Below, one piece after another: positions 1 to 64,000 of a DNA stretch of 64,000 nt (position 1 is its first letter; every line of letters starts with the position of its first letter). Source of the stretch: Vibrio injensis (GTDB lineage: Bacteria; Pseudomonadota; Gammaproteobacteria; Enterobacterales; Vibrionaceae); assembly GCF_001895205.1 (NCBI RefSeq), contig NZ_BDJF01000027.1, positions 434,001 through 498,000 of the forward strand, in the 5' to 3' direction. The notes under the pieces were generated by a model, which was not told where the DNA came from, ran no database searches, and saw only the letters and a list, made by a program, of their open reading frames with translations. Made by a program: the position numbers and the translations under genes.

Positions 1-2
1 TA

Positions 3-905
3 CACGGTGTCGATGCATTAGAGCAGCTCGATAAGCACTCGTTTAAGTTAATGTTCTTAGATTTAACCATGCCAGAGTTAGATGGTTTTGAAACGCTTGA
101 AGCGATGCGAGCGCGTGGTGATCAGACGCCGGTGGTGGTGGTCTCCGGTGACATCCAACCCAAAGCCAAAGAGCGAGTGATGGCGCTCGGTGCTCGCGCA
201 TTTATTCAAAAACCAATTGATAAAACGATCTTAAACGATGTTCTGCGTGAGCTGGTTGAGCCGCCGACGCAGCCGCGGATTGTCACGCCAGTTTCGATTG
301 ATCTCCCAGTCTTACGGCGTCGTGATGTTTACATGGAAGTGGCTAACGTATCGATTGGTCAAGCAGCCGACGCGTTGGCTCGCCATTTTGACGTGTTTGT
401 TGAGTTACCTTTACCTAATATCAATATCTTAGAAGTCAGTGAACTGCATATGGCTTTGCGTGATCTGGCCGATAATGTTCAGGTTTCTGGTGTTTGTCAG
501 GGCTTCAGTGGCGAAGGGATTGCTGGAGAGGCTTTGGTGTTACTCAGTGATTCTAGCGTGGCGGATTTAAAAAAATTAATGAAAGTCCCGGTGGACAGCG
601 AAGAGTTGGAAGAACTTGAATTATTAATGGACGTTTCGAATATTCTGGTCGGCTCATTTCTCAATGGGCTCGGTCAACAATCGGAGGTGCGCTTTTTTCA
701 AAGCTCGCCCGTCTTACTTGGTCAACATATTTCGATAGACTCGGTGATTAAGTCAACCGCAGGTTCATTTACCAAGACCATGACCTTTGAGGTCAGCTAC
801 AATATTGAAGGTACCTCAATTCGTTGTGATCTGCTGTTTATGTTTGTCGATGAGTCGTTGCCGTTGCTCGATAATAAACTGGCTTATCTAATGGAGGATT
901 TTTAA
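3..905 (+). CDS. Response regulator with CheC-like C-terminal domain (5' end outside window)
   Basis: The reading frame is already open at base 3, so the start lies upstream and the gene is 5'-partial. The visible N-terminal part is the second half of a receiver domain: the phospho-acceptor Asp is in the LDLTMPELDG motif (base 60), followed by the VVVVSGD strand and the conserved Lys in IQKPID. After a linker near base 300 the rest resembles CheC/CheX-family domains: the stretch MDVSNILVGSFLNGL has the acidic-x-x-Asn pattern of CheC-type phosphatases. Inference: a phosphorylated receiver controls or is dephosphorylated by the CheC-like module in a two-component or chemotaxis-type circuit. The stop codon overlaps the next start by one base, so the PAS protein is translationally coupled. 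Confidence 0.75.
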   Translation, partial: HGVDALEQLDKHSFKLMFLDLTMPELDGFETLEAMRARGDQTPVVVVSGDIQPKAKERVMALGARAFIQKPIDKTILNDVLRELVEPPTQPRIVTPVSIDLPVLRRRDVYMEVANVSIGQAADALARHFDVFVELPLPNINILEVSELHMALRDLADNVQVSGVCQGFSGEGIAGEALVLLSDSSVADLKKLMKVPVDSEELEELELLMDVSNILVGSFLNGLGQQSEVRFFQSSPVLLGQHISIDSVIKSTAGSFTKTMTFEVSYNIEGTSIRCDLLFMFVDESLPLLDNKLAYLMEDF

Positions 906-1348
906 TGCTTTCTCTCCCTGCTGAATTTGAGCAATTCCACTGGATGGTGGACATGGTCCAGAACGTCGATATGGGATTAATCGTCTTAAATCGAGACTAC
1001 GAAATACAAGTTTGGAATGGGTTTATGACTCATCACAGTGGCAAGCATGGTCATGATGTGATTGGCAAATCCATCTTTACCATTTTTCCTGAAATCCCGT
1101 CAGACTGGTTTAAATTAAAAACCAAGCCCGTGTATAACTTAGGCTGTCGAAGTTTCATTACTTGGCAGCAGCGTCCTTACCTTTTCAAATGCCGCAACGT
1201 TCGCCCCATTACTCAACAAGCGGATTTTATGTACCAAAATATCACTCTTAACCCAATGCGTACGCCGACAGGAAAAATCAATTCTCTTTTTCTGTCTATT
1301 CAAGATGCGACCACCGAGGCGTTGGCCTCTTTACAATCTCGACAGTAA
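905..1348 (+). CDS. Small PAS-domain protein
   Basis: The 147-residue protein is essentially one PAS fold. It has the typical opening with the pattern GLIVLNRDYEIQVWN, a GKSIFTIFPE segment, and a final strand SLFLSIQDATTEA near residues 126-138. There is no transmitter, GGDEF or other output domain, so it is a stand-alone sensor or adaptor. Its ATG shares a base with the stop of the upstream response regulator, so the two probably act together, for example by passing a ligand or redox state to a partner kinase. The ligand cannot be read from the sequence. No signal peptide or membrane segment is visible, so it should be cytosolic. Confidence 0.65.
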   Translation: MLSLPAEFEQFHWMVDMVQNVDMGLIVLNRDYEIQVWNGFMTHHSGKHGHDVIGKSIFTIFPEIPSDWFKLKTKPVYNLGCRSFITWQQRPYLFKCRNVRPITQQADFMYQNITLNPMRTPTGKINSLFLSIQDATTEALASLQSRQ

Positions 1349-1390
1349 GTTAACGCGATGCGTCTCATCTAGTGTTGTAGGAAAATTATC

Positions 1391-2866
1391 ATGCCTTTGC
1401 CCAGACTTTTTTATACCCCACAGCAAGTCAAACAAGGTGAACAGTTAGCCGCTAAGGCGCAAGGTTTAGAAATGTTTCGGTTGATGGAGCGTGCTGGCCA
1501 AGCGGTATTTACCATTGCTTTAGCTCAGTATCCGGCTTCTCATCACTGGTTAGTGTGTTGTGGCAGCGGCAATAATGGTGGCGATGGTTATATTGTTGCA
1601 CGGCTGGCTCAATCGGTGGGTATTCAAGTCACGGTATGGCAGTTCGGCGATCCTGAATGTTTACGTGATGATGCACGAAAAGCTTATTATCACTGGTTAG
1701 ATAGTGGCGGAGAAGTTTTTCCTTGTAGCGATACTATTCCAGATCATATCGATGTCATTATTGATGGATTATTAGGCATTGGTATTAAGGGGGCCGTTCG
1801 TCCTAAATTGCAAACGGTGATCGAGACGATTAATGATCATTCCGCCCCTGTCGTTGCGATTGATGTGCCATCGGGTTTATGCGCTTTGACAGGATGTGCA
1901 CTAGGAAGCGCGATTTATGCGCAGCATACGGTGAGTTTTGTCGGTTTAAAACAAGGTTTAGTGACAGGGAAAGCGCGAGATTATGTTGGCCATTTGCATT
2001 TTGCAGGATTAGGCATAGAAGAGGCTTTTAATGCGCAAAATAGCTCTACGTTGAAAGCGATCGATGTCAAGTCACCTCAGCGTTACTTACAACCCAGAGC
2101 GAGGACTGCCCATAAAGGTTTGCATGGTAAGGCGCTCTTTATTGGTGGGAATAGTGGCATGGGTGGCGCTGCCATTCTAGCGGTACAGGCTTGTGTGCGA
2201 ACGGGGAGTGGTCTGAACGCAGCTTTGGTTCATCCCGGAAATACCACCGCGATGTTGGTCAGTTGTCCTGAAGTGATGGTCGCCAGTTGGTCGGATGCCA
2301 GTTTGCTTGAACAGCGTTTAGCGTGGTGCAGCGTGATTGCCATTGGTCCTGGTTTAGGTCGTGATGAAAAAGCGCAACAGCTAATCAGAGAAGTTCAAAG
2401 TCTCAATAAACCAAAAGTCATGGATGCGGATGCGTTGTATTTTCTTGCTCAATCCGCCTGTTTTGATCAGCAGCGAATTATCACTCCTCATCCTGCAGAG
2501 GCCGCAAGAATGCTCGCTACCGATGTTGAAATTATCGAAGCGGATCGTTTTCAGGCCGCACGCGCCTTACAGCAAAAATACGGCGGCGTAGTGGTATTAA
2601 AAGGCGCTGGTACCTTAGTCTATGACGGCGAAAGCCTGTATGTATGCTTGGCGGGTAATCCCGGCATGGCCAGTGGTGGAATGGGGGATGTCCTGACAGG
2701 GGTGATAGCTTCTCTACTTGCGCAAGGACTCTCTTTATTTGATGCGGCTAAAGTAGGGGTTTTGATCCACAGTCAAGCGGCGGATCAAAACGCCCATGAA
2801 CATGGGGAAAGAGGGCTAATTGCAAGCGATCTCATTCCCCATTTACGCCGTTTGGTTAATCGTTGA
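1391..2866 (+). CDS. nnrD: Bifunctional NAD(P)HX epimerase / ADP-dependent NAD(P)HX dehydratase
   Basis: This is a fused YjeF-type metabolite-repair enzyme of 491 residues, the usual length. The N-terminal epimerase half (about 1-215) carries GSGNNGGDGY at residue 58. The C-terminal dehydratase half (about 225-490) carries the ribokinase-like signature NPGMASGGMGDVLTG near residue 422 with its catalytic Asp. Together they epimerise damaged hydrated NADH/NADPH and dehydrate the S form using ADP. The start is supported by AGGA eight bases upstream of the ATG. In many gammaproteobacteria the gene precedes tsaE; here it follows the PAS gene and converges with ldhA, overlapping its 3' end by 11 bases. 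Confidence 0.93.
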   Translation: MPLPRLFYTPQQVKQGEQLAAKAQGLEMFRLMERAGQAVFTIALAQYPASHHWLVCCGSGNNGGDGYIVARLAQSVGIQVTVWQFGDPECLRDDARKAYYHWLDSGGEVFPCSDTIPDHIDVIIDGLLGIGIKGAVRPKLQTVIETINDHSAPVVAIDVPSGLCALTGCALGSAIYAQHTVSFVGLKQGLVTGKARDYVGHLHFAGLGIEEAFNAQNSSTLKAIDVKSPQRYLQPRARTAHKGLHGKALFIGGNSGMGGAAILAVQACVRTGSGLNAALVHPGNTTAMLVSCPEVMVASWSDASLLEQRLAWCSVIAIGPGLGRDEKAQQLIREVQSLNKPKVMDADALYFLAQSACFDQQRIITPHPAEAARMLATDVEIIEADRFQAARALQQKYGGVVVLKGAGTLVYDGESLYVCLAGNPGMASGGMGDVLTGVIASLLAQGLSLFDAAKVGVLIHSQAADQNAHEHGERGLIASDLIPHLRRLVNR

Positions 2867-3854
2867 TCAACTCATTGCCGGATAGCTTACCTTGACTAAA
2901 TACTAAAATATTATTTAGCGTGGTTTGCGCGATGTTATTTAACGCATCTTCGGTCAAGAAAGCTTGGTGTCCGGTAAAGAGTACATTGTGGCAGGATGAT
3001 AAACGGCGGAACACATCATCAACAATGACATCATTAGACTTGTCTTGGAAGAACAGATCTTTCTCATTATCATACACATCGAGGCCTAATGAGCCTATAC
3101 GACCACGTTTCAACGCTTCAATCGCCGCCGCAGAATCAAGTAGCTCTCCACGACTGGTGTTGATGATCATCACTTTGTCTTTCATCTGATCAAACGCTTG
3201 CTCATTAAGCAGATGATAATTTTCTTTCGACATGGGGCAGTGCAAAGTGATCACATCACTATTGGCGTATAACTCAGGCAGCTCAACGTATTTTGCCCCT
3301 AACTCAAGCGCAGCTGGATTTTGATAAGGGTCGTAGCAAAGCACTGTCATACCAAGCCCTTTTAAAATCCGCATGGTAGCAACCCCAATTTTCCCCGTAC
3401 CGATCACGCCAACGGTTTTACCATAAAAGTTAAAGCCCACTAAACCTTCTAAAGAGAAGTTGGCTTCACGAGTACGTTGGTAAGCCTTATGGAAACGACG
3501 GTTGAGGCACATCATTAAGCCCACGGTATGCTCAGCCACCGCTTCCGGTGAATAGGCAGGGACCCGTACTACCTGTAAACCTAATTGTTTCGCGGCGGCT
3601 AAATCAACTTTATCAAAGCCTGCGCAGCGCATAGCAATCAAACGAGTGCCACCTTGATAGAGTGTCTGTAGCACTTTCGCATCCAATTCATCATTCACAA
3701 AAGCACAAACTACAGCACACCCTTGCGCCATTTGGGCAGTCTTACGAGTTAAGCGGAAATCATGAAAATGAAAGGTAAGTTGCTGAGGGTCAATAAATCG
3801 GTTGAAAGAGAGTTCATCGTAGTTTTTCGCGCTAAAAAAAGCGACATTGATCAT
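2856..3854 (-). CDS. ldhA: NAD-dependent D-lactate dehydrogenase
   Basis: This 332-residue 2-hydroxyacid dehydrogenase reduces pyruvate to D-lactate during fermentation. The NAD-binding glycine motif GTGKIG is at residues 152-157. The catalytic triad is present at Arg235 (NTSRGE), Glu264 (YDNEKD) and His296 (TGHQAF), the same numbering as in the E. coli fermentative enzyme, which supports the start at 3854. It is a single gene on the minus strand, convergent with nnrD. Its promoter lies in the long intergenic stretch toward guaC. Another D-isomer hydroxyacid dehydrogenase is possible, but LdhA fits best. Confidence 0.88.
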   Translation of the reverse strand: MINVAFFSAKNYDELSFNRFIDPQQLTFHFHDFRLTRKTAQMAQGCAVVCAFVNDELDAKVLQTLYQGGTRLIAMRCAGFDKVDLAAAKQLGLQVVRVPAYSPEAVAEHTVGLMMCLNRRFHKAYQRTREANFSLEGLVGFNFYGKTVGVIGTGKIGVATMRILKGLGMTVLCYDPYQNPAALELGAKYVELPELYANSDVITLHCPMSKENYHLLNEQAFDQMKDKVMIINTSRGELLDSAAAIEALKRGRIGSLGLDVYDNEKDLFFQDKSNDVIVDDVFRRLSSCHNVLFTGHQAFLTEDALNNIAQTTLNNILVFSQGKLSGNELIND

Positions 3855-4019
3855 GGTGCTGTCTCCTCAAATAAGATCAGGCGAGTCAAAATAATACGCG
3901 CTTGCGAACATTACTGCTCTCGGTATAAACCTAATCGTAATAAAAATAAACCCTATTTTTTCTCTGAGATAGGGAGGCTCAGCCAGCATTTCAGTCACAT
4001 TCATCTCAAGAAACCGTTG

Positions 4020-4035
4020 TCGCAACCGTTTGCAA
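4020..4035. promoter_or_regulatory. PurR-box-like operator
   Basis: The 16 bases read TCGCAACCGTTTGCAA, close to the purine repressor consensus ACGCAAACGTTTGCGT around a central CG step. The site lies between divergent ldhA and guaC, about 165 bases upstream of ldhA and 375 bases upstream of guaC. Regulation of guaC by PurR would make biological sense, but the distance is large and a single site read by eye is weak evidence. Confidence 0.35.
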
Positions 4036-4254
4036 AACGAGGTCAGCCATCACACTTTTACTAAATATCAAACATAAAACGCCACAGACGGGTTTTGTTG
4101 CCCAAAGCGTTAAATAAAACACATTCAGAATGGTTGGTTTTAACTTATTGATTTAAATTGACTAATAGACTTTGTTTGCGTGGAAGAGGGTGTCGTTAGA
4201 TAAAGGATATGAAATCTTCGCTAGCGTAGCACAAAAAAAAGTAAAATATCAGAC

Positions 4255-4282
4255 TTGCCGGAAAGAAATCACGCCCTATAAT
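4255..4282 (+). promoter_or_regulatory. Predicted sigma-70 promoter of guaC
   Basis: There is a -35-like TTGCCG at 4255-4260 and a perfect -10 TATAAT at 4277-4282 with 16 bases between them. Transcription should start near 4287-4290, immediately before the first leader hairpin, which leaves a leader of about 120 bases before the guaC start. Confidence 0.6.
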
Positions 4283-4288
4283 GCTGAA

Positions 4289-4321
4289 AACCGGAGCGTC
4301 TGCCAACGCTCCGGTTTTTTT
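4289..4321 (+). terminator. Leader hairpin 1 of guaC, with intrinsic-terminator form
   Basis: The arms AACCGGAGCG (4289-4298) and CGCTCCGGTT (4307-4316) are perfectly complementary over 10 bp around the 8-base loop TCTGCCAA. The run of T residues at 4315-4321 makes it look like a terminator or attenuator. It begins almost at the predicted transcription start, so full-length guaC mRNA must read through it. Its loop is identical to that of the second hairpin at 4332-4359. Confidence 0.6.
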
Positions 4322-4331
4322 GTGTCCGAAA

Positions 4332-4359
4332 CATACTCAGGTCTGCCAACTTGGGTATG
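4332..4359 (+). promoter_or_regulatory. Leader hairpin 2 of guaC with the same loop
   Basis: The arms CATACTCAGG (4332-4341) and CTTGGGTATG (4350-4359) can form 10 pairs, including G-U pairs, around the loop TCTGCCAA at 4342-4349. Stem length and loop sequence match hairpin 1 although the stem sequences differ, which suggests selection on the structure and loop. It lies 50 bases before the guaC ATG and has no T tract. Confidence 0.5.
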
Positions 4360-4409
4360 CCGCACCCTTGCGCTAAGGCACAGATAGTGAATTAACTAAG
4401 GAAATAACC

Positions 4410-5456
4410 ATGCGTATCGAACAAGAACTTAAGTTAGGTTTTAAAGATGTCCTGTTTCGCCCGAAACGTTCTACTCTCAAAAGTCGTTCTCAAGTTAACT
4501 TAACCCGCAATTTTACCTTCAAGCATAGTGGCCGTCAATGGTCTGGCGTGCCTGTGATTGCCGCCAATATGGACTCGGTGGGCAGTTTCGCAATGGCGAA
4601 AGCTCTCGCTGAACATGGGGTCATGACCGCGATTCATAAGCACTATACAGTGCAAGATTGGGCTGACTTTGTGCAAACGGCGAATGGTGACACCTTAAAT
4701 AAGGTGATGGTTTCTACCGGCACTTCACCGCAAGATTTCCAGAAAACTCAAGATATTATGGCATTATCGGATGATCTGCTGTTTATCTGTATTGATATAG
4801 CTAACGGCTATTCAGAGCATTTGGTCGATTACGTACAGCAAGTGCGTGCTGCCTTCCCTGATAAAGTGATTTCTGCGGGTAACGTAGTGACAGGGGATAT
4901 GTGTGAAGAGCTGATCCTCGCTGGCGCGGATATGGTTAAAGTCGGTATTGGCCCAGGTTCGGTTTGTACCACACGGGTGAAAACGGGTGTGGGTTACCCT
5001 CAGCTCTCGGCGATCATTGAGTGCGCCGATGCTGCCCACGGTTTAGGCGGTCGTATCATCGGTGATGGTGGCTGCGCTTGTCCGGGCGATGTGGCGAAAG
5101 CCTTTGGCGGCGGCGCTGATTTTGTCATGCTAGGCGGCATGTTAGCCGGTCATGAAGAAGCGGGCGGTGAGCTGGTGGTGAAAGACGGCGAAACCTTTAT
5201 GAAGTTCTATGGTATGTCGTCCAAGAGCGCCATGGAGAAGCACTCTGGCGGCGTAGCCGGTTACCGCGCTGCGGAAGGTAAAACCGTATTATTACCATTT
5301 CGTGGCAGTGTCCACGGCACCATTCAAGACATCCTCGGCGGCGTGCGCTCAACCTGCACTTATGTCGGCGCGGCGGAGCTTCGCGAGCTCACCAAGCGTA
5401 CAACGTTTATCCGCGTGTTGGAGCAAGAGAATACGGTGTTTGGCAAAGAGAAGTAA
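4410..5456 (+). CDS. guaC: GMP reductase
   Basis: The 348-residue protein matches the length of E. coli GuaC. It converts GMP to IMP with NADPH, recycling guanine nucleotides to the purine branch point. The nucleophilic Cys186 lies in GPGSVCTTR and is followed by [22 protein letters not shown] and [10 protein letters not shown] are typical of the IMPDH/GMPR barrel. There is no CBS domain, as expected for the reductase and unlike IMP dehydrogenase. The start has an AAGGAAATAACC ribosome site. It is monocistronic and preceded by the double-hairpin leader described above. Confidence 0.95.
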
Positions 5457-5491
5457 TTTTTCTTTCTAATATACCTTACCAACTTGAACGC

Positions 5492-5562
5492 GCAGCGATG
5501 TTAGGCACGTTCTCGTTCACCCCAATTACCTAGTCTATCTATGTGATTGGGGATGAACGTGT
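5492..5562 (+). repeat. Dispersed intergenic repeat, copy A
   Basis: This stretch of about 70 bases resembles those at 25437-25505 and 33641-33704. A shared core contains TCTATGTGATTGG after a CAAT-type arm. In this copy the arms CGTTCACCCCAAT (from 5514) and ATTGGGGATGAACG (to 5559) form a long imperfect hairpin. It lies just after guaC, where the accessory ATPase region begins. It carries no gene. Confidence 0.5.
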
Positions 5563-5587
5563 CGGAAGACATTAAAGTTTGTGATAA

Positions 5588-5633
5588 CAAAGTTTGAAAC
5601 TCACTTTTGGACAGAAGTGAGTCAGTAACTTTG
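5588..5633. repeat. Two-stem symmetric hairpin before the ATPase gene
   Basis: The outer arms CAAAGTT (5588-5594) and AACTTTG (5627-5633) and the inner arms ACTCACTT (5599-5606) and AAGTGAGT (5615-5622) are perfect. They are separated by equal 4-base internal loops and an 8-base terminal loop. There is no T tract. From 5634 to the ATPase start at 5893 the sequence is AT-rich, and I see no gene in it. Confidence 0.5.
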
Positions 5634-5892
5634 CTACATTAGTATTTAACAAATTACCTCCGGTATTGTAAAAACTCTGATTGAATGGCCAAATTCACTA
5701 TGCCTCTACAATGTGAGATGGGTATTTGAAAGGCACTGGACGCAGCCTTACTGACAAAGACTTAACCGTCTAATTATTTGCTCTATATTAGATTTTTAGA
5801 TCTTACTAAAGAGATAGCATATTAAGATTTCTGAACACATGCTTTAATCAACCTATTCTAATTTCAATCGAAAGTTTACTGGAGTGTTGTGG

Positions 5893-8445
5893 ATGGGTAA
5901 CGTGAGGGATGACATCATCAAATGGCTACATGCCCAACCTTACTGGGTTCAATCGGCAGCTCAAAGCATTTTAAAACAAGAAGAAATCACACAAGATAAA
6001 ATCATAGAGTTTAAAGATCTATTAAAAACCCCAAAAGGTCAGTCATGCATCGAGGCATTAGACTTTGGACAATTTAACGAAGACTCAAACTACGCAAATA
6101 AAGTATGGATTAAGTCAATTGGTGAAATAGAAGGTATTGACGACCTAAACCCACGCTATCCTTTAACTTTCGAACAGAAGCTCACGGTTGTCTACGGAAA
6201 CAATGGTTCTGGCAAATCAGGTTACACACGTATCCTCAAAAAGGCATGTGGAAAAAACAATGCCAATGACCTGAAACCAAACGTTTTTAAAGAGCCTCCA
6301 GCTATCAGCAGATGCAGCATCAGTATTGATGGAGCTAGTGCAAAAAAAATCAACTGGGTTGCAAACTCGCTACCTATCCCTGAGATAAGCTCAGCAGATA
6401 TCTTTGATTCTTCTACTGGAGGCTTTTACCTTGATAATGAAAATGAAGTGTCATATGTACCGATTGAGGTTCTTCTGTTCGAGAAGCTTGTGTTCATTTC
6501 CACATCGATCAAGTCTTTACTCGATAAAGAGCAGGCTCAATTAGTAAAAATTCTACCGAGCGCTCCAGTAGACCTAATGCAATCCAAATATATAAGAGCT
6601 ATAAACGACAGGCTTAAAGCGGATGTTCCGGAGGCAACACTAAGAGAGTTCTTCAATTTTACCAATGATGATGAAAACAAACTCAAAGAACTTAGTGAAC
6701 GTCTAGAAGGTGATCCTTCAAAACTAAAAGAAAAGAAATCTCGGGAGCTAAAACAACTGACTGAACTCACTAATTCAATTTTAGCGGCCAGCGAACAAGT
6801 CAGCTCTCTAGTTTGTGAAATGATTAATGAATCTAAAGCTAAACTAGAATCAGCAAAAAAAATAGCGGAGCAAGGTGCTAAAGCCCTCTCTGACGAGAAC
6901 TTGCTGAATGGTATCGGAAGTCAAACTTGGAAAGCTCTTTGGGTCGCAGCGAAAGAATACTCTATGAAAGAAGCATACCCAGATGGAGCATCCCCTTTTG
7001 TTGGAAATGACGCTCAGTGTGTTCTATGTCATCAACCACTTTCGAATGCAGCTAAACAACGCTTTAAGTCTTTTGAGGAACACATCCAAGGAAGCCTTGA
7101 GAAAGAAGTTAAAGCTCGGCAGCTACACTTTGACAACCTAGTTAAGAAGTTACCATCAATACCGTCGAAAGATATCTTAAAGACTCAAATAGCAGCATCA
7201 AACCTTGCCGAAGAAGAATGGCTCCCAGTCTTAAGCAAAATATGGGGTGAAATCGAAAAAGTCTCTGAGGCTCTTGTTAAGCACCCTGAGATTCCGAATC
7301 AAGGATTCATATTCGATACTTCACTTATTGCGGCACTATCAGAAAAAAAAGAGGTGTTAGCAAAAGAAATAGAAAACCACCAAAAAGACGTAATTGCTTT
7401 CAACAAAGAGAAACTAACCAACGAGCTGAATGATTACAAAGCAAAACAATGGGCTTCAGGTTACATTGACGCCATTATTAAAGAGGTCAAAAGGCTTGAG
7501 AAGTATAGGCAATATGAAGAGTGGGGCAAATTGTTAGGTACCTCAAAGTTCACACGTAAAGCTGGCGAAGTATCAAAGCAAGTCATAACAGATGCTTATG
7601 TTAAGCGTTTCAACGATGAACTAGATAATCTTGGTGCAAAGAAAATCAATGTTCAGTTGTCCAAAACGCGTGTATCAAAAGGAAAAGTGATGCACAAACT
7701 GCATTTGATGGGTGTGAACCAAAATTTCTCCCTTAGTAAGTCCCATGACATTTTAAGTGAGGGTGAACAGCGAATTGTAAGCCTTGCCGCTTTCTTAGCA
7801 GATACTAATAGTAAACCTCAAACTACTCCGTTTATTTTTGATGACCCGATATCATCGCTAGACCAGTCATATGAGCTGTGTGTTGCAAAACGACTTGTTG
7901 AATTATCAGAACATAGGCAAGTTATTGTTTTTACGCATCGAATTAGTTTGTTAGGAGCCTTAAATGACCTTGGGAATCCTACATGTGTACACATAAGACG
8001 TGAACATTGGGGCTGTGGAGAGCACGGAGTTGTACCATTGTTTGCGAAAAAACCACTTAATGCTTTAAATGAATTGAAGAATCAAAGGTTAGCTCAAGCT
8101 AGAAAACTATTGGATTCAGACGGCTCTGAAGTTTACGCCCCTCTGGCGAAGTCAATTTGCAGTGACTTCAGAATTCTACTTGAAAGAGTTGTTGAAGTTG
8201 AGCTTCTAGCAGATGTGGTTCAACGTCATCGTAGAGATGTCCAAACAAAAAATAAAATTAGTAACTTAGCGAAGATAACAATCGAGGACTGCAACTTTAT
8301 TGAGCGCCTTATGGGGATATACTCTGCGCATGAACATAGCCAGCCAACTGAGTCACCAGTAGAGCCACCTACACCAGAGCAGCTAGATGCTGATATTAGT
8401 GCTGTTATTGACTGGCACGCCGATTTTAAATCTCGCAAGAATTAA
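5893..8445 (+). CDS. RloC/PrrC-like Zn-hook ATPase, candidate anticodon nuclease
   Basis: Residues are numbered here from the GTG at 5884; I prefer the ATG at 5893, which has GGAG eight bases upstream. It is a Rad50/SMC-type split ATPase: Walker A GNNGSGKS at 105-112, ABC signature LSEGEQ at 624-629, Walker B FIFDDP at 650-655, switch His685. Between the halves are long Lys/Glu-rich coiled coils interrupted by CVLC at 379-382, placed like a zinc hook. This is the plan of RloC, an ATP-controlled tRNA anticodon nuclease used against phage. The C-terminal region has RILLE (Arg763, Glu767) and SAHEH (His816, His818), which may be the R-E-H nuclease residues; that assignment is inference. The gene stands alone with no restriction-modification partner, and A-rich codons suggest acquisition. 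Another AAA_13-type defence ATPase is the main alternative. Confidence 0.6.
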   Translation: MGNVRDDIIKWLHAQPYWVQSAAQSILKQEEITQDKIIEFKDLLKTPKGQSCIEALDFGQFNEDSNYANKVWIKSIGEIEGIDDLNPRYPLTFEQKLTVVYGNNGSGKSGYTRILKKACGKNNANDLKPNVFKEPPAISRCSISIDGASAKKINWVANSLPIPEISSADIFDSSTGGFYLDNENEVSYVPIEVLLFEKLVFISTSIKSLLDKEQAQLVKILPSAPVDLMQSKYIRAINDRLKADVPEATLREFFNFTNDDENKLKELSERLEGDPSKLKEKKSRELKQLTELTNSILAASEQVSSLVCEMINESKAKLESAKKIAEQGAKALSDENLLNGIGSQTWKALWVAAKEYSMKEAYPDGASPFVGNDAQCVLCHQPLSNAAKQRFKSFEEHIQGSLEKEVKARQLHFDNLVKKLPSIPSKDILKTQIAASNLAEEEWLPVLSKIWGEIEKVSEALVKHPEIPNQGFIFDTSLIAALSEKKEVLAKEIENHQKDVIAFNKEKLTNELNDYKAKQWASGYIDAIIKEVKRLEKYRQYEEWGKLLGTSKFTRKAGEVSKQVITDAYVKRFNDELDNLGAKKINVQLSKTRVSKGKVMHKLHLMGVNQNFSLSKSHDILSEGEQRIVSLAAFLADTNSKPQTTPFIFDDPISSLDQSYELCVAKRLVELSEHRQVIVFTHRISLLGALNDLGNPTCVHIRREHWGCGEHGVVPLFAKKPLNALNELKNQRLAQARKLLDSDGSEVYAPLAKSICSDFRILLERVVEVELLADVVQRHRRDVQTKNKISNLAKITIEDCNFIERLMGIYSAHEHSQPTESPVEPPTPEQLDADISAVIDWHADFKSRKN

Positions 8446-8636
8446 TAACAGATATGAGGGTAGGTGAATAGATTCGCTTACCTTCCTCCCCCTAAACTTG
8501 CAAGTAAAAAGTATAATTGCGCTTCAGAGAAATGCTATTTTTGGGGTGCTTAAACTCATTTCTGGGCAAAACCTTGCTAGAACAAAAGATAAACGACGAC
8601 AGAACTCACTTGCTGCTGACCAACCACTTAAATAAT

Positions 8637-8662
8637 AAACGTCCGATCATTATCGGACGTTT
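8637..8662 (-). terminator. Hairpin terminator downstream of the siderophore receptor gene
   Basis: The 11-bp perfect stem AAACGTCCGAT / ATCGGACGTTT has loop CATT. On the minus strand it follows the receptor stop by 36 bases and is followed by TTTATTATTT. It may also stop transcription coming from the ATPase gene. The rest of 8446-8697 holds no gene. Confidence 0.65.
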
Positions 8663-8697
8663 ATGTGTTAGTTTGGCAAGGTAATCAATAGCGCCTT

Positions 8698-10779
8698 TTA
8701 GAATTTATAGTCAGCGATGATACCGAATGTGCGTGGTCCGCCAACTTCGATCAGGTCATTCTTGTGACGTAACACATAATCCTCGTTGGTCGCATTTTTA
8801 ACATAAGCACGAACGGTTAAGTTATTTATGTTGTAACCAGCATTGACGTTAAGCACCGTGTAGTCACCAGCCGAAGTACTTTCAGTGTTGGCTAAGTTAG
8901 TATAATAGTCTGAAACATAGTTAACTCTTGCGCCAAAGAATAAGCCTGAGTCAAAGTTTTGTGTAAAGCCTAAGCCTGCAGAAAGGTCAGGGGCATAGCT
9001 AAACTCTTTGCCAGTGAGATCGACGGTTGTTCCGCTAGGCCCTTGGGTGACTTCTGTTTTCAGTAAGCCAACAAAGGCAAAAACATCTAAACCAGAATCA
9101 AACCAATACGTCGTTTCAACTTCAGCACCATAAGTTTTACCTTTAGGGATATTCGCTACGTAATTATCGAATCGGCTACCGCTGTCTCCATAGACAACGG
9201 TATGGTAATTACGGTAATCGTTGTAAAAGATGTTTGCTGTTAAACCAAGCCGGTTCTCTAGGAAAGTGGAACGTGAACTGAGTTCGTAGGTCCAGACTTT
9301 TTCCGGTTTAAATACAAAGAGATTCTCTTGGCCCTCGTTGTAGCCTATGCCACCAGCATTGTAGCCTTTACGAGCGGTTAAACCTAAGTTCCAAGTATCA
9401 GAGGCCTCGTAAGTTAAGCCAACTTTAGGCAGCAAGATACCGTTGTTTTCTTTTTCTTTGAAGTCGAGAGGCAATCTTGCATGGTCAAAATCACGATCAA
9501 GCTTGTCATGCTCGTAGCGAGCACCTAGTAACAGTCCCCATTGAGAGGCAATCTTGATTTTGGAATCAAAATAAATGGAATGGGTTTGGACTTTATCAAT
9601 ACGTTTTAGTGAGTCAGTTTGTGTGTTTTGATCTTTAAAATAACTGCTGAGTCCGAAAATCGCATTATATTTTTCGTCTAAAGAATTATAAGCCAGTTTA
9701 GCTTCTACAGTATAATTCTCCTCGTCCACATCACCCCACCAATCCGTTGAAGGATAGGCTTTAAACTTGGTTGAGTAATCTCGCCTTGCCAGTAAGAAAT
9801 CGGCTTTAAGTTCTTCATTGATGAGATAACCGACATCAAGATTAACGTTCCAGCTTTTAGTTTCTTGACGACGAGTACCGCTGGCATCGGTGTATTCCAA
9901 CTTACCACCATCTTTATCGACAAGGTTTGTATATTGGCCTTCTTCATTACGGCTGGCGACCGTGAGTTTCGCGGTGAGTTTATCGGTGCCAAAAGGTTGA
10001 TATAGCAGTTTACCCCGGACGTTATGAGATTTTATTTCTGAAGGGTCCCAAGGGTATTGATCATTGTTTGGTAATGAATAATCGATCGGCGTATTGCCTG
10101 TGGTCCCTTCAGCGGCAATACGGAAGGCAAGTTTATCTTCGACGATTGGGGCAGAGACAACCCCAGCTAAGTGGTATTTGTTGTCCTCATTTTCGTAGCC
10201 AACTCGGAACTTACTTTCTGTGTAAAACGTGGGGTCTTGGGTTTTGATGACTACGGCACCACCGATGCTGTTACGCCCTTGATTCGTTGATTGAGGGCCT
10301 TTGTATACTTCGACCTGCTCTGTATCCCACAGCCCAGCTTTACCGAAAGCTTCACCTGTCCAAGATTCAGATACACCATCAACAGTGGTATTCACCCGAG
10401 GCGTGGCTCCGGTCATGAATGAGATGAATCCATCTCCAGCTCCACCTCGTCCATCAACGCCACGAATGTGTGGCATTCCTGATGGGGCGTTAAGCACGTT
10501 AGGGACTCTATCCAGTAAATCGTAGTAAGTTCGGTCTTCGCCATTATCTGCTTCTGCAGTAAAAATAGTCACCGAGCTGGTATTTTGCGCCAGCGTGCCG
10601 CCCAACTTTTCACCAAGAACAACAATCGTTTCTGAGGCCCGAACATTATTCGCTTCTTGCTGTTCTTGAGCGTAAACGACCGAACTGGCGCTGCCTAAGC
10701 AAATCAGGCCAATCATCGTAGAAAGAGTACTCCTTGTATAGCGAGGGGTATTACCACTGTTTAAGTCCATAAGCTTCAT
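8698..10779 (-). CDS. fvtA: TonB-dependent ferric siderophore receptor of the vanchrobactin-type locus
   Basis: This is a 693-residue outer-membrane receptor. It has a signal peptide ending near AYA-like SSVVYAQ (residues 33-38), a TonB box ETIVVLGE near 50-57, and a plug domain with RGVDGRGGAGDG and VEVYKGPQSTNQGRNSIGG. A 22-strand type barrel follows, ending in a C-terminal aromatic residue (IIADYKF). It is divergent from the esterase gene, shares a Fur-box-like promoter with it and sits beside the NRPS, which matches the position of FvtA in the Vibrio anguillarum vanchrobactin locus. It should bind the iron-loaded catechol siderophore and import it with energy from TonB. The start has AGGA upstream. 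The exact ligand is inferred from context. Confidence 0.82.
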   Translation of the reverse strand: MKLMDLNSGNTPRYTRSTLSTMIGLICLGSASSVVYAQEQQEANNVRASETIVVLGEKLGGTLAQNTSSVTIFTAEADNGEDRTYYDLLDRVPNVLNAPSGMPHIRGVDGRGGAGDGFISFMTGATPRVNTTVDGVSESWTGEAFGKAGLWDTEQVEVYKGPQSTNQGRNSIGGAVVIKTQDPTFYTESKFRVGYENEDNKYHLAGVVSAPIVEDKLAFRIAAEGTTGNTPIDYSLPNNDQYPWDPSEIKSHNVRGKLLYQPFGTDKLTAKLTVASRNEEGQYTNLVDKDGGKLEYTDASGTRRQETKSWNVNLDVGYLINEELKADFLLARRDYSTKFKAYPSTDWWGDVDEENYTVEAKLAYNSLDEKYNAIFGLSSYFKDQNTQTDSLKRIDKVQTHSIYFDSKIKIASQWGLLLGARYEHDKLDRDFDHARLPLDFKEKENNGILLPKVGLTYEASDTWNLGLTARKGYNAGGIGYNEGQENLFVFKPEKVWTYELSSRSTFLENRLGLTANIFYNDYRNYHTVVYGDSGSRFDNYVANIPKGKTYGAEVETTYWFDSGLDVFAFVGLLKTEVTQGPSGTTVDLTGKEFSYAPDLSAGLGFTQNFDSGLFFGARVNYVSDYYTNLANTESTSAGDYTVLNVNAGYNINNLTVRAYVKNATNEDYVLRHKNDLIEVGGPRTFGIIADYKF

Positions 10780-10858
10780 ATTAAGAAATCCTTTAAAAAT
10801 AGGGAAAATGTTTGATGTTGTAACCGTTTTTATGTAAAAGATTATTGCGGATGATTAT

Positions 10859-10877
10859 GTTAATGATAATTGTTAGT
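10859..10877. promoter_or_regulatory. Fur-box-like site, receptor / esterase divergent promoter
   Basis: By eye, GTTAATGATAATTGTTAGT agrees at 14 of 19 positions with the Fur consensus built from GATAAT repeats. It sits between the receptor (minus) and the esterase-MbtH-NRPS unit (plus) and would repress both when iron is plentiful. Confidence 0.7.
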
Positions 10878-10959
10878 GTTTGCAATTATTGGTGGTGTGA
10901 ATTTATTCCGCTGGCTTGTTTTTGATGAATAAGAGAGTGGTTGATGAATAGGAATAGTC

Positions 10960-12288
10960 ATGTTGTTTGAAGAACCCAATGCACATAGCAACCCAAATCT
11001 TCATCAGGTTGGTCGATGGCTTTCTCGCGATGGTTGCAATATTGGCGATAACAGGTGGTGGCAACAAATGGTGTTTGAAGGGATGCCGATAGTGATGAAT
11101 GCTGAGGATGAATACGCTGATGTGATCTTTATTTGGCGAGAACCGAGAGGTTCAGATATCCGAGAAGTGTACATTGATATTAATGGTGTCACCGACCATC
11201 ACAGTTTTACTATGGCCAAGCTTTCTCAGATAGAAGGTACGGACGTGTGGTTTTATATCGCTTCTATTAAGCACACTTGGCGCGGTGGTTATTCTTTTAT
11301 TCCAGTCCCTCATCAACTATGTCAGCCAAGTTATGTTGGCAGTTATCAAGAGAAAAGGGCTCAGCACCGTGAATGGTTAAAAAAACTATTTCCGTTGAGT
11401 TGTCGTGATGAGCTTGGCAGAAACCGATTGGATCATTGCCTGTGGGGAATGAGCAAAACACCGCTGCATATGCCTAATGCTCCGTCGCAAATCTATTGGC
11501 AAATTTTTGATCAGAATGGCGGTAACAGTCCCATTAAGTCGAGTTTCTCTTTCAACTGGCAGAGTAGGATACTGAATAACAGCCGCAGTGTATGGCTGTA
11601 TTCCACCACACGCGATACGCAGAAAACATTGCCTGTTGTTTTTATTCTTGATGGCCGTTTTTGGTCTGAGTCGCTACCGATATACGACGCATTGTCATGC
11701 GCGACTCAGCAAGGCGTATTACCAGAAGCCCTATATGTGTTGATTGATGAAGTGGATGGCCGTCTGCGAAGTGAAGAACTCAGTTGTAATCCGCTGTTTT
11801 GGCAAGCACTGATACAAGAACTATTCCCTTTAATTTCGGGTTATTTCACCATTAGTCAAGACCCCGAGCAAACCGTAGTCGTCGGTCAGAGTCTCGGTGG
11901 TTTGGCTGCTATGTTCGCTGCATTAAATTGGCCTGAGCGTTTTGGAGCGGTCGTGTGTCAGTCTGGATCATTTTGGTGGCCAGATTTTTCTCTGGTTAAA
12001 CCGCCTAGTGACTATGTACCACCTGAGTCACCGCATCTTCTTAGTGATATGAGTCGACAGATACATCAAGGGTTGGGTCGTCACTGCTGTTTGAACATTT
12101 TTATCGAAGTAGGAAGTGGCGAAGACATCATGGTCGATCTTAGCTTGGACCTATACCAGCAACTCGCTACTCAACGACACAATCTTCAATACCGAGTCTT
12201 TGATGGCGGGCATGAACGTCTATGTTGGCGTGGTGGCATCATCGATGGACTCTCTTACCTTTTTTCATTACCGCCGAAACGGAGTTAG
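10960..12288 (+). CDS. vabH: Cytoplasmic siderophore esterase (Fes / VabH family)
   Basis: The 442-residue alpha/beta-hydrolase has no signal peptide. An N-terminal Fes-like domain (about 1-170, rich in Trp and with a WRGGYSFIPV motif) precedes a catalytic domain with the nucleophile Ser311 in GQSLGG and a candidate His in DGGHERL near 419. Fes-type enzymes hydrolyse ester bonds of tri-catechol siderophores in the cytosol so that iron is released. Its presence agrees with a serine-ester (oligomeric or trilactone) product. It is the first gene of a plus-strand unit with the MbtH-like gene (2 bases downstream) and the NRPS. Confidence 0.85.
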   Translation: MLFEEPNAHSNPNLHQVGRWLSRDGCNIGDNRWWQQMVFEGMPIVMNAEDEYADVIFIWREPRGSDIREVYIDINGVTDHHSFTMAKLSQIEGTDVWFYIASIKHTWRGGYSFIPVPHQLCQPSYVGSYQEKRAQHREWLKKLFPLSCRDELGRNRLDHCLWGMSKTPLHMPNAPSQIYWQIFDQNGGNSPIKSSFSFNWQSRILNNSRSVWLYSTTRDTQKTLPVVFILDGRFWSESLPIYDALSCATQQGVLPEALYVLIDEVDGRLRSEELSCNPLFWQALIQELFPLISGYFTISQDPEQTVVVGQSLGGLAAMFAALNWPERFGAVVCQSGSFWWPDFSLVKPPSDYVPPESPHLLSDMSRQIHQGLGRHCCLNIFIEVGSGEDIMVDLSLDLYQQLATQRHNLQYRVFDGGHERLCWRGGIIDGLSYLFSLPPKRS

Positions 12289-12290
12289 AC

Positions 12291-12485
12291 ATGTCTGAAC
12301 AATACGTTAATCCTTTTGATAATACTGAAAATCAGTTCACCGTCTTGATTAATCATCATGGTCAATACAGCTTGTGGCCTGAATTTAAGCCTACGCCATC
12401 AGGCTGGAAAAGTACTTTTGGCCCATCCAGTAAACAACGCTGCATCGAATATATCGAAGCTAACTGGCATGACATTCGAGTGTAA
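12291..12485 (+). CDS. MbtH-like NRPS chaperone
   Basis: The 64-residue protein has the family marks NPFDN at the N-terminus, SLWP in the middle and a PSGW motif. MbtH-like proteins bind adenylation domains and are often required for their folding or activity. The ATG at 12291 follows the esterase stop closely, with GGAG upstream overlapping the end of that gene, so the two are co-translated. The natural partner is the VabF NRPS that begins 67 bases later. Confidence 0.92.
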   Translation: MSEQYVNPFDNTENQFTVLINHHGQYSLWPEFKPTPSGWKSTFGPSSKQRCIEYIEANWHDIRV

Positions 12486-12521
12486 ACCGCCCTTCAGTAC
12501 AGTAAAAAATAACTAAAAAAG

Positions 12522-12540
12522 ACAAGTGATTATCATTTTA
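12522..12540. promoter_or_regulatory. Possible internal Fur box before the NRPS gene
   Basis: The minus-strand reading, with core AAAATGATAATCAC, matches the Fur consensus at about 13 of 19 positions. It lies just upstream of the NRPS start, so vabF may have its own iron-controlled promoter as well as being read from the vabH promoter. Confidence 0.45.
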
Positions 12541-12552
12541 AGGAATGGATGA

Positions 12553-15500
12553 ATGAAAGAACATCAAGTACCAGAAGAACAGTATCCTCTTATTGGTACT
12601 CAGCAGGGTATTTGGTTTGGGCAGCAACTGATGTTAAGACCCGAAGAATTTAACGTCGCCCATTACATCGAGCTTGATGGAGAGATTGATTTAGAATGCT
12701 TTAGCCAAGCTGTTAATAGCGGTATTTTTGCCGCTGATTCACTGCATTTTCACTATTTCGAGATGGATGGGGAAATTAAGCAGGGGATTATCGAGCCTAA
12801 GCAAGCTCAAAACGTTTTGGAGATCATGGATTTCTCGCAAGCGGCTTCTGTTGATGAATCTGCTCTTGAATGGATGAAAGAGGATCTCGCTACTCCGATC
12901 AATTTACAAGAGGCAAAACCAAGGTATCGACATTGCTTAATTCATGTGGGTGATAACAGCAAAACCAAGTGGTTATGGTATCAACGTTATCATCATATTG
13001 ATGTTGATGGATTTAGCATTAACGCCATCACTGATTATATTGTTAGCGAGTATAATCGGTTAGTTGCGGGGACCGCTGGGCCAACCCCATTTACTCCTTT
13101 CAAAGCGGTTATCGATGAGCATCAGCACTTTCATCAATCTGAACAATATCAAGCGGCTCGTCATTTTTGGCAACAACAGGCACGTCAATTACCGGAAGCT
13201 CTCAGTTTAGTGACCGGAGGTAGACAAAGCTCGGCGAATATCGTTGAGAAATTCAACATTGAATTAGAGGGTGGCGATTGGCTTAATCGCGGAGGTAATA
13301 AAATTCTGCCTTCAGAGCTGGCGATGGCATTGGTATTTGCTTACCTACACTTAGTTTCTGGAGAGCAAAATATTGGTGTGGGCTTCCCATTTATGCGTCG
13401 AATGGGTAGCTGCGCTGCGAGCTCATCAGGGGCCGTCGTCAATATTCTGCCGTTGACAGTAAACGTCGATCCTACAATGTCACTGTTTGATGTTGCTAGG
13501 TCGATGAATAAAGTTATCCGCCAAGCTCGTTGTTATCAAATGTACGATGCCGAACAAATTCAACGAGATTTAGGCAAAGTTGGGCAAGTTTTGTATGGAC
13601 CAATTCTTAATTATAAACCTTTTGAAGAAGACATACATTTGGCAGGAATAAAAGGCCGGACGCACATCCTTTCAGCCGGCCCTATTGATGATATTGAGTT
13701 TTCTCCCCAGCTAAATAATAACCAACTGGGCTTAACGTTGACCGGGAATGCTGCCAAGTACTCTCAACAGTCACTGGCCTTGCATGCGCATCGTTTCGCT
13801 TATATGGTCGAACAGATAGCCCGTAATCCAGATACCGCTTTGCATACACTGGATATTATTCCGACGGATGAACGAACGAATATTGCTCGATGGTCTACAG
13901 GAAAGACGCTGAATGAAAAACCTCAAGTTCAGACAGTGTTAGCCGTATTTGATCAGCAGGTTAAATTGAAACCTAATGTCGAGGCGCTAAAATTTGCTCA
14001 GCAGAGTTGGAGCTTTATTCAGCTAGACAGAGCTGTTGAAAATAAAGCTCAGCAGATCAAGGGATTGGGCGCTCGCAAAGGTGATATCATTGGTGTCGCC
14101 ATTCCTCGTGGTGTTGACACGATTATCACTATGTTGGCTATCCTACGAGTAGGGGCAGTCTACCTTCCTATTGATTTAGCGTATCCTCAGGAACGTATCG
14201 AAACCATTTTAGAACAAGCCCAACCATGGGGGGTGATGGTGGAAAACCCTGAGCTCTTGCCGTGGAATCACCTTACCCGTTGTATATCTTTGACTGATTT
14301 GGACAGCCTAGCTGTTACTGAGCGTATCAAGGTTGATATTGATCCTTCAGATATCGCTTATATTGTATTTACCTCTGGCTCGACGGGTAAACCGAAAGGG
14401 GTAATGAACACTCATGGTGCGTTGCTCAATTTATTACATTCACATCAGCATTCCATTTTTGCTCGTACCATTCGATGTCTTGCTGAGAAATATCAATGTG
14501 CTGAGAATGATGTGCTAGTGAGAGCTGCGCATACGACATCATTCTCATTTGATGCATCTTGGGAGCAAGTGCTCTGGATGCTCTGTGGTCATTCACTGTA
14601 CCTGTACGATGATGAACAACGCAAAGATGCCTATGAATTAACTGAAAAAGTCAAAAAAGATCATATTGATGCATTAGATCTTCCCCCTCTATTATTGGGT
14701 CAAATGCTTGATAACCAATTGATGGAAGCTGAGCATGTCCCTTCACTAGTGTTAATCGGGAGTGAAGCTGTGCCAGAGAAACTCTGGTCGAGAGTGAAAG
14801 CTTATCCGCAATTGTTGGTGGAAAACTTCTACGGCCCCACCGAGTTTACCGTTGATGCCGTGAGTGCATCACTCAACGTCGATGACACCCCCGTTATTGG
14901 TCGCCCAATACTCAACGCTCAAGCTTATGTGTTAGACAAGCAATTAAATGCGGTTGCTGTTGGTGTGGTTGGTGAGTTGTATCTTGCTGGGGCGGGGTTG
15001 GCAAAAGGGTATTTAAATCAAGCTGGAATGACAGCAGAGCGGTTCATCGCTAATCCCTTTGCACATGGTCAAATCATGTATAGAACCGGTGATTTAGTGA
15101 AATGGCGTGATAATGGTCAGTTGGACTTTGTTGGTCGTAGTGACGATCAGGTCAAAATTCGTGGTTTCCGTATCGAGCTTGCTGACGTGGAAAGCATAAT
15201 TAGTGCTATTGATGGCGTTGAAACAAGCGTGGTGGTGGCAGAGCGTTATGGAGAGTCTCACCGACTGATCGCGTACTGTACATTGGTCAATCCGGATCGG
15301 TCTGAGTTAAATGAATCTCTCTTATTGGCCCATATTTCCTCCTCTGCGCCAGAATATATGGTGCCTGCCGCTTTAGTGATCATCGATAAATTTCCTCTTA
15401 ATGTGAACGGTAAAATTGACCGAAAGTCACTACCTAAACCTGTGATTATGTCTAGCCATGGGAGCGTGGCTCCGACTACCCAAGAAGAGCAAGTCTTATG

Positions 15501-18500
15501 CGATGCGATTGCTGAACTACTTGGAATAGCAAAGGTTGGAACGTCGGACGATTTTTTTGCTCTCGGAGGAGATAGTATTTCTGCGATGGGCCTTGGCACA
15601 TTATTACGGAAAGTGGGTTATGAGCTCCGCCCTAAAGAAGTATTTGCGGCACGTCAGTTAGGCGTGATGGCAACGTTGATGAAACCGCTTAGTATTGCTC
15701 GTCAAGGCACACTCAATCAGGATGGGGAAATTCGGCCTCTACCAATGTGGCGCTGGTTTGAAGAAACCTTTGCTGCAAACACGAGTTATGTTCAAGGTGT
15801 GTTTGTCGAGATCGAACCCGATGTGATGCTAGTCCATCTTCAAGCTGGATTAAAGCAATTGGTCGCTAATTATTCTGCCTGCCGCTTGATGAAACGAAAT
15901 CAAGGTTACCGTATTGAGCCAGTGGAGAAGGTAAATACCGATTCTTGGTTAACAACGAGTCGAGTTGAAGATCTGGAATACGTTGATCTTGATGAAATGT
16001 TTGAACAATTTGGTCAAAGGTTAGCGCCGAACAGGAATATGCTCCAACTGATCCATGTTGTTGATAGAGCAGGGCGAAGTGGATTAATGATCCTTGCCCA
16101 TCACTTGATCATTGATGGGGTCTCTTGGCGAATTTTATTGCCGCAGTTAAAAATGTTGGTTCGCGCGCAAGTCAATGGAACCAAGCCTGATCTTAACTTT
16201 GAGGTTACTGGACTGAATACTTGGTCGCAAGCGCTCTACCAACACTTACCACAGTTGATGAAGCAAGCGAAAGGTTGGATTGAGCAGGAGTCTTGCTTTA
16301 TTGAGCCGTTAAAACCGTCAACGGCAAAAGGCCGTATTATTCATCATCGGGCATTGTTACCGACAGAGCTAACACAAAATGTTATTCGCTATTGCCAAGA
16401 ATCCCGAGTGCTCGACATTGATGAGATATTGATGGCAGCGGTGACATCTGCACTAGGTAAGTGTTATCAAAAAGAAGCGATTAAGCTGAATTTAGAGTCT
16501 CATGGTCGTGAAGAGTTTGACGCTGCACTGAACCTTACGCAAACCATAGGCTGGTTTACTACTGAATTTCCAATCGTCGTTGTTCTACCTAAAGACGGCG
16601 ACCTGGTCGAGTTACTCAAACAGGTAAAACAATCTAAGCGGCGCATCAAGGATAAAGGCTTAGGTTATATGTCTTTGAGATATTTAGATAACGTATATCG
16701 TGATGAGCTTGCAGAATTATCTAAGCGTCATCAAGCATCGTTATTGTTTAATTACTTAGGACGTTTTGAGCAGGAACAGGGTAACTGGACTCCCATTCGT
16801 CGGCAGGGTAAGTTTGCCGATACGTTAGCGGTCTCTTTAAATAGCGATAACGCTCTGTTACATCCGTTAGAACTGAATGTTTTTGTCGATGAGAGTGACC
16901 AAGAGAGCAAATTTGCTCTTAATTGGACTTGGGATGAAGCGCAATTCAGTCATGATGAGATTCGCGTTATTGGCGACCATATCACTCAGCAACTTGAAGC
17001 GATTCTGGATTGGTTTAGTGCGCAACAAGAGCCACAAGCGATCCTTCGGGTTCCAGCTGAATTTACTGAAGATGATGTCTCACTCAACGATGCAGAAAAG
17101 TTAGTCCATCGCTTTGGCCCATTTAGCGATATTCTTCCCGCTTTACCGCTGCAAGAGGGCTTATTGTTTCAATCACAACTGGGAGATGAGAAAAGTAACT
17201 ACAACTCAACGACCCGATTAAGCTTCAACGGTACAATAGTACCGCAGCGAGTTCAGCAAGCGCTGAATGCCGTGATCATGCGTCATCGGCAATTACTGGC
17301 TAAATTCGACAGTTCGATTTTAGGAAGAACCGTTCAATTGCTTCCTCAAGCGATGGCTTCTTGGCCATTGAAGTGTATCGATATTCGTAAAGAGAGTCGT
17401 CAATATCAACAGGCGTATCTTGAGCAAGTGGAAAAGAAAGAACTCGTTCGTCAATTTGATCTCAATAACCCCAATGAATCATTACTGGGTGCGACGTTAA
17501 TCCATCATGGTGACGATCACAGCGCTTTATTTATTTCTGCTCATCATCTCGTTGTTGATGGTTGGTCAACCCCTATTTTATTGGCTGATTTCCTTGCCGC
17601 CTATGGCCAAGACAATCAAAACCTGCCACAGATATCCTCTCAATATGCAGATGTCGTCAATCAACTTAAACTGCGGGATAAAGCCCCCGCTCAAGCACTT
17701 TGGCAACAGGTACTGAAGGACGTGACACCAACGATTGCCTTCGAAGATATCCCCGTTGAGGATAGTGTAAAAGAGGGGGAATTGATCATTGGCGCAGAGC
17801 AAACCCAGCAATTAACCCAATGCTTAAGTCGTTATGGTTTGACGTTCAATTCATTGGTACAAGGGATTTGGTCATGTATTTTGGGGAGCATGACAGGTCG
17901 AGAAGATATCGTATTTGGTACGCCAATCTCTGGTCGATTTGGGCATATAAAGGGCATTGATGAGCACATTGGTTTGTTCAGCAATACAATTCCCGTGCGT
18001 ATGAAACTGAATCCTAAACAGAGCTTGTTGCAACAATTACAAGCCCATCAGAACACGCAAATTCAGCTTCTTGAGCATGATGAACTGGGTTTGAGTGAAA
18101 TTCAGCAGTTGGCGGGGGGCGAAACATTATTTGATACCTTATTAGTGGTGGAAAATTACCCTGATCATTCTGATTGGTACCAACGAGATTATCAGGGAGC
18201 GAAACTTACCCACATTCACAACCGAGGCTATACCCACTACCCATTGACTATCCTGGTTCTCCCTGGTGAGCAAATCCATATTCTATTTGAGTATCGTGAC
18301 ACTATTGGTATTGCACAGCAAGTCATGCAACGTTTTGAGAGAGTACTGCAAACCATTATTGATGAGCCCGATATTCCCTTGTCACAATTGGATTTACGGT
18401 TAGAGGAAGAAACCGTCCTTCAGCAGCGTATTAACCAGACGGAAACTGAAGTTCGTCATAGTACATTGGGCATACTCATGGCCGAGCAGGCAAAGCGCAC

Positions 18501-21021
18501 ACCGGATCATGTTGCCTTGGTCGATACTGAATATAGTTTCAGCTATCGAGAGATGCGTGAACACGTCATTGCTATCACTAATTCATTGGTTAATCAGGGT
18601 ATTAATATCGGTGATATCGTTGCCGTTGCGCTACCAAGAAGCGTTAAGCTCAGTCTTGCTCTTAACAGTATAATCGAATCTGGGGCCGCTTATCTTCCGT
18701 TAGATGTCAGTTATCCCGATGATAGATTGGCTTATATGATCAGCGATGCTAAGCCGAAACTGATCATCACCACCTCTGATTATAGCGAGCGTTTTAGCGA
18801 TCTTGGTGAGCTTTTTATCTTAGATGAACTACCACAAGCCACACCCTATAGCGATGTAACGAGACAGCAAGCATTACGCCCAGAACATGGCGCGTACATT
18901 ATTTATACCTCAGGTTCTACAGGTAATCCAAAAGGAGTGCTGGTTTCTCATCAAGCGATTATTAACCGTTTGCAATGGATGCAGCACGAATATCAACTTA
19001 ATCACAAAGACGTTGTACTACAGAAAACACCTTGTAGCTTCGATGTGTCCGTATGGGAATTCTTCTGGCCATTAATTCAGGGGGCAACCTTAGTTATGGC
19101 TCCACCAGAATCGCATAAAGATCCAGAATGGCTTATGTCGATTATTGAAGATTATCAAGTCACGACGATGCACTTTGTGCCTTCAATGCTTGCTGCGTTT
19201 ATCGCGTCAATAGCGGCGAACTCGGATAAAGAGCGCAACGTCGCCCCAAGTTTACAGCGCGTATTTTGTTCGGGTGAGGCGTTATCTAAGGATTTATCGA
19301 CGGCCTATGCCAAGTGGATTAACGCACCGTTACATAATCTGTACGGCCCGACGGAAGCCGCTGTTGATGTGACCTATTGTCCAGCGTTTGGTGAATCACT
19401 GGACGAGAGTGTTGGCAATAGCGTACCGATTGGCTTGCCGGTTTGGAATACGCAGTTGTATGTCTTAGATAGCTTTCTGCGAGAAACACCTCTCGGTGTT
19501 CCTGGTGAGTTGTATCTTGCTGGAGAACAACTGGCGATTGGTTATCTTAATCGACATTCCCTTACCGCCGATAGATTTATAGCCAATCCGTTTACTCATG
19601 GAGAGCGCATGTATCGGACGGGGGATATCGTCCGTTGGTTACCGTCAGGGAAAATAGAATATTTGGGAAGAAGTGATGAGCAGCTAAAAATTCGAGGTCA
19701 GCGAATTGAACTCGGTGAGATCGAAGTCGCCCTTCAGTCTTTGCCAAGTGTTAAGCAAGCCTTGGTTTGTGCCAAAGTCTTCGGCTTAGAAAAAAGTATG
19801 GCAGGAGCCGATGAGCGTCAATTGGTTGGTTACGTGATTCTCAATGAAGATGTCCATATCGAGGGTGAAGCGCTTAAAGCTGCTTTGGCCGATTACCTTC
19901 CTGCTCATATGGTGCCCATCGCAATCATTATTATGGAGACATTTCCTCTCAGCGCTAATGGTAAGTTAGATCGTAAGGCGCTGCCTTTACCTAGCGATAT
20001 ACTGATAGGGGAAGGCCGTAAAGCGCGTCCTGGCTTAGAAACCCAACTAGTAGGTATTTTTGCTGATGTGTTAGGCATTGACTCGCTGTCTGCTGAAGAT
20101 GATTTTTTCTCGTTAGGCGGCCACTCTTTAATGGCTATGAAGCTAGCAGCAGACATTCGACGAGTCTTAAATGTCCCAGTTACTGTCGGTCAAATCATGG
20201 TCAATTCTACGGTGGAAAAACTGGCGTTATTACTGCTTGATGATAAGGCCCGTAATGATCCAACCTTAGCCGGGTTTGGGGACGTACTTCCTATCCGTGC
20301 CGGTCATGGGCCTGCTTTATTTTGCATCAACTCAGCATCGGGTTTTGCTTGGCAATACACAGGATTACCGAAGTATTTACAAGGACATTATCCTATTATT
20401 GGTCTCCAATCTCCACGCCCATCTGGGGCCATGGCGGTGGGAGCCGACATGCAAGAAGCTTGTGATATTTACCTGAAAGCCCTAAAGGCGATACAGCCTC
20501 ATGGCCCCTATCATCTATTGGGCTATTCATTTGGCGGCAATGTGGCACATAGCTTAGCTGCTCAGCTTCAGCAGCAAGGTGAAGAGGTGGCCTTTCTTTG
20601 TCTTTTCGATACTTATCCACCCGAAGGGCAGGATTGGGAAGGGCCAATGAATGAAGAGGTGCAGGATGAAATCCAACGAGAGAAAGAGCGATTTCTTACC
20701 ACCAATGATGTAACAGATGATGAACTTGATCAGCAAAGAGCCAAGATGTTTGAGGACATCACCGCCAACTATGAGGATGCGGTTCGGTTGCTGTCTGGGG
20801 CTCAATCGTTAAAGTATCAGGGGAGAGTGGAGTTATTTGTCGCTCAAAGAACGCTACCCCAAGGCTATGATATTGATCAGCACTGGCAGCCATTCATAAC
20901 AGGGCTAGAAAAGTATTATTTTGATTGCTCCCATGAAGACATTATTACATCCGAACATGTTGGAAAAATCGGTGAGCAACTTAACCAACTGTTATCTGAG
21001 AAAAAGACGCTCAAAGCATAA
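12553..21021 (+). CDS. vabF: Two-module siderophore NRPS (C-A-T-E-C-A-T-TE), VabF-like
   Basis: This is a 2822-residue synthetase. Module 1: condensation (HHIDVDG 147-153), adenylation (TSGSTGKPKG from 607), carrier (Ser1008 in GGDSIS), then an epimerisation domain (HHLIIDG from 1183, with SHGREEF, IGWFTTEFP and FNYLGRF motifs). Module 2: condensation (HHLVVDG from 1664), adenylation (TSGSTGNPKG from 2119), carrier (Ser2525 in GGHSLM), thioesterase (GYSFGG, Ser2659). Aligned by hand, the second adenylation domain reads DVWHFSLVDK, the EntF serine code. The first reads DAWDVIFVDK, whose Asp at position 278 suits a cationic residue such as Arg. With DHB from VabB this gives DHB-D-(Arg-like)-L-Ser. 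The thioesterase may release it linear or as an ester-linked trimer; the esterase gene favours the latter. The start has AAGGA upstream. Confidence 0.9.
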   Translation: MKEHQVPEEQYPLIGTQQGIWFGQQLMLRPEEFNVAHYIELDGEIDLECFSQAVNSGIFAADSLHFHYFEMDGEIKQGIIEPKQAQNVLEIMDFSQAASVDESALEWMKEDLATPINLQEAKPRYRHCLIHVGDNSKTKWLWYQRYHHIDVDGFSINAITDYIVSEYNRLVAGTAGPTPFTPFKAVIDEHQHFHQSEQYQAARHFWQQQARQLPEALSLVTGGRQSSANIVEKFNIELEGGDWLNRGGNKILPSELAMALVFAYLHLVSGEQNIGVGFPFMRRMGSCAASSSGAVVNILPLTVNVDPTMSLFDVARSMNKVIRQARCYQMYDAEQIQRDLGKVGQVLYGPILNYKPFEEDIHLAGIKGRTHILSAGPIDDIEFSPQLNNNQLGLTLTGNAAKYSQQSLALHAHRFAYMVEQIARNPDTALHTLDIIPTDERTNIARWSTGKTLNEKPQVQTVLAVFDQQVKLKPNVEALKFAQQSWSFIQLDRAVENKAQQIKGLGARKGDIIGVAIPRGVDTIITMLAILRVGAVYLPIDLAYPQERIETILEQAQPWGVMVENPELLPWNHLTRCISLTDLDSLAVTERIKVDIDPSDIAYIVFTSGSTGKPKGVMNTHGALLNLLHSHQHSIFARTIRCLAEKYQCAENDVLVRAAHTTSFSFDASWEQVLWMLCGHSLYLYDDEQRKDAYELTEKVKKDHIDALDLPPLLLGQMLDNQLMEAEHVPSLVLIGSEAVPEKLWSRVKAYPQLLVENFYGPTEFTVDAVSASLNVDDTPVIGRPILNAQAYVLDKQLNAVAVGVVGELYLAGAGLAKGYLNQAGMTAERFIANPFAHGQIMYRTGDLVKWRDNGQLDFVGRSDDQVKIRGFRIELADVESIISAIDGVETSVVVAERYGESHRLIAYCTLVNPDRSELNESLLLAHISSSAPEYMVPAALVIIDKFPLNVNGKIDRKSLPKPVIMSSHGSVAPTTQEEQVLCDAIAELLGIAKVGTSDDFFALGGDSISAMGLGTLLRKVGYELRPKEVFAARQLGVMATLMKPLSIARQGTLNQDGEIRPLPMWRWFEETFAANTSYVQGVFVEIEPDVMLVHLQAGLKQLVANYSACRLMKRNQGYRIEPVEKVNTDSWLTTSRVEDLEYVDLDEMFEQFGQRLAPNRNMLQLIHVVDRAGRSGLMILAHHLIIDGVSWRILLPQLKMLVRAQVNGTKPDLNFEVTGLNTWSQALYQHLPQLMKQAKGWIEQESCFIEPLKPSTAKGRIIHHRALLPTELTQNVIRYCQESRVLDIDEILMAAVTSALGKCYQKEAIKLNLESHGREEFDAALNLTQTIGWFTTEFPIVVVLPKDGDLVELLKQVKQSKRRIKDKGLGYMSLRYLDNVYRDELAELSKRHQASLLFNYLGRFEQEQGNWTPIRRQGKFADTLAVSLNSDNALLHPLELNVFVDESDQESKFALNWTWDEAQFSHDEIRVIGDHITQQLEAILDWFSAQQEPQAILRVPAEFTEDDVSLNDAEKLVHRFGPFSDILPALPLQEGLLFQSQLGDEKSNYNSTTRLSFNGTIVPQRVQQALNAVIMRHRQLLAKFDSSILGRTVQLLPQAMASWPLKCIDIRKESRQYQQAYLEQVEKKELVRQFDLNNPNESLLGATLIHHGDDHSALFISAHHLVVDGWSTPILLADFLAAYGQDNQNLPQISSQYADVVNQLKLRDKAPAQALWQQVLKDVTPTIAFEDIPVEDSVKEGELIIGAEQTQQLTQCLSRYGLTFNSLVQGIWSCILGSMTGREDIVFGTPISGRFGHIKGIDEHIGLFSNTIPVRMKLNPKQSLLQQLQAHQNTQIQLLEHDELGLSEIQQLAGGETLFDTLLVVENYPDHSDWYQRDYQGAKLTHIHNRGYTHYPLTILVLPGEQIHILFEYRDTIGIAQQVMQRFERVLQTIIDEPDIPLSQLDLRLEEETVLQQRINQTETEVRHSTLGILMAEQAKRTPDHVALVDTEYSFSYREMREHVIAITNSLVNQGINIGDIVAVALPRSVKLSLALNSIIESGAAYLPLDVSYPDDRLAYMISDAKPKLIITTSDYSERFSDLGELFILDELPQATPYSDVTRQQALRPEHGAYIIYTSGSTGNPKGVLVSHQAIINRLQWMQHEYQLNHKDVVLQKTPCSFDVSVWEFFWPLIQGATLVMAPPESHKDPEWLMSIIEDYQVTTMHFVPSMLAAFIASIAANSDKERNVAPSLQRVFCSGEALSKDLSTAYAKWINAPLHNLYGPTEAAVDVTYCPAFGESLDESVGNSVPIGLPVWNTQLYVLDSFLRETPLGVPGELYLAGEQLAIGYLNRHSLTADRFIANPFTHGERMYRTGDIVRWLPSGKIEYLGRSDEQLKIRGQRIELGEIEVALQSLPSVKQALVCAKVFGLEKSMAGADERQLVGYVILNEDVHIEGEALKAALADYLPAHMVPIAIIIMETFPLSANGKLDRKALPLPSDILIGEGRKARPGLETQLVGIFADVLGIDSLSAEDDFFSLGGHSLMAMKLAADIRRVLNVPVTVGQIMVNSTVEKLALLLLDDKARNDPTLAGFGDVLPIRAGHGPALFCINSASGFAWQYTGLPKYLQGHYPIIGLQSPRPSGAMAVGADMQEACDIYLKALKAIQPHGPYHLLGYSFGGNVAHSLAAQLQQQGEEVAFLCLFDTYPPEGQDWEGPMNEEVQDEIQREKERFLTTNDVTDDELDQQRAKMFEDITANYEDAVRLLSGAQSLKYQGRVELFVAQRTLPQGYDIDQHWQPFITGLEKYYFDCSHEDIITSEHVGKIGEQLNQLLSEKKTLKA

Positions 21022-21023
21022 GG

Positions 21024-21047
21024 AAAAACCGGCACACGCCGGTTTTT
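21024..21047. terminator. Bidirectional terminator between NRPS and ABC importer
   Basis: The 10-bp perfect stem AAAAACCGGC / GCCGGTTTTT has loop ACAC. T runs on both strands let it serve the NRPS (plus) and the ATPase gene (minus). Confidence 0.88.
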
Positions 21048-21055
21048 GTTCGTTA

Positions 21056-21862
21056 TCAAGACTTGGGTATGATCAAGGGAGTATGGCTTAGAGGGTCATC
21101 AATAATAATACTGTGTAAGCCATAGACGTGGTGGATCAATGCTTCACTAATGATTTCTTTTGGGCTGCCTTGGGCGATAATCGCGCCTGACTTCATCACA
21201 ATCAAGTGGTCTGCGTAGCGACAAGAATGATTCAGGTCATGCAGTACGGCAACGACGGTGCGATTCTCTTCTCGATTTAGCTTTCTAAACAGGTTGAGTA
21301 ACTCAATTTGATGGGCGATATCTAGGTATGTTGTCGGTTCATCCAATAACAAGTAGGGCGTTTGCTGTGCTAAAGCCATCGCTACCCATACACGTTGACG
21401 TTGTCCGCCGGACAAAGAGTCAACCGTTTGCTGCAGTAATCCCTCTATATTGGTCGCTTGAATGGCATCCTTGACGGCTTTTTCATCTTCTAATGTCCAG
21501 CGACGTAGAAAAGATTGATGGGGAAAGCGTCCTCTTGCGACCAGTTCATGCACAGTGATACCTGTTGGTGCGATGGCAGATTGAGGGAGTAAACTGAGTA
21601 TTTTAGCTAATTCCTTTCGTGGATATCGTTCGAGGTTCTTACCATCAAAGCAAATTTTTCCTTCACTGGGGGAGAGCAGTTTACTTAGCCCGCGCAGTAA
21701 AGTCGATTTTCCACAGCCATTGGGTCCAAGGATAACGGTAAATTGCTTATCTGGTATGTCAAGCGATAGTCCATGAGTGATCTGAGTATCTTGATAAGCG
21801 AGCGTGATATTTTTGGCTTGCAAGCGGCTCTCTTCAAATGTGGATTGTAGTGTATTTACCAA
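21056..21862 (-). CDS. Ferric siderophore ABC importer, ATPase subunit (FepC-like)
   Basis: The 268-residue ATPase has Walker A GPNGCGKST (46-54), signature LSGGQ (150-154) and Walker B LLLDEP (171-176), as in FepC/FecE/BtuD-type subunits. It powers import of the iron-catechol complex from periplasm to cytosol through the two permeases encoded just upstream (4 bases apart). The start appears to be TTG at 21862 with GGAAG eight bases upstream; no good ATG exists before the conserved region. It is the last gene of the minus-strand permease-permease-ATPase operon. Confidence 0.9.
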   Translation of the reverse strand: MVNTLQSTFEESRLQAKNITLAYQDTQITHGLSLDIPDKQFTVILGPNGCGKSTLLRGLSKLLSPSEGKICFDGKNLERYPRKELAKILSLLPQSAIAPTGITVHELVARGRFPHQSFLRRWTLEDEKAVKDAIQATNIEGLLQQTVDSLSGGQRQRVWVAMALAQQTPYLLLDEPTTYLDIAHQIELLNLFRKLNREENRTVVAVLHDLNHSCRYADHLIVMKSGAIIAQGSPKEIISEALIHHVYGLHSIIIDDPLSHTPLIIPKS

Positions 21863-21866
21863 AATA

Positions 21867-22904
21867 TCAGCTTCCGGATTGTTGAATTAAAAGATATATC
21901 AGATAGCAACCACCAATACTGATGGTGACAACTCCGACAGGCAATTGATTAGGGGCAAATAAATTAGCAGCGATAAAGTCTGATAAAGTAAGCAGCATTG
22001 CCCCCATTAATGCAGACGGAATGAGGGCGACTCCCCCTTCCTTCATCAACTTTTTCACCAATTGTGGCGCAACAAGAGAAATGAAAGAGATAGGGCCAGT
22101 CGTGGCGGTTACTGCTGCAGTTAAAATGACCCCGAATAATAGGGCGAGTTGGCGTGTTTTTTCGCTACTGATCCCCAGAATCTTTGCACTGTCATCGCCC
22201 ATTTCTAGAATGTTCATTTTTCGTGTCAGCATGGCTGCTGCTACCAAAGCCACTAATATAAATGATAATGAAGGGATAATTTGCTTCCAACTCAACCCGT
22301 TAAGAGAGCCTGCTCCCCATAGGGCGGCGGTCATCGCAGTTTCTAGACTGCTTGAAACCATCATCCAAGTATTCAAAGCGCTTAACATTGCACTGATACC
22401 AATACCGATGATGATAAGACGAAAACCTTCGATACCGTGCTTAAAAGCCAGTAAATAAACCACACCTGAGCAGACAATACCGCCGATAATCGCACCTAAA
22501 GCTATCTGGAAATAACTGCCTCCAATCAGAATGATGACAACAAGTGCACCAGTATAAGCACCAGTATTGAATCCAATAATATCTGGGCTGCCTAATGGAT
22601 TACGGATTAAGGATTGAAACAAAGCGCCACTCACTCCTAGAGCGGCACCAAAGATGAGTCCGGAAGTGAGACGCGGTAGTCGCCATTCAAGGATGACGGC
22701 AGTAAGAAACTTTTCCCCTTTGCCAAGAAGCACTTGTGACAGCTCAGTAAAGGAGGTCTGTAACTGCCCAGTTGAGAGTGCAAAAGCTGCGACGATGATG
22801 GTGAAGCAGAATAAAACTAAAGACCATTTGAGCGAGCGTTTTGAGATAAGGATATTCAGCCAGCCATTTTGGCTACCTAGCAAAATAGTATTGGATGGTT
22901 GCAT
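21867..22904 (-). CDS. Ferric siderophore ABC importer, permease (FepG-like)
   Basis: This is a FecCD-family membrane protein of 345 residues with about ten hydrophobic segments. Family marks include LPRLTSGLIFGAALGVSG, RNPLGSPDIIGFNTGA and GPISFISLVAPQLVKKL; the last region contacts the ATPase. It forms a heterodimer with the product of the upstream permease gene, whose stop codon overlaps this ATG by one base. It carries the iron-loaded siderophore across the inner membrane. Confidence 0.9.
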   Translation of the reverse strand: MQPSNTILLGSQNGWLNILISKRSLKWSLVLFCFTIIVAAFALSTGQLQTSFTELSQVLLGKGEKFLTAVILEWRLPRLTSGLIFGAALGVSGALFQSLIRNPLGSPDIIGFNTGAYTGALVVIILIGGSYFQIALGAIIGGIVCSGVVYLLAFKHGIEGFRLIIIGIGISAMLSALNTWMMVSSSLETAMTAALWGAGSLNGLSWKQIIPSLSFILVALVAAAMLTRKMNILEMGDDSAKILGISSEKTRQLALLFGVILTAAVTATTGPISFISLVAPQLVKKLMKEGGVALIPSALMGAMLLTLSDFIAANLFAPNQLPVGVVTISIGGCYLIYLLIQQSGS

Positions 22905-23986
22905 TATTGTTTACCAAAAGTAGTGACTTTACGAGCCAAATAAATCAAAACAGGGGCCCCTACAAAAGCGGTCATAATAGAAACACGAATTTCATTGGGG
23001 GCAATAATTCGGCCAATAATATCGGCACTGATGATCAGCAAAGGTCCGAGTACGATCGAATATAGGGTCAACCATAACTGATGGGGGCCTGACAAACGAC
23101 GAGCGATATGCGGGATCATGAGGCCAATAAAGCCGATCGGGCCTGCGATCGCTGTCGAGCTCCCACACAGTAACGCAATAGCAAATAACGCAGTAAGTTG
23201 AACGAACTTGACGTTTGTTCCTAATGTTTGTGCAATGTCTTCACCGAGAGAAATATTATCTAAAGCTGGGGCGATGATTATCGCTGCGATAATGCCAACT
23301 AGGATAGGCAAAATAGCCATTGAGACGAGTGAAAGATCTCGGATATCTAATGAGCCCGCGTCCCAAAAGCGCATTTCGTCGAACGCGATGGGATTGACCA
23401 GAGTGATTGAAGAAGAAACGCCCGCAAGCAGAGCACCAATAGCCACCCCGGCTAACGTCATCTTAAGAGGGTTAACTTTGGCTTCTTTGTATGTTCCGAT
23501 TAAATACACAAAAATACTCGTGATCATTGCCCCTAAGAACGCTAACCAAAGATGTTCTGACATACTTTGATTGCCTAATACGACCACGCCAACTAAGACA
23601 AAGAAACTTGCCCCTGAGTTGACCCCAAGAATCCCAGGGTCAGCAAGAGGATTGCGGGTGATGGATTGAATCAAGCAGCCAGCGACAGCCAAAGCCGATC
23701 CGACGAATAAGCCGGTCAATGTTCTAGGTAGGCGGCTTTCTATAATAATAAGGCTGTCAGTAGAGATGGTTTGGGATAGCAATACATCAATGACAACACT
23801 GGGTGGGATGCTTTTTGCCCCAATAAATAAACTCGCTATACAGACAATAAACAGGGCAACGGTAAGAGAAATGAACTTACTCAATTGACTCGATAGTCGG
23901 TTAGAAAACAGAGTACTCAGTACGGATGTTTTGAGAACCTGTTGGTTCGCACTCAATTGTGGAAATACACTCACTACAAATACCAA
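22904..23986 (-). CDS. Ferric siderophore ABC importer, permease (FepD-like)
   Basis: This is the second FecCD-family permease, with LPRTLTGLFVGSALAVAGCL, RNPLADPGILGVNSGA and GPIGFIGLMIPHIARRL. It is the first gene of the importer operon. The start is uncertain: the longest frame opens with TTG at 23986 inside the Fur-box-like region, a GTG follows at 23974, and neither has a clear ribosome site. The first 25 or so residues should be treated as provisional. The divergent neighbour is the exporter gene. Confidence 0.87.
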   Translation of the reverse strand: MVFVVSVFPQLSANQQVLKTSVLSTLFSNRLSSQLSKFISLTVALFIVCIASLFIGAKSIPPSVVIDVLLSQTISTDSLIIIESRLPRTLTGLFVGSALAVAGCLIQSITRNPLADPGILGVNSGASFFVLVGVVVLGNQSMSEHLWLAFLGAMITSIFVYLIGTYKEAKVNPLKMTLAGVAIGALLAGVSSSITLVNPIAFDEMRFWDAGSLDIRDLSLVSMAILPILVGIIAAIIIAPALDNISLGEDIAQTLGTNVKFVQLTALFAIALLCGSSTAIAGPIGFIGLMIPHIARRLSGPHQLWLTLYSIVLGPLLIISADIIGRIIAPNEIRVSIMTAFVGAPVLIYLARKVTTFGKQ

Positions 23987-24000
23987 TAATAATTATTATC
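23982..24000. promoter_or_regulatory. Fur-box-like site, importer / exporter divergent promoter
   Basis: The AT-rich palindromic stretch, with core AATAATAATTATTATC, matches the Fur consensus at about 14 of 19 positions. It lies between the permease operon (minus) and the MFS exporter (plus). Confidence 0.65.
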
Positions 24001-24096
24001 ATTGGTGTTATTATATTCTAGTGGTTAGAATGTTCAAGTTTTAAGCTTTTATAGCTCAGAGCTACTTTTTGTTTCCTCAACTTTCGACGTAAAAAT

Positions 24097-25380
24097 ATGA
24101 AAACCTCCCAATTACTATTAGATTTTAGCCTGCTCAAAGAAAACCCCCATTTTAGAATGGTATTCATTGCTCGAATGATGTCAGTTCTTGCTTTAGGAAT
24201 GATGACCGTTGCTGTTCCAATCCAGATCCATCAAATGACGGGGTCAACCCTGCAAGTCGGTCTAATTATGGCCTTAGATGGTATAGGTATGTTTGTCGGA
24301 CTACTCATTGGTGGTGTACTGGCCGATAAATACGACCGAAGAAAATTGATTTTGATTGCCCGCGCGACCTGCGGAATCGGTTTTGGTGCATTAGCACTGA
24401 ACAGTTTATTGGCTAATTCATCATTGGCTGCGCTTTATATACTTTCTGTGTGGGATGGTTTTTTTGGTGCGATGGGTATGACGGCTTTGATGGCTTCTCT
24501 ACCGGTGATTGTCGGTCGAGAAAACCTACCCGCCGCGGCGGCTTTGAGTATGTTAACTGTGCGAATTGGGATGGTTCTTTCTCCAGCGATCGGGGGGCTT
24601 ATCATTTCGTTTGGTGATGTGAGTTGGAACTACTTAGCCGCCTCTATTGGCACATTAGGTACCCTAATCCCTTTGTTTAAATTGCCTAAAATGAAAGCGA
24701 CTCATCAGACACCGGAGAATCCATTACTTTCGTTGTATGAGGGGGTGAGGTTTTTATTTTCCAACAAAGTTGTTGGCTGTGTTGTGGTGTTTGGTACGTT
24801 AGAAACGTTAGCAACGGCGGTTAGAGTCATGTTTCCAGTTTTGGCTTTAGAGACGTTTACCGGTAATGCGACGAATGTCGGTTTAATGTATTCAGCCATT
24901 CCCCTCGGTGCAATGATAGGGGCGTTAACTTCTGGATGGGTGAAAATGTCACCTAAGCCAGGCATGGTCATGGTTTATTCAACAATGGGTACCTTTTTAT
25001 CGATAGTCTTGATGGGATTAGCGGGCAACTTCTGGTTGTTTCTCGCGGTGTTGGTGGTCTATGGCTATTTAGGTTCTGTGGCGTCTTTGATCCAATATTC
25101 AATAGTACAGGGCCATACGCCTGATCACTTGTTGGGACGGGTCAGTAGTTTATGGACGGCACAAAATGTCAGTGGTGACTCTGTCGGTGCGTTAGGACTA
25201 GGTGCATTGGGTAAAGTTATGGCTCCAGCGATGTCAATTTTGAGTTTTGGATTAGGGGCGACTGGAATGGGTATATTGATGGTGATTGCATTTCGTTCGC
25301 TACGCCAAGCAACATTATTTGATCCTACCTTAGCGCCTCCAGAAAAATTAACGGATTGCTCACAAGTGGCATCAAGTTAA
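24097..25380 (+). CDS. vabS: MFS siderophore exporter (EntS / VabS-like)
   Basis: The 427-residue major facilitator protein has about twelve hydrophobic helices and the loop 2-3 motif GGVLADKYDRRKLI near residues 74-87. The opening LLLDFSLLKENPHFRMVFIARM resembles EntS, which exports enterobactin across the inner membrane. Its placement within the siderophore locus and behind a Fur-like site supports export of the finished siderophore. The last ~15 residues are polar and probably cytosolic. Confidence 0.83.
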   Translation: MKTSQLLLDFSLLKENPHFRMVFIARMMSVLALGMMTVAVPIQIHQMTGSTLQVGLIMALDGIGMFVGLLIGGVLADKYDRRKLILIARATCGIGFGALALNSLLANSSLAALYILSVWDGFFGAMGMTALMASLPVIVGRENLPAAAALSMLTVRIGMVLSPAIGGLIISFGDVSWNYLAASIGTLGTLIPLFKLPKMKATHQTPENPLLSLYEGVRFLFSNKVVGCVVVFGTLETLATAVRVMFPVLALETFTGNATNVGLMYSAIPLGAMIGALTSGWVKMSPKPGMVMVYSTMGTFLSIVLMGLAGNFWLFLAVLVVYGYLGSVASLIQYSIVQGHTPDHLLGRVSSLWTAQNVSGDSVGALGLGALGKVMAPAMSILSFGLGATGMGILMVIAFRSLRQATLFDPTLAPPEKLTDCSQVASS

Positions 25381-25436
25381 CGGATACCGCCTTATGTGAG
25401 GCGATATCAGGGCATGTCCTCTTTTTGCTTGGAGGT

Positions 25437-25505
25437 GCAGTGGTGTTGGCTGCGTTCGTTTACGTCAATCGCATCGTCTGTCTATGTGATTGGCGATAAA
25501 CTCAC
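25437..25505 (+). repeat. Dispersed intergenic repeat, copy B
   Basis: This copy shares about 70% of positions with copy A when aligned by hand, including TCTATGTGATTGG, and forms a CAATCGCAT / ATGTGATTG hairpin with a 9-base loop. It fills most of the gap between the convergent exporter and binding-protein genes and runs into the stop codon of the latter. It may serve as their shared terminator. Confidence 0.55.
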
Positions 25506-26524
25506 TTACCGCCTACTGGCATCTCTAAGTCGCTGGGAGTAAATGTAGATTCTAGAGTGGTCAGTAAATTCATCGAGCTATAGTAGTCGAGCCGGAAAGA
25601 ATCATTGCCCATTGGAAAAATATTTCCTTGTTTGATCACGGGTAAGTAGGCGATGAATTTGTTGTTTTTTACTCGTTCGATAGCGGTGTCATCGGCGGAA
25701 AATAACAAAATAGAGCGGCCAGTAATGGCATCAGCAAAGTGTTCTCCGTTGACCGGAACAATATCTTTGCGTTTTCCCATTTGATGGTTGTTTTTAAGCC
25801 TATCTGGAAGCGGGCTTATGATAAACCCTAACGCGTTTAGAATTTGTCCCTGAGCTGAGCTTTCTGTCCAGAAGTTTCCGCCGCGATCATCGCCATAGTA
25901 CACCATCGCTGAGACAGGTTGAGGTGGTAGTGATATTTTATCTCTTAATGCGGTAAGTTTGGCATCAAACCTTCTGATCGCGGCTTCAGCTTGTTGTTCT
26001 CTGTCGGTGATAGAAGCTAATAATCGTGCCAGTTCTTGCCAACTCTTATCATCATAATTGACAACAAGAGTAGGAGCGATGACTGAGAATTGTTGGTAGA
26101 GTTTCACCGCTGAGTCTCCGCCTGTTGCGGCAACGATAATCAAATCAGGTTGCTCTTTGGCGATCGCCTCTGCATTCGCCGCGCCTTGATACAAAGATTT
26201 AATACTACGATCGTAAGCAACTTGGCTCCACTGATGAAAGAACCCATTTTCATCGGCTACCAGAGTGTTGGGGCCAGTACCTCCTGAAGCAATCAGTGGA
26301 GCATCAATAGCCAGCAAGGTTCCTGTTATCGAGACGCTGGTAGAAACGATTCGTTTTGGTGGTTCGCTAAGGACAACTTCACCATAACTACTCGAAATCG
26401 TTTTAGGCCAACCTTGGGAAATGGTTAGGTCTCTGGGAGATAAATGGGTTTCTGTGTTGTCGTTACATCCTATTATGCCAAGGGTAACAATAATTCCGAG
26501 CATGAGAAATGATAAGCGACGCAT
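25502..26524 (-). CDS. Periplasmic ferric siderophore-binding lipoprotein (FepB-like)
   Basis: This is a cluster A substrate-binding protein of about 340 residues. The ATG at 26524 has GGAG six bases upstream, so I prefer it over the in-frame TTG at 26536. A lipobox LGIIGC near residue 19 predicts lipid anchoring. The PERIPLASMIC-type pattern PKRIVSTSVSITGTLLAI followed by EAIAKEQPDLIIVA is typical of the FhuD/FepB family. It hands iron-loaded siderophore from receptor to the importer. It is transcribed alone, separate from the permease operon, which is an unusual split. Confidence 0.85.
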   Translation of the reverse strand: MRRLSFLMLGIIVTLGIIGCNDNTETHLSPRDLTISQGWPKTISSSYGEVVLSEPPKRIVSTSVSITGTLLAIDAPLIASGGTGPNTLVADENGFFHQWSQVAYDRSIKSLYQGAANAEAIAKEQPDLIIVAATGGDSAVKLYQQFSVIAPTLVVNYDDKSWQELARLLASITDREQQAEAAIRRFDAKLTALRDKISLPPQPVSAMVYYGDDRGGNFWTESSAQGQILNALGFIISPLPDRLKNNHQMGKRKDIVPVNGEHFADAITGRSILLFSADDTAIERVKNNKFIAYLPVIKQGNIFPMGNDSFRLDYYSSMNLLTTLESTFTPSDLEMPVGGK

Positions 26525-26705
26525 AAGGATCTCCAATGGTTATTGTGCGTAGGGTTTTCTTTAATAGGGCCTGACAGTAACACCGTTATATTCTCCCCTT
26601 GTTGGGTAGGTTCGTTCTCGTCACATCGTTATCAATGTTCATCGGTACTGATTGACCGTCTCGCGGCCACGTCAGGTTGTTTGGGGGAATAGTTGATAAT
26701 GTATT

Positions 26706-26724
26706 GCGAATCACTATCATTATC
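26706..26724. promoter_or_regulatory. Fur-box-like site 1, binding protein / vabB promoter
   Basis: Read on the minus strand, GATAATGATAGTGATTCGC matches the Fur consensus at about 14 of 19 positions. It is the member of a pair nearer the binding-protein gene. Apart from these two sites the 355-base gap 26525-26879 shows no gene. Confidence 0.65.
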
Positions 26725-26758
26725 AATTGATTTAAATGGAATGGTTGTCTATTATCTC

Positions 26759-26777
26759 GTTAATGATAATTGTTAGC
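26759..26777. promoter_or_regulatory. Fur-box-like site 2, binding protein / vabB promoter
   Basis: GTTAATGATAATTGTTAGC matches the Fur consensus at about 15 of 19 positions and is nearly identical to the site at 10859-10877. It lies about 100 bases upstream of vabB. Confidence 0.7.
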
Positions 26778-26879
26778 ATTTGATTTGCGGTGCAACTCAA
26801 ATTAGAACGACTTTGTTCATATGCCTATGCATGTTGAACGCCAGTCAGTCAGCAACTTTTCTCCACAAGGATAGTAACA

Positions 26880-27764
26880 ATGGCCATTCCTAAGATAGCA
26901 GCGTACCACATACCCTCAAGTGATTCGTTTCCAGCCAACAAGGTAAACTGGCAGCTAGATGCCAAGAAAGCCGTGCTATTGGTGCATGATATGCAGAATT
27001 ACTTTATTAATTTCTTTGATAGGGCCGAGGCCCCTATCCCTGAGTTGATAAAGAATATTCAGTTAATAAAACAAGCCGCCGGTTTGGCTAATATTCCCGT
27101 GGTATACACGGCTCAGCCAGCGAATCAAGATCCAGAAGAGCGTGCATTATTAACAGATTTTTGGGGGACAGGATTGACCCAAGATACAGAAATTATTTCA
27201 GATGTCGCACCGAAAGAAGAGGATATTACTTACACTAAGTGGCGTTATAGCGCTTTTAAGAAAACGCCATTGCTAGAGTGGATGAATGAAACGGGTCGCG
27301 ATCAACTGATTATCGTGGGTGTTTACGCTCATATTGGTATTCTTTCAACGGCTCTTGATGCATTTATGCTAGATATTAAGCCTTTTGTGGTCGGTGATGC
27401 CGTAGCCGATTTTTCATTGGCAGAGCACCAGCAGATGCTTGCGTACATTACTGGCCGAGCTGGTAGTGTGAAGTCTACGCAACGCGTGATAGAAGAAATT
27501 CATCACAGCATTCAATTCGTGGCACCGCTCAGTCTAGAAGCGATGCAAAAAGATATCGCAGAAATGTTAGATCTCGATATAGAAGATGTAGACGTTGATG
27601 AAAATTTGATGCTGATTGGTTTGGACTCGATTCGTGCCATGAGATTATTCGAAGGTTGGCGAAAGCAAGGTGCCAATATCGCCTTCTCTGAAATTATTAA
27701 GAAAGTGACATTGAGAGAATGGTGGCAAACGATTGAAAAAGCTAAGAATTACGAAATAGCCTAG
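26880..27764 (+). CDS. vabB: Isochorismatase / aryl carrier protein (EntB / VabB-like)
   Basis: This is a bifunctional protein of 294 residues, as in EntB. The N-terminal isochorismatase domain (about 1-200) has the Asp of LVHDMQNYF, the Lys of YTKWRYSAF and the GVYAHIG motif; it cleaves isochorismate to 2,3-dihydro-2,3-DHB. The C-terminal carrier domain has Ser250 in GLDSIRAM, the phosphopantetheine site that holds DHB loaded by VabE. The start has AAGGAT upstream. It is transcribed alone from a Fur-type promoter and is convergent with vabE. Confidence 0.94.
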
Positions 27765-27780
27765 CCGTACCATTATTATA

Positions 27781-27812
27781 AAAAAACCGATTTCATTTGA
27801 AATCGGTTTTTT
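27781..27812. terminator. Bidirectional terminator between vabB and vabE
   Basis: A 14-bp perfect stem (AAAAAACCGATTTC with its complement) and loop ATTT, with T runs on both strands, sits between the two convergent genes. Confidence 0.92.
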
Positions 27813-27821
27813 AGTGTTTCT

Positions 27822-29447
27822 TTAGTTTGTGGAGAATTGTTCTCTCAGTTGCTTTTTGTTAATTTTACCGACAGGTGTTTTGGGTAATTTATCCATAAAT
27901 CGGATTTGATCAGGAATTTTGTATTCAGCTAGCCCTTTGGCATGCAGAAAACGTTTGAGTATGATTGGTTTAAGTGCTTTTTCTGGATTTAAAACAATAA
28001 TCGCACAGCTGCGTTCTCCTAGAAATTCGTCTTGAACGGCAATTAGTGCCACATCATGTACATCTGGATGCTGTAATAATAGATTTTCGACTTCTTCTGC
28101 TGCAATCTTTTCTCCACCACGGTTGATCTGATCTTTATCGCGTCCAGTGACAATGATATTACCCTCTGGAGTCAGCTTGACTAAATCGCCAGTAGAATAG
28201 AACCCTTGATGATTGAAAGCGCGTTGGTTATGTTCTTTTGCTCGGTAGTAACCGCGAATGGTATATGGACCTCGGGTCAGGAGTTGTCCTTCCTGACCAG
28301 GGGGGACCGGTTTACCGTCTTCATTGAGCACCAGTATTTCGTCATCGGGGGAAATAGGCCGCCCTTGCGTTGAAACAATAACGTCGATGGGGTCATCCAA
28401 ACGCGTGTAATTGACGAGGCCTTCTGCCATACCGAATACTTGCTGTAATTGACAACCTAGTTTTTCTGGTAACTGTTGTGCTGCACTTTGACTGAATTTA
28501 GCACCACCGACTTGCACTAGCTTTAAACTAGAAATGTCCTCGTTAGCTGAAGGTGCATATTGCATCCATAATAAGGCTAAAGGAGGAACGAGCGCTGATA
28601 CCGTCACTTTGTGGCGTTCTATTAAGTCAAATGCGGCTTTAGGCGATGAATCTTGACTGAGTATCACGCAGCCGCCGGAAAAAAATACCCCTAATGAACC
28701 AGGCGAGCTCAGTGGGAAATTATGCGCAACAGGTAGTACGCATAAGTATTTGGTACTTGGGTTAAACTGACAAATCTCGATGCTGCCTATCACACTATAG
28801 ACATAGTCATTATGGGTTCTCGGTATCAATTTTGGTGTGCCAGTTGTTCCGCCAGACAACTGATAAAAAGCGACATCTTCTGCTTTACTGTTTTGTTGGT
28901 AACAAGCATCCAAGTAAAGAGTATCGAGCGATTGAATATCGCTACAAGTGCTTTTACCTGATGTAATAGCGAATTTTAGTGATGGACAAGTTTCAAGCAA
29001 TAATAGGGCTTGTTTTTGTGTATCAACATTTGCGATTTGATCAGAAAAAATATAAGCCTTTGCTTCAGCGTGCTGGCAGAAATAGCTCAACTCGTTATGA
29101 CGATGTGCAGGTAATGCAAGAATGGGCTTGATCCCTTTCATGGTGAGAGCAAAAAAACAGAAGAAAAATTCAGCTTCATTGATCATCTGTAATACAACGT
29201 TATCACCAGCACTGAGGCCCAGAGCAGAAAAGCCTTTTGAGAGTTGGGCAATATTATTTTGAAGCTGTTGATAAGTATATTGCTGATCCTGACATACTAA
29301 GGCGATAGCGTCCGGTGATTGGACCGTCGTTACCGATAAGCAATCAAATAGTGTACGATCTTGCCAGTATCCTTGTTTACGGTAGTACTGCTCATAGTCA
29401 GTAGGCCAAGGTGTAAAGTCTAATGGTGTTGAAGTCGAATAAATCAT
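27822..29447 (-). CDS. vabE: 2,3-dihydroxybenzoate-AMP ligase (EntE / VabE-like)
   Basis: This is a stand-alone aryl adenylation enzyme of 541 residues, the size of EntE. The phosphate-binding loop SGGTTGTPK is at 198-206, the [14 protein letters not shown] and [13 protein letters not shown] motifs follow, and the A10 lysine is in PVGKINKK near the C-terminus. It activates DHB with ATP and transfers it to the carrier domain of VabB. AAGGG lies six bases before the ATG. The gene follows vabC by 9 bases in one operon. Confidence 0.94.
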
Positions 29448-29456
29448 GGAACGCCC

Positions 29457-30638
29457 TTATGCCGTAAGTAATTCGTCAATCTTTATCCCTGCAGCTTTTA
29501 AAATGGTACTCATTTTTGCGCCTGTTTCCTCAAGTTCACTTTGTGGCGATGATTCATGGACGATTCCAGCACCAGCAAAAATGCACATTTCTCGTTGGCT
29601 AACTTCAGCACAACGAATGGTCACAACCCACTCACCATTGCCTCGCGCGTCACACCAGCCAATCATCCCGCTGAAATAACCACGTTCAAACTTTTCAATC
29701 TGTTTAATCGCTTGATAAGCCGAGTGCCTTGGGAAGCCACATACCGCTGGTGTCGGATGAAGTTCTGCCGCAATTTGAAGTGAGTTTATTTCTGGATCAA
29801 TGGCTTGACCTTCTAATCTCGTTGAGAGATGGAGCATCGTTTCCGTTTCGATCACAGATGGCACCATGGGGGTAAAGAGATTACGGCAGTAGCCGCTGAG
29901 TACTTTTTCAACTTCTTCCACGACAAAGCTATGTTCATTTAAGTCTTTCTGAGTGTCGAGTAAAGAAGTGTGAGATATCTGGTTATCGGATTCATTGATT
30001 GACTTTGGACGTGAGCCTGCGAGCGGATTGGAAACCACATGCCCACCTTTTTTCGCTAATAGCAATTCTGGGCTTGCCCCCATCAGCTTAGTTTCTCTTC
30101 CAATATCGACAGCAAAAGTATAACCGAGAGAATTAATGGCAAGTAAGTTTCGTAGTAATGCGGTTTGATCAATGATTTGATCGGTGGCTATTCGCACTGA
30201 TCGAGACAGTACGACTTTAGAAAGATCGGTAGTATTAAACAGGTTTAACAAGGTTGAGACCCCCTGTTTATAGTCATTGCCTGTAGGGGGAGAAATGACC
30301 GTCGCCTTGTTTGCGCCAACCTTATCATTTTTACGTTCTCGTGCACTACTGGAGACATACAGTTTTTCAGGGATAAAAAACTTAGTTGGAGTCTTTTCAT
30401 CAAACGGTACGATAGCAAACAATACAGGATTATCATTCTCTGATTTTTTCACCTGTCCGAGCATTTGGTTAGCACGAACAGCTAGCTCAGAAAATGGAAT
30501 AGCTTGATCGAGTTGTTGCTCAATACCTACACCCAGCATTGAGTTATGTGGCGATGCAAAGAAAAAAGGGGCAGTTTCTAGTTCTTGGCTCAACAGTTCT
30601 TCAGCCATTCTGGAGAATCCGACAACTTCGCGTTTCAT
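29457..30638 (-). CDS. vabC: Isochorismate synthase (EntC / VabC-like)
   Basis: This is a chorismate-binding enzyme of 393 residues. It has the typical C-terminal segments [38 protein letters not shown] and GYFSGMIGW, and converts chorismate to isochorismate, the first committed step to DHB. I chose the ATG at 30638, preceded by TGAGGTC; a GTG five codons upstream is possible but lacks a ribosome site. It heads the vabC-vabE operon, divergent from vabA across two Fur-like sites. Confidence 0.93.
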
Positions 30639-30710
30639 AATGACCTCATTCACAAAGGTGGCAAATATTTGCTATTTGTTTCATACGCAATACGTTGTAA
30701 GATTATACAT

Positions 30711-30729
30711 GATAACGATTATCAGTTTC
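30711..30729. promoter_or_regulatory. Fur-box-like site, vabC / vabA promoter (1)
   Basis: GATAACGATTATCAGTTTC matches the Fur consensus at about 15 of 19 positions between the divergent vabC-vabE and vabA units. Confidence 0.7.
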
Positions 30730-30746
30730 AAATGATAATCGATCTT
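30728..30746. promoter_or_regulatory. Fur-box-like site, vabC / vabA promoter (2)
   Basis: This weaker match (about 12 of 19, core AAATGATAATC) abuts the first site, as in Fur operators extended by overlapping hexamers. Confidence 0.5.
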
Positions 30747-30783
30747 GTTTGGTGGCAGTTAATATAAAAGAGGAGATATTAGG

Positions 30784-31557
30784 TTGAATCAGAATAATCA
30801 AACAGTATTGCTAACAGGATCAAGCCAAGGTATTGGGTATGCGGTATTGGAACGACTGCTCATCGAAGGATATAGAGTGGTTGCAACCGATCGATGCATT
30901 GACAAGCTTGATGAACATTTGGCCTCTTTGCAACGACAGTATGCTGAGAGGCTCGATTGTTATGCGATTGATTTGCTTGATAGTCAATTAGATCAGAAAG
31001 TCGCGCAGCTTTGTCGTCAGTATCGTTTTGATCATTTAATTAGCTGTGCGGGAATCTTAAGCATCGGGAGTGTTTCTTCAATGCCTATTGAAGAAATTAG
31101 GAAAATGTTTGAGGTTAATACTTTTGCTGCCATGAGCATTATTCAGAATGTAGCCAAGGGAATGAAACAACGGAAGTCGGGAAATATTGTGGTTATTGGT
31201 TCAAATTCCGCTAATACGCCAAGGATGAATATTGGTGGATATGCAGCATCAAAATCTGCCTTGCATCTGTTAGTCAAGTGCTGTGCATTAGAGTTGGCAG
31301 AATTCGGTATTCGCTGCAATATAGTCAGCCCGGGCTCAACGAGAACAGAGATGCAGACACAGCTTTGGAATGAAAGTTACGGTGAGCAACAAGTGATTGA
31401 AGGAAATCTTGCTCAATATCGTCTAGGTATTCCATTGGGAAGGATGGCTGAACCTGCTGATATAGCGAATACGGTGCTTTTCCTCATGTCAGACTCTGCG
31501 CGTCAAATTACTATGCATGACTTACGAGTAGATGGCGGTGCAACGCTCGATAATTAA
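30784..31557 (+). CDS. vabA: 2,3-dihydro-2,3-dihydroxybenzoate dehydrogenase (EntA / VabA-like)
   Basis: This is a short-chain dehydrogenase of 257 residues with cofactor loop TGSSQGIG (11-18), Ser140, and the catalytic Tyr153 and Lys157 in GGYAASK. It oxidises the product of the isochorismatase to 2,3-DHB with NAD. The start is TTG with AGGAG eight bases upstream; no ATG fits the family N-terminus. It is monocistronic and ends at a strong terminator shared with vabG. Confidence 0.92.
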   Translation: MNQNNQTVLLTGSSQGIGYAVLERLLIEGYRVVATDRCIDKLDEHLASLQRQYAERLDCYAIDLLDSQLDQKVAQLCRQYRFDHLISCAGILSIGSVSSMPIEEIRKMFEVNTFAAMSIIQNVAKGMKQRKSGNIVVIGSNSANTPRMNIGGYAASKSALHLLVKCCALELAEFGIRCNIVSPGSTRTEMQTQLWNESYGEQQVIEGNLAQYRLGIPLGRMAEPADIANTVLFLMSDSARQITMHDLRVDGGATLDN

Positions 31558-31582
31558 TTATTCGATAATGTTAGAAAATTAA

Positions 31583-31613
31583 AATAAAACAGGCTCTTAG
31601 AGCCTGTTTTATT
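31583..31613. terminator. Bidirectional terminator between vabA and vabG
   Basis: A 14-bp perfect stem (AATAAAACAGGCTC with its complement) has loop TTA. It overlaps the last codons of vabG and serves both convergent genes. Confidence 0.88.
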
Positions 31614-32685
31614 AAGCGATTTCTGACTGAAGACAGTGTACTTTACGATAATACTCTACTGCCTGAGCAAGTGTGTCTAGGAAAACAGTGCTGTCTTCCC
31701 AATCTAGGCATTCATCGGTTATCGATTTACCATAAATGAGAGTCTGATCAAGTCTTTGATTTCCACCTTTTAAGAAGCTTTCACACATTACCCCTGCTAT
31801 ATTTTGTTCTCCATTCATGAGCTGGGCAGCGATGTCTTTCACCACTTTCAATTGATTTTTAGCAATTTTACTGCTGTTCCCGTGGCTGCAGTCAACAATC
31901 AGTCTAGGGCTAAGATTGTTGGACTTTAAGTGTTCAGCTGTATTTTTTATATGTTCGCTTGAATAATTGGGAGTTAAGCCACCACGCAAAATAATGTGGC
32001 AATGTTTATTGCCTACTGTGTGTGCGGCCATTGGGGTGCCATCCGCTGAGGACACAATCAGTACATGATTATCTTGTGCTGCATGAATCGCATCAATAGA
32101 GATTGCGGTATTGCCATCGGTCCCATTTTTGAATCCGATTGGGCAATCTAATCCAGAGGCGAGTTGACGGTGTGGTTGTGATTCTGTTGTCCTTGCTCCA
32201 ATTGCTCCCCAGCAGATCAAATCAGCGATGTAAGGTGCGATATTGGTGTCAAGAAACTCTGTAGCCGTTGGGATCCCAAGTTCAAGTATCGATTTCAGCA
32301 GCTTTCTGCTGCGATACAGGCCTTGAACTAAATCAAATTGACCGTTCAAGTTAGGATCAACGATGTATCCTTTCCATCCTCTGCGGGTTCGTGGTTTTTC
32401 AAAATAAGTTCTCATCACGATTTTTAAGCTATCACGATATTTTTCTTGAATTTTGGCGAGCCGCAGCGCGTATCCTAGGGCTGCTTTAGGATCATGGATC
32501 GAGCATGGACCAATAATGACTAAGAGACGAGAATCCTCCCCACAGATAATACGCTTAATTTCCTCTCTTTGTTTTTTAACAAAGCGATACAGTCGTTCAT
32601 CCACGGAAGTATTGGTTAACGATACGCCAATATCGGGCAAAGGGGAGAAGGTTGAAGCATTGATGACGTCGGTTATAGAGTGCAT
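31612..32685 (-). CDS. vabG: 3-deoxy-7-phosphoheptulonate (DAHP) synthase, siderophore-dedicated
   Basis: This class I DAHP synthase of 357 residues has LVIIGPCSIHDP, RTYFEKPRTRRGWKG, GARTTESQPHR and DCSHGNS, as in AroF/G/H. It makes the first shikimate-pathway intermediate from PEP and erythrose 4-phosphate. Its placement behind a near-perfect Fur site in the siderophore locus argues that it raises chorismate supply under iron starvation, like VabG of V. anguillarum. I chose the ATG at 32685 with GGA upstream over the in-frame TTG at 32697. Feedback regulation by an aromatic amino acid cannot be read with certainty. Confidence 0.9.
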   Translation of the reverse strand: MHSITDVINASTFSPLPDIGVSLTNTSVDERLYRFVKKQREEIKRIICGEDSRLLVIIGPCSIHDPKAALGYALRLAKIQEKYRDSLKIVMRTYFEKPRTRRGWKGYIVDPNLNGQFDLVQGLYRSRKLLKSILELGIPTATEFLDTNIAPYIADLICWGAIGARTTESQPHRQLASGLDCPIGFKNGTDGNTAISIDAIHAAQDNHVLIVSSADGTPMAAHTVGNKHCHIILRGGLTPNYSSEHIKNTAEHLKSNNLSPRLIVDCSHGNSSKIAKNQLKVVKDIAAQLMNGEQNIAGVMCESFLKGGNQRLDQTLIYGKSITDECLDWEDSTVFLDTLAQAVEYYRKVHCLQSEIA

Positions 32686-32735
32686 GGGCGTTTCCAAATC
32701 GAGCTAATCTGTGGTTTTCTATTAAACCTACATTT

Positions 32736-32754
32736 GTTAATGATAATTATTATC
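32736..32754. promoter_or_regulatory. Strong Fur box, vabG / vabD promoter
   Basis: GTTAATGATAATTATTATC matches the Fur consensus at 17 of 19 positions and extends as the palindrome AATGATAATTATTATCATT. It is the best Fur site in the window. Confidence 0.85.
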
Positions 32755-32877
32755 ATTGAGTTTGAGGTATAGTGTGAGACTAATGGTAATTTGTCAATAT
32801 TCAGAAGAGGTAGGAAAATGGGAAAATTCGTCCTAGTCTATATAACATATTGTTTTTCATTGTATTATAAGTATTAA

Positions 32878-32896
32878 TACTAACCATTATCATTTT
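32878..32896. promoter_or_regulatory. Second Fur-box-like site near vabD
   Basis: Read on the minus strand, the core AAATGATAATGGTTAG matches the Fur consensus at about 13 of 19 positions. It lies 20 bases before the vabD ATG. Confidence 0.6.
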
Positions 32897-32916
32897 CTGG
32901 CTGAATAGAAATACTC

Positions 32917-33639
32917 ATGTTTATTCCAAACTCGCCGAGTTTTTTAGAAATCAATTGGTTAACCGTGGATTATTCGTATCACTTCATCAATACCATGTTA
33001 ATGGAGTATACCGAGTTACCCCACACCTTAAATCAAGCGGTATTGAAGCGAAAATGTGAGTTTTTGGCCGGTAGAGTGTGCGCACAACGTGGGCTGAATC
33101 AATTGATGGGCTCTCGCGTAGTGAGCATTAAAATCGGAAAACATCGGCAACCGATGTGGCCGACTGGGATAGTTGGGTCTATTTCCCATTGTTTGGACTA
33201 TGCCGTTTCAGCTGTTGGCTTTAAAAGCGACCAATGTATCTCAGTTGGAATCGATATTGAAAAAGTCATCACTACGCAATTTGCCAAAGAAATTACCAAT
33301 CAGGTGTTGTCAGAGGGGGAGATGGTTTTTGCAGAACAGTTTGATGAATTTCAATCCTTCTTAACCCTTGTTTTTTCCGCGAAAGAGTCGATTTATAAAG
33401 CGATTTTTCCTTTTGTAAAACAAGTTTTAGATTTTGATTGTGTACAGTTGATTGCTGTGGATCAAAAACAACAGATATTACAATTTCAGTTTTCTCCTTT
33501 TTTACTTGAGGTTCTCAATTCGAGAGTGACGGTCAACTACCATTTTTGTCAGGCAGATACAGTAGCGACTTGGTGTTTGCTCTCAAAAAATCATCTTCAT
33601 TTTAGAACGATGAAGGACGCGGTTAGCTTGATTGATTGA
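32917..33639 (+). CDS. vabD: EntD-family phosphopantetheinyl transferase
   Basis: The 240-residue protein has the PPTase signatures GIDIE (111-115) and FSAKESIYK (153-161) and the RKCEFLAGR region seen in EntD. It moves 4'-phosphopantetheine from CoA to the carrier serines of VabB and both VabF modules. It is the outermost gene of the siderophore locus and is read from a Fur-type promoter. Copy C of the dispersed repeat begins two bases after its stop codon. Confidence 0.92.
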   Translation: MFIPNSPSFLEINWLTVDYSYHFINTMLMEYTELPHTLNQAVLKRKCEFLAGRVCAQRGLNQLMGSRVVSIKIGKHRQPMWPTGIVGSISHCLDYAVSAVGFKSDQCISVGIDIEKVITTQFAKEITNQVLSEGEMVFAEQFDEFQSFLTLVFSAKESIYKAIFPFVKQVLDFDCVQLIAVDQKQQILQFQFSPFLLEVLNSRVTVNYHFCQADTVATWCLLSKNHLHFRTMKDAVSLID

Positions 33640-33640
33640 A

Positions 33641-33704
33641 GTCGTCGTTGTCTGGGCTTCGTCGTTTATCTCAATCGCATTGTGTGTTCATATTTAGGCG
33701 ATTG
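33641..33704 (+). repeat. Dispersed intergenic repeat, copy C
   Basis: This copy shares with copy B the stretch CGTTTA(C/T) followed by CAATCGCAT and a GGCGAT end. It is the most degenerate of the three; its hairpin arm reads ATATTTAGGCGATTG. It marks the boundary between the siderophore and isonitrile gene groups. Confidence 0.45.
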
Positions 33705-33723
33705 TTCCTTGATCAGTAACGAT

Positions 33724-33749
33724 GGGTTCTATTTTGGCTGTCTAGTCAA
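33724..33749 (+). promoter_or_regulatory. Shared motif upstream of the pvcB-like gene
   Basis: The 26 bases begin GGGTTCTATTTT and end TCTAGTCAA. They match the segment at 37196-37221 at 22 of 26 positions in the same orientation, and GTAAC occurs at the same offset upstream of both. The probable reader is the LysR regulator of the cluster. Confidence 0.65.
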
Positions 33750-33792
33750 TACGATACAGAAGGCGAATAATCTGACGGAGAAGTATTGACTA
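33743..33792. promoter_or_regulatory. Spaced inverted repeat, likely LysR operator
   Basis: TAGTCAATAC (33743-33752) and GTATTGACTA (33783-33792) are perfect 10-base inverted repeats with centres 40 bp apart, about four helical turns. The left arm overlaps the shared motif and the right arm lies 22 bases before the pvcB-like ATG. Confidence 0.55.
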
Positions 33793-33814
33793 ACCCAGTA
33801 TGGAGACCGTTGAA

Positions 33815-34663
33815 ATGCCTTATAAAATAACTTCACTCGACCCTTTTGGGGTTATGGTTGAAGCGCAACACTCTTCTACCCATGTTGTTGAGCTTGATAT
33901 ATCGAGCTTACGCCATTTGTTTGAGCGTCATCAGCTCGTGCTCTTACGGGGCTTTACGGTTTTTGAACAGGCTGAAGATTTTGCTGACTATTGTGAGCAA
34001 TGGGGAGAAGTGAGCATATGGCCGTTTGGCCGAGTACTTGAGCTGATTCAAAAAGAGCAGCCCGAAGATCATATTTTCGACAGCAGTTACATGCCGATGC
34101 ATTGGGATGGCATGTATCGTCCGCAAGTACCAGAGTACCAGATTTTCCAATGTGTCGAAGCTCCCTTACCCGGTAATGGTGGACGGACAACGTTTTGTCA
34201 TACCATGCTTGCCTTAGACAATGCTTCGGAGCAGGAGCGATCATTATGGCGGAAAGCGACGGGACACTATCAACGTAAAATGGAGTTTTATCACAGTAAA
34301 ACGGTCTCTCCCATCGTGATGCCTCATCCATATAAAGGCTATGAGGTCATTCGTTATAACGAACCCCATGTGGTCGACAATGGTGATTTACTTAATCCAC
34401 CAGATGTTACGTTATCGGGCATTTCAGATAGTGAAGCGATGGCGTGCCATCAAAGTTTACGCCGCGCTTTGTATGACCCACGCAACTTCTATGCACATGA
34501 GTGGCAGTCAGGGGACATTGTTATTACTGATAATTTCTCTTTATTACATGGCCGCGAGGCTTTCACATCACATACCCCACGGCATATTCGTCGTGTGCAG
34601 GTTTTAAGCAATCCGCCTTACCATAACCCTAGTTTGGAGTCGTACGAATGTCCGCAAGAGTAG
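33815..34663 (+). CDS. PvcB-like Fe(II)/2-oxoglutarate dioxygenase
   Basis: This TauD/PvcB-family enzyme is 282 residues long from the ATG at 33815, which has GGAG nine bases upstream. The in-frame ATG at 33800 lacks a ribosome site. The iron ligands are intact: His96 and Asp98 in MHWDGMY and His245 in LLHGRE, with a 2-oxoglutarate-binding Arg near 260 in HIRRVQV. PvcB/IsnB enzymes oxidise isonitrile-bearing tyrosine derivatives, often with loss of the carboxylate to give a vinyl isonitrile. The stop overlaps the next gene by 16 bases, so the two are coupled. A plain TauD role is less likely, given the isonitrile synthase gene nearby. Confidence 0.75.
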   Translation: MPYKITSLDPFGVMVEAQHSSTHVVELDISSLRHLFERHQLVLLRGFTVFEQAEDFADYCEQWGEVSIWPFGRVLELIQKEQPEDHIFDSSYMPMHWDGMYRPQVPEYQIFQCVEAPLPGNGGRTTFCHTMLALDNASEQERSLWRKATGHYQRKMEFYHSKTVSPIVMPHPYKGYEVIRYNEPHVVDNGDLLNPPDVTLSGISDSEAMACHQSLRRALYDPRNFYAHEWQSGDIVITDNFSLLHGREAFTSHTPRHIRRVQVLSNPPYHNPSLESYECPQE

Positions 34664-36126
34664 TTGATATTGTTATTATTGGTGCAGGTCCGGTTGGTTT
34701 AATGAGCGCTTACTTAGCGCAGCGATATGGATTGAGTACGGTTATCATTGATAAATCTTCAGAGCCATTACAGGTTGGTCGTGCTGATGCGCTTAATGCG
34801 AGAACGTTACAATTATTAGAAATTGTCGATCTGTTTGAGCCGCTGTATCCACTGGGTAAGCCTTGTAATACCAGTTCCGTATGGGCAGATGGACAATTTA
34901 TTTCCCGCCAATCTTCATGGTGGGAAGCGTTGGAAGGCTGCTTGCATCCGCATTTTTTGATGCTTGGTCAGTCTTATCTTGAGCAGCTACTGGACGATAA
35001 ACTCACGTCATTGAATGCCCCAGTATGGCGTCAAACATCGGTGAAGGATATTGTTATTCATTCAGAGAATTGCCTGACCGAGTTAACCAATGGCGAGATC
35101 ATTGAGTCGCGTTTTGTGATTGGTGCCGATGGCGCTCAGTCGTTTGTTCGCCAGCGGTTCACTATTCCCTTCCAGATAGTGCGTCCGGAAATTATTTGGG
35201 CTGTGATTGACGGCGTTATTGACAGTGACTTCCCCAAAGTCCCGGAAATTATCGTCTTTCAAGCAGAGACTTCGGATGTCGCGTGGATTCCTCGTGAAGG
35301 TGACATCGACCGTTTTTATGTCCGAATGGATACGCATGACTTTACCGTAGAGCAAGTGATTGAAAAAATTAATCGTGCCATGGCACCACATCAATTAAGG
35401 TTTAAAAAGAGAGTGTGGTTCTCTCAATTTGCGGTTAAAGAGTCCGTTGCTGAGCGTTATGACATAGAAAATCGCCTCTTTTTAGCCGGAGATGCTTGTC
35501 ATGTTCATTCTGTCAATGGCGGGCAAGGTTTGAATACCGGATTAGCCGATGCGTTTAATTTGATCTGGAAACTGAACATGGTCCTAAAAGGTCATACGAA
35601 TGAGTCACTGCTAACCAGCTATCAAGAGGAGCGTCAACCCGTTGCCCAGAGTGTAATTGCCAGCTCGGGTGAGTTAGTGCGCTCGACCAAGTTTTCTGCA
35701 ACGAATACTCATGCGCAAGATTACGTGAAAATAGTCGAGAAGCGTTCGGGCAATATTACCGGAATGGGCATTCGTTATGGTGAACAAGGATTAGTCGGTA
35801 CGCGGATATTTGATTTTGTATTCAATACGCCAACGCAAAAAACTCGGCTTTATTCATTGCTGGATTATTGTCAATGGACATTATTGATCGCAAGTGATAC
35901 CGATTATGAGTTGAATCTGCCAGAGTTTATTAAGGTGATTCGAATTGGCTCGCGGGCAGAATATGCTCCTTATTGGACAAGTCAAAATCCATACACTGAC
36001 CAAGCGTTATTAATACGTCCAGATAGCTACATTCATTCAATCAATGATTTGCTTGATTTGAATGCGTGGTTAGCAACCAGTATCGAGGCAATATCCAATG
36101 GTTTATCAGTGCCACCTGAGTTTTAA
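34648..36126 (+). CDS. FAD-dependent aromatic monooxygenase
   Basis: This is a class A flavoprotein hydroxylase of 492 residues (PheA/TfdB/UbiH type). The FAD-binding GAGPVG is at 12-17, the GADGAQSFVRQ motif lies in the middle, and GDACHVHSVNGGQG starts near 281. GGAG lies eight bases before the ATG. Such enzymes hydroxylate phenols with NAD(P)H and O2. Coupling to the PvcB-like gene suggests that it hydroxylates the tyrosine-derived isonitrile scaffold, for example to a catechol. This flavoenzyme type differs from the PvcC type of Pseudomonas, so the product may differ too. Confidence 0.78.
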   Translation: MSARVVDIVIIGAGPVGLMSAYLAQRYGLSTVIIDKSSEPLQVGRADALNARTLQLLEIVDLFEPLYPLGKPCNTSSVWADGQFISRQSSWWEALEGCLHPHFLMLGQSYLEQLLDDKLTSLNAPVWRQTSVKDIVIHSENCLTELTNGEIIESRFVIGADGAQSFVRQRFTIPFQIVRPEIIWAVIDGVIDSDFPKVPEIIVFQAETSDVAWIPREGDIDRFYVRMDTHDFTVEQVIEKINRAMAPHQLRFKKRVWFSQFAVKESVAERYDIENRLFLAGDACHVHSVNGGQGLNTGLADAFNLIWKLNMVLKGHTNESLLTSYQEERQPVAQSVIASSGELVRSTKFSATNTHAQDYVKIVEKRSGNITGMGIRYGEQGLVGTRIFDFVFNTPTQKTRLYSLLDYCQWTLLIASDTDYELNLPEFIKVIRIGSRAEYAPYWTSQNPYTDQALLIRPDSYIHSINDLLDLNAWLATSIEAISNGLSVPPEF

Positions 36127-36128
36127 GC

Positions 36129-36153
36129 GGTGAGGACGATGATCGTCCTCACC
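36129..36153. terminator. Strong hairpin after the FAD monooxygenase
   Basis: The 11-bp perfect stem GGTGAGGACGA / TCGTCCTCACC has loop TGA and starts 3 bases after the stop codon. There is no T tract, so it may protect the mRNA 3' end or act as a factor-assisted terminator between the convergent monooxygenase and LysR genes. Confidence 0.5.
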
Positions 36154-36280
36154 AAAAGACAGTTGATGGTGGCGCAAGTGATTTGCTTATTTCTTTGCCA
36201 TTCATCGACTATCTAAAACGCCAGTGATGTTACTGACGACTCATTTTATGAGGCAAAATAGTCGGGTGGTTTATTCTCCA

Positions 36281-37171
36281 TCATACTTTGAGTGATGCTA
36301 TCAAATAATCAATAAAGCACCGTACACGAGGCGGAATATTTTTTCGACTTGGGTAGAGAATATTCATCGTTGTGCTGACTTGGTAAAAATCGGGAAATAA
36401 CCGAATGAGCGATGGACCGGGGATTTTATCAATTAAAAAATGAGCGATAGGGCCAATCCCTAATCCATTTTGAATCATGGCCATAACACCTAACGGCGCA
36501 TTACTGGTGTGTTTAGGTTGTAATTTTATTTGCTGCTCCTGCCCATTATGGTTAGTTAATGTAAGAATATTATTCGGTAAATTTAGCCGAGAGAGGTAAA
36601 CCCAGTCGTGATCTTGTAAATCGTCTAGGCAAGTGATCGGCTTGGCGTTATTGAGATAATCTTGACTGGCGTAAATACCTAATTCAAAAGGAGCAATCAC
36701 TCGGCCTACCATCGACGATGACGTCAACTCACCAATTCTAATCACTAAATCGAGGTTAGATTCGACCATATCTTGCAGACCATCATCTAAGCAAAGATCA
36801 AAATTGACGTGTGGATACTGTTGATAAAAATCATTTAGTAATGGATTGATCAGGAAGGTTCCGACGTCAATCGTCGTTCCAATACGAATTGTTCCTGATA
36901 TCTCTGACGCTAAATGATTCACTGCTCCCAGTGCTTGATCAGCGATATTCAGTAAGCCACGGCTGTATTGATAAAAAGTGCTTCCCTCGGTGGTCAAACT
37001 AATTTTTCTGGTTGTTCGGTGAAGTAGCCGCACATTAAGTTTTTTTTCTAATAGCGTGACTTGTTCACTGACTTTGGATTTCCCCATGCCGAGTGACTCT
37101 CCTGCTAATGTGAAGGAACCACATTCGACCACTTTATTAAATATGGCAATACGTTTTAATTCGTTAAGCAT
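36281..37171 (-). CDS. LysR-family regulator of the isonitrile cluster
   Basis: This 296-residue regulator starts at the ATG at 37171, which has AAGGGA upstream; the longer frame to 37213 lacks a ribosome site. It has an N-terminal winged helix-turn-helix (KRIAIFNKVVECGSFTLAGE, then KVSEQVTLLEKKLNVRLLHR) and a periplasmic-binding-type effector domain, resembling the CrgA/DmlR subgroup. It is divergent from the isonitrile synthase and convergent with the monooxygenase. The shared motif lies upstream of both biosynthetic units and overlaps this gene's own promoter, so it probably controls the cluster and itself. The effector is unknown. Confidence 0.85.
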   Translation of the reverse strand: MLNELKRIAIFNKVVECGSFTLAGESLGMGKSKVSEQVTLLEKKLNVRLLHRTTRKISLTTEGSTFYQYSRGLLNIADQALGAVNHLASEISGTIRIGTTIDVGTFLINPLLNDFYQQYPHVNFDLCLDDGLQDMVESNLDLVIRIGELTSSSMVGRVIAPFELGIYASQDYLNNAKPITCLDDLQDHDWVYLSRLNLPNNILTLTNHNGQEQQIKLQPKHTSNAPLGVMAMIQNGLGIGPIAHFLIDKIPGPSLIRLFPDFYQVSTTMNILYPSRKNIPPRVRCFIDYLIASLKV

Positions 37172-37195
37172 TACTGTTCCCTTATTGGTAACTTT

Positions 37196-37221
37196 GGGTT
37201 CTATTTTTGTCATCTAGTCAA
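37196..37221 (+). promoter_or_regulatory. Shared motif between LysR gene and isonitrile synthase
   Basis: This is the partner of the 33724-33749 motif, with 22 of 26 identical bases in the same orientation. TTGTCATCTA within it (37208) is repeated 21 bases further on (37229), two helical turns apart. Confidence 0.65.
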
Positions 37222-37228
37222 ACTGCGT

Positions 37229-37247
37229 TGTCATCTAAATAATGACA
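37229..37247. promoter_or_regulatory. LysR-type operator TGTCAT-N7-ATGACA
   Basis: This perfect 6-base dyad with a 7-base spacer fits the T-N11-A rule of LysR operators. It lies about 160 bases before the isonitrile synthase ATG. No other gene or clear element is visible in 37248-37403. Confidence 0.6.
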
Positions 37248-37403
37248 CAGTCGATTAGAGAGAATTTGAATGCTTTGGTTTCGATTTAATAATAATTAAA
37301 TTCTTAAACCCCATTTTCATGGGAGCGGTTCCATTTTATGGGTTGACAATAACCTAAATTGTCATCGTTTATTCAGTATTATGAAAATAATTAAGGGCTG
37401 GTT

Positions 37404-39230
37404 ATGCTTGATGTTTACCGAGAAACAGAGATAGATAAAATTACGTTTATTTTACTTGACCAAATTATTGCGCAATGTGATGCATCGTATCAAGGGATTG
37501 CCACACTAAAACAGCAACTGCGTGATTCGATAAGAGAACAGAAAAAAATCAAATTACTATTACCTGCATTCCCATGTAAAACCAATAATTTAGATAAAGT
37601 GATCAGCCATGAGCCTGATATAGGTGAATATCTAGTGTTAAGACGCTTTTTACAGTGTCTTCGTGATATTGAAGCGGTTTATTCTCCAGGGGTCGTCTTA
37701 TATATTTTTTCAGACTACCATACATTCTCAGATTATATTGCCGTTGATTTGTCTCATCATTATGCGTATTCTGATGGACTAAAAGAAATGCTTGTCAATA
37801 TGCATGCTGAAGATTTAATAAAAATAATTAATTTTGAAGATTTTAAAGAGTTTGATCATCTTTGTGATACCGAGTATTTTTCTGGATTACGTAATATGTT
37901 TTCAGAGCCAGGCTATGCGGAAAATTTCACTGAGTTAAAACTTAGGAATAATAAAATGAATCAAACCTATCTAGGTTTGAAAAAATTCATGAATCAAGAT
38001 CAAAAATATGTATTGTCAACGCTTTCTTACAAAGAGCGTCGTCGTCGTTTAGCTGAAATTGCTAAAGGAATGATGATACAAGGGAAAGCTCTAGATAACT
38101 TTCTAAAACAAAAGTTTTCCGATTCGATTCGTTTGAGTATTCATGAGCATCCAATGAATGGAAAAAAGTATTCACTATATTTGTTTGCAGAGCGACAATT
38201 TAAAACACCTTGGCATAGCACAGTACTTTTTGATGCAAGCCAAGGTAAAGTGATGATTGACACTAAAGAAAATCATCTCAAGCGTACAGGCATTATTTTA
38301 CCTATTTTCTATAAGGGTAAAACATGGTGTTATTTACAATTAACTTGCGTTGATCAATCAATGAGTCACGTTGTCAGCCAAATTCGAGCAGAGTTACATC
38401 ATGAAAAAGCAGGTTTACGTTTAATCAGTCCTACACCTTCTTTATCGGCGTCTGTCTTGAACATTAATGAATTGAGCCAACTAGTTAAAGAGTTTGGTTC
38501 GGTGTTATTGCATGGTTTTGCGCCTTTTCATCATCCAGATGATTTTTCGACTTGGTATCTGCAACATCGTTCTGCTGTCATTTTGGATAATGATCGCGTT
38601 GTGGAAAAATTGTCCGGTGATGCGCTACAGCAATCTATTGGTTGGCAATTCGCTACTTTATCCGATGTGATGGCTAATCGAACTTATCGATACGATTACG
38701 AAGATATTACTCCTCATGAATATGCTCTGTATTGCGCTTATTCAGAAACGCCTGTCCATGTGACTACGATAGATGCTGGATTAGCGCCGTTAACCTTACG
38801 TGGTCAAGAACGTGAGCAACTACGAAAGAGCATGTTGTATCCAATAAAGCATCACCAAGACTACGCTGAGCAGGAATTACCGCCATTGATTCGTTATTGC
38901 CAAGTATCTCGGCAAGATATTTTGCGCTGGCAGGGTCACTCACGTGGTCAACATTCAACAATACGCTTACCGCAAGTGGATGGGCGATCAAGTGGAGAGC
39001 CGATTGAACAGCGTATTGACCATTTATGCACAGAGCCGTCCCTTTGCTTTGAAAATACTTTGGTGGCAGGGGATATTCTTTTCGTAAATAACTTAACGAC
39101 ACTGCAAGCGAGTCATTCGTTATCACCGAGTAATCAATGTTGGCGTATTCAATTGCAGCCACCATCGATCAACTCACCATGGCAGCCACACAACCGTATG
39201 ATGCCAAAGGCCGTCAGTGAAGTAGTGTGA
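37404..39230 (+). CDS. PvcA-like isonitrile synthase fused to a degenerate TauD/PvcB-like domain
   Basis: Residues 1 to about 335 resemble the DIT1/PvcA isonitrile (isocyanide) synthases, which convert the amine of tyrosine or tryptophan to an isonitrile using ribulose 5-phosphate carbon. Visible marks are LLLPAFPCKT, VVLYIFSDYHTFSDY, YKERRRRLAE and LSIHEHP. From about 345 to 600 a TauD/PvcB-like domain follows (VLLHGFAPFHHPDDF, LVAGDILFVNN, CWRIQL). Aligned with the separate PvcB-like protein, the first iron His is Arg429 and the distal His is Gln568; only Asp431 and the 2-oxoglutarate Arg581 remain, so the fused domain is probably not an active dioxygenase. AAGGG lies six bases before the ATG. 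It is transcribed divergently from the LysR gene. Substrate and product are inferred from the family. Confidence 0.78.
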   Translation: MLDVYRETEIDKITFILLDQIIAQCDASYQGIATLKQQLRDSIREQKKIKLLLPAFPCKTNNLDKVISHEPDIGEYLVLRRFLQCLRDIEAVYSPGVVLYIFSDYHTFSDYIAVDLSHHYAYSDGLKEMLVNMHAEDLIKIINFEDFKEFDHLCDTEYFSGLRNMFSEPGYAENFTELKLRNNKMNQTYLGLKKFMNQDQKYVLSTLSYKERRRRLAEIAKGMMIQGKALDNFLKQKFSDSIRLSIHEHPMNGKKYSLYLFAERQFKTPWHSTVLFDASQGKVMIDTKENHLKRTGIILPIFYKGKTWCYLQLTCVDQSMSHVVSQIRAELHHEKAGLRLISPTPSLSASVLNINELSQLVKEFGSVLLHGFAPFHHPDDFSTWYLQHRSAVILDNDRVVEKLSGDALQQSIGWQFATLSDVMANRTYRYDYEDITPHEYALYCAYSETPVHVTTIDAGLAPLTLRGQEREQLRKSMLYPIKHHQDYAEQELPPLIRYCQVSRQDILRWQGHSRGQHSTIRLPQVDGRSSGEPIEQRIDHLCTEPSLCFENTLVAGDILFVNNLTTLQASHSLSPSNQCWRIQLQPPSINSPWQPHNRMMPKAVSEVV

Positions 39231-39250
39231 AGATAAATTGATGTATGGAT

Positions 39251-39286
39251 AAAAGGCACAGCAGCTTATCACACTGGGTGCCTTTT
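39251..39286. terminator. Bidirectional terminator after the isonitrile synthase
   Basis: The 9-bp stem AAAAGGCAC / GTGCCTTTT spans an 18-base loop, with T-rich tails on both sides, between the convergent synthase and bicarbonate transporter genes. Confidence 0.65.
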
Positions 39287-39375
39287 CTGATTTGTTTTAC
39301 CCGTGATATAGAAGAGGCAGGTATTTATCTCTTGGGTGTAGATGATACCTATGGTCTCGAACCGATGAACGGTAT

Positions 39376-40305
39376 TTAACTAACAGCCTGACCAAGAGCA
39401 ATAAAAAATGGCACGTTAAATAGGACATTGAAAGGAAAAGTAATGCCTAATGCCGCGGTGATCGACATCCCTGCATTGGCTTCGGGCAGGCTCTCTTTCA
39501 TCGCGGCCGGGACAGCAATATACGATGCGCTAGCTCCAAGTACCGCCATTAGCGTGATGCCGCCAGCGCTAAACCCAAGTAGAATGCCGAGCCCTGTGCC
39601 TGCTAACCCGCCAATCATCGGCATCAAAATAGCAAAGCTGATTAAAAACAGGCTGTTATCTCTAAGCGTTGCTAGTTGCTGGCCAGCAATTAAGCCCATT
39701 TTCAGAAGAAATAACGCTAAAATAGCCGAGAAAAGGTCAATAAACAGTGGCGAAAGCTTGTATACGGTATCGCCACCTACATAACCAATCACTAAACTGC
39801 CGATCATCAATAGCAGGCTTGGATTGGCGAGGAGTTCTTTTTTAAGAAAGTGACGATTAATCAGCGATACACTGCCTTTGGCGAGAATTAAACCAACGAT
39901 GATCGCTGGCATCTCCAATAACACGACAAACAGAGGGAAATAAGCTTCATATGGGATCTGCTTGGCTTCAAGTAGAGCAACCGCGACGGCATAAGTAGCG
40001 ACACTGACCGAGCCATAGTGAGCAGCAATGGCACCGGCATTAATCTTATCTAACTGACCAAAATATCTCAGCAGTGGGTAAGCAATCAGAGGTAGCAACA
40101 AACCGAATGCCACCACAATCAAAGCCATCACGACTAAGCTGGCCGCGATATGTGCTTGTAAAGCAATACCGCCTTTAAGGCCTATCGCAATCATCAGTAT
40201 CAGACTGAGGGTTTTATACAGGTTATCTGGGAAAGGAATTTTTGCGCCCAGTAGCTGGCAGACAATACCTAGGATAAAAAAAGCAATTACCGCATCAAGC
40301 ACCAT
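39376..40305 (-). CDS. SbtA-like sodium-dependent bicarbonate transporter
   Basis: This 309-residue protein of about ten hydrophobic helices belongs to the SbtA-type (Sbt_1) permeases. Visible parts are LDAVIAFFILGIVCQLLGAK at the N-terminus, GLKGGIAL, AHYGSVSVATYAVAVALLE and LGASASYIAVPAAM, the last shared with SbtA. It probably imports bicarbonate with sodium for anaplerotic carboxylation. Cyanobacterial SbtA is paired with the PII-like SbtB; here the partner is instead a small membrane protein whose frame overlaps this ATG by 11 bases. Confidence 0.8.
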   Translation of the reverse strand: MVLDAVIAFFILGIVCQLLGAKIPFPDNLYKTLSLILMIAIGLKGGIALQAHIAASLVVMALIVVAFGLLLPLIAYPLLRYFGQLDKINAGAIAAHYGSVSVATYAVAVALLEAKQIPYEAYFPLFVVLLEMPAIIVGLILAKGSVSLINRHFLKKELLANPSLLLMIGSLVIGYVGGDTVYKLSPLFIDLFSAILALFLLKMGLIAGQQLATLRDNSLFLISFAILMPMIGGLAGTGLGILLGFSAGGITLMAVLGASASYIAVPAAMKESLPEANAGMSITAALGITFPFNVLFNVPFFIALGQAVS

Positions 40306-40525
40306 GTTTAGTGCTCTCCTTGCTTGTTAAGTTGATGGTGTGCATTTTTGTTTTGCCAGAACGATTAAACGCTGTTTTAACCCCTTGGAATGCCGTATAA
40401 CTTGCTAGCAAAGTAGCACAAACAAGAAAACTAAACGCGTTATGTCCGATGGACAAACCTAAATAGTAGAAGGTTACTAGCATCATCACTGTGGTCATTG
40501 GCAGTGCCATTGTACGAAATCTCAT
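40295..40525 (-). CDS. Small two-helix membrane protein upstream of the SbtA-like gene
   Basis: I do not recognise this 76-residue protein. The ATG at 40525 has AGGAG six bases upstream and is preferred over 40552. It has two hydrophobic segments (about residues 8-26 and 32-48) and a polar basic C-terminal tail with RSGKTKMHTINLTSKE. It overlaps the transporter gene by 11 bases, so it is translationally coupled and may be an accessory subunit or regulator. It is not similar to SbtB, which is a soluble PII-like protein. Confidence 0.6.
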   Translation of the reverse strand: MRFRTMALPMTTVMMLVTFYYLGLSIGHNAFSFLVCATLLASYTAFQGVKTAFNRSGKTKMHTINLTSKESTKHGA

Positions 40526-40600
40526 CACACTCTCCTGCAAATTTTTCAGCATGTTAGGCGGTTTTAATAATAGATAAAAATAGATAATTACTAACTTTTA

Positions 40601-40618
40601 TATAGATAATGATCTATA
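40601..40618. promoter_or_regulatory. LysR-type operator in the bicarbonate transporter promoter
   Basis: TATAGAT / ATCTATA arms flank AATG as a perfect 7-base dyad between the divergent small membrane protein / SbtA operon and the LysR gene. It contains a T-N11-A core and is the expected autoregulatory site. Confidence 0.6.
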
Positions 40619-40649
40619 TTGTCTCAGTGAACTTGCTTGGAGGTGAGCA

Positions 40650-41585
40650 GTGGCATCGAGATTACACGCCCATATTGGCACGTTTCGCCAGCTAGAGATC
40701 TTATTAGCGGTTTATCATGGCGGAAGTATTACGGCTGCGGCAGACAGCTTGTTTTTAACTCAACCTACGGTTTCTATGCAGTTAAAAAAATTGACTGAGG
40801 CGATAGGCTTACCGCTTTATCAACAAGTTGGTAGAACACTTCGTTTTACCGATGCTGGATTAGCCACGGTAGAAACGGCGAAAAAAGTTCTCCAAAACTG
40901 TGAAGAATTGGACATGCGTCTGTCGCGTTTAAAAGGCCTTGAGGCGGGAACGCTCAAATTAGCGGTGGTCACCACGGCAAAGTATTTTATTCCTCATTTA
41001 CTTGGCCCTTTTTGTCAGCGCTACCCCGGCATAGATATTCAGTTGACGATTGCCAACCGGCAGCAAGTGATGGAGCGCTGTGAGAATGGTGCCGATGATT
41101 TTTATGTGTTTAGTCATTTACCCGAAGGGTTAGAGCTGGACGTGATTGAATTTATGGCCAATGATTTGGTGGCGATTGCCGCGGCGAGCCACCCTTTCAC
41201 ACAGCAAGAGAGCGTGTCATTAGCCGAGTTTTGTCAGGAAGATTTTTTGATCCGCGAAGTGGGTTCGGGAACCCGCTATGCAACGGAAGCTTTCTTTAAG
41301 AAACAACCTTATCAGCCTAATATTAAAATGACGATTGCCAGTAATGAGGCGATTATTCATTCTGTATTGGCTCGCTTGGGGGTCTCTATTTTATCTGCTC
41401 ATACCTTGGCGTTTGGTAATATATACGGTGTTCAAGTGATTAATGTTGAGTCGTTACCGATCAAAACCAGATGGTCATTCTCGTGGACTCGGCAGCGCGC
41501 TTTATCGCCGATAGCCGAGGTTTTTCTCAATTATGTACAAACAGAAGGGCGTGAAATCATTCAGCAAACGGTGCAATTGTCATAG
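40650..41585 (+). CDS. CbbR-like LysR-family regulator
   Basis: This 311-residue LysR protein opens with ATFRQLEILLAV-like TFRQLEILLAVYHGGSITAAA and the recognition helix QPTVSMQLKKLTEAIGLPL, both typical of the CbbR subgroup. CbbR proteins respond to carbon status and activate carbon-fixation genes. Being divergent from an SbtA-like transporter, this one probably controls bicarbonate uptake. A GGAGG lies before its GTG/ATG region, and the operator dyad sits between the two units. Confidence 0.85.
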   Translation: MASRLHAHIGTFRQLEILLAVYHGGSITAAADSLFLTQPTVSMQLKKLTEAIGLPLYQQVGRTLRFTDAGLATVETAKKVLQNCEELDMRLSRLKGLEAGTLKLAVVTTAKYFIPHLLGPFCQRYPGIDIQLTIANRQQVMERCENGADDFYVFSHLPEGLELDVIEFMANDLVAIAAASHPFTQQESVSLAEFCQEDFLIREVGSGTRYATEAFFKKQPYQPNIKMTIASNEAIIHSVLARLGVSILSAHTLAFGNIYGVQVINVESLPIKTRWSFSWTRQRALSPIAEVFLNYVQTEGREIIQQTVQLS

Positions 41586-41654
41586 CGAGTCAGTTGCTTA
41601 TGCAAAGCGCCAAGCCTGTATTGGCAGTCATGATGATTAATAGGGAATATAAAT

Positions 41655-42338
41655 ATGAAAAAGTGGTTATTACTGATCACGATTGCGATATTGGGCGTGG
41701 CATTTTTTGCACTCGATCTCAATCAGTTGCTGACTTTAGACGGCGTTCAGCGTCATTTAGCCCAGTTTGAACAGTGGCGTAGTGATGCGCCTTTGCTGGT
41801 GGTGGCGTTGTTTTTTACTGTTTATGTCCTTGTTACGGCATTATCCCTACCAGGGGCGGCGGTGATGACCCTCGCCGCTGGGGCGTTATTTGGTTTATGG
41901 TGGGGAACACTGATCGTTTCTTTTGCCAGCACCATCGGTGCTACTTGTGCTTTTTTAGTTGCGCGCTATTTATTGAAAGAAACGGTGCAACGGCGTTTTG
42001 GTGAGCGCTTGCAAGCGCTCAATGATGGGGTAGAAAAAGACGGAGCCTTTTATTTATTTACCCTACGACTGGTGCCTCTATTTCCCTTTTTTCTGATCAA
42101 TATTTTAATGGGCTTAACTACGCTTCGCGCGGTGACCTTTTACTGGGTCAGTCAAGTGGGCATGTTGGCCGGAACTCTGGTTTACGTTAACGCTGGTACT
42201 CAACTAGCCCAACTAGACAGCCTTAGGGGGATTTTATCGCCAGCGATTTTATTCTCGTTCGCGTTATTAGGGATATTCCCTTTGCTGGCGAAAAAAGTGG
42301 TCGAGAAAATCAATCAACGCCGGCGAGTCAGTGAATAG
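41655..42338 (+). CDS. TVP38/TMEM64 (DedA-like, SNARE-associated) membrane protein
   Basis: The 227-residue protein has five or six hydrophobic segments. The family core is LPGAAVMTLAAGALFGLWWG, followed by STIGATCAFLVARYLL and the FTLRLVPLFPFFLINILMG segment. Members help move undecaprenyl phosphate or phospholipids across membranes, or affect envelope homeostasis, but no exact role can be given. It is read on its own downstream of the LysR gene, with GGGAATATAA before the ATG. Confidence 0.82.
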   Translation: MKKWLLLITIAILGVAFFALDLNQLLTLDGVQRHLAQFEQWRSDAPLLVVALFFTVYVLVTALSLPGAAVMTLAAGALFGLWWGTLIVSFASTIGATCAFLVARYLLKETVQRRFGERLQALNDGVEKDGAFYLFTLRLVPLFPFFLINILMGLTTLRAVTFYWVSQVGMLAGTLVYVNAGTQLAQLDSLRGILSPAILFSFALLGIFPLLAKKVVEKINQRRRVSE

Positions 42339-42375
42339 TGTTTATCGTTACCCTGAAAGCGCATCGGATATTAAG

Positions 42376-42786
42376 TTAACGACGGCTTTGGCGACTGCGT
42401 GCCGCTCTTTCTTTATGAGCGGAAGCGGCTTTAGCTTGTGATTTCAAAATCGAGTCTACGGTTAATTCCATCGGCTCTTTGGGCTGTAAGCCATGAGGGA
42501 AGGTGCGTGCGCGTGGTGGAATATTAAACTCTTCACTGGAAGCGCGAGGCATACGTTTAAAACGATACAGATAAAAGTTTTCTAGCTTTTCTCGTGCCCA
42601 ATCGGTTTTATTTAAATATTTGACACTACTGGCAATTGACGGATTGGTATGGAAGCAGTTAAAGCGCATCGCCGTATCTAAAATATCCCAGCCGTAAAAA
42701 TCCACCAGCTCTTGTAGTAAGGTTTCTAACTTAAGGCCGTGTAATGGGTTGTTTTTTTGTAGTTCGATTCTTTCTTGATCAGTCAT
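42376..42786 (-). CDS. VF530-type DUF2132 DNA-binding-like protein
   Basis: This small protein of 136 residues has the DUF2132 core: NNPLHGLKLETLLQELVDFYGW, then INCF-like RFNCFHTNPSIASSVKYLNK and WAREKLENFYLYRFK. The structure-defined family member VF530 from Vibrio fischeri has a DNA-binding-like fold. The basic C-terminal tail (AHKERAARSRQSRR) would fit nucleic-acid binding. The function is unknown. Confidence 0.8.
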   Translation of the reverse strand: MTDQERIELQKNNPLHGLKLETLLQELVDFYGWDILDTAMRFNCFHTNPSIASSVKYLNKTDWAREKLENFYLYRFKRMPRASSEEFNIPPRARTFPHGLQPKEPMELTVDSILKSQAKAASAHKERAARSRQSRR

Positions 42787-42945
42787 GATAACCGGCTCCT
42801 AAGGGTAAACGGTAGATAGGGTAGGTATAGCAGGATTTGGCAGATATGAGTAATGTACTTGTTCATCCTTGCAGAGGGGGCGGATTCTAGCAGAGTTGAT
42901 CGTACTTCCCTATGATTATCTCTATTCGGTTAACACTTATTCTTT

Positions 42946-43030
42946 ACGACTTGAAGTTGCAGCGCTGTCAGTTCAGCTCGTTTTAATATGCAGGCTGATC
43001 GAGAGTCGCTTATCTGCAACTCCAAGTCGT
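42946..43030. repeat. 85-bp element with 17-bp terminal inverted repeats
   Basis: The left end ACGACTTGAAGTTGCAG (42946-42962) and the right end CTGCAACTCCAAGTCGT (43014-43030) are inverted copies with one mismatch. A smaller GCTCG / CGAG dyad lies inside. It sits between the DUF2132 and nucleoside hydrolase genes and has the form of a non-coding mobile miniature element or repeat hairpin. Confidence 0.6.
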
Positions 43031-43046
43031 TTGGGTATCACATCAT

Positions 43047-44000
43047 TTAGGAAGCGGATGAATGAGTGGTAAAATAGTGCAAACGTTCAACCAATAAATC
43101 GACAAATCCCTGCCGATCAACATCAAATAACACGGTCGCATTGGCGGGCTGATTCGTTAGTTGATAACGATCAACCACGGTCATGCCTTGCGTATACTCA
43201 CCTTGAGTTTCAATACCGACCCAGCATGTTTGAGCTTTAAACAGTTCAGGGGCCAATAACCAAGCGATGGTACATGGGTCATGCAACGGTGCGCCTGCTA
43301 GCCCCCATTTTGGGTCACGATGGTAAATCATAAAGAAGTCGAGCAATTCGGCCACGACACCAGCAATCGGGTTATCAATTTTCCGAATACGTTCGATGTC
43401 CTCATCCATGATTTGCGCCCGATGGGTGACATCGAGTCCGCACATGGTGATCGGAATACCGGATTGAAAAACCACTTTCGCCGCTTCCGGGTCGACATAA
43501 ATATTAAATTCTGCTGTCGGAGACCAGTTTCCGGTTTCAGCGCCGCCGCCCATTAGGACAATTTCTTGAATTTTCGGTATTAACTCACGATGTGTAGCCA
43601 GCAGTAGGGCAATATTCGTCAGTGGACCCGTTGGCACCAGAGTAACGGGTTGTTCACTTTGTCTAAGGATGTTAGCCATTAGCTCAACGGCGTGCTCCGT
43701 TTGAGGAGCAAAACTGGGGTCAGGTAAGGTTGGGCCATCCAGCCCCGTCTCGCCATGAACATTATCAGCAATGATCAACTCGCGCATTAAGGGTTTTAGT
43801 GCTCCACCAGCCACTGGAATATCACTTCTACCCAGTAAGGTAAGAATACGTAAAGCATTATTTAAGGTTTTCTCAGGGGTTTGGTTACCGGCACTGGTGG
43901 TCACTGCTTTGATTGCTAACGATGGGGAAGCGCAAGCTAGAATTAACGCAATGGCATCATCATGGCCGGGGTCGCAATCTAAAATAATTGGACGTGTCAT
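43047..44000 (-). CDS. Ribonucleoside hydrolase (RihA-like)
   Basis: This inosine-uridine nucleoside hydrolase is 317 residues long from the ATG at 44000 (GGAG upstream); the frame extending to 44057 is not needed. The calcium-binding DCDPGHDDA motif is at residues 8-16, with [13 protein letters not shown] and the [16 protein letters not shown] region following. It cleaves the N-glycosidic bond of nucleosides to base plus ribose, probably preferring pyrimidines as RihA does. The adjacent Crp/Fnr regulator recalls the E. coli rihB-yeiL pairing. Confidence 0.88.
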
Positions 44001-44055
44001 AAAAAGGGGTACTCCGTTTGTTTTTAGATGGCAGTGTATCGATTTTGCCAACCAC

Positions 44056-44122
44056 AAAGTGTGATTGTATCGCTGAAACGAAGAAACCTAATGCAAACGA
44101 AAACCCTAAAGTGTGATGGTAT
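44056..44122. promoter_or_regulatory. Direct repeats upstream of the nucleoside hydrolase
   Basis: AAAGTGTGATTGTAT (44056-44070) and AAAGTGTGATGGTAT (44108-44122) differ at one base and start exactly 52 bases apart, about five helical turns. They lie 56-122 bases upstream of the nucleoside hydrolase start and are candidate sites for the neighbouring Crp/Fnr-type regulator. Confidence 0.45.
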
Positions 44123-44133
44123 ATAAAATTAAG

Positions 44134-44817
44134 TTATTGAGGATTGCTATTTAAGAAGCGTTGCAGCTCTTGTTCATCAACAATCGTTAGTCCAGTCGCG
44201 GTTTTTTCCACTAACCCTTGAGCGATCAATTCGTTGACTGCTCGGCGATAGACTCTGCTTGAGGTACCAAATCGCTCGGCTTCTTGACTCGCTTTGCTAA
44301 AGCTCCCCAGCGCCATCGTTGAGCGTTGACGTAAAAGTAAGTCATAAGCAATGTTATAAGTCAAAGGATGGAGTAGGCGGTTAGTGTAGATCTCCATTGA
44401 ATCACGGTAGTCTTCTGCCAACGCAGCGGCAAAATACACCATCATTTCGGGATGTTGTTCAAGGGCTTTCGCTAGCGAAGTGAGACAAATAATATCGACT
44501 TGTAGATGCTCATCGGCGGTGACCGTCCACTGACAGGGTGTTGCGGTAAAAAACTCCATCTCACCAAAAATATGATAGTCGCAGTTAGCCTCTCCTAATT
44601 GAAATCGTCGCCCGTTAGCGGCGAGAATGCTCATTGAAACGCGCCCGCCGGGAACCACGTAAATATGCTCTAGTGGTTCACCTTGCTTAAGAATATCGCT
44701 CCCAGCATCGATATAAGCGGTACTCATTTGGCACTGATAGATGAATGTCTTAAAGGCTTGCTTTTGTTCTACCAAGTAGGCGTGGAATCGACCGGATGAA
44801 TAGGGGGTTATTTTCAT
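44134..44817 (-). CDS. Crp/Fnr-family regulator (YeiL-like)
   Basis: The 227-residue protein has a cyclic-nucleotide-binding-type beta-roll (about 40-140; GSDILKQGEPLEHIYVVPGG and FGEMEFFTATPCQWTV) and a C-terminal winged helix ending with VYRRAVNELIAQGLVEK. I chose the ATG at 44817; the longer frame uses TTG. Few Cys residues and no Fnr N-terminal cluster argue against a [4Fe-4S] sensor. Lying between nucleoside hydrolase and nucleoside phosphorylase genes on the same strand, it probably controls nucleoside salvage, as YeiL is thought to do. Confidence 0.82.
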   Translation of the reverse strand: MKITPYSSGRFHAYLVEQKQAFKTFIYQCQMSTAYIDAGSDILKQGEPLEHIYVVPGGRVSMSILAANGRRFQLGEANCDYHIFGEMEFFTATPCQWTVTADEHLQVDIICLTSLAKALEQHPEMMVYFAAALAEDYRDSMEIYTNRLLHPLTYNIAYDLLLRQRSTMALGSFSKASQEAERFGTSSRVYRRAVNELIAQGLVEKTATGLTIVDEQELQRFLNSNPQ

Positions 44818-44922
44818 AATATATCGACGAGAAATCAGGATGTTCAACGTTAGCTTGATTAGCCAAAGGTGGCAAGTTTTGCTTTCTCTGATGTAAAAAT
44901 CAATGAGCGCTAAGAGATGAGA

Positions 44923-44953
44923 TAAGCAGCGGTATGGTAGTCACCGCTGCTTA
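44923..44953 (-). terminator. Hairpin after the nucleoside phosphorylase gene
   Basis: TAAGCAGCGGT and its exact complement form an 11-bp stem with a 9-base loop, 19 bases beyond the phosphorylase stop. The tail on the minus strand is TTATCTC, so it is a moderate intrinsic terminator. Confidence 0.6.
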
Positions 44954-44971
44954 ATGCGCTTGCAGGAAAAA

Positions 44972-45700
44972 TTAAATGCAGTGACTCAAGGCATCTAACG
45001 CTGCCGTTGCGGCAAGTGTCTCACCCGCCATCATCGCTTGATCAGCGTTAACGTATTGCGTGACGCCTTGCTGTACATCTTGCTGGTACAAAACGACATT
45101 ATTGAGTACAGACGCAACTTGTAAGCCACGTAATCGCCCTACGGTGAGTAACGCAGACGTTTCCATATCTGCCCCCAAGACTCCTTTTTTATTCCAATAA
45201 TGACACAGGTTTTGTTCTTCATCGGTATAAAAACTATCGTGTGAGCGAACCAATCCAAAATGGACCGCTGTGGGCTGCTGTGTTAAAAATGCGTGTAAGC
45301 GACTCAGAAGCGAAAAGCTGGAAAATGCAGGGTAAGTGTCTGCAATATAGGCTTTTGATCCCCCTTCATCCCGCACCGCGGCTTCCGCGACAATCAGATC
45401 ACCCAGTTGAATGTTAGCCTGCATTGCACCCGCAGAACCAACGCGCACAATATGGCTGACACCGCACTGCTTTAACTCTTCTATCGCAATGATCAAGGAA
45501 GGCGCTCCAATACCAGTGCTACATACGGTGATCTCTCGCCCATTATAACGACCATTGAATAAGCGGTATTCACGATTTTCAGCAATCAGCTCAGGATTAT
45601 CGAGTAGCGCCGCGATTCGATTAGCTCGATTGGGTTCCCCACAGACAATCACTCGATTGGCAACTTGGCCATGGGCAACATTGATGTGAGGCTGAATCAT
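44972..45700 (-). CDS. Nucleoside phosphorylase (uridine phosphorylase-like)
   Basis: This 242-residue enzyme of the PNP/UDP family has VIVCGEPNRANRIA for phosphate binding, STGIGAPSLIIAIEEL, VRVGSAGAMQ, and the ribose/base site GADMETSALLTVGRLRG. It splits a nucleoside with phosphate to ribose 1-phosphate and base. Uridine is the best guess, but the base-contact residues cannot be assigned safely. Its start overlaps the end of the PnuC-like gene by 4 bases (ATGA), so uptake and cleavage are coupled. Confidence 0.85.
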   Translation of the reverse strand: MIQPHINVAHGQVANRVIVCGEPNRANRIAALLDNPELIAENREYRLFNGRYNGREITVCSTGIGAPSLIIAIEELKQCGVSHIVRVGSAGAMQANIQLGDLIVAEAAVRDEGGSKAYIADTYPAFSSFSLLSRLHAFLTQQPTAVHFGLVRSHDSFYTDEEQNLCHYWNKKGVLGADMETSALLTVGRLRGLQVASVLNNVVLYQQDVQQGVTQYVNADQAMMAGETLAATAALDALSHCI

Positions 45701-46449
45701 ACCGTGGCCTCTTGAACTTGGTCTGCTGATGTCACGGTTTGGCTGTTACGTTTTGCAGTACGAACCCATTGCCGAGTGCCATTTGCGGCAATAAACATCA
45801 AAATAGCGTATTGCACAGACATTGCATAAACACCTTGAGTCGCATAAATACCGACGCTGATGATATTAATCACAATCCATAGCATCCAGTTTTCGACATA
45901 TTTACGTGTCATTAAAATTTGCGCGACGATGGATAACACTGTCATGGTTGAATCCCAAAATGGAAAAGCATCGGGTTCTAACACAGGTTGTGCAAGTTCA
46001 GCTCCTAATCCATTCATGATTTCGACACTAATGTTTGCGAGAGCAAAAAAGAAAGGATCAATATAAACCGTCAGTAAGCCAATACTGACGATACTCATGC
46101 CCGCCGTGATCAGTAGCTTTTGTTTACTTAACCAACGAACTTGTAAAATATCACCTTCCGCGTTGGGTTTTGTCCATGCATACCAACCGTAGACATTCGC
46201 GCAAAAAAAGAACAATTGAAGCAGCAACAAACCGTAGAGCTGAATTTGGAAAAAGATCACGGCAAATAGGGTGACGTTGAGCAAACCAAAAAGATAGTTG
46301 ATGGTTTTTTCTTGGCTGGCAAACCAAATGCATAGCAAGCCAAATACGGTACCAAAAGCTTCGATCCAGCTCATGGCATAGCCAGAGCCAATCGGGATAT
46401 TAACCAGTGTGTTATTAATATCGAGTAGAGCAAAAAGATCCATAGTCAT
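45697..46449 (-). CDS. pnuC: PnuC-family nucleoside / nicotinamide riboside transporter
   Basis: The 250-residue inner-membrane protein has seven or so hydrophobic segments, with SWIEAFGTVFGLLCIWFASQ, the LFFFCANVYGWYAW segment and NWMLWIVINIISVGIYA, all typical of PnuC. The family moves nicotinamide riboside or other nucleosides by facilitated diffusion, trapped by phosphorylation or cleavage. Because it is coupled to a nucleoside phosphorylase rather than to nadR, a nucleoside other than nicotinamide riboside is possible. Confidence 0.88.
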   Translation of the reverse strand: MTMDLFALLDINNTLVNIPIGSGYAMSWIEAFGTVFGLLCIWFASQEKTINYLFGLLNVTLFAVIFFQIQLYGLLLLQLFFFCANVYGWYAWTKPNAEGDILQVRWLSKQKLLITAGMSIVSIGLLTVYIDPFFFALANISVEIMNGLGAELAQPVLEPDAFPFWDSTMTVLSIVAQILMTRKYVENWMLWIVINIISVGIYATQGVYAMSVQYAILMFIAANGTRQWVRTAKRNSQTVTSADQVQEATV

Positions 46450-46503
46450 TACCGTGGTGATTGATTGTATGCGCCTATCTTAAGTGATTCTTTGTGTTAA
46501 TCG

Positions 46504-46521
46504 GGAGGACATATGTCCCCC
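46504..46521. promoter_or_regulatory. Palindrome upstream of pnuC
   Basis: GGACATATGTCC is a perfect 12-base palindrome at 46507-46518, extended by GG/CC beyond one mismatch. It lies about 55-70 bases before the pnuC ATG and is a candidate operator for a dimeric regulator. Confidence 0.4.
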
Positions 46522-46587
46522 TACGATTGAGAGCGATCATACATTTAATCAATAATCTGTTTTTTATAAAGGCTGAAAACCGCTTAT

Positions 46588-47064
46588 TTACTCTTCATAT
46601 TTAAAGCGTGTAGTTATTTGATAGTCCGAGATAGTCAAATGCGACCGACTGCAAGGGTTACCTTGGTTATCAGAACCGACCGATAACTGTTTGTCTTGGT
46701 GATCGAAAACTATTTCAACATACTGGCAATCATCTTGGCCATCACGAAGATAAGGATTGTTAACGGTTGGTTTGACACTAAAAGAATGAGGATCTGGTGC
46801 GTCTAGCGTGAGTGGTGAGTTAACGCTCGGTCGAGCATCAGAGGCCAGATAATCGTAGCTTTCTTGATAATCAAGATAAGGATTATGAGTGGGTGGCAAT
46901 TTGAAAATGAAACTGTCTTTTGCTGGCGCATCAAGGTCTAAGGTCTGTGCCGCTTTATCGCTAGTGCTTTGGTTAAATATATCCAATTCTTTTTCAGACG
47001 CTGTCACGGATAGCGAGATCAGTAACAGTGCCCCAGCCAAAGTTGAGAATTTATGTGGTTGCAT
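46588..47064 (-). CDS. Secreted protein with a duplicated LDAP...NPYL motif
   Basis: I do not recognise this 158-residue protein. The ATG at 47064 has AAGG eight bases upstream. A signal peptide ends near residue 22 (SLSVTAS). Two copies of a motif follow: LDAP at 44-47 with SF at 51 and NPYL at 61, and LDAP at 87-90 with SF at 94 and NPYL at 103. A C-terminal part has Cys113 and Cys138, which could form a disulphide. It is periplasmic or secreted and lies divergent from the heme receptor, with CRP-like and Fur-like sites between them, so a link to iron or heme is possible but unproven. Confidence 0.6.
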   Translation of the reverse strand: MQPHKFSTLAGALLLISLSVTASEKELDIFNQSTSDKAAQTLDLDAPAKDSFIFKLPPTHNPYLDYQESYDYLASDARPSVNSPLTLDAPDPHSFSVKPTVNNPYLRDGQDDCQYVEIVFDHQDKQLSVGSDNQGNPCSRSHLTISDYQITTRFKYEE

Positions 47065-47199
47065 ATGAGTACCTTGTCCATCTTTTATTATCAATATCTG
47101 GGAGCGGTACCATATACATTTTTTTACAAAAGTAAATAAGTTTGGGGGTTGTAAAGGTAGCGTTTTACTGAGTTGGGTTTTTTACTGCGCAGCTTTGAT

Positions 47200-47215
47200 T
47201 GTGATATTTATCACG
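47200..47215. promoter_or_regulatory. CRP-like site
   Basis: TGTGATATTTATCACG matches the CRP consensus TGTGA-N6-TCACA at 9 of 10 key positions. It lies between the secreted protein (minus) and the heme receptor (plus), in a 334-base gap that otherwise holds only the Fur-like site. Confidence 0.6.
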
Positions 47216-47336
47216 TATTTTTGATTTCCACTGTATTGGCTAAACGATAGTTTTTAAATCTAACGTGTTAATAAATATAAGCATATTGAATTTTTTGGTT
47301 ATTTTTAGCACAATCTTAACTTAATTTCTAGTTAAT

Positions 47337-47355
47337 GCAAATGATAGTAATTGTT
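47337..47355. promoter_or_regulatory. Fur-box-like site before the heme receptor
   Basis: GCAAATGATAGTAATTGTT matches the Fur consensus at about 13 of 19 positions, 44 bases before the receptor start. Confidence 0.6.
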
Positions 47356-47398
47356 ATTCGTATAAAGTAGTATTGCGCACATTGTAAATCTGTTATTG

Positions 47399-49570
47399 AT
47401 GCATAAGGTAATCACTCAGATGTTGACTAAAACGCTACTTTCTACCTCAATATTGCTTGCTCTTTCTCCTGCGGCGTTTGCCGAAAAAACAACTCAGTTT
47501 GATGAAGTGGTCGTATCTGCGACACGGACGGCGCAAAGTCTTGATAATACCGCAGCCTCGGTAGCTGTGATCTCAAGTAAAGAATTAGAAGCGACTATGG
47601 TTAGAGACGTTGCGGACATTTTTGAATACACGCCGGGAGTAACGACCAGTGGTTCTTCACGTCAAGGCATGCAAACCATTAATATTCGGGGTATAGAGGG
47701 TAACCGCATTAAAATTTTGGTTGATGGTGTTACACAAAGCCAAGCTTTTGACGGTGGGCCTTACTCTTTTATTAATTCAAGTGCTATTAGCATCGAACCA
47801 GATATGCTGAAAAGTGTTGAAATTGTTAAAGGGGCGGCATCAAGCTTACATGGAAGTGATGCTATTGGCGGCGTTGTAGCTTTTGAGACCAAAGATCCAC
47901 GAGATTTTTTAAAAGGGGATGCGACGACAGGTGGACAAATTAAATTATCCTATGCTTCGGAAGATAAATCATTCAGTGAACACGTTGCTATTGCTCATCG
48001 TAGCGGTGATTTAGAAACCTTAGTAGCGTTTACTCGTCGTGATGGTCAAGAGCCCAAAAACTTTGGTGATCATAAAGAAAATTATTCAATTTCTGGGCAA
48101 GATAGTGCGAATAATGACTTATTATTGAAGCTACAATATCAACTTTCTGAAGCGCATCGAATCGAGTTTACAGGAGAAATGCTGCGTAATCAGGTTGACT
48201 CTGATATTGTTCACTCAAGTTATAAAAATTATACCGGACGAGATATTACCAAGCAGTACCGTCTTGGATTAAAACATATTTGGTTTTCTGATTTACCGCT
48301 TGCCGATACGATAACCAGTCGAGTCTCATGGCAAAGTAAGGAAGAAAACGGTTTAACTAAGCGTTTTCAGCCAGCCTCTGCCGGAAGGCCTCCTTATCAA
48401 CCCGCTAACAATGATAATCATCAAACGAAAGATTATTTTTATAGCGATGACAAAATTGAATTAGAAGCTCAGTTCGATAAGCTCATTACTTTAAATAATA
48501 GTGAGCATAATATTATGTATGGTATCAATTTACTACGCAGTGATATTTCAAACATTAACAATGAATATAATTCTGATCCAGCGACACCAAATCAGGTGAT
48601 TGTGTATACACCCGATGCCGAAGAGCAGAAAATTGGTTTATTTATTCAAAACGAAATTGCTTTGTTTAATGGTAATCTGATTGTAACACCTGGATTACGT
48701 TACGATTCATTCAGTACTGATCCTGGCGATAATGCTGGAAAAGGACTATCCAAGTTTAGTGATTCTGCCATAACCGGGCGATTGGGTACTCTTTATCGTT
48801 TAGATCCAAACAGTGCAATTTTTGCGCAAGTGAGTCAGGGGTTGCGCTCACCTAACTTTACTGAGCTCTACTATACCTTTAGTAATCCTGCTCATGGTTA
48901 CGTTAATGAACCTAATTCAAATCTTAAGTCTGAAAAAAGCCTTTCTTATGAGCTAGGCTATCGCCACAATAACGATTTTTCTGCAACAGATATCTCACTA
49001 TTTTATAGCAGCTATGATGATTTTATAGAACAGGTAGTTACTAAGGTTGAATCGAGAATAAACTACTACTCTTATATCAATTTACGTGAAGCGACGATTA
49101 AGGGCGTCGAATTATCTAATCAGTTAAAGTTAGATGAATTATTGAATGCTCCACGAGGATGGACAACTCGATTAGCAGCGAATTATACCGAAGGTAAAGA
49201 TGGTGATGGACGACCTCTTAATAGTATCAATCCATGGAATGTCGTGGCAGCTTTGAATTTTGATGATCCAGATTCGACATGGGGAACGAGTTTAAAACTC
49301 AACTATACTGCGGGAAAATCAAACCGTAATATTAATAATGATAAAGCAACTGGTGGTACAGAGAATCAAGTTGAGTTATCTAGTTCAACTATTTTTGATA
49401 TTACAGCTTATTATAAACCAATCAAAGACCTGACTTTGACTGCTGGTATATTTAATATTGCAGATAAAGAGTATTACCGCTGGAATGACATTAGAGGTAA
49501 GAATATTTTAGATAATGATTATTCTCAAGCGAAGCGTAATTTTGCAATTACGGCAAAATATGAGTTTTAA
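47399..49570 (+). CDS. TonB-dependent heme/hemoglobin receptor (HutA/HupA-like)
   Basis: The outer-membrane receptor has 723 residues from the ATG at 47399; the in-frame TTG just before is less likely. The signal peptide ends near AAFA, the TonB box is DEVVVSATRT, and the plug has INIRGIEGNRIKILVDGV and VEIVKGAASSLHGSDAIGG. The barrel carries GLRSPNFTELYY and NEPNSNLKSEKS, which correspond to the FRAP and NPNL boxes of heme receptors; it ends in an aromatic residue (AKYEF). It should take heme from hemoglobin or free heme. The tonB-exbB-exbD operon follows. Confidence 0.82.
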   Translation: MHKVITQMLTKTLLSTSILLALSPAAFAEKTTQFDEVVVSATRTAQSLDNTAASVAVISSKELEATMVRDVADIFEYTPGVTTSGSSRQGMQTINIRGIEGNRIKILVDGVTQSQAFDGGPYSFINSSAISIEPDMLKSVEIVKGAASSLHGSDAIGGVVAFETKDPRDFLKGDATTGGQIKLSYASEDKSFSEHVAIAHRSGDLETLVAFTRRDGQEPKNFGDHKENYSISGQDSANNDLLLKLQYQLSEAHRIEFTGEMLRNQVDSDIVHSSYKNYTGRDITKQYRLGLKHIWFSDLPLADTITSRVSWQSKEENGLTKRFQPASAGRPPYQPANNDNHQTKDYFYSDDKIELEAQFDKLITLNNSEHNIMYGINLLRSDISNINNEYNSDPATPNQVIVYTPDAEEQKIGLFIQNEIALFNGNLIVTPGLRYDSFSTDPGDNAGKGLSKFSDSAITGRLGTLYRLDPNSAIFAQVSQGLRSPNFTELYYTFSNPAHGYVNEPNSNLKSEKSLSYELGYRHNNDFSATDISLFYSSYDDFIEQVVTKVESRINYYSYINLREATIKGVELSNQLKLDELLNAPRGWTTRLAANYTEGKDGDGRPLNSINPWNVVAALNFDDPDSTWGTSLKLNYTAGKSNRNINNDKATGGTENQVELSSSTIFDITAYYKPIKDLTLTAGIFNIADKEYYRWNDIRGKNILDNDYSQAKRNFAITAKYEF

Positions 49571-49597
49571 TTATTAAAGTAAAAGGTGATTTTGCCC

Positions 49598-49640
49598 TGC
49601 CATAGTTTTAGATTGTCTTCTGACATCTGAAGCTATGGCA
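49598..49640 (+). terminator. Long hairpin after the heme receptor
   Basis: The 16-base arms starting TGCCATAG and ending CTATGGCA pair along their whole length with two G-U pairs. It lies 28 bases after the receptor stop and has no T tract, so it is probably an mRNA-end or weak terminator structure. Confidence 0.5.
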
Positions 49641-49759
49641 TTACATTAACTGATCATGCCCAAAACATTCATCTGACCTATCTCAAGCTAAACTCTTATT
49701 CATTGAAATATAAAGCTTTACTGCAATTTTTACCTCTTCGGCTCAAGTCGTCATCTTTT

Positions 49760-49790
49760 GCAAATGATAATGCAATTGATAATTGATATT
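49760..49790. promoter_or_regulatory. Fur-box-like region before tonB
   Basis: A run of overlapping GATAAT-like hexamers (AAATGATAAT, then TTGATAATTG) is a plausible extended Fur operator. The best 19-base window matches only about 11 positions, so this is weaker than the other sites. Confidence 0.45.
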
Positions 49791-49850
49791 GTTTAGTTGT
49801 TGGGTAATAATCTCCCCATTAAGGCGCTTAGTTTTGATTTGGAGCACGAC

Positions 49851-50549
49851 GTGAATTTCACCAGATATTGTGTTGCGGCGACACTTTCACTTGCCATTCA
49901 TGGAACCCTGCTGTTGATGGATGATGAAGCCAAAGTTTTTGCTATGCCAGCTGGGAATCAATCGACCTCGGTATCGCTCAACTTTGTTGCTCAACCTCAA
50001 ACTGTACGTCATGAGCAGCCGGTGTCATCGCCAACTGAACCTAAAAAGCAGAGCAAGCCGAATACGCCGAAGCCAGAGCAGGAAAAACCTCGAGAAGCGA
50101 AAAAGGTAGTGAAGTCGGATAAACCTGCTCCTGCGACTCAACCATTGGAGAAAAAAACAGCGCCCTCATCATCATCGTCGGTAGTCAAGGAAGAACCGAC
50201 CAATCAGTGGCAAGAGAATAAGGAGCCGGCTCCAGAGCCCAGTCGTAGTGGGATAACCAATCAACCTACGCTTGTGGAAACGCCCTCATTTCTTTCGCGC
50301 CCCACACCGCCTCACTACCCAAGGCTGGCTCAAAAGCGTGGTATTGAGGGGGTGGCTTTATATGAAGTGTGGCTGGATGAGCATGGCCGACAAATTAAGC
50401 AAATTTTACTCTCTTCATCGGGAGCTCAATTGCTCGATCAATCGGCGCTGAGTGCGATTAAACAATGGAAATTTTCACCTTACACGGTGAATGGGCAAAC
50501 CATGGCTCACCGTGTGCAAATCCCTGTACGTTTTAAATTGGAAGGATAA
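49851..50549 (+). CDS. tonB: TonB energy-transducing protein (TonB1-like)
   Basis: The protein has 232 residues starting at GTG 49851, which has GGAG six bases upstream; the longer frame starting TTG is less likely. There is a short cytosolic start, one membrane anchor (YCVAATLSLAIHGTLLLM), a Pro/Lys/Glu-rich periplasmic spacer (about 45-135), and the C-terminal TonB domain with PPHYPRLAQKRGIEGVALYE and QWKFSPYT. It transfers proton-motive force to TonB-dependent receptors. The stop overlaps exbB by one base. The neighbouring heme receptor suggests the TonB1 system; the usual hutBCD and hutWXZ genes are not here. Confidence 0.92.
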   Translation: MNFTRYCVAATLSLAIHGTLLLMDDEAKVFAMPAGNQSTSVSLNFVAQPQTVRHEQPVSSPTEPKKQSKPNTPKPEQEKPREAKKVVKSDKPAPATQPLEKKTAPSSSSSVVKEEPTNQWQENKEPAPEPSRSGITNQPTLVETPSFLSRPTPPHYPRLAQKRGIEGVALYEVWLDEHGRQIKQILLSSSGAQLLDQSALSAIKQWKFSPYTVNGQTMAHRVQIPVRFKLEG

Positions 50550-51256
50550 TGGAACTACTGACTCAACTTGAGCAAGAGCTTGGACTGATGGCTTGGCCAC
50601 TATTTTTGTGCTCTCTTTTCGCGACGATGATTATCGTTGAACGCCTAATCCAAGTGTTATTTACCCTTGGGGCCAGTCGAGGTTCGATTGGTGCGGCGCT
50701 TAATCAAATTTCTCCGATGCACAGCGATCAAATTGAAGCGTTAGCAGAGGAGTTATCGACTAGACGGTCACTACTTTACAAAGGGGTCGCGATGCTGTTG
50801 GCTCATCACGATTTTTCTAAAGGGCTACGTGAAGATACGGCGGGGATCTGGCTTCAAGATAAGCGCCATCAGCTTCATTCCGGATTACGATTATTATCCC
50901 TGATTGGTGCGATCAGTCCATTACTGGGTTTATTAGGTACGGTACTCGGATTAATTGAAATGTTTAAAGGTGTCGCGCTTTCGTCTGGCAATATTACACC
51001 GAATGATCTCGCCGATGGATTAGGGATTGCGATGCGCACGACGGCAGCAGGTTTATTGATTGCCGTCCCTGCGATTACCGCGGCTCAATTACTTGGTGCA
51101 TGGGCAGATAGAGTCATGGCGAAACTTGAGCATACTTTAAACTATGTCAATTTATGGCTTGAAGGGGTATCGCTACAGCATGACTGCACTACTAAAAATG
51201 GACGTTGTAACCATGCTAATCATGTCGTTGAAAAAACAGCGGTCAATCCATCATGA
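50549..51256 (+). CDS. exbB: ExbB proton-channel subunit
   Basis: The 235-residue MotA/TolQ/ExbB-family inner-membrane protein has an N-terminal helix near 14-34 and two helices near 110-190. Family marks are GLRLLSLIGAISPLLGLLGTV and GIAMRTTAAGLLIAVPAI. With ExbD it forms the proton channel that powers TonB. It overlaps tonB by 1 base and exbD by 4 bases, indicating one translationally coupled operon. Confidence 0.94.
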   Translation: MELLTQLEQELGLMAWPLFLCSLFATMIIVERLIQVLFTLGASRGSIGAALNQISPMHSDQIEALAEELSTRRSLLYKGVAMLLAHHDFSKGLREDTAGIWLQDKRHQLHSGLRLLSLIGAISPLLGLLGTVLGLIEMFKGVALSSGNITPNDLADGLGIAMRTTAAGLLIAVPAITAAQLLGAWADRVMAKLEHTLNYVNLWLEGVSLQHDCTTKNGRCNHANHVVEKTAVNPS

Positions 51257-51660
51257 TTAAAACGCCGCCAACGACAGAAGCATCACTGATGCCAGATTTA
51301 ACGCCATTATTGGATATTATCTTTATTGTGATGGTCTTTCTGTTACTGACCGCAGCGGTTAAGTTTACGTCATTAGACGTGTCTTTACCGAGTACCGATT
51401 CACCTGTGGTCAGTGAAATCAATACCCAATCCATTACGGTGAATATTTTGGCTCAACAGCCATATTGGGCAATCGACGGTACCACTTATGTTGCTTGGCA
51501 AGATTTTACAGAGGCTTTATTAAAGCGCAGTAAAGCCAGCGCAAAACCGATTGTGATTGCTGCGGATAAAACCGCTCAAGTACAGAATTTGGTCAAATTA
51601 CTGGCATTTTTACAAGATAATGGTATTGCAGCGACACAGCTTTTGACTGATGAAAATTAA
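51253..51660 (+). CDS. exbD: ExbD proton-channel subunit
   Basis: The 135-residue protein has one membrane helix and the essential Asp in PDLTPLLDIIFIVMVFLLLT, followed by a periplasmic domain. It completes the ExbB-ExbD motor. Its start is the ATGA overlap with exbB, and its 3' end overlaps the convergent AraC gene by 4 bases. Confidence 0.93.
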   Translation: MIKTPPTTEASLMPDLTPLLDIIFIVMVFLLLTAAVKFTSLDVSLPSTDSPVVSEINTQSITVNILAQQPYWAIDGTTYVAWQDFTEALLKRSKASAKPIVIAADKTAQVQNLVKLLAFLQDNGIAATQLLTDEN

Positions 51661-52553
51661 CGTAGAGTTTGAAATTGATTGCGAAACGTTTTGGGTGTCA
51701 TTGCTTTAATCGCTTTAAATTGGCGATTAAAATTGGATAGATTACTAAAGCCAGTTTTCTCTGCAACCAGAGCAATGGGAAGTGAAGAACTGGCTAGCAG
51801 CTCACATGCTTTACCGATCCGAAACTTTTTAAGATGTTCAGAAAAACTCATCGAGTAGTGTTTTTCAAATAAGCGATAGGTTGAGCTTTCACTCATATGC
51901 AGTACACGGCATAAATCGGTTATTTTTATCGGGTCAGCGAAATGAGATTCGATATAGCGTTTGGCAAGGTGGACTTTTTTGTGTGCTTCACTGTTGGCAC
52001 TTAATTGCGATAGTCGGTAGCTAGAGGCTGATAAACGCTGAGCATCTTGATCTTCCGCCATGATCAATAACGACTCTACAATTCGTAGCGCCTGATAAGA
52101 ACTGGCTAACTTTTCAATATCACTCAACTGGTTAGCAATAGCCTGAGCCGTTGCGTGGCTCAGTTTTAAGCCGTAGGCTGAACCTTCAAGTAAACGTTGA
52201 ATAGACTGTGTCGGTGGTAAGATAGCTTGAATTTTATCAATCCATTCTGGTTTAAACCATACAATCGTTGAGTGCAGTGCTTGCGCTTGTTTGTGGTGTA
52301 GGCGCCCAGTGATCATATGAGGCAAGCCGGGGCCATATAATAATAAGGTGTGATCGTCCACGGTACCGCTAGCATCCCCTGCAAAATAGTTGCCCTGAAA
52401 GTTTCGGTTCGGATTGTGATAGAGCACCAATTCATATTCCGTATGATAATGCCACGGGCAAGAAAACTCTTCCGTATCCGCTTGGCAGTGATAATGGCGG
52501 ATAACCCAGTCATGGTTTAGGCTCTGCAGTACATTTTCAATCAAGGGGCGCAT
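51657..52553 (-). CDS. AraC-family regulator
   Basis: The protein has 298 residues from the ATG at 52553, with GGAG seven bases upstream; the frame extending to 52583 is not needed. An N-terminal cupin-type sensor region (WHYHTEYELVLYHNPNR) precedes two helix-turn-helix motifs, KITDLCRVLHMSESSTYRLF and LVAEKTGFSNLSNFNRQFK. It probably controls the divergent sugar-efflux gene in response to a carbohydrate-like ligand. Confidence 0.85.
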   Translation of the reverse strand: MRPLIENVLQSLNHDWVIRHYHCQADTEEFSCPWHYHTEYELVLYHNPNRNFQGNYFAGDASGTVDDHTLLLYGPGLPHMITGRLHHKQAQALHSTIVWFKPEWIDKIQAILPPTQSIQRLLEGSAYGLKLSHATAQAIANQLSDIEKLASSYQALRIVESLLIMAEDQDAQRLSASSYRLSQLSANSEAHKKVHLAKRYIESHFADPIKITDLCRVLHMSESSTYRLFEKHYSMSFSEHLKKFRIGKACELLASSSLPIALVAEKTGFSNLSNFNRQFKAIKAMTPKTFRNQFQTLR

Positions 52554-52794
52554 TGCTGTTCTCCATCTATTGGCTCTGATCATAAAGGCTTAGCCTTTTC
52601 TGTCAAATGATGTATTTATTCTGACGGTTTAGTATTAAAAGTGGCAGGAATAGCATCATTTATCTTATCAGGATTGATTACACTAGCGGCGTGTTCTCCT
52701 ACAACTTAAAGCGGCAGCGCCAAGCAACTTGGGAACATGGTAATTTTTATTTGTGACTCGTATCGGGTTACTTCCTGCCATTGGATAGCATGAC

Positions 52795-54006
52795 ATGTAT
52801 CAAGATAAAACCGCCTTATTATTTATCATGACCGCCTTAGTGACGGGATTATGTGGGGCTTTTTTTTACCCATTATCGAGTCTATTTATTGTTGAAGCGC
52901 TCGGTGCTTCGCCGATGATGCTGAGTGTGTATATGGTCATGGCGGTTATCAGCTCCGTGGTAGTATCGCAGTGGTTAGCCAGACAATCGGATCGGCACTG
53001 GCAACGCAAAGTGATTTTATTGGTCGCACTTGGCTGCTATTTGATCACTGTGGTTAGTTTTACCCTCATTCGTAGTTATTGGTTAGCGATTGTTGTCGTT
53101 ACCTTATTTGGTAGTGTAAGTGGCGCGTCGTTTGGTCAACTGTTTGCCCTTGGGCGGGAATACGCTGATCGCCATGTGGCAGATAAAACTACTTTTCTTG
53201 CCACGATGCGCGCAGGGATTGCTATTGCTTGGGTGTTTGGCCCTCCTTTGGCATTTATGCTCAAAGCCAGCTTTGGTTTTAATGCGGCGTTCAGTGTTTC
53301 TGCTGTGATTGTGACGATTGCTATTGTGCTGATTGCTAAATATTTACCGAAAGGTGTTGAAAAAGCGTCAGCCTCAGATCCTGCTGCCGCGTTATCATTA
53401 CCCAAGCAAGGGGCGGTAAAGCGGCTTATCATTTTATATTGTATGACGATGGTGTTTACCTTTGCAGCGAATAACTTATACATTACCAGCATGCCTTTGT
53501 ATCTTTCCCAAGAGTTGCTCGTTCCCGCTCATTGGTTAGGCTTACTGTTTGGGATGGCAGCGTTATGTGAAATCCCAATCATGTTGCTGGCAGGGAAATT
53601 AGCGCAGCGTTTTGGTACGACTCAACTTCTGTGCGTGGGTATAATGAGTGGTATGGCATTTTATTTGATTATGCTAACCAATACGACCTTCACCACTTTA
53701 TTATTAGCGCAAATCCTCAATGGCTTTTTTATCGGTGTCTGTGCGACTTTAGGTATGGTGGTGTTGCAGGATATGATGCCTGATCGTTTGGGGACAGCTT
53801 CCACGCTGTTTTCTAGTATTCTTAGTATTAGCTCATTAGTGGCAAGTGTAGCCTTGGGTGTTGTGGGTGAGCTGTTCAACTATTTCAGTACGCTTTATGT
53901 CTCGCTGATTGGCGCTGTGGCAGCCTTAATTTTGCTGAGATTTTTTATGGGGTTAGCCGAAAAACATGAGCAGCGCGCTAGCGTTACTTCTAACGCGCTG
54001 AACTAG
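52795..54006 (+). CDS. MFS sugar efflux transporter (SetA/SetB-like)
   Basis: The 403-residue, twelve-helix major facilitator protein resembles the sugar efflux transporters SetA/SetB. It opens with FIMTALVTGLCGAFFYPLSS, has WLARQSDRHWQRKVIL at loop 2-3, and has a long central loop rich in Ala/Ser. It probably exports sugars or sugar analogues from the cytosol. The divergent AraC gene is the likely regulator. Confidence 0.75.
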   Translation: MYQDKTALLFIMTALVTGLCGAFFYPLSSLFIVEALGASPMMLSVYMVMAVISSVVVSQWLARQSDRHWQRKVILLVALGCYLITVVSFTLIRSYWLAIVVVTLFGSVSGASFGQLFALGREYADRHVADKTTFLATMRAGIAIAWVFGPPLAFMLKASFGFNAAFSVSAVIVTIAIVLIAKYLPKGVEKASASDPAAALSLPKQGAVKRLIILYCMTMVFTFAANNLYITSMPLYLSQELLVPAHWLGLLFGMAALCEIPIMLLAGKLAQRFGTTQLLCVGIMSGMAFYLIMLTNTTFTTLLLAQILNGFFIGVCATLGMVVLQDMMPDRLGTASTLFSSILSISSLVASVALGVVGELFNYFSTLYVSLIGAVAALILLRFFMGLAEKHEQRASVTSNALN

Positions 54007-54033
54007 CCTTAATGAAGGCAATCATTAAGGCTA
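54004..54033. terminator. Hairpin terminator between MFS and trhO genes
   Basis: The 12-bp perfect stem TAGCCTTAATGA / TCATTAAGGCTA with a 6-base loop starts at the MFS stop codon. The convergent trhO gene ends 17 bases further on. Confidence 0.65.
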
Positions 54034-54049
54034 AAGCTTGAATGGCAGA

Positions 54050-55039
54050 TTAACGAGGGGTTTTTTGGTTACGTTGCTGGGCTTTACGGGCTAACTTTTC
54101 AGCTCGTTTTTGTTCGATAATCTGCGCGGTATCGCTGCCAATGTGCGCTTCACCTCTTTGTTTGGCTAACTGCACTTGTTTTTCTCTTTCACGAAAGCGT
54201 GCCAATTGTTCTTCGCTATGAGTGCCAAAGCATTGTGGACAGCTAACCCCTTGTTCAAACTGTTCACTTTGCTTATCTTGTTCGGTAATCGGTAACCGGC
54301 AGGCATTACAGATTTGGTAATCACTTTCTTGTAATCCATGACCAACCGCGACGCGGCCATCGAAGACATAACAATCACCTTGCCATAAGCTCTCTTGCTC
54401 TGGCACTTCCTCTAAGTATTTTAAAATGCCACCTTCGAGGTGATAAACCTCTTCAAATCCTTGTTCTTTAAGATAAGCGGTGGATTTTTCACAGCGAATG
54501 CCGCCGGTACAAAACATCGCTACTTTTTTATGTTTCTCAGGATCGAGGTTTTGTTTTACATAGTCGGGAAACTCACGGAAAGTCTCGGTATGTGGATTTT
54601 GAGCATGCTTAAAGGTGCCAATTTGGATCTCGTAATCGTTACGAGTATCGACGACCAGCACTTCAGGATCGGAAATCAGCGCATTCCATTCTTTCGGCTT
54701 CACATAAGTGCCAACCACATGACGAGGATTAATACCTTCAACTCCCATCGTCACGATTTCTTTTTTGAGTTTGACCTTGCTGCGCTGAAAGGGCTGCTCT
54801 GAAGCCAAAGATTCTTTATAAACGGTTCCTTTGAGGCAAGGCTCTGTATCCAGCCAAGCAATTAAAGCATCAATGCCTTCTCGTGATGAGGCAACCGTGC
54901 CGTTAATCCCTTCGCTAGCGAGTAATAATGTACCGCGGATATGATGCTTTTCCATTAGCTCAAGCAGTGGAGCTCGTAGTGTTTGGTAATGGTTAAGCTC
55001 GACAAACTTGTACAGAGCACAGACAACATAGTGACTCAT
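54050..55039 (-). CDS. trhO: tRNA uridine-34 hydroxylase TrhO (YceA)
   Basis: This 329-residue rhodanese-related protein has an acylphosphatase-like N-terminus ([13 protein letters not shown]), a rhodanese domain with the catalytic Cys in [15 protein letters not shown], and a C-terminal metal-type cysteine cluster (CNACRLP ... CPQC). TrhO makes 5-hydroxyuridine at position 34 of certain tRNAs with O2. The start has AAAGG upstream. It is a single housekeeping gene. Confidence 0.93.
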
Positions 55040-55346
55040 TGGAAACCTTTTAAAAACCGTATAAAGAGTTGGCGCGTAGTATAGCGAAGCATGGCTTGTA
55101 CAAACACGGATAGTTTATAGGGGTATAAACGGTACTTTCGGATAAAAATCGTGACAATTGAATGGAGGTTGTGCGGACTGAGACGAGCAGCATTGGCTCA
55201 ATATTCATCTTGTTCAGAAATTTCGTATGTTATTGTCAGTTTATATGGGTTTCCATCACAATTTTTTTCTCTAAACTAAGCACTATCTTAGGAAAGACAA
55301 TAACTCTTTGTCTAAATTGAATCGTTAAATTTATTGAGGAAAAGAC
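55040..55346. other. Intergenic region between trhO and doxX
   Basis: This 307-base divergent promoter region shows no gene or strong hairpin. The only clear element is the GAGG ribosome site before the DoxX gene. Confidence 0.5.
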
Positions 55347-55793
55347 ATGAAATCACTCATTACCAAGCTGGTTGAATCAAAATCTGGTTACAGTACACTG
55401 GCTTTACGTATCCCGATTGGGATTGTTTTTATGGCACACGGCGCACAAAAGTTATTCGGCTGGTTTGGTGGTTATGGACTAGAGGGAACCGGACAATGGA
55501 TGGCATCGATCGGTTTAGGCCCTGGTATGTTGATGGCATTTCTAGCCGGTAGTGGTGAGTTTTTTGGTGGTTTAGCCATTTTACTGGGCATTTTGACCCG
55601 TCCTGCTGCAGCGGTACTTTCTATAACTATGTTAGTAGCTATTTTTGCGGTTCATTTTGAGCATGGTTTATTCATGTCGAATGGTGGTTACGAATTTGCA
55701 TTAGCTTTATTGGCGGCCAGCGTGTCGTTAATGATGTCTGGTGCGGGGAAATTGAGTATCGATCAGATTATTTCTCAACGTCTTCGTGGCTAA
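55347..55793 (+). CDS. DoxX-family membrane protein
   Basis: The 148-residue protein has four hydrophobic segments and the DoxX pattern LALRIPIGIVFMAHGAQKLFG with GLGPGMLMAFLAGSGEFFGG. Family members are linked to redox or thiol stress, but no activity can be stated here. GAGGAAAAGAC precedes the ATG. It is monocistronic, ending at a bidirectional terminator. Confidence 0.85.
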   Translation: MKSLITKLVESKSGYSTLALRIPIGIVFMAHGAQKLFGWFGGYGLEGTGQWMASIGLGPGMLMAFLAGSGEFFGGLAILLGILTRPAAAVLSITMLVAIFAVHFEHGLFMSNGGYEFALALLAASVSLMMSGAGKLSIDQIISQRLRG

Positions 55794-55838
55794 GTTAGTG
55801 CATCAGCCTTAAAGCTGGTAATGAGTATCGAGATTGAT

Positions 55839-55872
55839 AAAATGCCGACTTTGTACAAGTGCGGCATTTTTT
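55839..55872. terminator. Bidirectional terminator between doxX and CPBP genes
   Basis: AAAATGCCG pairs with CGGCATTTT, and an inner ACTT / AAGT helix follows past one bulged base. TTTTTT follows on the plus strand and A-rich sequence on the other side, so both convergent genes are served. Confidence 0.85.
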
Positions 55873-55882
55873 GTTGTTTAGC

Positions 55883-56722
55883 CTATATCGAGACTTTAAG
55901 TGCGACTGGGTAAGTGAAGAAAATAAGATGGATAAAATTAAATAAGAAGTGCAAGAGCACGGCAATCCACAAACGACCACTGCAATAATAGATGGCGCCA
56001 TAGAAAGCACCAGCTAAGGTAGCAAATAGTACTAAAGTGACGCCTCCTGCTAGGTGGGCTAAGCCAAATAGACTACTCGCAATAATAATACCTAAACCAA
56101 ATCCCCACTTATCCGTTATTTTTTGTTGTAAATAGCCGCGGAAAAACGCTTCTTCTGCAACGCAGGTCAACAACGCATTATTAAGAGCAAATAACCACCA
56201 CCATGTAGGGAGCGATAACTCTGGTTTAATCGCACCGAATCCCCAAGCAAGCAATAACAAACTGAATAATGGTAGTGAAAGTAAAACCACTTGCCGCCAA
56301 GGAATGCGCTGCTGATGACCTAATAGAGTAGGATAAGCTAGCAGAAGAGCAAAGAAGACCATCGGTTTATCGAGATTCAGATAGAGATTGAAAGGGACAC
56401 TATGCGGCCCCGCCAGCACCCCATCTAAGACTTTAGGGTTTTCAAATCCTGGGATAATGTGTAACAACAATAAGCCACACCAAGCGAGCAAAGTACACTG
56501 TGCTACGGTTTGCCAACGCTTGGCGAGCGATGGTGTGTAATACGCGAGTATTAGCCCTAGTGAAACATACAAAAACGCGAGACTAGAGAGGCGTTCTATG
56601 AACCAGGCTCCAAGCAGTGAGAGAGCGAGTAAAGAGAAGGTGAGTAAAAGACGTTTTTGAAAACCCACGATTACGGCCAGCAACAAGGGTATCCAAATCC
56701 ATAAAGAGGGATGAATTAGCAT
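55883..56722 (-). CDS. CPBP-family intramembrane metalloprotease
   Basis: This is a membrane protein of 279 residues with about eight helices. The ABI/CAAX protease motifs are present: EEAFFRGYLQQ (two Glu and an Arg), then FGLAHLAGG and LHFLFNFIH with metal-binding His residues. Related prokaryotic proteins are prenyl-protein-type proteases or bacteriocin-immunity proteins; no substrate is evident. The ATG has no clear ribosome site. Confidence 0.82.
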   Translation of the reverse strand: MLIHPSLWIWIPLLLAVIVGFQKRLLLTFSLLALSLLGAWFIERLSSLAFLYVSLGLILAYYTPSLAKRWQTVAQCTLLAWCGLLLLHIIPGFENPKVLDGVLAGPHSVPFNLYLNLDKPMVFFALLLAYPTLLGHQQRIPWRQVVLLSLPLFSLLLLAWGFGAIKPELSLPTWWWLFALNNALLTCVAEEAFFRGYLQQKITDKWGFGLGIIIASSLFGLAHLAGGVTLVLFATLAGAFYGAIYYCSGRLWIAVLLHFLFNFIHLIFFTYPVALKVSI

Positions 56723-57016
56723 AAAAAATATTCTTAACGTGTGGTTTATTATTGAATGTTTATAGGGTCTGTTGACCTTTAGCGATTAAAACGTTTTTAG
56801 CTGAACCCTTCGAGCTGCGTTTATGGTTCTTTTTTACGGCGTTATCGTCTTCTCAGATAGAATACCTGTATTTCAAAGCCTCTGACTTGTATAAATAAGC
56901 CACAAATTGCTGAAAAAATCAGCTTAAAAGATCAGCAGGTCCTAATTATAGAGAATGATTAGCTGTCATCATATTCTACCAGTGAGCTGAGGTTTATTCG
57001 CTCGGTTGAGGTTGTA
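56723..57016. other. Intergenic region between CPBP and tyrS genes
   Basis: Most of the 332-base gap between these two minus-strand genes (this part and 57017-57054) shows no gene. A weak imperfect hairpin AGAAT ... ATTCT lies near 56950-56980. Confidence 0.4.
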
Positions 57017-57038
57017 AGGCACCATAATTATGGTGCCT
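57017..57038 (-). terminator. Perfect palindrome after tyrS
   Basis: The 22-base perfect palindrome consists of AGGCACCATAA and its complement with no spacer. It lies 17 bases beyond the tyrS stop; without a T tract it is a probable but weak terminator. Confidence 0.5.
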
Positions 57039-57054
57039 ATTTACACTGTAAAAC

Positions 57055-58317
57055 CTAATTGAGTTTGACCAAAGCAAACTGTTTCTTACCACGTTGAATG
57101 ACATAATAGCGATCAAACAAGGCAAACTGACTACTGAGCTGTTCTTGCTCCATACGCTCTCCATTAATGCGAATCGCACCGTTGGCTAACCATTCGCGGG
57201 CTTGACGTTTAGAGCTCGCTAAGTGAGTAACCAACATCAACTCAATAAGGTTATCCGCGTTATCCGCCTGATAACAAGGCAGCCCATCCAGTTCCAACTG
57301 CTGCAACTCAGCTAAACTCAGTTGGTTCATCTCACCACGAAATAGCGCTTGAGTGATACGCTGCGCGCTTAATAAGCCTTCTTCACCGTGTACAAAGCGA
57401 GTTAATTGTTCAGCTAGAACTTGTTGCGCTTGTGGCTTACCTGTACTGGCTTTGTCTTGTTGCTCAATGAGTTCAATATCAGACAGTGACAAAAAGGTGT
57501 AGTAGCGTAGGAAGCGATATACATCAGCATCATCGGTATTGAGCCAAAATTGATAAAAAGCATAGGGTGAAGTTTTGTTGCTATCGAGCCAGATAGCACC
57601 ACTCTCTGTTTTACCGAATTTAGTGCCATCTGATTTAGTGATCAAAGGTAGGGTTAAACCATGAACCACTTGATTATTAAGTCGGCGCGTAAGGTCGATT
57701 CCGCTCACAATATTACCCCATTGATCATTACCGCCAATTTGTAATTTGCATTGATATTGTTGATTCAAATGGGCGAAATCAAATGACTGTAGCAGGGAAT
57801 AGCTAAATTCAGTAAACGAGATCCCTTGATCTGGACGGCTTAACCGCTGCTTGACCGATTCACGGTTGATCATCGTATTGACGGAAAAGTGCTTTCCAAT
57901 ATCACGGAAAAAATCAATGACATTGATTTTTGTAATCCAATCAGCGTTGTTGACACAGAGGAGTGGCTGAGTCAGGTGTGGGGTCATCACTTGATCAATT
58001 TGCTGAGCCAAATCATTGACCCATTGCTGCACGGTGGTTGATGAGTTCAATGTTCGCTCCGCGGCTTTAAAGCTGGGGTCGCCAATCATCCCCGTTGCGC
58101 CACCAATCAGAGCAATGGCGGTATGTCCTGCATCTTGAAAGCGCTTCAACATTAATAAAGGGACTAAGTGACCAATATGTAAGCTGCCAGCAGTGGGATC
58201 GAAGCCGCAGTAAAGTGTTTGTGGACGGTTCAAGAGCTCGCTGAGCTCGTCGATAGCAGTACTTTGTGCTATTAAGCCTCGTTGGGCTAATTCATGTAGA
58301 AAATGTGCTGAGTTCAT
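57055..58317 (-). CDS. tyrS: Tyrosyl-tRNA synthetase
   Basis: This class I synthetase of 420 residues charges tRNA-Tyr. The HIGH-type motif is SLHIGHLVP, the KMSKS-type loop is KFGKTESG, the tyrosine pocket [11 protein letters not shown] is present, and a C-terminal S4 RNA-binding domain ([16 protein letters not shown]) follows. I prefer the ATG at 58317 with AAAGG upstream over 58329. The protein is close in length to E. coli TyrRS (424). Confidence 0.95.
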
Positions 58318-58466
58318 ACGGCCTTTCATCTTTTATAGACTGGATTTGGCCAGAATACGGATAAAATCGATCTGAGACGATGTCCCTAAAGGGATAGATA
58401 GGGTAATTTATGGTGAGGGGAAATAATCGCTGACGTGAAGCTGATTTGGGCGCGTTAACCCTGCTC

Positions 58467-59258
58467 TCAATAGCCTTTGGTGATCAAATGGTTTAAAAAT
58501 AATTGGAATAATTCACTTAATGATGAGATTTGCAATTGCTGGTAAATACGTTTGCGGTGGTTTTTTACCGTCCCGTGACTAATGCTAAGCTGCGCGGCGA
58601 TTTCTTGAGAATCGAGTCCTTGAACCAATAACGTAGTGATTTGTTGCTCGCGAGGAGTCAGGCAATCGGTGGCAAAATCAGCGATAGCTGCTGCTACCCA
58701 GTGGCGTAAATCATGCTCTGATTGACTGTTTTCTGCCAGAAATAATGCTTGTGATCCCCAATGTTGGCGGCATAACGCCTGCAAAACAGGAAACCTCTGC
58801 TTTAAGCCATTAATTTGTTGCTGTGAAATAGGCTGATCGGTTTGTAGCATGCCTAAGTAGATCACTATCCAGCGATTATCCTCCAGATCGACGGCAATAC
58901 AGACCTCATCTTGCCAGCCCGTTTTTTGATAAAAATCGGTATGATAATTTTCCTGCAATGGATTGACGGGTTTAAACTCGCTACGTTGTAAAATGCCGGT
59001 TTTATGTTGCTCGGCAATCGCGACATAGAAAGGATCATATCGATATGAATGGGTTAAATAGTGCTGAAATAGCAATTGACGTTGCGAGGGCAGTGAATCA
59101 TAAAGATAAATCGGGTGCTTATGCTGGCGATAGCCTAGGATCACAGCGCAGTCAAAAGTGACAAAGCGCTTAAGCAGTTGGATAAACTGAGCGGTAAACT
59201 GGGGGGTTTTTAACGCCGCGATGACCTCGCCAAGCTTTTGATATTCTATTGTATTCAT
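58467..59258 (-). CDS. LuxR-type regulator
   Basis: The 263-residue regulator has a C-terminal LuxR-family helix-turn-helix: LTPREQQITTLLVQGLDSQE, then IAAQLSISHGTVKNHRKRIY (about residues 200-255). The N-terminal 190 residues form a sensor region with no recognised acyl-homoserine-lactone pocket; WQDEVCIAVDLEDNRWIVIY is GAF/autoinducer-domain-like. It is downstream of the periplasmic rhodanese by 10 bases in the same operon. The ligand is unknown. Confidence 0.78.
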   Translation of the reverse strand: MNTIEYQKLGEVIAALKTPQFTAQFIQLLKRFVTFDCAVILGYRQHKHPIYLYDSLPSQRQLLFQHYLTHSYRYDPFYVAIAEQHKTGILQRSEFKPVNPLQENYHTDFYQKTGWQDEVCIAVDLEDNRWIVIYLGMLQTDQPISQQQINGLKQRFPVLQALCRQHWGSQALFLAENSQSEHDLRHWVAAAIADFATDCLTPREQQITTLLVQGLDSQEIAAQLSISHGTVKNHRKRIYQQLQISSLSELFQLFLNHLITKGY

Positions 59259-59268
59259 TGTGGTTAAC

Positions 59269-59640
59269 TTAATCTTTACTCACTATTAACTGGCGCATTT
59301 CATCCAGTCCACCGGCATCATGGACATGAGTAAATCCTTGCTTAATCAAGTGTTGTTTAGCGATATTAGATCGGTTCCCTGTTCGACAATAGAGAACGAT
59401 CGGTTGATCTTTGGTAAATTGAGTTAAGTCAGAGTGCATAATATCACTCAATGGGATGTGCTGAGCAGAGTGAAGGTGTCCTTGCGTGAATTCTTGTTCG
59501 GTTCGAACATCAATTAACACTGCACCTTCTGCGATCATTGACCAAGCAATTTCAGCGCGTGGTGAAGCGACGGTGCTTCCAGATAAGAGAAGGCTGATGA
59601 ATAGAGTTATTCTAGTCAAGCGTAAAATATAGCGTCGCAT
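59269..59640 (-). CDS. Periplasmic single-domain rhodanese (PspE-like)
   Basis: The 123-residue protein starts at the ATG at 59640 with GGAG six bases upstream; the in-frame TTG at 59652 is not used. A signal peptide (ITLFISLLLSGSTVAS) precedes one rhodanese domain with DVRTEQEFTQGHLHSAQHIP and the active Cys in YCRTGNRS. It transfers sulfur or binds oxyanions in the periplasm. It is the first gene of an operon with the LuxR-type regulator. Confidence 0.85.
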   Translation of the reverse strand: MRRYILRLTRITLFISLLLSGSTVASPRAEIAWSMIAEGAVLIDVRTEQEFTQGHLHSAQHIPLSDIMHSDLTQFTKDQPIVLYCRTGNRSNIAKQHLIKQGFTHVHDAGGLDEMRQLIVSKD

Positions 59641-59892
59641 CGTGTTCTCCAATCAAAATGATAAATTGAGTGTTCAATGACCCTATTTGGTTATGGGCAT
59701 TTTCTAGCATTTGATGCCGTCGATATCTATATAAGATAGGTGGGAGCGTTATTTCAATCATTTCGCAACAGTATGCCTATTTTGCGCTTTTTATTCCATA
59801 GGGTGTGATTACCTGTGCGCCAAGTGATTTAGTGATGACGATTCAGTAGTATGATATGGCTAGATTTTGCTAGGTACATAGTGATTTTGTGG
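59641..59892. other. Intergenic region upstream of the small outer-membrane protein
   Basis: No gene is visible here. A weak -10-like TATGAT at 59850 could start a short transcript of about 70 bases that ends at the terminator at 59893-59931. Confidence 0.35.
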
Positions 59893-59931
59893 CTTAGCTC
59901 TCCCCCGTGATAAAAAGGGCTAAGTTTTTTT
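59893..59931 (+). terminator. Terminator-like hairpin in the leader of the outer-membrane protein gene
   Basis: CTTAGC (59893-59898) and GCTAAG (59919-59924) form the stem of a hairpin followed by seven T residues. It lies 60 bases before the start codon with no plus-strand gene upstream, so it is either a leader attenuator or the end of a small RNA. Confidence 0.55.
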
Positions 59932-59990
59932 GTCGATTAGCCGTTAAACTAGAAACACTTTTCGCTTTAGAGACAGATAAGGACATACTC

Positions 59991-60503
59991 ATGAAAAAGT
60001 ACTTTCCAACCTTAAGCTTAGCGGCTTTATTGTTGGCTGCTGCTGCCCCCGTTTATGCTCAATCTACCCCTTTTAATATGACGGCTAGCGCTGGTCCTAC
60101 ACAAGTGTCTTATGGCGGACAAAGTGCAACGGGTTATCAATGGCAAGTGCGAGGTTCCTACCGCTTAACCCCACTTAGTTCAGTTAACTTAGGCTATGGT
60201 GAAACGCACGCTGATTTAAAAGACAAAGAAGGTGAAAAACACGCCTATAAAGCCTATACAGTGCCTTTAACGATGACGCTGCGCCATCGAATGCAGATTG
60301 GTGATGTGTATTTGCGAGCGGGGGGCCAATACTATAATCGAACCTATAAAGACATTGAAAGTGATGGGTTTGGTTTGACGGGAGCCGTAGGGGTTAACCT
60401 AAATAACATGGATGGCTCGAATTTTTCTTTGGAAATTGGTTACAGTACTCAAGGTAGCGCAGACTCAACCTCGATCACCATTGGTGCTGGGATTGGTTTT
60501 TAA
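59991..60503 (+). CDS. Small outer-membrane beta-barrel protein
   Basis: The 170-residue protein starts at the ATG at 59991 with AAGGA upstream. A signal peptide ends at AAAPVYAQ (residue 23). The rest alternates polar and hydrophobic residues in strands (VSYGGQSATGYQWQVRGSYR, SVNLGYGET, FSLEIGYSTQ) and ends in a C-terminal Phe. The size fits an eight-strand barrel of the OmpX/Ail or YfaZ type. The role (adhesion, resistance or channel) cannot be told. Confidence 0.72.
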   Translation: MKKYFPTLSLAALLLAAAAPVYAQSTPFNMTASAGPTQVSYGGQSATGYQWQVRGSYRLTPLSSVNLGYGETHADLKDKEGEKHAYKAYTVPLTMTLRHRMQIGDVYLRAGGQYYNRTYKDIESDGFGLTGAVGVNLNNMDGSNFSLEIGYSTQGSADSTSITIGAGIGF

Positions 60504-60569
60504 TCAGACTCGTTGAGCTTGCTTTTGGTATTGGGATTTTATCCATCGCCATCCCGCTTGATAAATTTG

Positions 60570-60610
60570 CCTCGAAAGTGATACTCACGATACCGTGAGG
60601 GCTTTCGGGG
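60570..60610 (+). terminator. Nested hairpin after the outer-membrane protein gene
   Basis: The outer arms CTCGAAAG / CTTTCGGG enclose an inner perfect CTCACG / CGTGAG stem with loop ATAC. It lies 67 bases after the stop and probably ends the transcript, although no T tract follows. Confidence 0.45.
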
Positions 60611-60687
60611 TGATGGTTTACCAATCTATTCATCGAATGACGGATGATAAGTACAATAAGTTGAAGTAGGTATTAGCCAAGTGTTGA

Positions 60688-62226
60688 TCACGTTTCGGCA
60701 TGGAGTTTGTTGATGACCTCATTGATAGGCATGGCTCTGGCGTAGACATAACCTTGAATTAAAAATACACCTTGTTGAGCAAGATAGTCGACTTGATTAA
60801 TCGTCTCCGCGCCTTCTGCAATCAATTCAATATTTCCTGCTTTTGCTGAAGCAATAATCGAGTCTAGCACGCTCTTTTTCACATCATCGGTTTCTATCGT
60901 ATCAACAAACATCTTGTCTATTTTTATGCTGCGAATATGCAAATGTTGTAAGTAAGAGAATCCTCCATATCCTGTGCCGAAATCATCAATTTTAAACTGA
61001 TACCCTTTTTCCATCAGTAGAGCGATTTCTTGGCTTGCAGCGGTTAAATCGTTGATAGGGATACGTTCAGTCAGTTCAAATTTTATCCGCTTAGCTTGAG
61101 GCCAATCCAGAAAGCTTAAAAGCGTTGAAAGATGCTGTTTTTCAATGTGTTCAGCGACTAAATTAATGCTAACCCAATGCGATAGTGGTAAATGTTCCAA
61201 ATCGTGTAAAACGATCTTAATGATTTGGTTGGTGATCTTAATGATTAATCCTGTACTTTCCGCAGCATGGATAAATAAATCTGGCGCGATTAGCTCTTGA
61301 CCTTTTTGCCAGCGTAAGAGCACTTCGTAACCGACGATCTTTCCAGTTCGGCTATCAATAATAGGTTGATAATAGGGAAGAAACTCATTGTCGCGAATTC
61401 CTTTTTCAATTAAGCCTTCGATTGAATTACGATAATTTCGTACAATCCAGTAACTGCCCATCAGTAAACCACCGAATAAAAGGCTCAACGGTGTACCCCA
61501 GATCAATAGGTTATGTTGTACATACTGTTGTAAGGCTTGTCCTGCCCATAGTTCTTGCTTGTTGGCGGCGGCAATACCTTGCACTGATACATGTAATGAT
61601 TGAGCATTAGTGTCGTTGAGAATAGCTTCATTGCCTCTTTGTACCAATAAAACGGGACGATCTTGATTTACAAATCGCGCTTCATAATAAAAGCAGCCGG
61701 AACAAGGTTGATTAAGTTTGCTTTGTGTCCAACTACTATCTAAAACCCAAACCGCGGTATTACCATCTTGAGAAAATTGAATCAGCAGTTCACTTTCTGT
61801 TTCTGCAATCTCAGGGGTTGCAGCGAGAGAAAACGTTGCCGCTCCTTTATTGTTTAAGTGGTTGAAAGCACTAGCTTCTAATGGATATCCAAGTGTTGAA
61901 CACTGCTCTCCTTGATTGGTTACGATACCCATAAAACGGATATAACGACTGTAATAATGAGGATCGCGAATCACTTGCCAATCATGAGGGCCACAATCAA
62001 ATTGCAGTTGTTGGATTTGCTGCTGGATCATGGTTTGTAATTCATCACTTCGCGTAGCTAAATAATGTTCAATTTGAGCTTTTTTTTGTGTCAATAATAA
62101 GCTTGTAGCGTAAGTGCTGATCAGTGGAAAAGCAGCAAAATAGATCAACAGTGGCAGAAGCAACAAAGAGAAAGCGCGTTGTCTTATGCGATTGACTGGC
62201 AAGATATTGATCCCTAAAACGGTCAT
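60688..62226 (-). CDS. EAL-domain c-di-GMP phosphodiesterase with CSS sensor
   Basis: The 512-residue inner-membrane protein has a helix at 20-45, a periplasmic domain of the CSS-motif family with Cys78 and Cys109 (ECST-type), a second helix at about 240-262, and a cytosolic EAL domain. The EAL signature is EVL at 301-303, and the catalytic set is present: Glu384, DDFGTG at 414-419, Lys436/438 and Glu471. It should hydrolyse c-di-GMP to pGpG under redox control by the periplasmic disulphide, as in E. coli PdeB/C/D/G. It stands alone on the minus strand. Confidence 0.88.
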   Translation of the reverse strand: MTVLGINILPVNRIRQRAFSLLLLPLLIYFAAFPLISTYATSLLLTQKKAQIEHYLATRSDELQTMIQQQIQQLQFDCGPHDWQVIRDPHYYSRYIRFMGIVTNQGEQCSTLGYPLEASAFNHLNNKGAATFSLAATPEIAETESELLIQFSQDGNTAVWVLDSSWTQSKLNQPCSGCFYYEARFVNQDRPVLLVQRGNEAILNDTNAQSLHVSVQGIAAANKQELWAGQALQQYVQHNLLIWGTPLSLLFGGLLMGSYWIVRNYRNSIEGLIEKGIRDNEFLPYYQPIIDSRTGKIVGYEVLLRWQKGQELIAPDLFIHAAESTGLIIKITNQIIKIVLHDLEHLPLSHWVSINLVAEHIEKQHLSTLLSFLDWPQAKRIKFELTERIPINDLTAASQEIALLMEKGYQFKIDDFGTGYGGFSYLQHLHIRSIKIDKMFVDTIETDDVKKSVLDSIIASAKAGNIELIAEGAETINQVDYLAQQGVFLIQGYVYARAMPINEVINKLHAET

Positions 62227-62551
62227 GTGTTTAGACTACTTTAGCACTCTTTGTGTCATCTACAGATGTCATGTGGGCAGATATTGCGAAAATGCTGTCT
62301 CAATAATGAGAATGCTGTATATTTAATAAGATTCTCTATCGCTGAGCATACTTAGCTCTGTACCGTAAGTGATTGACCTTGGTTGACAAAAAAATTTGAA
62401 CACTAAGACAATTTTTTGCTTCTATTCTCATCAGTTGCTGCGCAGACGCTATCTTTATAAGAGCCTGTTTTAGTATGAGTGTCATGCATCATAGGTTAAC
62501 AATACCAAGTTGTTTGTCTCTATTTGGGTTTCATTATTAAAGGAGGTGATT
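62227..62551. other. Intergenic region between EAL gene and P-type ATPase
   Basis: There is no gene in this divergent promoter region. A perfect -35-like TTGACA lies at 62383-62388, followed after 18 bases by the weak -10 GACAAT, which could drive the ATPase. AGGAGGTGAT at 62541-62550 is the ATPase ribosome site. Confidence 0.4.
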
Positions 62552-64000
62552 ATGGAAAAACACTCACCGAACACCGCGAAAACGAGGGTCAGCCATCCGG
62601 TCTGGCATAGTCAATCTGAGCAGAATATTGTCGAGCAACTCAATAGTGATACAGACAGCGGCTTATCCTCTCAAGAAGTTCAAATTAGATTAGAACGTGA
62701 TGGACGAAATGTCATTACTGGGCAGGCGATGATGCCAGCATGGAAACGTTTACTATTACAGTTTCACAACCCTTTGATCTATATATTATTAGTAGCCACA
62801 CTCGTCACGACTATTTTGGGTGAATACGTTGATGCTGGAGTTATTTTATTAGTTGTTTTAATTAATGCGTTGATAGGCTTTATGCAAGAAAGTAAAGCTG
62901 AACAAGCGATTAACTCTCTTAAGAAAATGTTATCGTCCAATACGACGGTGATCCGTGATGGTAAAAAACAGTCGGTAACGACTACGGATCTGGTGTGTGG
63001 TGATATTGTCGTTCTAGCATCGGGTGATAAAGTGCCTGCGGATATTCGTCTTTATCAGTGCCGAGATTTACAGATTGATGAGTCCACCTTAACAGGGGAA
63101 TCTGTCGCTGTTGAAAAACGATTAGGTGAGTTAGCGCCTGATACGGTATTAGGCGATCGACAAAATATGGCTTTTGCAGGTACTTTAGTCACTTATGGCA
63201 CCGCTCAAGGCATTATTGTTGCGACAGGAGATAATACACAAACGGGCCAAATTGCCAGCATGATTGCCAGAGCCACTCAGCTAGAAACGCCACTCACTCG
63301 GAAAATTCATGCCTTTAGTCAATTACTGTTATGGGTGATTTTAATTTTGGCTGGCGCCACTTTTTTTATTGGTTTGGGTTATGGTTTACCTGCTGCCGAT
63401 ACGTTTATGGCGGCAGTGGCATTAGCGGTGGCGGCGATACCAGAAGGGTTGCCAGCGGTTGTCACTATTACACTCGCGATTGGTGTCCGGCGTATGGCAA
63501 AACGTCATGCGATTATTCGTACGTTATCAGCAGTAGAAACACTTGGTTCGACCAATGTCATCTGTTCAGATAAAACGGGGACGTTGACCGAAAACCAAAT
63601 GACGGTACAAAAGCTGTATGCGGGAGGCTTGGCTCTTGAAGTGACAGGTAGTGGTTATGTTCCACAGGGTGAAGTTCCTGAGATTTGGAAAACGAATGAT
63701 GCTTTTCAACATTTATTGCGTGCTGGATTATTAAATAATGACTCACGTTTGTTGGAAAAAGAAGATCGTTGGTTGGTGGAAGGCGATCCCACCGAGGGGG
63801 CGCTGATCGCTTGTGGTTTAAAAGCAGGATTAGACAATTCTTCTTGCCAGCAAACTTACCGTCGCCTTGATACCATTCCTTTCGAGTCTGATCGTCAATA
63901 TATGGCGACTTTGCACCGTTTTGATGAGCAACGTAATTTGATTTACCTTAAAGGGTCGGTAGAACAAATCAGTCGCCGTTGCCGTCAACAATTGATGGCA
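62552..64000 (+). CDS. P-type cation-transporting ATPase, PEGLP type (3' end outside window)
   Basis: The frame stays open for 483 codons to the window end, so the gene is 3'-partial. The N-terminal cation ATPase domain is followed by TGES at 181-184 (actuator domain), PEGLP at 297-301 (membrane ion site) and the phosphorylated Asp340 in DKTGT. The PEGLP motif and layout match the type IIA Ca2+/Mn2+ ATPases (PMR1/SERCA-like) found in bacteria, so export of a divalent cation is the best guess. The ribosome site AGGAGGTGAT is a 10-base match to the 16S 3' end, five bases before the ATG. Confidence 0.92.

Follow-up and report, generated by a model that had tools for sequence, protein, structure and literature searches.

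An isonitrile synthase in Vibrio fused to a dioxygenase-fold domain that has lost its iron ligands

PvcA-type isonitrile synthases and their partner oxygenases are found both as fusions and as separate proteins. In the ICS-DOX proteins the two domains, PF05141 and PF02668, lie within a single polypeptide; V. cholerae IsnAB is described in these terms (PMC5974471), and the architecture is known in bacteria and in fungi (PMC5974471, PMC10153163), with IcsB and XanB of Aspergillus as further examples. Repeated loss of the TauD part in fungi is weighed as one explanation of the tree in that study (PMC10153163). By comparison, PvcA and PvcB of Pseudomonas aeruginosa (paerucumarin) and P.IsnA and P.IsnB are pairs of separate active proteins, and homologues of PvcA and PvcB are mentioned in V. 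cholerae (PMC3639982). In P.IsnB the metal ligands are given as His101, Asp103 and His250, with Arg265 anchoring the substrate carboxylate and Trp74 packed on Arg265 (PMC9467999).

We have analysed a window of 64,000 nucleotides, by which we mean the whole stretch of DNA, that encodes both of these folds in one chain. The evidence supports a chain in which a catalytic-looking synthase half is followed by a pseudo-dioxygenase, and an intact dioxygenase encoded close by. The features are as follows:

8698-33639: siderophore-type cluster, with TonB receptor, NRPS, iron ABC transporter, entB/E/C/A-like genes and DAHP synthase (all assigned by eye) and a PPTase (Pfam)
33800..34663, plus strand: standalone PvcB-type Fe/2OG oxygenase with an intact H-x-D...H (profile, PDB search and alignment)
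34648..36126, plus strand: FAD-binding aromatic-ring monooxygenase, overlapping the PvcB gene (NCBIfam PRK07190, 887 bits)
36281..37213, minus strand: LysR-type regulator of the isonitrile locus (matched in the 20-kb stretches of 9 of 10 relatives)
37404..39230, plus strand: isonitrile synthase / pseudo-dioxygenase fusion, 608 aa (ORF, profile search and fold match)
37404..38393, plus strand: isonitrile synthase half, residues 1-330 (the DIT1_PvcA, PF05141, match covers residues 41-291)
38394..39197, plus strand: pseudo-dioxygenase half of PvcB/TauD fold, residues 331-598, border approximate (fold match, weak TauD profile)
38640..38648, plus strand: G413-W414-Q415 in place of the H-x-D iron motif, with neither ligand kept (family alignments)
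38685..38720, plus strand: residues 428-439 in an insertion after H-x-D, with invariant Y-x-Y-x-D-x-T-P-x-E; mostly gap in the standalone PvcB
39105..39107, plus strand: Q568 at the position of the distal iron-ligand histidine, His250 of P.IsnB (alignments)
39144..39146, plus strand: R581 at the position of P.IsnB Arg265, retained (alignments; role from PMC9467999)
39156..39194, plus strand: residues 585-597, C-terminal tail QPxSxNSPWQxxN, of which 9 of 13 residues are invariant in 11 fusions

The reading frame of the fusion, on the plus strand and 608 aa long, lies where first annotated, and the nature of the N-terminal half is also as annotated; it matches PF05141 with E 7e-61 and 206.6 bits against a curated cut-off of 26.4. 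The full-length protein was modelled using AlphaFold (pLDDT 74.5, pTM 0.82). The synthase half of the model has the fold of PvcA and P.IsnA, giving Z 21.7 over 289 residues with PvcA (3e59) and Z 20.9 over 287 residues with 9dh4, each with an rmsd of 3.4. When the 11 fusions described below are aligned, 130 of the first 320 residues are invariant. Judging by its family and this conservation, the synthase half is presumably active, and would convert an aromatic amino acid to an isonitrile. Substrates named for such a synthase are L-Tyr or L-Trp together with ribulose-5-phosphate (PMC7949033).

The C-terminal half is barely recognisable from sequence alone. Residues 341-608 score 13.3 bits with TauD (PF02668), below the cut-off of 27, while the C-terminal halves of relatives score 77.2 (a relative with intact ligands), 72.4 and 31.7 bits; a sequence search of the PDB gave no matches up to E 10. 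Yet the domain had been described as dioxygenase-like from its sequence, and structure prediction bears this out. Its best oxygenase matches using VIA-align are P.IsnB (7tcl, Z 18.8), PvcB (3eat, Z 18.7) and 4ylm (Z 18.5), superimposing over 238-251 residues with rmsd 3.6-3.8 in the jelly-roll PvcB/TauD fold; the other TauD-fold enzymes listed fall below P.IsnB and PvcB, at Z 17.0 or less. The protein is therefore of the ICS-DOX type, with PF05141 and a TauD-type domain in one chain, a call that is based on the fold and the family alignment and not on the Pfam score of this half. It departs from that type in lacking the iron ligands.

Locating the iron site requires the correct register. The pLDDT falls below 50 around H-x-D in both modelled proteins, so that the models leave the register unsettled there, and the assignment comes from alignments. 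The fusions of two relatives (genomes G102 and G228) carry PMHWDLL and TVHGRTA, and BLASTP pairs the HWD and HGR of this type with those of the window's own PvcB. Using phmmer, the HWD and HGR of the intact relative pair with those of PvcB 3eat and P.IsnB 7tcl, and MAFFT alignments concur. In a joint alignment with PvcB and P.IsnB the columns of His101, Asp103 and His250 are occupied in the window protein by G413, Q415 and Q568. Thus all three ligands of the H-x-D...H triad are lost, and the C-terminal half should not work as an Fe/2OG oxygenase.

The initial annotation had taken R429 and D431 as the remains of H-x-D, with D431 a retained ligand, and had placed Q568 and R581 at the distal histidine and the arginine. 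All four residues are present as numbered and the last two are correctly assigned; the iron motif, however, lies 16 residues earlier, since the 11-member alignment sets HWD of G102 and G228 on G413-W-Q415, which rules out R429-Y-D431. Direct BLASTP comparison of the window's fusion and PvcB does bring HWD near R429 (E 2e-4), a slip of register that arises because the Vibrio fusions hold an insertion after H-x-D. D431 is therefore not a retained ligand: among the 10 other fusions its column holds D in G193 and G210 alone, and Q, N or S in the remaining eight. The loss of the triad itself stands. No restored triad was seen elsewhere in the C-terminal half, and no histidine of this half is invariant across the 11 fusions. 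Sequencing error can be discounted as the cause of the loss, given that the 99% identical protein of G193 has identical residues.

How general is the broken iron site? As the initial annotation had suggested, we looked for the same fusion in other genomes; of 329 genomes of the family, 11 carry it, counting the window's own (G000). PF05141 matches occur in 11 of these 329 genomes, each within a fusion, so that no PvcA-type synthase other than the fusion was found in them. The triad is intact (H/D/H) in two of the 11, G102 and G228, and broken in nine: H/N/L in G216, G217 and G218, G/Q/Q in G000 and G193, H/A/Q in G250, H/G/R in G210, W/G/I in G225 and W/G/R in G112. The arginine at the R581 column is found in 10 of 11 in the fusion-only alignment and in 9 of 11 in the joint alignment. 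The column of P.IsnB Trp74 is L394 in the window protein and leucine in G193, E in G225 and G112, and W in the other seven. In samples of 369 genomes of the class, 394 of the order and 398 of the phylum, the window's own genome gave the sole full-length match. A contig search with the C-terminal half found one relative, V. metschnikovii CIP 69.14, at 99% identity, on which basis the window's genome is regarded as V. metschnikovii-like and the family as Vibrionaceae. The G102 fusion as query matched 13 plasmid records, in which one place spans both domains within one annotated gene.

The intact dioxygenase that had been noted nearby is of PvcB type. With PvcB 3eat it gives E 9.7e-82, and with P.IsnB 7tcl E 3.1e-73; its HWD and HGR fall on His101, Asp103 and His250 of P.IsnB. 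Selectivity for vinyl isonitrile is described as requiring K or R at P.IsnB position 107 and N or H at 188 (PMC9467999); the standalone enzyme has R and N at these two positions, and it is predicted to be of this vinyl-isonitrile type.

The distribution of this enzyme mirrors the state of the fused domain. Whole-genome searches found a standalone PvcB in 9 of the 11 fusion genomes, and the same nine have the broken triad; in G102 and G228 nothing was detected at E ≤ 0.001 other than the fused domain. Among 148 Vibrio genomes sampled, six have a standalone PvcB at E ≤ 1e-20, and all six carry the fusion. A close flavin monooxygenase (65-100% identity) is present in the same nine genomes, compared with matches of only 25-26% in G102 and G228, and in all nine the genes for PvcB, this monooxygenase and the fusion are clustered in one orientation. 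Because G102 and G228 are 93% identical, this inverse correlation represents few independent events. The aligned standalone PvcBs of the nine keep H, D and H, the G112 copy being split over two overlapping frames (L022:12279-12947 and an upstream frame). Both oxygenases of G112 may be broken, or this may be an error in its 250-contig assembly.

The fused domain might have arisen as a recent duplicate, or degenerate copy, of the neighbouring PvcB. This is ruled out by the oxygenase tree, in which a branch with support 100/99.9 has the 11 Vibrio fused domains and a fused domain of Burkholderia stagnalis together on one side, while the standalone Vibrio PvcBs group with the PvcB of B. stagnalis (99/100). 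The tree includes the G112 PvcB as a partial frame and the first 275 residues of a G938 protein, and leaves aside two weak matches (L060, L071). The synthase tree was made without the PvcA rows of G938 (two), G860 and G813. Both trees are fragile, having long outgroup branches. A single clade of the nine dead fusions is weakly rejected by the synthase-half data (p-AU 0.024); the oxygenase-half data prefer it (93/87) and do not reject the alternative grouping (p-AU 0.207). The iron site may have decayed once or several times. Two further architectures were noticed in genome G938. A PvcB-type oxygenase with intact HWD and HGR (L069:97-2187, minus strand) is fused to an apparent cytochrome P450 in a 697-aa frame, the P450 being assigned by eye. 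A PvcA-type synthase lies in an 879-aa frame (L054:682-3318, minus strand), with cyclic-nucleotide-binding-like stretches towards the N terminus and an extra C-terminal domain, all again judged by eye.

Burkholderia stagnalis YJ-2 provides an instructive comparison. Unannotated frames on its plas1 read as a free PvcA, a PvcB and a flavin monooxygenase, the last sharing 66% identity with that of the window, while plas2 carries a fusion of the Vibrio architecture with HWD and HGR intact. Here the two systems are on different replicons, whereas in the nine Vibrio genomes PvcB, flavoenzyme and fusion form one locus in which the fused oxygenase is dead. We infer that two isonitrile systems have come together in the window, and that the fused oxygenase, once redundant, lost its iron site by decay. 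Beside the fusion on plas2 there is a second annotated isocyanide synthase (L073:5135-9731), near a UbiA prenyltransferase and a methyltransferase.

Set against the described systems, the window protein shares with IsnAB, IcsB and XanB the two domains in one chain, and G102 and G228 represent the form with intact ligands; the window and the other broken fusions, nine of the 11 in Vibrio, lack them, and oxidation apparently occurs in trans. IsnAB itself is compared by its published description. Compared with PvcA/PvcB and P.IsnA/P.IsnB, whose folds its two halves have, the window's synthase carries a dead oxygenase domain where theirs are free proteins. The initial annotation named fungal fusions and no described bacterial one with a dead partner; bacterial fusions have in fact been described, in IsnAB (PMC5974471). 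A fused dioxygenase half that lacks the triad and is replaced in trans did not turn up in the open-licence PMC papers searched. There is thus a natural series of intact fusion, dead fusion plus trans enzyme, and unfused trio, which lets catalytic loss in one half of a bifunctional enzyme be studied alongside its replacement. It makes testable the need of an isonitrile synthase for a pseudo-oxygenase domain, and it cautions against reading a working dioxygenase from the two domains of an ICS-DOX protein.

Purifying selection still acts on the dead domain, relaxed but not released. In four close pairs of dead copies (G000-G193 and the three pairs among G216, G217 and G218, which come from the same three genomes) dN/dS of the C-terminal half is 0.121, 0.063, 0.088 and 0.056, compared with 0.148, 0.079, 0.109 and 0.046 for the synthase half. 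In the dead pairs the dN of the C-terminal half exceeds that of the synthase half by a factor of ~1.25-2.1; in the intact pair G102/G228, where dS is near saturation, the factor is 0.6. In three wider pairs, with dS not computable and one pair being dead versus intact, the ratio is 2.0-4.4. None of the 11 fusion frames has an internal stop, the TAA counted in G102 being the end of the ORF itself. Across the 11 fusions 38 of 268 positions of the C-terminal half are invariant, and 15 of the 38 fall within the 25 positions of residues 428-439 and 585-597 (Fisher p 1.5e-8, for segments picked after viewing the alignment). The intact fusions of G102 and G228, whose genomes lack a standalone PvcB, have both segments just as the dead ones do.

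We consider it probable that the window protein is a formerly bifunctional ICS-DOX, in which another enzyme has taken over the oxidation and the oxygenase half has been retained as a structural partner for the synthase. The C-terminal half would once have oxidised the isonitrile made by the synthase, as the relatives in G102, G228 and B. stagnalis probably still do. The separately inherited PvcB-type enzyme would now desaturate the isonitrile in trans, probably by decarboxylation to a vinyl isonitrile, a product proposed because PvcB has R and N at the selectivity positions (PMC9467999). The flavin monooxygenase, which accompanies PvcB in every genome seen, probably hydroxylates the ring. To judge from its conservation, the dead domain is probably kept for the folding or stability of the synthase half. 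Since the protected segments are common to intact and dead copies, whatever the domain still does probably began before catalysis was lost and is independent of PvcB. R581, at a substrate-anchoring position kept in most copies, would also suit a role in substrate binding.

A wider proposal can be put forward only tentatively. In Vibrio the fused oxygenase may have become a permanent pseudo-enzyme partner of the isonitrile synthase, perhaps repeatedly, where the trans pair of PvcB and flavin monooxygenase was present, and may now control the synthase through stability, channelling or hand-over of the reactive isonitrile.

The dead domain had first been proposed as a docking or channelling module, binding the standalone PvcB and handing over the reactive isonitrile. 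The presence of PvcB and the flavin monooxygenase at the same locus and on the same strand in nine out of nine dead-domain genomes would be in keeping with this, as would retention of the Arg265 equivalent in eight of the nine dead copies (seven in the joint alignment). The best-conserved segments, however, are just as invariant where PvcB is absent, in G102 and G228; their protection does not depend on the presence of PvcB, and for this reason we prefer an intramolecular scaffold. Nor is any conserved surface specific to the dead copies visible, there being 40 invariant columns among the nine against 38 among all 11, weak evidence in that the two intact copies dropped are near-identical. In addition P.IsnB is reported to be monomeric (PMC9467999). 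On balance we regard docking as unlikely.

It is more doubtful still that the domain acts as a sensor, binding the isonitrile acid through R581 and regulating the synthase half. The arginine column favours this with its ten occurrences, but G210 has Y there, and the Trp74 position is altered in four proteins, albeit retained in the other seven. We find it very hard to credit that the domain is a useless remnant being lost by neutral decay: its amino acids do change faster than those of the synthase half in the dead lineages, and its branches in the oxygenase tree are long, but the dN/dS of 0.06-0.12, the uninterrupted frames and the strongly invariant insertion and tail are against it. A different metal site or new chemistry in place of the facial triad has next to nothing to recommend it, for while Y430, Y432, D434, E439, D557, N562, N563, Q585, N590, Q594 and N597 are invariant and polar, they are invariant in the two intact enzymes too, and so are no replacement, and none is histidine.

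Leaving aside these alternatives to a scaffold, the organisation of the locus varies between genomes. The LysR gene sits between PvcB/monooxygenase and the fusion in the window, G193 and G250, and is divergent and upstream in G216, G217, G218, G225 and G112; no match was found in the 20 kb around G210. The G193 gene (L023:11288-12216, minus strand) matches as two overlapping pieces, seemingly in different frames, and may be broken. Directly upstream of the isonitrile genes in the window is the siderophore-type cluster, which is of the catechol type. Among the 20-kb stretches of the ten relatives, entA/B/C/E-like genes are found beside the isonitrile locus only in G193; the G216 stretch contains an NRPS-like match at its margin.
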